In this document: piece by piece, positions 1 through 15,772 of the stretch
Layout: each line of letters begins with the position of its first letter
Position numbering within the stretch: the stretch's first letter is position 1
Assembly (NCBI GenBank): GCA_021796055.1
Contig: JAJYOS010000039.1
Coordinates: 1 to 15,772, forward strand
Direction: 5' to 3'
DNA from: Bacteroidota bacterium
GTDB taxonomy: Bacteria; Bacteroidota; Kryptoniia; Kryptoniales; JAKASW01
DNA length: 15,772 nucleotides
The notes under the pieces: generated by a model
Database searches by the model: none
What the model saw: the letters and a program-made list of their open reading frames with translations, nothing else
What the model was told of the DNA's origin: nothing
Made by a program: the position numbers and the translations under genes

Positions 1-2568
1 GAAAAAAAGCCTTACACGGTGGTCATTCCTCCGCCCAATATTACAGGCATACTAACAATGGGTCACGTCCTCAACAATTCGATTCAGGATGTCTTCGTGA
101 GATGGAAGAGGATGAAGGGCTACGAAACGTGCTGGGTTCCCGGAACTGACCATGCCGGCATCGCGACTCAGAACGTCGTCGAGAGAAGCCTCGCCAAGGA
201 AGGAAAGGACAGGCATTCGCTCGGCCGCGAGAAATTTGTGGAGCGCGTTTGGAATTGGAGGGACGAATACGGCAGGACGATAATCAAACAACTCAAGAAA
301 CTCGGCGTCTCCTGCGACTGGCAGCGGGAGAGATTTACGATGGACGAGGGGCTCTCTCATGCCGTGCAGGAAGTGTTCGTCCGCCTTTACGAAAAAGGGT
401 TGATCTACCGGGGAAAGTACATCGTCAACTGGTGCCCGAAGGACCATACTGCGATCAGCGACGATGAAGTCGAGTACCAGGAGAAGAACGGAAAGCTTTA
501 CTACCTGCGTTATCCGCTTGAGGATGGAAGCGGACACATTGTCGTCGCCACGACTCGTCCGGAAACGATGCTCGGCGACGTCGCTGTCGCCGTCAATCCA
601 GCGGACGAAAGATACAAGCAGATGGTGGGCAAGAATCTGGTCCTCCCGCTTGTCGGCAGGAAAATGAAGATCATATCCGACGATTATGTGGACAAGGAAT
701 TCGGCACCGGCGCGGTGAAAATAACTCCGGCGCACGACCCCAACGATTTTCGAGTCGCCGAAAGGCACGACCTCGAGAAGATCATCGTGCTCGATATTTC
801 CGGGAAAGTAAATGAGAATGCGCCAGAGAAATACCGCGGCCTCGATCGCTTCAAGGCGAGGAAACAGATAATCGACGACCTCCAGGAGCTCGGCTACATC
901 GAGAAGATCGACGATTATAAACTGAGCGTGGGTGAATGCTACCGCTGCCACACTGTGATAGAGCCTTATCTCTCCGACCAATGGTTCGTTAAGATGAAGC
1001 CGCTTGCCGATCCCGCCTTGAAAGCGGTCCGCGACGGAAAGATCCGGTTCTATCCCGACCGCTGGGTAAAGACTTACGAACACTGGATGGAGAACATACG
1101 CGACTGGTGCATCAGCCGCCAGCTCTGGTGGGGACACAGGATTCCCGTGTGGTACTGCAAAGGCTGTAACGAGTATGTGGTAAGCAGCAAGGAGCCGCAA
1201 GGTCCATGCGCGAAATGCGGCGGCAAGTCATACCGGCAGGATGAGGACGTTCTCGATACCTGGTTCTCTTCGTGGCTCTGGCCGTTCTCGGTATTCGGCT
1301 GGCCAGAGAACACGCCGGATCTAAAATACTTCTACCCGACGGACGCGCTGGTGACCGGACCGGACATAATTTTCTTCTGGGTTGCAAGGATGGTGATGTC
1401 AGGACTGGAGTTCATGGGTGATGTGCCGTTCAAGGATGTCTACTTCACCAGCATCATCCGCGATATGCAGGGAAGGAAGATGTCGAAGTCGCTTGGCAAT
1501 TCTCCCGATCCGCTCGATGTCATCGCCGAGTACGGGGCCGACGCGCTGAGATTCACAATCCTTTATCTTGCCCCGCTCGGACAGGACGTCCTTTTCGAAA
1601 GCTCCAAGTGCGAGATGGGAAGAAACTTCGCAAACAAGATTTGGAACGCCGGCCGGTTTCTCCTGATGAATCGCGAGAAGCTTCAGATCAATGCCGCGCC
1701 GGATGATTCGGTCTTCGACTTCGCCGATAAGTGGATCGTCAGCAGGCTGCATCACACCATCCGCGATTTGAATTCTGCCCTGACCAATTTCAGAATTAAC
1801 GACGCCGCCAAAATCATATATGACTTCGTCTGGCACGACTACTGCGACTGGTACGTCGAGATGGTCAAGGAGCGCCTGACTTTCCCGGAGGCGGTTCCCG
1901 GCAAAAGCGTCGAGATGACGCGCGCCATCATAGTGTCGAACGCCATCTCCACATTCGAGACGGCGCTTGAGATGCTGCACCCCTTCATGCCGTTCATCAC
2001 GGAGGAGATGTACAGTCTCGTTGACACCATGCGGGCCGGCAGCATTATCAGCGCAGATTTTCCTGAATCGGAATCCCGCTTGATAAGTGAGGAGGCCGAG
2101 CGCCAGATGGAGCTCGTGCAGGAAGTGGTTACGTCGGTCAGGGCAATGCGCAAGGAAGCGAACGTCCCGCCAAGCGTCGCCGTGAATATCGTCATAAAGC
2201 CGAAGGATGAAGACACTCTCGAGGTCCTCTCCACCAATGAGGCGTACATAAGGAAGCTGGCCAAGGTGGATACTATGAGCATAGGCTTCGATCTTCACAA
2301 GCCGGAGATGTCCGCCAGTGCGGTTGTGCGTGGCACCGAGATATTCGTGTCGCTTGAAGGATTGATAAATGCCGACGCGGAGCGTACCAGGCTTGAAAAG
2401 GAGATTACCCGTGTGAAGGGAGTCATCGCCGGCATCGAATCGAAACTTGGAAACGAGCAGTTCATCCAGCGTGCCCCGGCCCAGGTCATAGAAAAGGAAA
2501 AATCTAAACTCGAGACGATGAAACTTAATCTGTCGAAGCTCGAGGAGAATTATCGATCTATAAAATGA
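1..2568 (+). CDS. valS: Valyl-tRNA synthetase, 5' end outside the window
   Basis: This class I aminoacyl-tRNA synthetase charges tRNA-Val with valine in the cytoplasm and edits misactivated threonine. The frame is open from base 1 (the first codons read EKKPYT before the PPPN motif), so the start lies upstream; 855 residues are visible and roughly 20-40 are probably missing. Signatures seen are PPPNITGILTMGH (the HIGH region, here TMGH, so the first His is Thr), PGTDHAGIATQ, the editing-domain TTRPETMLGD motif, WCISRQLWWGHRIP, two CxxC pairs (YCKGC and CAKCG) that suggest a zinc site, the KMSKS loop at codons 493-497 counted from base 1, an anticodon-binding domain, and the C-terminal coiled-coil arm. 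The TGA stop at 2566-2568 is directly followed by a palindromic spacer element. Family assignment is very secure. Confidence 0.98.
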   Translation, partial: EKKPYTVVIPPPNITGILTMGHVLNNSIQDVFVRWKRMKGYETCWVPGTDHAGIATQNVVERSLAKEGKDRHSLGREKFVERVWNWRDEYGRTIIKQLKKLGVSCDWQRERFTMDEGLSHAVQEVFVRLYEKGLIYRGKYIVNWCPKDHTAISDDEVEYQEKNGKLYYLRYPLEDGSGHIVVATTRPETMLGDVAVAVNPADERYKQMVGKNLVLPLVGRKMKIISDDYVDKEFGTGAVKITPAHDPNDFRVAERHDLEKIIVLDISGKVNENAPEKYRGLDRFKARKQIIDDLQELGYIEKIDDYKLSVGECYRCHTVIEPYLSDQWFVKMKPLADPALKAVRDGKIRFYPDRWVKTYEHWMENIRDWCISRQLWWGHRIPVWYCKGCNEYVVSSKEPQGPCAKCGGKSYRQDEDVLDTWFSSWLWPFSVFGWPENTPDLKYFYPTDALVTGPDIIFFWVARMVMSGLEFMGDVPFKDVYFTSIIRDMQGRKMSKSLGNSPDPLDVIAEYGADALRFTILYLAPLGQDVLFESSKCEMGRNFANKIWNAGRFLLMNREKLQINAAPDDSVFDFADKWIVSRLHHTIRDLNSALTNFRINDAAKIIYDFVWHDYCDWYVEMVKERLTFPEAVPGKSVEMTRAIIVSNAISTFETALEMLHPFMPFITEEMYSLVDTMRAGSIISADFPESESRLISEEAERQMELVQEVVTSVRAMRKEANVPPSVAVNIVIKPKDEDTLEVLSTNEAYIRKLAKVDTMSIGFDLHKPEMSASAVVRGTEIFVSLEGLINADAERTRLEKEITRVKGVIAGIESKLGNEQFIQRAPAQVIEKEKSKLETMKLNLSKLEENYRSIK

Positions 2569-2722
2569 AAAAGCTCAAAATACCAACTGCCAAGTTCCAA
2601 ACAAGAACTGACAAAATGAATTGATACAAATTGGACAGGTGTTTTTATTTATTCGTTGAAGCTTAAGCACTGTTTGGAGCTTGAGGATTGAAGTTTGGAA
2701 TTTCCGACTGAAAGGAGGATCT
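2569..2722. repeat. Palindromic spacer element I (CCAA/TTGG type)
   Basis: The whole valS-yajQ gap is an imperfect palindrome. The left arm (about 2578-2607) contains CAAGTTCCAAACAAGAA at 2591-2607. The right arm (about 2671-2700) contains TGTTTGGAGCTTG at 2671-2683 and then TTGAAGTTTGGAA. The central part is A/T rich with a CTTAAG at 2662-2667. The 17-base word at 2591-2607 recurs identically at 10218-10234, and a 14-base inverted copy lies at 11742-11755. The element begins at the valS stop codon and ends just before the yajQ ribosome-binding site. A transcript would fold into a long imperfect hairpin. Function is unknown. Confidence 0.7.
2711..2718 (+). promoter_or_regulatory. Ribosome-binding site of yajQ
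   Basis: AAAGGAGG stands 4 bases upstream of a GTG codon at 2723 and fixes that codon as the start. From there the protein reads VPSFDV, matching the usual MPSFD N-terminus of the family. The longer reading from 2681 would translate the right arm of the palindromic spacer. Confidence 0.85.
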
Positions 2723-3214
2723 GTGCCATCATTCGATGTAGTAAATCAAGTCGACTTGCAGGAAGTCGATAATGCAATCAACAATACCAAAAAAGAAATA
2801 GCCACACGATACGATTTCCGCGGCTCTCCGGCAGAGGTGACGCTCGACAAGAAGGAGAAGAAGATTCACGTAGTCGCGGAGCATGAGATGAGAATGGACG
2901 CGGTAATGGACATGCTCATGACTCACATGATCAAGCGCAAAGTCGATCCGAAGGTTCTGAAGGCTAAGGGCGTCGAGCCGACTTCGCAGGGACACGTCAA
3001 GCGCGAGATCGAGATAAAAGAAGGTATCGACACCGAGACCGCGAAGAAGATCGTTAAGCTTATAAAGGATCAGAAGCTGAAAGTTCAGGCTGCCATACAG
3101 GACGAGCAGGTTCGCGTTACCGGCAAGAAGATCGACGACCTGCAGGAAGTGATCAAGATGCTGCGGACGCAGAACGTCGGCATACCGCTGCAATTTGTAA
3201 ACATGAAAGACTAA
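2723..3214 (+). CDS. yajQ: YajQ-family (DUF520) nucleotide-binding protein
   Basis: A small cytosolic protein of 163 residues, the same length as E. coli YajQ. Some members of this family bind cyclic di-GMP and influence transcription or translation; whether this one does is not shown here. Visible family features are the N-terminal [18 protein letters not shown], the TRYDFRGS segment, a central stretch of [19 protein letters not shown], and the C-terminal half with [20 protein letters not shown] and a terminal PLQFVNMKD. Two ferredoxin-like halves are expected for the family. The start is GTG at 2723 behind a strong Shine-Dalgarno. It is flanked by valS and rfbC but separated from each by a palindromic spacer, so the genomic context says little about its role. 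Confidence 0.93.
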
Positions 3215-3330
3215 AGAGTATTGCTAATTGCGGGTTTCGGATTGCGAATTGATCTGTTCCAAGTGCGGTCTGAAATCGCCTTACTCTTTCTAATTATCCC
3301 AATCCGCAATTCGAAATCCAAAATTTTAGG
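3215..3330. repeat. Palindromic spacer element II (GGATTGCG type)
   Basis: The gap between yajQ and rfbC holds a left arm at 3221-3252 with the words ATTGCGGGTTTCGGATTGCG and a right arm at about 3291-3327 with CCCAATCCGCAATTCGAAAT. These are reverse complements with slips of a few bases. The word set differs from the other elements (its left arm is G/T rich), yet the layout is the same: it starts a few bases after the TAA stop of yajQ and runs into the TAGGAG Shine-Dalgarno of rfbC. Function is unknown. Confidence 0.6.
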
Positions 3331-3335
3331 AGATC

Positions 3336-3887
3336 ATGACCTTCACATTTACCAGGATCGAAAGCCCCGAAGGGCTGATAGTTGTGACGCCGTACGTTTT
3401 TACAGACGAGCGTGGCTTCTTCATGGAATCTTATCGCGGCGACGAGTTTGAGAAAGCCGGTATAAAGGAAGAGTTCGTTCAGGACAACCACTCGCGGTCG
3501 ACGAAGGGAGTCATCCGCGGCCTTCATTTTCAAAAGGACCCGCACGAGCAGTCGAAGCTCGTGAGGTGTATCCGCGGAGAGGTGTTCGATGTCGCGGTCG
3601 ACCTTAGGCCGAAGTCCGACACGTTCGGAAAGTGGTACGGCATTGTCCTTTCGGAGCAAAACAAGAAGATGCTTTATATACCGAAGGGTTTCGCGCACGG
3701 CTTCTCGACGCTGTCCGAGGAGGCCGAAGTGCTTTACAAAGTTGACGAGCTCTATTCGCGTGAGGACGAACGCGGAATCGTGTACAGCGATCCGAAGTTA
3801 GGCATCGACTGGAAGGTGTCTAATCCCATCCTCTCCAGCAAGGACAAAGCGCTTCCGAAATTCGATGAGGAAGAAGAATATTTCTGA
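3336..3887 (+). CDS. rfbC: dTDP-4-dehydrorhamnose 3,5-epimerase family protein
   Basis: A cupin-fold epimerase of 183 residues that, in the standard pathway, converts dTDP-4-keto-6-deoxy-glucose to dTDP-4-keto-rhamnose for surface polysaccharide synthesis. Seen are DERGFFMESYR near residues 24-34, the catalytic His64 in RGLHFQ, a YIPKGFAHGF loop at 114-123, Tyr134 and Tyr140 in the YKVDELY segment, and Asp170 in SSKD, which matches the His/Asp dyad known in RmlC. ATG 3336 follows TAGGAG at a good distance. The usual partners rfbA, rfbB and rfbD are not in the window, so the exact sugar substrate (rhamnose or another deoxy-hexose) remains open. Confidence 0.93.
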   Translation: MTFTFTRIESPEGLIVVTPYVFTDERGFFMESYRGDEFEKAGIKEEFVQDNHSRSTKGVIRGLHFQKDPHEQSKLVRCIRGEVFDVAVDLRPKSDTFGKWYGIVLSEQNKKMLYIPKGFAHGFSTLSEEAEVLYKVDELYSREDERGIVYSDPKLGIDWKVSNPILSSKDKALPKFDEEEEYF

Positions 3888-3941
3888 GGATTTTTCTCGT
3901 CAACGGACCCTGGAACTGGAATCTTAAGCCGGACATTGAGA

Positions 3942-4358
3942 ATGATATTCCAACACTCAATCAGGAACTCGACAAGCACTCACGGCGAGATGCACGATCT
4001 CACCGATAAAGTCCAGGCTGTCGTCAAAGAGTCCGGCGTCGCCGCCGGCATTGTCAACGTCTCGGTTGTCGGGAGCACGGCATCGATAAGCACGATTGAG
4101 TTCGAGCCGGGTCTCAAGCGCGACCTTCCTGAGTTACTGGACAGACTTATGCCTCCGAGCAGGGGGTATGGTCACGAGCAAACCTGGCACGACGGCAACG
4201 GGCACTCGCACCTTCAGGCGACGCTGATGGGACCTTCGATAACGCTGCCGGTAAGAGAAGGGAAGCTCGCGGTCGGTACCTGGCAGCAGATATTCCTGAT
4301 CGAGAACGACATCAAGCCGAGACAGAGAGAAGTGATAGTGACCGTGTGCGGGGAATGA
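3942..4358 (+). CDS. yjbQ: YjbQ / UPF0047 family protein
   Basis: A small cytosolic protein of 138 residues of the YjbQ family. E. coli YjbQ has weak thiamine-phosphate synthase activity, which gave the family the name 'secondary thiamine-phosphate synthase'; the real role is not settled. Seen are DLTDKVQAVVKESG, the STASISTIEFEPG segment in place of the common HTSAS form (a variant I associate with the archaeal-type subgroup), the conserved GHSHLQATLMGPSITLPVREGKLAVGTWQQIFLIEND block with its His residues and GTWQ, and the terminal GE. ATG 3942 is preferred; a TTG at 3936 would add only two residues. It follows rfbC by 54 bases in the same frame and may be co-transcribed with it. Confidence 0.88.
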   Translation: MIFQHSIRNSTSTHGEMHDLTDKVQAVVKESGVAAGIVNVSVVGSTASISTIEFEPGLKRDLPELLDRLMPPSRGYGHEQTWHDGNGHSHLQATLMGPSITLPVREGKLAVGTWQQIFLIENDIKPRQREVIVTVCGE

Positions 4359-4469
4359 GTAGAGGCATGGAGCGTAGCGTATGGTGAGGCACTGAGGGAT
4401 GAGTCGGAGGAGATCCATGTTGTAAAGCGCCCATCAGTTTGTTTGGTCTCAAGAAAAAGGCGAAATTAT

Positions 4470-4486
4470 GGCCGAAGGGCTCGGCC
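4470..4486 (+). other. Small hairpin upstream of the HEPN-like gene
   Basis: GGCCGA (4470-4475) and TCGGCC (4481-4486) form a perfect 6-base stem around a 5-base loop, in the 170-base gap between yjbQ and the next gene. It could be a weak terminator or a leader structure. It is followed by TTGT rather than a T run, so terminator function is uncertain. Confidence 0.3.
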
Positions 4487-4528
4487 TTGTCCGGGTTAGG
4501 ATTAACAGAAGTCAGTGAGGGAATGGGC

Positions 4529-5461
4529 ATGTCAAATCACAACGACGGTGGTCGCGTCTGTTCTCAGGAAAGAGGGAGGTCAAGTGTGTGCGATGCGGAT
4601 GCGACGGCCCGAATGCTTTTGCGGGAAGCATCCGAGAGTCTCCAGGTTTCGCGTCTTCTTTTGGGGGAGCGGTTCTACAAACAAGCGGTGTTTCACATGC
4701 GGGAGACGATAGACAGGGCAGCGGAAGGCTATGCGCTTCTATCTGGAGATTTCAAGTGCCATGCCTGCATGCGAAAGGGACGCGGGATCTTTCTTCAATT
4801 CCCTCAGCATTTCGGCACGCTTTCACCCGTCCTTGCGTCTCTTCCGGAGCTCGTTAAGCTGGACAGATCAGATACTGGCAACCTGGCCTACCAGCAATCG
4901 TCCCGGCCGCGATTCGATCCCGTCCTCAACAGGCTTAGTTTCAGGCATCCGCTGTTTCATAAGTACAGCATCCGGAAACTTGACCTCAAGACTCTTGATA
5001 CTCTCGTCAAGGACATCCGGAACTTCGTGCCGTCGAAGCTGAAGAACCCGGCTTTGAAGCAAAGAGTTTTCGCTGAAGGACTCCTGTGGTGTTTGCACGA
5101 TATGTTGGAAGGCTGCGGGAAATCGTCCAGGAAACCCATCGAGGAATTGACACGGACATTTGAAAAGCTCCTGGCCTCGGGGCCAGCTGCCGAAGCGATG
5201 TTGAGAGGATCTTCGTCCTTTCCATATCTATACTTTTCAGGTTACGCGCTTCTGAATCTCTCCATAGTATTGCACGGTGGACAGCAGGAGACGGATCCAG
5301 CAAATGCAGTAGGTTATCCCGGCCCTGATGTCCTATGGGAGAGCCGGAACCCCATGATCAAGCGAGGAAAGATGATTCTGAACATCGTGTCGGATTGCAT
5401 CTCTTCGTTGAGGAAGGTGCTGGAGACTTCCGCTCCCATCCTGCCAGAGACAGGGCAATGA
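4529..5461 (+). CDS. Hypothetical protein with N-terminal HEPN-like hairpin
   Basis: Not recognised as a named family. The chosen start, ATG 4529, has GAGGG at 4517-4521, seven bases upstream, and gives 310 residues; a TTG at 4439 would add 30 low-complexity residues. Residues about 24-75 (RMLLREASESLQVSRLLLG, then RFYKQAVFHMRETIDRAAEG) resemble the two-helix HEPN pattern in which a storage-like 'lla.g.y..Avf....A.E' repeat occurs. The catalytic Rx4-6H motif typical of HEPN ribonucleases is not visible, so an RNase role is not supported. The middle has KCHAC and the rest is mainly helical, with KLDLKTLDTLVKDIRNFVPSKLKNP and LPYLYFSGYALLNLSIVLHG-like stretches. No signal peptide or clear membrane span is seen. 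Neighbours do not indicate a function. Confidence 0.72.
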   Translation: MSNHNDGGRVCSQERGRSSVCDADATARMLLREASESLQVSRLLLGERFYKQAVFHMRETIDRAAEGYALLSGDFKCHACMRKGRGIFLQFPQHFGTLSPVLASLPELVKLDRSDTGNLAYQQSSRPRFDPVLNRLSFRHPLFHKYSIRKLDLKTLDTLVKDIRNFVPSKLKNPALKQRVFAEGLLWCLHDMLEGCGKSSRKPIEELTRTFEKLLASGPAAEAMLRGSSSFPYLYFSGYALLNLSIVLHGGQQETDPANAVGYPGPDVLWESRNPMIKRGKMILNIVSDCISSLRKVLETSAPILPETGQ

Positions 5462-5861
5462 GTTGCAGGCCAGGTGACAGACACGATCAAAGAATATGTT
5501 AAGCGTGACGTTTCCTGTCTACAACCTCAGCTTATCAGGTTACCCGGCTCCCGATCAGTGGCTCTGACCTCCCATATGCATACGTGTTTTCCGGAGGTAC
5601 GCCCTCCAAATGGCGAGTCTCGTTTGTCACGTCCCGTGTCACGCCGGGAGCGGCGAGGATACAAGGCAATTACCGTCCGGTAGGAATCCATTTCCTTAAG
5701 CGGAAGTTTCAGCGAAATGTAGAAGCGAGCTTGAAACGGGGAATTGTTTCTGATATTTTGATCCGGAAAGACCGATTCGGTGCGCCTCGAACGCGTACTA
5801 AGTTGCGGATGGATCCTGATTCCACTGCCCCGCAAAGACCTCGAAAGGTAAGATCTAGACG
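5462..5861. other. 400-base gap without a supported gene
   Basis: No member of the palindromic spacer family is apparent here, in contrast to most other gaps. Open frames exist on both strands (for example GTG 5474 to 5683 plus, and 5584 to 5865 plus) but none shows a recognisable motif, they overlap one another, and they are rich in Arg and Ser as expected for non-coding GC-rich DNA. The stretch could hold a decayed gene. The last 130 bases hold the best promoter candidate for the downstream lipoprotein gene. Confidence 0.5.
5731..5759 (+). promoter_or_regulatory. Candidate promoter for the DUF3857 lipoprotein gene
   Basis: TTGAAA at 5731-5736 and TATTTT at 5754-5759 are separated by 17 bases and lie about 100 bases before the ATG at 5862. 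The match to a generic sigma-70 pattern is fair. FCB-group housekeeping promoters can differ, so this is a weak call from sequence only. Confidence 0.3.
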
Positions 5862-7907
5862 ATGAAGACATTGGCGGTAATACTTGGCTTGATTCCCTCG
5901 CTTCTGCTCGGATCCTGCTCTTCCAGCTCCTTCGCAAGTCTCGACAACCTGAAGATCAATTCGGGGAACCGAAGCTTCCCTACTCAGAGAGCATATCCCC
6001 ATGACGATGCGGTTGTGCTGAAGGAAGTCCACGATGTGAAAGTCTTTGCCGACGATTTCGGTTACCTGGACACCGACTGGATGGACACAACGATCGTAAA
6101 GCTCTTCAAGAACGTAGCCGACTACTCTTCGGTTGAATTTACGATTCATCGCGGCGAGACACTCGAGTCGGTTTCGGCCTGGACTATCGAACCCAATGGA
6201 TCGGTTATAGCCCTGAAGTCCGATGACTTCAAAACTATCCCCAGTCATGACGAAGGCGACTGTTTCAGTTCCGATAAGGAAATAGTGAAGTTCACATTCA
6301 AAGGGGTCGAGAGGAATTGCATCGTCGGATACGATTACCGTATCCGTTCCATGTATGTCGTCACGCAGGGTTTATGGGCGATCCAAAGAGAGATCCCGAT
6401 TCTTGAAAACACATACAGACTTACAGCCCCGATTATGCTTGTTATTCCCGCCAGGAACGGTGGATACGGAATAAACTGGAAATATCAAGGCTTCAACTGC
6501 ACTCTCGGCGAACCGCAATTCGAATCCGAAGTCCGTGAGGATATGCTCGCAATCCACACAAAGGTAATACGAGGAACCGCAACGATGCAGTGGGAAAGGA
6601 AAAATATCCCTGCGTTCGGGGCCGAACCGATGATGCCGCCGCATAGCGATTACATCAAGTATGCCAGGTTCACTCTAAGAGATTGGACAACATGGGGCTC
6701 CATAGCCAGATGGTATTACGGGAACTATTTCAAACCACAGCGCGTCATCACCGTTGCTGTCCGCAGAAAGGCGCGGGCGATCACTAAAAGCTGCCGGACG
6801 GAGATCGACTCGTTGCAAGCGGTCTACTCATTCGTTCAATCGCTTCGTTATGTTGCGGCAGAACGGGGCCGGAGAGAGTTCAGGCCTGTTAAGCCGCAGA
6901 AGGTGCTTGAAAGGGGGTACGGAGATTGCAAGGACAAGGCCATGCTACTCGTGAGCATGCTGAAATGTCTGAAGATCGATGCAAAGCCGGCCCTGGTCCG
7001 TACCAGGGACAAGGGCGGACTGGCCCTCTTTTTCCCATGCTGGGAATTCAATCGCATGGTTGTTCGTGTGAAATGCCGCAATGGAAGCGACTACTGGCTG
7101 GATCCCACCGTAAAATATTGTCCGGTGGGCGAAGTGCCTTATGAAGATCAGGGCGCTTATGCGCTGGTGCTCAACGGCAAAGGTCCCTCGTTGCTCGAAC
7201 CGATTCGCAATGATGGGTATACGACAAACCTGGAAGAGCAGGATATAAGGGTCTCGATCGGTGGAGGAAACGCGGTCGATTACGATGTAACGTTGAGATT
7301 CATGGGCCAGCAGGCCTTAAGCCTGCGTCCCCGTCTAAGCGGTATGACCTATGACGATCAGGTTGCCTTCTGCAAATCGCTCCTCGCCCCCAATTATCGC
7401 AATGATGAAGTGACGTTCCTTTCGTCGAGCAATCTGGATTCCATTGCGGTTCCATTGGTTCTCAAATTTAAACTGAAAGTCCCTCATACCATTGAGACAA
7501 GCGGAGACTCGATCTCAATCGACCCCGACCCGATGAAGCCGGTTCTCGGATGGGGCTGGCTTTCCGCCAGCAAGCGCAGGTATCCCGTCGAGTTCAATTA
7601 CCATCTGGCCGTTCAGAAGACTATCGAGGTGGATTTCCCTTATCATGAATACTCGGTGGAGACCGCACCGGTCGATACGACGCTTCTTATGAACGGGCTT
7701 TACTATTCAGAGAGCTGCCTCGAAAACGGGAGCGGTCCTCTCACGTTGAGCAGGTCCTTCAGTATAGTGCACAAGGTTATTGCCGCTAAATATTTCGGCC
7801 AGATGAAAGGCTTCGTTAAGTCGATGCGGCGATTGTCTGCGGAAGGTATCTTTTTGACGAAGGAGCGAAGCATGCAGGTCCGGATAGTTCACCGTTCCGG
7901 CCCGTGA
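5862..7907 (+). CDS. DUF3857 / transglutaminase-like lipoprotein, His of triad replaced
   Basis: A predicted lipoprotein of 681 residues. The signal peptide MKTLAVILGLIPSLLLGSC ends in a lipobox (L16-G17-S18-C19), so it should be anchored in an envelope membrane. Residues about 45-300 match the DUF3857 beta-rich domain, and about 300-430 a transglutaminase-like core. In the core, YGDCKDKAMLLVSML supplies Cys356 and WLDPT supplies Asp414, but the position normally occupied by the catalytic His (FNH-type motif) is Arg398 (FNRMVV, codon CGC). The C-terminal third is beta-rich, as in the DUF3858 region of related proteins. Function of the family is not settled; a structural or peptide-binding role is plausible if the triad is inactive. 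AAGG lies 13 bases before the ATG, a longish spacing. The stop is one base from the stop of the convergent oxidoreductase gene. Confidence 0.88.
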   Translation: MKTLAVILGLIPSLLLGSCSSSSFASLDNLKINSGNRSFPTQRAYPHDDAVVLKEVHDVKVFADDFGYLDTDWMDTTIVKLFKNVADYSSVEFTIHRGETLESVSAWTIEPNGSVIALKSDDFKTIPSHDEGDCFSSDKEIVKFTFKGVERNCIVGYDYRIRSMYVVTQGLWAIQREIPILENTYRLTAPIMLVIPARNGGYGINWKYQGFNCTLGEPQFESEVREDMLAIHTKVIRGTATMQWERKNIPAFGAEPMMPPHSDYIKYARFTLRDWTTWGSIARWYYGNYFKPQRVITVAVRRKARAITKSCRTEIDSLQAVYSFVQSLRYVAAERGRREFRPVKPQKVLERGYGDCKDKAMLLVSMLKCLKIDAKPALVRTRDKGGLALFFPCWEFNRMVVRVKCRNGSDYWLDPTVKYCPVGEVPYEDQGAYALVLNGKGPSLLEPIRNDGYTTNLEEQDIRVSIGGGNAVDYDVTLRFMGQQALSLRPRLSGMTYDDQVAFCKSLLAPNYRNDEVTFLSSSNLDSIAVPLVLKFKLKVPHTIETSGDSISIDPDPMKPVLGWGWLSASKRRYPVEFNYHLAVQKTIEVDFPYHEYSVETAPVDTTLLMNGLYYSESCLENGSGPLTLSRSFSIVHKVIAAKYFGQMKGFVKSMRRLSAEGIFLTKERSMQVRIVHRSGP

Positions 7908-7908
7908 A

Positions 7909-8574
7909 TCAGTTTGCGGGCTTGTCCCGAGTCTCCGCCAACGCCGCGATAATTTCCTCCGCAAACGCATCCTCAGGCAGTGCTCCCTCGAAGTGGTGCG
8001 TCTCATTTATCACGACCCTCGGCACTCCGCGGACGTTGTACTTCATCGCGAGGTGAGGAAACTCCGTCGCCTCCACCATGTCCGCCTTGATGTTCCGGTT
8101 GAGAAACGCGAACTGGTGTCCGGTGTAGACTGCGCGGGGACAGTACGGGCAGGTCGGAGTGACGAACACCTGTATGTGCACCGGCTCGCTTATCATTTTG
8201 ATCTTCTCGGCGACATCGTCGTCCAGTTCATGCTTCTGGCTCGATACCATTTCGATGCTCTCGAGGAGTGATGCGAACTCATAGCCGGAAGGGATGCCGT
8301 AATACCTGATTCCGTAATCGATATCCTCCGAGGCGATAACGGTCGCGGGGATCTTATCGATTTTGAACGTCTCCACCACTTCCTTGTCCCCGATGAAGTT
8401 GTAAACTTCCAGCTTCAACTTATCGGAAAGTGCTGTAAGCTCTTCGAGTATCTGGCGGGTTTCCTTGCAGTACTGGCATTCGAGTGACTGCGTGAAGTTG
8501 ATTACCCTGACCGGGTTCACAAGGTTGGCGAACCGAGTCTTTATTTCATTCTGCGCCTGCTGATCGAGAAACAA
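7909..8574 (-). CDS. Two-domain glutaredoxin-like protein disulfide oxidoreductase
   Basis: A protein of 221 residues with two thioredoxin-fold units, resembling the protein disulfide oxidoreductases (PDO) best known from thermophiles. Unit one carries CQYC at Cys33 and Cys36 with the cis-proline loop KIPATV (Pro76). Unit two carries CPYC at Cys142 and Cys145 with GVPRVV (Pro185). It likely reduces or isomerises cytosolic disulfides; no signal peptide is present. The start is TTG 8574, chosen because AGGAGGT (complement of 8581-8587) stands six bases upstream; an upstream in-frame TTG at 8625 would put that Shine-Dalgarno inside the gene. It is the last gene of the minus-strand run with sigma, anti-sigma and DUF2892 genes, which fits a thiol-stress role. 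The gene converges with the DUF3857 gene. Confidence 0.92.
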   Translation of the reverse strand: MFLDQQAQNEIKTRFANLVNPVRVINFTQSLECQYCKETRQILEELTALSDKLKLEVYNFIGDKEVVETFKIDKIPATVIASEDIDYGIRYYGIPSGYEFASLLESIEMVSSQKHELDDDVAEKIKMISEPVHIQVFVTPTCPYCPRAVYTGHQFAFLNRNIKADMVEATEFPHLAMKYNVRGVPRVVINETHHFEGALPEDAFAEEIIAALAETRDKPAN

Positions 8575-8580
8575 ATCGCC

Positions 8581-8587
8581 ACCTCCT
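8581..8587 (-). promoter_or_regulatory. Ribosome-binding site that sets the TTG start of the oxidoreductase
   Basis: On the minus strand this reads AGGAGGT, six bases before TTG 8574. It is the strongest Shine-Dalgarno on the minus strand of the window and decides against the longer reading from 8625. Confidence 0.85.
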
Positions 8588-8625
8588 GTTTTTGGGGGAC
8601 CAATCGCAATCCGATCGGATAGCAA

Positions 8626-8775
8626 TTGGCGTAAACTCTAGGTTCTAATCACTAAACTCTAAACAATGACCGAAATCTAAAATTCGGAAAACCAAGCTTT
8701 GGGTTTCGAGTTTTGCGCTTAGAGCTTGTTTAGAGTTTAGAATTTCGTATTTCGAATTTGGTCAAGTTTCCAGAC
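8626..8775. repeat. Palindromic spacer element III (CTAAACTCTAAAC type)
   Basis: A perfect 15-base inverted repeat, CTAAACTCTAAACAA at 8652-8666 and TTGTTTAGAGTTTAG at 8726-8740, lies inside a longer imperfect palindrome that fills the gap between the DUF2892 gene and the oxidoreductase gene. A second TAAACTCTA is at 8632-8640. The 16-base word ACTAAACTCTAAACAA (8651-8666) recurs exactly at 9360-9375 in element IV. The arm closest to the DUF2892 gene begins within about 15 bases of its TAA stop. Confidence 0.75.
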
Positions 8776-8976
8776 TTATGCCTGGTTCGGCTCTTTCTTC
8801 CGGGTCGAAATTCTGAGTGCTGCCCAGATGGGGCAGAAGTTGAGAGCAGCCGTCGCAAGTGGGATTAGTCCGATCCAGCCCCATGCTGTCTTCGGGCCCC
8901 AGAACTGCAAGCTAATCAGGAATAGTCCGACGATTACGCGGATCCATTTGTCAGCGCTTCCTACGTTCTTCTTCAT
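8776..8976 (-). CDS. DUF2892 small inner-membrane protein
   Basis: A 66-residue protein matching the DUF2892 (YgaP-like transmembrane) family: an N-terminal MKKNVGSADKWIRVIVGL, a first membrane span at about 11-27, and a second at about 32-54 ending in NFCPIWAAL, where the CP pair is a family hallmark. The C-terminus is short and basic. In YgaP the same module is fused to a rhodanese domain; here it stands alone. The start ATG has GGAG (complement of 8983-8986) six bases upstream. It follows the anti-sigma gene by 72 bases and precedes the oxidoreductase gene, so it is probably a member of the same redox-related operon. Its molecular role is unknown. Confidence 0.88.
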   Translation of the reverse strand: MKKNVGSADKWIRVIVGLFLISLQFWGPKTAWGWIGLIPLATAALNFCPIWAALRISTRKKEPNQA

Positions 8977-9048
8977 TGTATTCTCCGGATTTGTTTGTCA
9001 GTAAGATTCAGTTTCCGAAATGTAAGATGCCGCCTACGAAAGGAAGAT

Positions 9049-9336
9049 TCAGTGCGGGTGCTTCTTGCCGCGATCCTCGCCGTGCCCCTTCGGAGGGAGT
9101 GTGATTTGAAGAGGCTCGTCGAGGTCCAGCCGCGCGAGGATTTGAGTAACCCGCGATCCTTTCATCTCGACATCGTAATCCCGATACAGGACAATCGTCT
9201 TTTTCAGAGAATCATAGTAGGCGGCGCAATCAGGACACTTCTGAAGGTGTTCCCGCAATTTCTTACAGGTCGGAGAAGCCAGATCCTGATCCACCTTCTC
9301 GCAAATCTCCAGCAGATATTTCTTGTGATCAACCAA
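9049..9336 (-). CDS. Soluble zinc-binding anti-sigma factor (zf-HC2/ZAS type)
   Basis: A 95-residue protein without a membrane span. It holds the HxxxCxxC zinc motif as His30, Cys34 and Cys37 (EHLQKCPDC), with Cys12 and Cys24 as candidate further ligands. This is the pattern of ZAS anti-sigma factors, some of which (RsrA type) release their sigma factor when thiols are oxidised. The C-terminus is rich in His, Gly and Lys (GHGEDRGKKHPH) and may bind metal. It lies downstream of the ECF sigma gene on the same strand, which supports the pairing, although a 258-base palindrome-bearing gap separates them. The start is TTG 9336; AGGA of element IV lies eight bases upstream. The exact start could be a few residues off. 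Confidence 0.85.
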   Translation of the reverse strand: MVDHKKYLLEICEKVDQDLASPTCKKLREHLQKCPDCAAYYDSLKKTIVLYRDYDVEMKGSRVTQILARLDLDEPLQITLPPKGHGEDRGKKHPH

Positions 9337-9594
9337 CTGATAAATCCTAAATTCTAAATACTAAACTCTAAACAAACCCTAAATTCTAATTTCCCATCCG
9401 GCTTCACGGGACTATTTAGCGGAAGAGAAATAGTTGCACATTTTATCTCTTCCTTCCGCTGACGAGGAAATGCCCGAACTGTCCCGACCACCTGTTTTTT
9501 ATTCTGAGTTCTTTTCATTCGGATTTGTTTCGAACTTAGAGTTTCGGGTTTAGGGTTTCATATCTGGCGACCAGAAAATCCAAACTTGTCCTCG
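9337..9594. repeat. Palindromic spacer element IV between sigma and anti-sigma genes
   Basis: A left arm at about 9341-9392 with tandem words such as CTAAACTCTAAACAA (9361-9375) and CCTAAATTCTAATTT pairs imperfectly with a right arm at about 9520-9560 that contains GGATTTGTTTC and GGGTTTAGGGTTTCA. The arms share word type with element III. The centre holds a separate hairpin (see next entry). No open frame of note is present. On the minus strand the element separates the sigma gene from its anti-sigma gene and its last arm supplies the AGGA in front of the anti-sigma TTG start. Confidence 0.7.
9419..9459. other. Hairpin in the centre of element IV
   Basis: GCGGAAG (9419-9425) pairs with CTTCCGC (9453-9459), and GGAAGAGA (9421-9428) can alternatively pair with TCTCTTCC (9446-9453). 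The loop is A/T rich. There is no clean T run on either side, so it looks more like a processing or attenuation structure, or just the tip of the element, than a classical terminator. Confidence 0.4.
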
Positions 9595-10164
9595 TCATTT
9601 TGTAAAGTACGCGTTTAGTTCGTTTCTTAAAAACAGTCTCGCGCGGTGGAGTCTCGATTTCACGGCCGGGATCGATAATTTCAGCGATTTTCCAACTTCT
9701 TCGGTAGAGAGTCCCTCCACATCTCGCATCACAAATACGATGCGATATTCGAGCGGAAGTTTCTGGATCGCCGTGTCCAAAACTTCCTTCAGCTCCTTGT
9801 TTAAAACCGCGTCGTGCGGAGTCTCTCCCCAGTGGGCTACCTGCAGTTCGTCGGTTCCCTTGAAAAGGTCTGAATCCTCCAGGGACACGACCGGCTCGTG
9901 CGATTTCTTCCGGTGCATCATCAGGCAGTTGTTCGTGACTATTCTGTATAACCAGGTCGAGAATTTCGAGTTGCCCGAAAACGATTTCAGTCCTCGGTAC
10001 GCGTTGATGAAAGTCTCCTGTAGTACCTCATCGGCTTTTTCCTTGTCGCGGCAAATCTTGAAGGAGAAGCTGTAGACAAGCTGCTCGTATTTTCGCACGA
10101 GTTTGCCGAAGGCCATTTTGTCGCCGGCTTTCGCGGCCTCTATTAGTTTACTATCATCTTCCAA
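9595..10164 (-). CDS. ECF-type RNA polymerase sigma factor
   Basis: A 189-residue sigma-70 family factor of the extracytoplasmic-function group, directing RNA polymerase to a small stress regulon. Region 2 spans about residues 8-85, with CRDKEKADEVLQETFINAYR and FSTWLYRIVTNNCLMMHRKK (the -10 recognition and core-binding part). Region 4 spans about 133-185, with LPLEYRIVFVMRDVEGLSTEEVG and the helix-turn-helix SIPAVKSRLHRARLFLRNEL. Region 1 and 3 are absent, as expected for ECF factors. The start is TTG 10164, with GGAG (complement of 10173-10176) eight bases upstream and located in a spacer repeat arm. Downstream genes code for a zinc anti-sigma factor, a DUF2892 protein and a disulfide oxidoreductase, which suggests control of a thiol or envelope-redox response. 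Confidence 0.95.
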   Translation of the reverse strand: MEDDSKLIEAAKAGDKMAFGKLVRKYEQLVYSFSFKICRDKEKADEVLQETFINAYRGLKSFSGNSKFSTWLYRIVTNNCLMMHRKKSHEPVVSLEDSDLFKGTDELQVAHWGETPHDAVLNKELKEVLDTAIQKLPLEYRIVFVMRDVEGLSTEEVGKSLKLSIPAVKSRLHRARLFLRNELNAYFTK

Positions 10165-10262
10165 GTACTAAGCTCCAAGCTCCAACCGACAAGCCGCAAG
10201 CTCCAAGTTCCAACTAACAAGTTCCAAACAAGAAGATAACTTCAAACAGCAAAGCTCCAATT
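10165..10262. repeat. Repeat arm V, distal to the four-helix-bundle segment
   Basis: A run of related words: AAGCTCCAAGCTCCAA (10170-10185), CAAGCTCCAAGTTCCAA (about 10197-10213) and CAAGTTCCAAACAAGAA (10218-10234), the last identical to 2591-2607 in element I. On the minus strand it reads as the TTGG-type right arm. Its partner, in inverted orientation, is not in the same gap but inside the folD fusion gene at 10663-10676 (CTTGTTTGGAGCTT, one mismatch to the complement of 10219-10232). The arm end provides the GGAG in front of the sigma gene. Confidence 0.7.
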
Positions 10263-10297
10263 CTTTTTCAAACGACAGATCCATTCCAGTTATAAGC

Positions 10298-10633
10298 TCA
10301 CTCCGCTTTCTGAATCATTGCAGACAATATTTTTAGTAATTCAGTCGATTCATCTGCCAGGCTCGTCCGTTCATTGTTTAGAGAGTCCGGACATTCAAGG
10401 AGATCCAACCAGTATCTCGACTCTTTGGCCTCCTTCCTGGCTATCCTCAGTCTCATCAAGAAGTCTTTTTTGCCAAGAGAGTCGTTGGCCTCAATATAAT
10501 TTGCCCCGACTGCTCCCGAGCATCTGATCAACTGCTTCGAGTTCTCTACGTTAGCGGGAGTCTTGGGAATTGTACTCAGGAATTTGATGACATTCTGCGC
10601 ATACAGTAAGGAACGCTGTCCCAGATCAAAGGG
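10298..10633 (-). other. C-terminal four-helix-bundle (S23 / 23S IVS-protein-like) domain of the FolD fusion
   Basis: Residues 308-418 of the fusion read PFDLGQRSLLYAQNVIKFL, IPKTPANVENSKQLIRCSG, AVGANYIEANDSLGKKDF and LRIARKEAKESRYWLDLL, then a last helix ELLKILSAMIQKAE. The LIR.SG.VGANYIEA....KKDF......ARKEAKESRYWL pattern is the hallmark of the 'four helix bundle protein' family, which includes proteins encoded by intervening sequences in 23S rRNA genes and is related to the Avd accessory proteins of retroelements. Normally it is a free protein of about 110-125 residues, and this segment is full length. Its role in this fusion is unknown. Confidence 0.88.
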
Positions 10634-11554
10634 TTTATCTTTTTGATTACTTGTTGTTGGGACTTGTTTGGAGCTTTTCCCGCCGTCGTTTCTCGCAGCG
10701 GCCATATAAGTGTTCATCATCAGCATGGAAATTGTCATCGCTCCGACTCCGCCCGGCACCGGGGTGATCCAGCCTGCAACATCCTTTGCCGCTTCGAAAT
10801 CGACGTCGCCGACGAGTCCGGCGTCGGTTCGGTTAATGCCGACGTCGAGCACCGCAGCGCCCGGCTTTATAAAATCTTTCCCGATGAAGTTCGCTTTGCC
10901 TATGACCGCGACAAGTATGTCCGCGTCGCGACAGACCTCTTTCAAATCCTGGGTGCGCGAGTGCGCGATCGTCACGGTCGCGTTCTTGGAGAGAAGAAGC
11001 GCGGCGGTGGGTTTGCCTCCTAGGTTTGACCTCCCGACGACAACAGCCTTCTTTCCCTCGACTGCGATTCCATATTTCTCGAGGAGCACCATCATCCCGT
11101 ACGGCGTGCAGGGAAGGAGAAGGCGCTTGTCCATTATTTCCTTCCATGACTTCGCCTCGGAGTAAAGTCCGATGTTGAAGGGGTGAAGCGCGTCGACGTC
11201 TTTTGACGGAGCGATCGATTCGATGACGTCGTACTCGTTGATATGCTTTGGAAGCGGCATCTGTACTAGTATGCCGTGTACGCGCTCATCGTTATTGAAT
11301 TCCACGACCTTGTCGATGACCTTCTGCTGCGAAACGTCTTCCGTCATCTTTTCGGTGACGTGGTAGAAGCCGAGCGACTCGCAAGCCTTCGCCTTGTTCC
11401 TGACGTAGACCTCCGACGCCGGATTGTTACCTACAAGTATGAACGCGAGCCCGGGCGTGACGCCGCTTTCCTGATTCAGCTTCACGGTGAGCTCTTTTAC
11501 TTCGGCTCGGATCTCCTGTGAAACCGATTTGCCGTCTATTAGTATTCCCGTCAT
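10298..11554 (-). CDS. folD: FolD (methylene-THF dehydrogenase/cyclohydrolase) fused to a four-helix-bundle domain
   Basis: A 418-residue protein. Residues 1-289 are a complete FolD, the cytosolic bifunctional enzyme that oxidises 5,10-methylene-THF with NADP and hydrolyses the product to 10-formyl-THF. Seen are Tyr50 and Lys54 in the YVRNK motif, Gln98 in ILVQMPLP, Asp121 in KDVDALHPFN, PCTP at 148-151, the nucleotide-binding VVVGRSNLGGKP at 171-182, and TPVPGGVGAMT at 264-274. Usual length is about 280-300, so the gene is some 120 residues too long. A Ser/Thr/Lys/Gln-rich linker at 290-307 joins it to residues 308-418, a four-helix-bundle protein of the TIGR02436/S23 type (see separate entry). 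ATG 11554 has GGAG (complement of 11563-11566) eight bases upstream, in a repeat arm. The reading frame is intact across the junction. Confidence 0.95.
   Translation of the reverse strand: MTGILIDGKSVSQEIRAEVKELTVKLNQESGVTPGLAFILVGNNPASEVYVRNKAKACESLGFYHVTEKMTEDVSQQKVIDKVVEFNNDERVHGILVQMPLPKHINEYDVIESIAPSKDVDALHPFNIGLYSEAKSWKEIMDKRLLLPCTPYGMMVLLEKYGIAVEGKKAVVVGRSNLGGKPTAALLLSKNATVTIAHSRTQDLKEVCRDADILVAVIGKANFIGKDFIKPGAAVLDVGINRTDAGLVGDVDFEAAKDVAGWITPVPGGVGAMTISMLMMNTYMAAARNDGGKSSKQVPTTSNQKDKPFDLGQRSLLYAQNVIKFLSTIPKTPANVENSKQLIRCSGAVGANYIEANDSLGKKDFLMRLRIARKEAKESRYWLDLLECPDSLNNERTSLADESTELLKILSAMIQKAE
10634..10687. repeat. Repeat arm embedded in the folD reading frame (linker)
   Basis: The linker codons 290-307 are written in spacer-repeat sequence. 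On the plus strand, ACTTGTTGTTGGGACTTG is followed by TTTGGAGCTTTT, so CTTGTTTGGAGCTT lies at 10663-10676. The same word type builds the arms of elements I, V and VI. On the coding strand the segment runs AAAAGCTCCAAACAAG, as in the start of element I right after the valS stop (AAAAGCTCAAAA). This places the fusion point exactly at an element boundary. Confidence 0.7.
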
Positions 11555-11776
11555 CTGTTAAGCTCCAAACTCAAACGAAAGACCAAATTCCAAATTCCAA
11601 CCTACAAGTTCCAAGCAGAGTTTAAACTCCAACCTCCAACTCACAAATAACAAACAAAAGCCAAGTTCCAGGCCCCAATGTCCTGCAAATCGAAAAAATC
11701 TGCTGCAGCTTAAGGGCCGTTTGAGATTTTGTTGTTTGAATTTGTTTGGAACTTGGTATTTGTAGCTTGAGATTTT
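11555..11776. repeat. Palindromic spacer element VI between ymdB and folD
   Basis: The 222-base gap is almost entirely repeat. The left part (11561-11680) has AAGCTCCAAACTCAAAC, AAATTCCAAATTCCAA, CAAGTTCCAA (11605-11614) and CCAAGTTCCA. The right part (about 11708-11776) has CTTAAGGGCCGTTTGAG and TTTGTTTGGAACTTGG (11741-11756). The arms pair imperfectly. On the minus strand the element begins directly at the ymdB TGA stop, with the AAGTTCC word 21-22 bases after the stop, as in element I after valS. Its other end supplies the GGAG of folD. Confidence 0.75.
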
Positions 11777-12571
11777 TCATTGAAAGGGTGGATAAAATAT
11801 TCTCTCTATGCTTGCGGCCTTGCCGGTTTCCTTATCGACGGTGAGGACTAAGGCGGCGAGTCTCGCGTCGTTGTTGGCGGACTCGTATCGCGAAGGAGTG
11901 GCGTAGATGAATCTCTTGAGCGCGTTTTCCTTCTTCATCCCTATGACCGAATCGTAAGGGCCTGTCATGCCGACATCGGTTATGTAGGCGGTTCCATTCG
12001 GGAGGATTCGTTCGTCGGCTGTCTGGATGTGTGAGTGGGTCCCAATGACGGCAGATACCTTCCCATCGAGGTGCCATCCCATCGCCACTTTCTCAGCCGT
12101 CGCTTCGGCATGCATGTCGACGATGATTATGTTCGTCTCCGCCTTCATCTTCTCGATTGCCCAGTCGGCAGTCCGAAAAGGGTCGTCGATGGGGTACATA
12201 AAGGTTCGTCCCTGCAGATTGAGTACGCCAGCCTTCCCTTTTTGGCCGAGGTCATAAACGACGTATCCTGATCCGTAGGAGCCTTTGGGATAATTAAGGG
12301 GACGGAGAAGGTTCTTCTCGCGCATCATGTATTCATGTATCTGGAACTTGTCCCAGATGTGGTTGCCGCTCGTTATAACATGGACACCACTGCCGAAGAG
12401 ATTTTGGGCTATCTTATCGGTGATGCCTTTGCCGTCGGCGGCATTCTCACCGTTCGCAATTACAAAATCTATCTTGTGCTTTTCCACGAAACTTTTCAGG
12501 AAATTGGTCACCATCCCTATTCCGGGATTCCCGACGATATCTCCTACGAATAGAACATTAAGTGTTTCCAG
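11777..12571 (-). CDS. ymdB: YmdB-family metallophosphoesterase (2',3'-cyclic-nucleotide phosphodiesterase type), CTG start
   Basis: A calcineurin-like phosphoesterase of the YmdB/DR1281 family; B. subtilis YmdB hydrolyses 2',3'-cyclic nucleotides and affects biofilm and RNA-related functions. From CTG 12571 the protein has 264 residues, the usual family length. Metal-binding motifs are GDIVG (the N-terminal Asp), NGENAADG, SGNHIWD, the DMHAEAT His and GTHSHIQTAD. The first ATG (12514) would cut off METLNVLFVGDIVGNPGIG, including the metal-binding Asp, and cannot be the start. CTG 12571 is the only near-cognate start of the CTG/ATG/GTG/TTG group in the open stretch upstream, and AAGGAAGG stands directly before it. 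The gene is divergent from ccmF and heads the minus-strand run. Confidence 0.92.
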   Translation of the reverse strand: METLNVLFVGDIVGNPGIGMVTNFLKSFVEKHKIDFVIANGENAADGKGITDKIAQNLFGSGVHVITSGNHIWDKFQIHEYMMREKNLLRPLNYPKGSYGSGYVVYDLGQKGKAGVLNLQGRTFMYPIDDPFRTADWAIEKMKAETNIIIVDMHAEATAEKVAMGWHLDGKVSAVIGTHSHIQTADERILPNGTAYITDVGMTGPYDSVIGMKKENALKRFIYATPSRYESANNDARLAALVLTVDKETGKAASIERIFYPPFQ

Positions 12572-12828
12572 CGGCCTTCCTTTTTTAAAATATAACCCTG
12601 AAGCCGGAAAAATAGAAGAGATCGTTCAAAATGAGGCCGATTGTAACTCAGAGGCGCAATCTTTCGTGGCAATTTATCCGGTGTCTTGTTCCTAATTGCC
12701 ACCGGGCCATCAAGAACATCCTGTTTTGAAGCTCCTTTTGAGCTTTTTGCGCGAGGGGTTTCCGGCACAGCCGTTGACAATAGAAAGGAAGTATGAGGCA
12801 GTTTACATATAAATAGGAGCAGCAGTTA
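12572..12828. promoter_or_regulatory. Divergent ymdB/ccmF control region with nested hairpins
   Basis: This 257-base stretch lacks a supported gene. On the plus strand GTGGCAATT (12666-12674) and AATTGCCAC (12694-12702) form a perfect 9-base stem; CCGGTG (12678-12683) and CACCGG (12700-12705) form a competing stem sharing part of the same bases. A third hairpin, AAGCTC (12729-12734) with GAGCTT (12740-12745), is followed by a T run (to 12748), like a short terminator. TTGACA at 12774-12779 resembles a -35 box but no -10 box sits at the right distance; TATAAA-like sequence is near 12808. AGGAG (12815-12819) is the ccmF ribosome-binding site. The layout allows attenuation but does not prove it. 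Confidence 0.4.
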
Positions 12829-15234
12829 ATGGAACGTTATCTTACGCTAGTACCTTTGCTCGCCGCAGTGGCCAGTATCGTGTACTATGCTCTGTCCAAC
12901 AAAAGGGAGAGTTATCTCAGGCCGGCAAGATCTTTTCTTCTGGTCAATATCTATTCGGTAATCACGCTATTCGCGTTTTTTCTATATCTGATTCTTACAC
13001 ATCAATACCAGTATACTTACGTCTGGAGCTACAGCGCGAACAACCTTTCGACCCCGTTGTTACTTTCCACCTCTTACGCCGGGCAGGAGGGAAGTTTCTT
13101 TCTTTGGGTTTTCTATACCGCGATCATCAGCATCTTCCTGGTGAGATACTCCAGGAAGCATGACTACGAGTCGATAGTCATTCCGATTCTTCTACTGTTT
13201 GAGGTCTTCGTCCTAACGATAATTACCATCAAGAGCCCGTTCGCGAAGGTATGGCAGTCGTTTGCGAATGTACCAGTTGGGACTCAGCCGCAGGATGGTA
13301 GAGGGCTCAACCCGCTGCTTCAGAATTTTTGGATAGTAATTCATCCCCCGATACTCTTCATGGGATTTGCCACGGCCATAGTCCCTTTCGCTTACGCGGT
13401 GGCGGGCCTTATCAGAAAAGACTATGTGAAGTGGGCGGAATATCTTCAACCGTGGCTGGTGCTAAATGTCCTGACGCTCGGTGCGGGCATCATTATCGGC
13501 GGCTACTGGGCCTATATCACGCTGGGCTGGGGAGGCTTCTGGGGATGGGACCCGGTTGAGAACTCCTCGCTAATACCGTGGCTCTTTGCTGCCGCAGCTC
13601 TGCACACACTCATCGTGTCCAGACGAACGAAGGGATATCTCCGCACGAGTTTTGTCCTGGTAATCATAAGTTTTCTCCTGGTGCTTTATAGCACGTTCCT
13701 TACGCGCAGCGGCGTACTTGGAGACACTTCGGTCCACGCGTTTGTGGATCCCGGCAGGAGCGAGTACATAATACTTCTTATAATGATAGGGGCGTACCTT
13801 TTGCTTGGATTCGTCCCGTTCTTCAAAAACAGATCTTCAATCCCGAGCGTGGGGGTCGGCCACAATTTGTTGTCGCGAGAGAACGCGTTGTTCGTAGGCG
13901 CAGCTTCCCTCTCTGTGCTGTCGCTTTTCGTCCTCGTTGGAACCTCCTCTCCCATAATCACTGGACTGCTCCAGGGAAAACCAACAGCGGTTGACTCCTC
14001 ATACTACGTGACGACAAGCCTCCCGCTCGGGCTCCTTATTATCGCCTTGATAGGCGTGGCTCAGCTTGTTTGGTGGGACAAGTCTGATCCAAAAGTTTTC
14101 AGAAACAGACTAACGTTGCCTGTTGCTGCAGCGTTATTCACGGTGCTCGCGGCACTCCTACTGTCCGTCAAGGACGTATGGGTTATACTCATAATGGGTG
14201 CGGCGGCTTTCGCCTTCGTAGCCCACTCTGCCGCGGCGCTGAGAATAATCAGGGGAAATCCGAAATACATCGGTGGCCCAATCGCGCATGCCGGTTTGGC
14301 CCTGATGTTTATCGGTATAGTTGCCTCAACCGCGCTCGAAACCAAGACTGTAGTTCAGCTTCCGCAAGGAAACCCCGTGAAGGTTTACGGCCATGAACTG
14401 ACTTTCACCGGAAGCGAGAACGTCGACGGTAAGAGCATTTACAGCGTTCATCTTCAGAACGGCAGCACCTCCGCCAATCTGAAGCCGGTAATGTATTACA
14501 GCGACTATAATCAAGGCACAATGCGCGAGCCGGATATTGAACATTATTTCGGCTACGACTTCTACCTCAGCCCGATGGGCATCGACAACGGTATGGGCGC
14601 CGATATGTCGAATGGCGGCGGCGTTAACGTGGTAACACTCGTGAAGGGTCAGCCGACAAATCTCTCGGACGGGACACAGTTAACCCTTACCGGATTCTCG
14701 ATGAACTCTTCGAGTCATCAGGCCATGGAGGCGGGCGGAAGCTTTGGCGTCGGCGCCGTCGTGAACGCGACGAACGGCGGGAAAACTATCCGGATTGTCC
14801 CGGAACTCGATTTTGTCAATGGAAAACAAAAGGCCGTGCCTGCCGAAGCGTTCGGTCACATGCTGGTCATCATGGACATGAATGTCGGCATGGGCGGAGC
14901 GGGCAGCGCGCCAAGCGTAAGAATGATTGTTCACTCGGGCGAAACTGCAAAGGCAGCAGTGACACCTGTTTTAACCGCAGAAATAGACAGGAAGCCGCTC
15001 ATCGACTTCCTGTGGGCTGGTACGGTATTACTCTTCATAGGGCTGATCATTTCGATGTACAGACGTTTCACGGAGGAAAGCTCGTCAAGGAAGTTGTCTC
15101 CCGTCAACCTGTCCGAAAATACCAGTAGCTCCTCCGCAGCAGTGCCTTCGGTTGCCGCGGTGGTAAATCCGCAGGAGAATATGGATCCAAAGAATCCTGC
15201 TGAGAAGACCGAGGTGGAGAATGTCAAAAGTTGA
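12829..15234 (+). CDS. ccmF: Cytochrome c biogenesis protein CcmF (heme lyase subunit)
   Basis: An integral membrane protein of 801 residues with many membrane spans, acting in system I cytochrome c maturation to attach heme to apocytochrome c at the outer face of the inner membrane. The WWD motif WGGFWGWDPVENSS is at about 234-247. Heme-ligand His residues match the E. coli pattern (173, 261, 303, 491): His172 in HPPILF, His259 in ALHTLI, His303 in SVHAF and His487 in AHAGL. The protein is about 150 residues longer than E. coli CcmF because of a large periplasmic region after 490 and a disordered Ser/Ala/Pro-rich tail after the last membrane span. ATG 12829 has AGGAG nine bases upstream. No ccmC, ccmE or ccmH genes are visible; only the downstream Cys-rich gene overlaps it. 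Confidence 0.95.
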   Translation: MERYLTLVPLLAAVASIVYYALSNKRESYLRPARSFLLVNIYSVITLFAFFLYLILTHQYQYTYVWSYSANNLSTPLLLSTSYAGQEGSFFLWVFYTAIISIFLVRYSRKHDYESIVIPILLLFEVFVLTIITIKSPFAKVWQSFANVPVGTQPQDGRGLNPLLQNFWIVIHPPILFMGFATAIVPFAYAVAGLIRKDYVKWAEYLQPWLVLNVLTLGAGIIIGGYWAYITLGWGGFWGWDPVENSSLIPWLFAAAALHTLIVSRRTKGYLRTSFVLVIISFLLVLYSTFLTRSGVLGDTSVHAFVDPGRSEYIILLIMIGAYLLLGFVPFFKNRSSIPSVGVGHNLLSRENALFVGAASLSVLSLFVLVGTSSPIITGLLQGKPTAVDSSYYVTTSLPLGLLIIALIGVAQLVWWDKSDPKVFRNRLTLPVAAALFTVLAALLLSVKDVWVILIMGAAAFAFVAHSAAALRIIRGNPKYIGGPIAHAGLALMFIGIVASTALETKTVVQLPQGNPVKVYGHELTFTGSENVDGKSIYSVHLQNGSTSANLKPVMYYSDYNQGTMREPDIEHYFGYDFYLSPMGIDNGMGADMSNGGGVNVVTLVKGQPTNLSDGTQLTLTGFSMNSSSHQAMEAGGSFGVGAVVNATNGGKTIRIVPELDFVNGKQKAVPAEAFGHMLVIMDMNVGMGGAGSAPSVRMIVHSGETAKAAVTPVLTAEIDRKPLIDFLWAGTVLLFIGLIISMYRRFTEESSSRKLSPVNLSENTSSSSAAVPSVAAVVNPQENMDPKNPAEKTEVENVKS

Positions 15235-15550
15235 TTTCCAGTATATCGACGGGATACGGTCCCAGGTATGTAAAGAGTGCTCGAAGAGCGACGAAAACGG
15301 CAAATGCACCGCGGGGCCGGATGCGGAATGCGTTCTAGAGCTCTACCTCCCTCAGGTGACCAAGGCATTGGAGGCCGCCCATGGCGGAAGCCTAGATGAT
15401 TACATGGTCTCTCTGAGAACTGAAGTTTGTTCGACCTGTAAGTTCAAGGGCGATACAGGTTACTGCTACACGAGCGATACGTTCGGATGTCCGCTGGAGA
15501 CTTTCTTCCAGACAGTTGCAAACGCCGCTCTCAGGCAGGACACGCCCTGA
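15221..15550 (+). CDS. Small protein with duplicated four-cysteine motif
   Basis: I do not recognise a named family. The 109-residue protein has two copies of an exactly spaced motif, C-x2-C-x8-C-x7-C: Cys17, Cys20, Cys29, Cys37 and Cys70, Cys73, Cys82, Cys90. Each copy is followed by an acidic/aliphatic helix start (VLELYLPQV and PLETFFQTV). The repeat length is 53 residues. Eight cysteines in two matched sets suggest two metal sites (zinc or iron-sulfur) or redox pairs. There is no signal peptide, so it appears cytosolic. ATG 15221 follows GAGGTGGAGA and overlaps the ccmF end by 14 bases, so the two are probably translationally coupled. The link to heme delivery or Cys redox in cytochrome c maturation is an inference. 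Confidence 0.85.
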   Translation: MSKVDFQYIDGIRSQVCKECSKSDENGKCTAGPDAECVLELYLPQVTKALEAAHGGSLDDYMVSLRTEVCSTCKFKGDTGYCYTSDTFGCPLETFFQTVANAALRQDTP

Positions 15551-15596
15551 TTAGAATTTGATATTGAAGAGCTCGATCCTCCTCCCTGAGAATCGA

Positions 15597-15623
15597 TCCG
15601 TCTGATCTGTAAGCTCAGACGGA
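15597..15623. other. Perfect 9-base inverted repeat after the Cys-rich gene
   Basis: TCCGTCTGA (15597-15605) and TCAGACGGA (15615-15623) flank a 9-base loop. There is no following T run. It may be a stabilising 3' hairpin or half of a double terminator with the stem a few bases downstream. Confidence 0.5.
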
Positions 15624-15634
15624 CTGCTCCTCCT

Positions 15635-15670
15635 AGACGCGGTCTGGCCTCCTCCGGACCGCGTTTCCTT
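15635..15670 (+). terminator. Rho-independent terminator of the ccmF operon
   Basis: ACGCGGTC (15637-15644) pairs with GACCGCGT (15657-15664), extended inward by a T-G and two G-C pairs around a 6-base CCTCCT loop and outward by a wobble and an A-T pair. The stem is followed by TTTCCTTTCCC, a T-rich though not pure T tract. It sits 85 bases after the Cys-rich gene stop and is the best terminator in the window. Confidence 0.6.
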
Positions 15671-15772
15671 TCCCTCTCTCTCGTCGTCGCATTCACCGCT
15701 TGAACCACGATGGTGACGATCTCAGGTGAATTGAGATAACCAGCATGGCACGCCGCTTCGATGTGAGTCTGT

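Follow-up and report, generated by a model that had tools for sequence, protein, structure and literature searches.

S23 four-helix-bundle genes between inverted heptamer arrays suggest a mobile or regulatory element not described before

S23 genes are often flanked on both sides by arrays of a degenerate heptamer in inverted orientation, each locus with a word of its own, and these S23-arm cassettes suggest a type of element, mobile or regulatory, that has not been described so far. The element from which we started lies in a 15,772-nucleotide stretch of DNA (hereafter the window) from a Bacteroidota bacterium (assembly GCA_021796055.1, contig JAJYOS010000039.1; this genome is G000, and other G numbers denote related genomes). 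The window element is probably a copy of a cassette class found in several phyla, whose S23 protein is predicted to bind the heptamer arms of its own cassette.

The S23 domain of the window forms the C-terminus of FolD in a single open frame, with no separate gene (Table 1). Its match to PF05635 (E 2.1e-13; 50.8 bits against a curated cut-off of 33.8) and its match to TIGR02436 (67.4 bits, cut-off 24) place it within the family, and 2RLD is a relative in the PDB (E 2.6e-13). The sequence-only reading had described this segment as flanked by inverted CCAA/TTGG arms, and the arms were indeed present, with CTTGTTTGGAGCTT at 10663-10676 and CAAGTTCCAAACAAG at 10218-10232. The inverted score of the two flanks was 21; across this genome 10 of 3792 positions with identical geometry scored as high, as did 0 of 1000 shuffles of both flanks. 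In the class-wide survey described below the domain edge was placed further out, and the window place scored only 12 there because this edge cut into one arm. No tRNA was found in the window, and no Rfam match reached the gathering score. Fusions of FolD with S23 numbered 23, the window's included, among the 120 protein-search matches listed of 8000.

Table 1. Coordinates of the S23 element and of the gene-less palindromes in the window
Feature	Position	Strand	Remarks
FolD-S23 ORF	10298..11554	-	FolD residues 6-288 and S23 residues 313-411 in one frame
S23 / 23S_rRNA_IVP four-helix-bundle domain (PF05635)	10322..10618 (approximate)	-	profile match
Arm 5' of S23 domain	10642..10679	-	TTGG words on + strand; encodes the FolD-S23 linker (...SSKQVPTTSNQ)
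Arm 3' of S23 domain	10169..10239	-	CCAA heptamers on + strand
Gene-less palindrome, CCAA type	11555..11776	.	between folD and ymdB; 0/1000 shuffles
Gene-less palindrome, CCAA type	2569..2725 (also 2569-2722)	.	between valS and yajQ; 37/1000 shuffles, weak alone
Gene-less palindrome, GGATTGCGAATTG type	3215..3335	.	0/1000 shuffles
Gene-less palindrome, CTAA type	8626..8775	.	0/1000 shuffles
Gene-less palindrome, CTAA type	9337..9594	.	directly after the sigma-factor stop codon; 0/1000 shuffles

We searched the whole genome with TIGR02436 and obtained 11 matches, which fall at nine places if the pair of fragments on contig C6 counts once. Only the window S23 was enclosed by CCAA/TTGG arrays; single CCAA words stood beside some of the other eight, and several places showed inverted arrays of other words, e.g., AGAGTGAC/AAAGTAAC, GGATTTCGAATT, AAATTCTAAATTTTGAATT and GGATTGATGG. 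The sequence-only reading had expected one common CCAA/TTGG arm for all S23 genes and had taken S23 genes without it as counting against the proposal; read literally, it falls, because the other S23 genes here lack such arms, and it holds in the general form given at the outset. The arm score at five of the nine places was reached by at most 30 of 3792 null positions (0, 2, 3, 10 and 30). At the remaining four the score detected no arms (C216a, 364; C216c, 364; C216b, 3528; C6, 3757 of 3792), the C6 value being measured across the two gene fragments. The S23 frames at C6 and C216c are broken. On C6 (locus L016, 3684-6038), long CTTCTGACTTCCGAC-like heptamer arrays lie between the two broken fragments. 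S23 genes were also seen in clusters: three, one of them broken, lie within 4 kb at G000:C216:40703-44310, and one 16-kb contig of G010 (C81) carries four S23 matches.

Inverted arms were found well beyond this genome. TIGR02436 matches were present in 47 of the 61 genomes surveyed, this one included. Regions were fetched for 40 of the first 44 rows of the match list (of the rows left out, two were this genome's own and two came from G023, both close to a contig end), which together with this genome's own places gave a class sample of 53 full-length S23 places. Their median inverted score was 22, compared with 13 at 2486 positions in the same loci (p 5e-25); 39 of the 53 reached the same-locus 95th percentile and 24 exceeded the 99th, and none exceeded the null maximum. 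The sample from named genomes comprised 80 loci, the best of 586 confirmed ones (from at least 592 matched stretches). Its 74 scorable loci had a median of 20 versus 13 (p 2.8e-17), with 31 above the 95th percentile, 15 above the 99th, and 43 short of the 95th. Among viral contigs, 52 encode S23 (L181-L232); 50 were scored and 18 exceeded the 95th percentile (p 1.9e-11), words such as TCGGCNT and GGCTCCA being found at armed viral loci. Fourteen named loci, picked for phylum or score, were inspected by eye, and the arms were plain in Geothrix, Desulfosarcina, Thiobacillus, two Clostridia, Acidobacteriales and Flavobacterium, among others. The sample as a whole is biased towards strong S23 matches.

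After removal of 24 duplicates, 197 distinct S23 domains were left, 192 of them scorable. A core arm was obtained at the chosen cut-off for 139 of the 197; the other 58 gave none, five of them having flanks too short for scoring. The arms (median core length 30) have a period of seven: the best lag was 7 in 113 of the 139 and 8 in 18, as opposed to an even spread over lags 4-12 in shuffled arms, and the mean arm identity was 0.67, 0.65 and 0.60 at lags 7, 14 and 21 versus 0.23-0.32 at all remaining lags between 4 and 20.

The arm word and the S23 sequence covary, even across phyla. S23 identity correlated with the similarity of oriented arm 5-mers (Mantel r of 0.145, reached in 0 of 999 permutations), and r was 0.140 with GC partialled out; strand-symmetric versions of the test were weaker (k=5, r 0.07, 3/999; k=4, r 0.06, 16/999). 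The correlation was also seen for the 9145 pairs with less than 0.7 S23 identity that lack homologous neighbours up to 2.5 kb away (r 0.119, 0/1999) and for the 1128 cross-phylum pairs alone (r 0.121, 2/1999), in which the phylum of each locus was taken from the record title, this genome's relatives were grouped with Bacteroidota, and viral loci and two 'bacterium' loci were left out. Among the 1086 cross-phylum pairs without homologous neighbours, a common word (cosine >0.3) was shared by a fraction of 0.151 of the 86 pairs at 0.5-0.6 S23 identity, as opposed to 0.004-0.019 at 0.3-0.5. The word TCAGCNN, for example, is common to this genome's class, Bacteroidales, Methylobacillus, Geothrix and Clostridia. 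All these correlations are small; below 50% identity, most pairs have no common word.

Five other gaps of the window carry palindromes of the same kind without a gene (Table 1; word types here and below were assigned by eye). Of the two that had been reported from the sequence alone, the one between folD and ymdB stood out clearly from its shuffles, whereas the one between valS and yajQ was weak by itself and was not recovered by the periodic-palindrome scans, although its arms match those of the former (49 nt, 78% complementary). A control gap without such words (8977-9048) had its score reached by 995 of 1000 shuffles. The GGATTGCGAATTG word of one palindrome is close to the word of the S23 gene at G000:C117:6227. 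Smaller inverted sequences lie inside some palindrome loops, namely GGCATCCCGC...GACGGGACA at the slot of the 8626-8775 palindrome in G010 (L248) and G008 (L249), and a different short one at 9390-9515 of the window; they are perhaps nested short repeats of another family.

The gene-less palindromes are concentrated near S23 genes. At a score of at least 20, the periodic-palindrome detector, which recovers just part of the palindromes, found three in the 16-kb window (one being the S23 element itself) and none in 190 kb of background from this genome (two at score 18), in 103 kb of G010, in 140 kb of the S23-less G005 or in the folD regions of G005, G007 and G011; 111 kb of the S23-less G015 and G017 yielded one. 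An even spread of the palindromes through the genome was rejected by these densities in window and background. The earlier claim of a dispersed element is thus to be narrowed: it has gene-less relatives near S23, but these are not evenly spread. With the score set at 18 and palindromes enclosing S23 not counted (118 loci), satellites numbered 8.4 per 100 kb at 0-0.7 kb from S23, 10.1 at 0.7-1.5 kb, 4.6 at 1.5-2.5 kb, 2.1 at 2.5-4 kb and 0 at 4-8 kb, the last bin (48 kb) being too small to distinguish 0 from the background value, which was 0.6 (three palindromes in 540 kb, including two in the 190 kb of this genome). An earlier strict detector gave 11 inverted repeats, three of them periodic, in 205 kb of G000. 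An insensitive k-mer detector gave two pairs in the same length, both in the window and one of them (8724-9377) joining arms of two neighbouring elements, as well as none in 160 kb of G005 and one in 111 kb of G015 and G017.

The satellites also tend to carry the word of the local S23 gene. Among 29 satellites at least 700 bp from S23, 11 ranked the word of their own S23 first among 87 loci, and it was in the first 5% for 14 and outside it for 15. The mean similarity of satellite word to own S23 word was 0.442, which 0 of 2000 permutations reached (highest 0.273). Furthermore, 56 of the 71 periodic armed pairs with loops of 330-1000 enclose S23, in a sequence set composed largely of S23 loci. 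At least nine of the other 15 pair the arms of two adjacent elements that face each other with host genes in between (folD, a sigma factor, an ABC ATPase, rfbC-like and kinase-like genes, and the DUF2892/zinc-finger genes of the window). The kinship of gene-less palindromes and S23-carrying element that had been proposed is therefore supported by both the enclosed genes and a shared word above chance. Another of the pairs without S23 encloses a different ORF between exact 31-base inverted ends (L100:1519-2051) and is probably a different small mobile element.

It could be argued that arrays and genes have no functional link, the arrays arising from replication slippage and the S23 genes, mobile by other means, settling in such gaps. 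Published heptamer arrays are described, in the text available, without a link to S23 (PMC4679880, PMC2700814), which speaks for this view. We nevertheless consider it highly improbable, given the enclosure of S23 by most long-loop armed pairs, the inverted order of the arrays around a loop that holds S23, the covariation across phyla of arm word and protein, and the agreement of S23 variant and arm word in all FolD-S23 fusions among the 120 listed matches (see below).

Comparison of the window gaps with sister genomes showed occupied and empty orthologous sites. The gap between the zinc-finger and sigma-factor genes measures 258 bp in the window and 5 to 8 bp in 11 of 11 sisters, and the element in it shows no target duplication beyond one base. 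This clean 258-bp insertion concerns a gene-less form of the element, and it bears out the expectation that relatives would have empty sites. The folD–ymdB gap (11 of 11 sisters compared) is 8 bp in G005 and 29 bp in G007, and is of CTAA type in six sisters. The valS–yajQ gap (3 of 11 compared) is of AAGGTGAA type in G010 and 38 bp long in G005, and the yajQ–rfbC gap (4 of 11 compared) is 15 bp in G007. Several other sisters carry another word type at these three gaps, and the slot of the 8626-8775 palindrome is of CCAA type in G009 and G008.

The S23-carrying cassettes were repeatedly exchanged at the folD slot. folD is present in 12 of the 13 genomes of the genus, and S23 stands at its end in eight of the 12, leaving four without it. 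Six carry FolD-S23 in one frame, with CCAA arms in G000, G008 and G006 and CTAA arms in G010, G002 and G003; in a further two, G009 and G001, the S23 frame is broken and the arms are of CTAA type. Wherever S23 or its remains are present (eight genomes), the gap upstream of folD appeared by eye to be of the same type as the downstream arms. The S23 domains group by arm type, with 67-70% and 77-79% identity within the types and 49-53% between them, whereas FolD does not: the FolD proteins of G006 and G002 are 98% identical and their S23 domains 53%. One site thus holds different S23-arm cassettes in these two genomes, and the slots on both sides of folD (98.6% identical DNA), ~0.9 kb apart, differ in type; the near-identity of ~98% covers the fetched 6-kb contig of G006, not whole genomes. 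Elsewhere in this pair, a short insert with a CCCGC...GCGGG hairpin lies in the cytochrome c assembly gene of G002 (L246:13204-13251), and the near-identical gene copy of G006 (L245) lacks it.

All 23 FolD-S23 fusions, some of which come from the same genomes, had an S23 variant concordant with the arm word, whereas the FolD phylogeny was not concordant with it. The linker, being translated arm, read SSK or SSR in 17 of 17 CC-type and NSK or NTK in 6 of 6 CT-type fusions. Type changes on the FolD tree numbered five, compared with three to six in 200 label shuffles. Three independent pairs on well-supported FolD branches, a small number, were all concordant. In six same-type pairs, S23 had a dN of 0.13-0.22 with saturated synonymous sites (pS 0.74-0.90), which suggests purifying selection on S23.

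The cassettes could also be exchanged by host homologous recombination when strains meet, and we considered whether the S23-arm unit is simply an allele that is carried along passively and does not move by itself. The reuse of the same slots within the genus and the presence of the same types in sister species are consistent with this, and no obvious dedicated enzyme was found: the RVT_1 profile had no match in G000 (rated 99.82% complete), G001, G005, G007, G008 or G010, the last with 14 S23 matches, and the Y1 transposase profile (PF01797, Y1_Tnp) had none in G000. PF01797 was matched in 12 of the 13 genomes of the genus. A reverse transcriptase or a Y1 transposase as a necessary partner was rejected, neither being matched in G000. 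However, recombination would need two events to account for the two differing slots that flank the 98.6% identical folD of G006 and G002, the slot that the zinc-finger–sigma-factor element entered is empty in each of the 11 sisters examined, and satellites tend to carry the word of the local S23. On this balance, recombination as the whole explanation seems rather unlikely to us.

A regulatory rather than selfish role is a further alternative, in which S23 binds heptamer stems in mRNA and tunes the processing or translation of flanking genes, and the arms spread by ordinary recombination. S23 genes showed a modest bias towards having both neighbours co-directional (93 of 142, compared with 145 of 293 controls; p 0.002; genes taken simply as the longest ORFs). 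The location of the elements at gene junctions, one of them directly after a stop codon, and the apparent purifying selection on S23 fit such a role as well. On the other hand, the presence and type of the elements vary at given slots, and do so even where two genomes are 98% identical, related S23 proteins beside unrelated neighbours keep similar words, and broken S23 frames exist (L234 and L237; C6 and C216c). We regard this role as possible, with the odds against it.

Several known systems resemble these elements in part. Intervening sequences (IVS) of 23S rRNA in Leptospira and Coxiella also have inverted complementary ends, an S23 ORF in the loop and a sporadic distribution, and IVS lacking the ORF exist. 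The window element shares the complementary ends, by the position and shuffle counts given above, but it lies at the end of folD and not inside an rRNA gene. In general, the elements here occupy junctions of protein genes, their word differs per element and covaries with S23, and S23 is conserved rather than decaying. The likeness to IVS drawn by the sequence-only reading is nonetheless apt, and it extends to the heptamers: in the Coxiella IVS, tandem heptamers (GACAGAT) lie just upstream of the S23 ORF and vary in copy number by strain (PMC4990558). The same source describes S23 proteins as having no known function and a Xanthomonas member as a toroid of five four-helix bundles (PMC4990558). 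A five-subunit S23 ring facing some four to five heptamers (core arms of 25-35 bases) would be an attractive fit, by analogy with that structure.

PF05635 is reported to resemble Avd of diversity-generating retroelements in sequence class and structure (PMC10053308). S23 shares this likeness, but the absence of RVT_1 matches from G000 and G010 sets the present elements apart from such retroelements. In REP/RAYT systems, gene-less palindromes are satellites of a protein-coding member. Such satellites are shared with the elements described here, whose arms are heptamer arrays of many unrelated words, and no Y1 transposase was matched in G000. Units of 7 to 8 bases in gaps, as found here, also make up the cyanobacterial STRR. 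They are further known as TAACTGA heptamer repeats in Beggiatoaceae and as paired hepta- or octamer sites, the pairs on opposite strands, in Geobacter metallireducens (PMC2700814, PMC4679880). The available text of these accounts describes such arrays as regulatory sites or repeats and names no S23 (PMC2700814, PMC4679880); by analogy, they may be gene-less forms of the S23-arm class. In the open-access literature, with few subscription journals or preprints, we found no report whose title, abstract or excerpts link S23 outside rRNA to heptamer arms.

Taking these comparisons together with the rivals above, we return to the S23-arm cassette as the preferred reading. In each cassette an S23 gene is bracketed by facing arrays of one degenerate word, a heptamer or sometimes an octamer, and gene-less satellite palindromes often occupy the neighbouring gaps. 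We infer that the S23 protein recognises arms of its own word as RNA or single-stranded DNA. An RNA target would fit the co-directional bias of S23 genes and the likeness to IVS; the RNA folding z-scores of the window elements were weak (-1.0 to -2.9). Such recognition would keep the arms uniform and would let cassette and satellites move short distances, for the most part into junctions between genes. The joints would be made by a host enzyme, joining being left to host enzymes since no reverse transcriptase or Y1 transposase was matched in the genome.

A wider proposal, which is plausible and which we put forward tentatively, is that S23 proteins act as readers of the arm words in a multi-phylum class of hairpin elements, not described so far, with a coevolving code between protein and word. 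Each S23 lineage would read one degenerate heptamer, maintain inverted arrays of it beside its gene and seed gene-less copies in the next gaps, and the rRNA IVS would be a branch that settled in 23S genes. S23 proteins are found in many bacterial lineages. Their link to covarying arm words suggests a substrate that experiments can probe and supplies natural pairs of protein and word. This link could unite scattered reports of heptamer repeats, of paired 'regulator sites' and of rRNA intervening sequences in one class, and could explain part of the fast-changing gaps in bacterial genomes.
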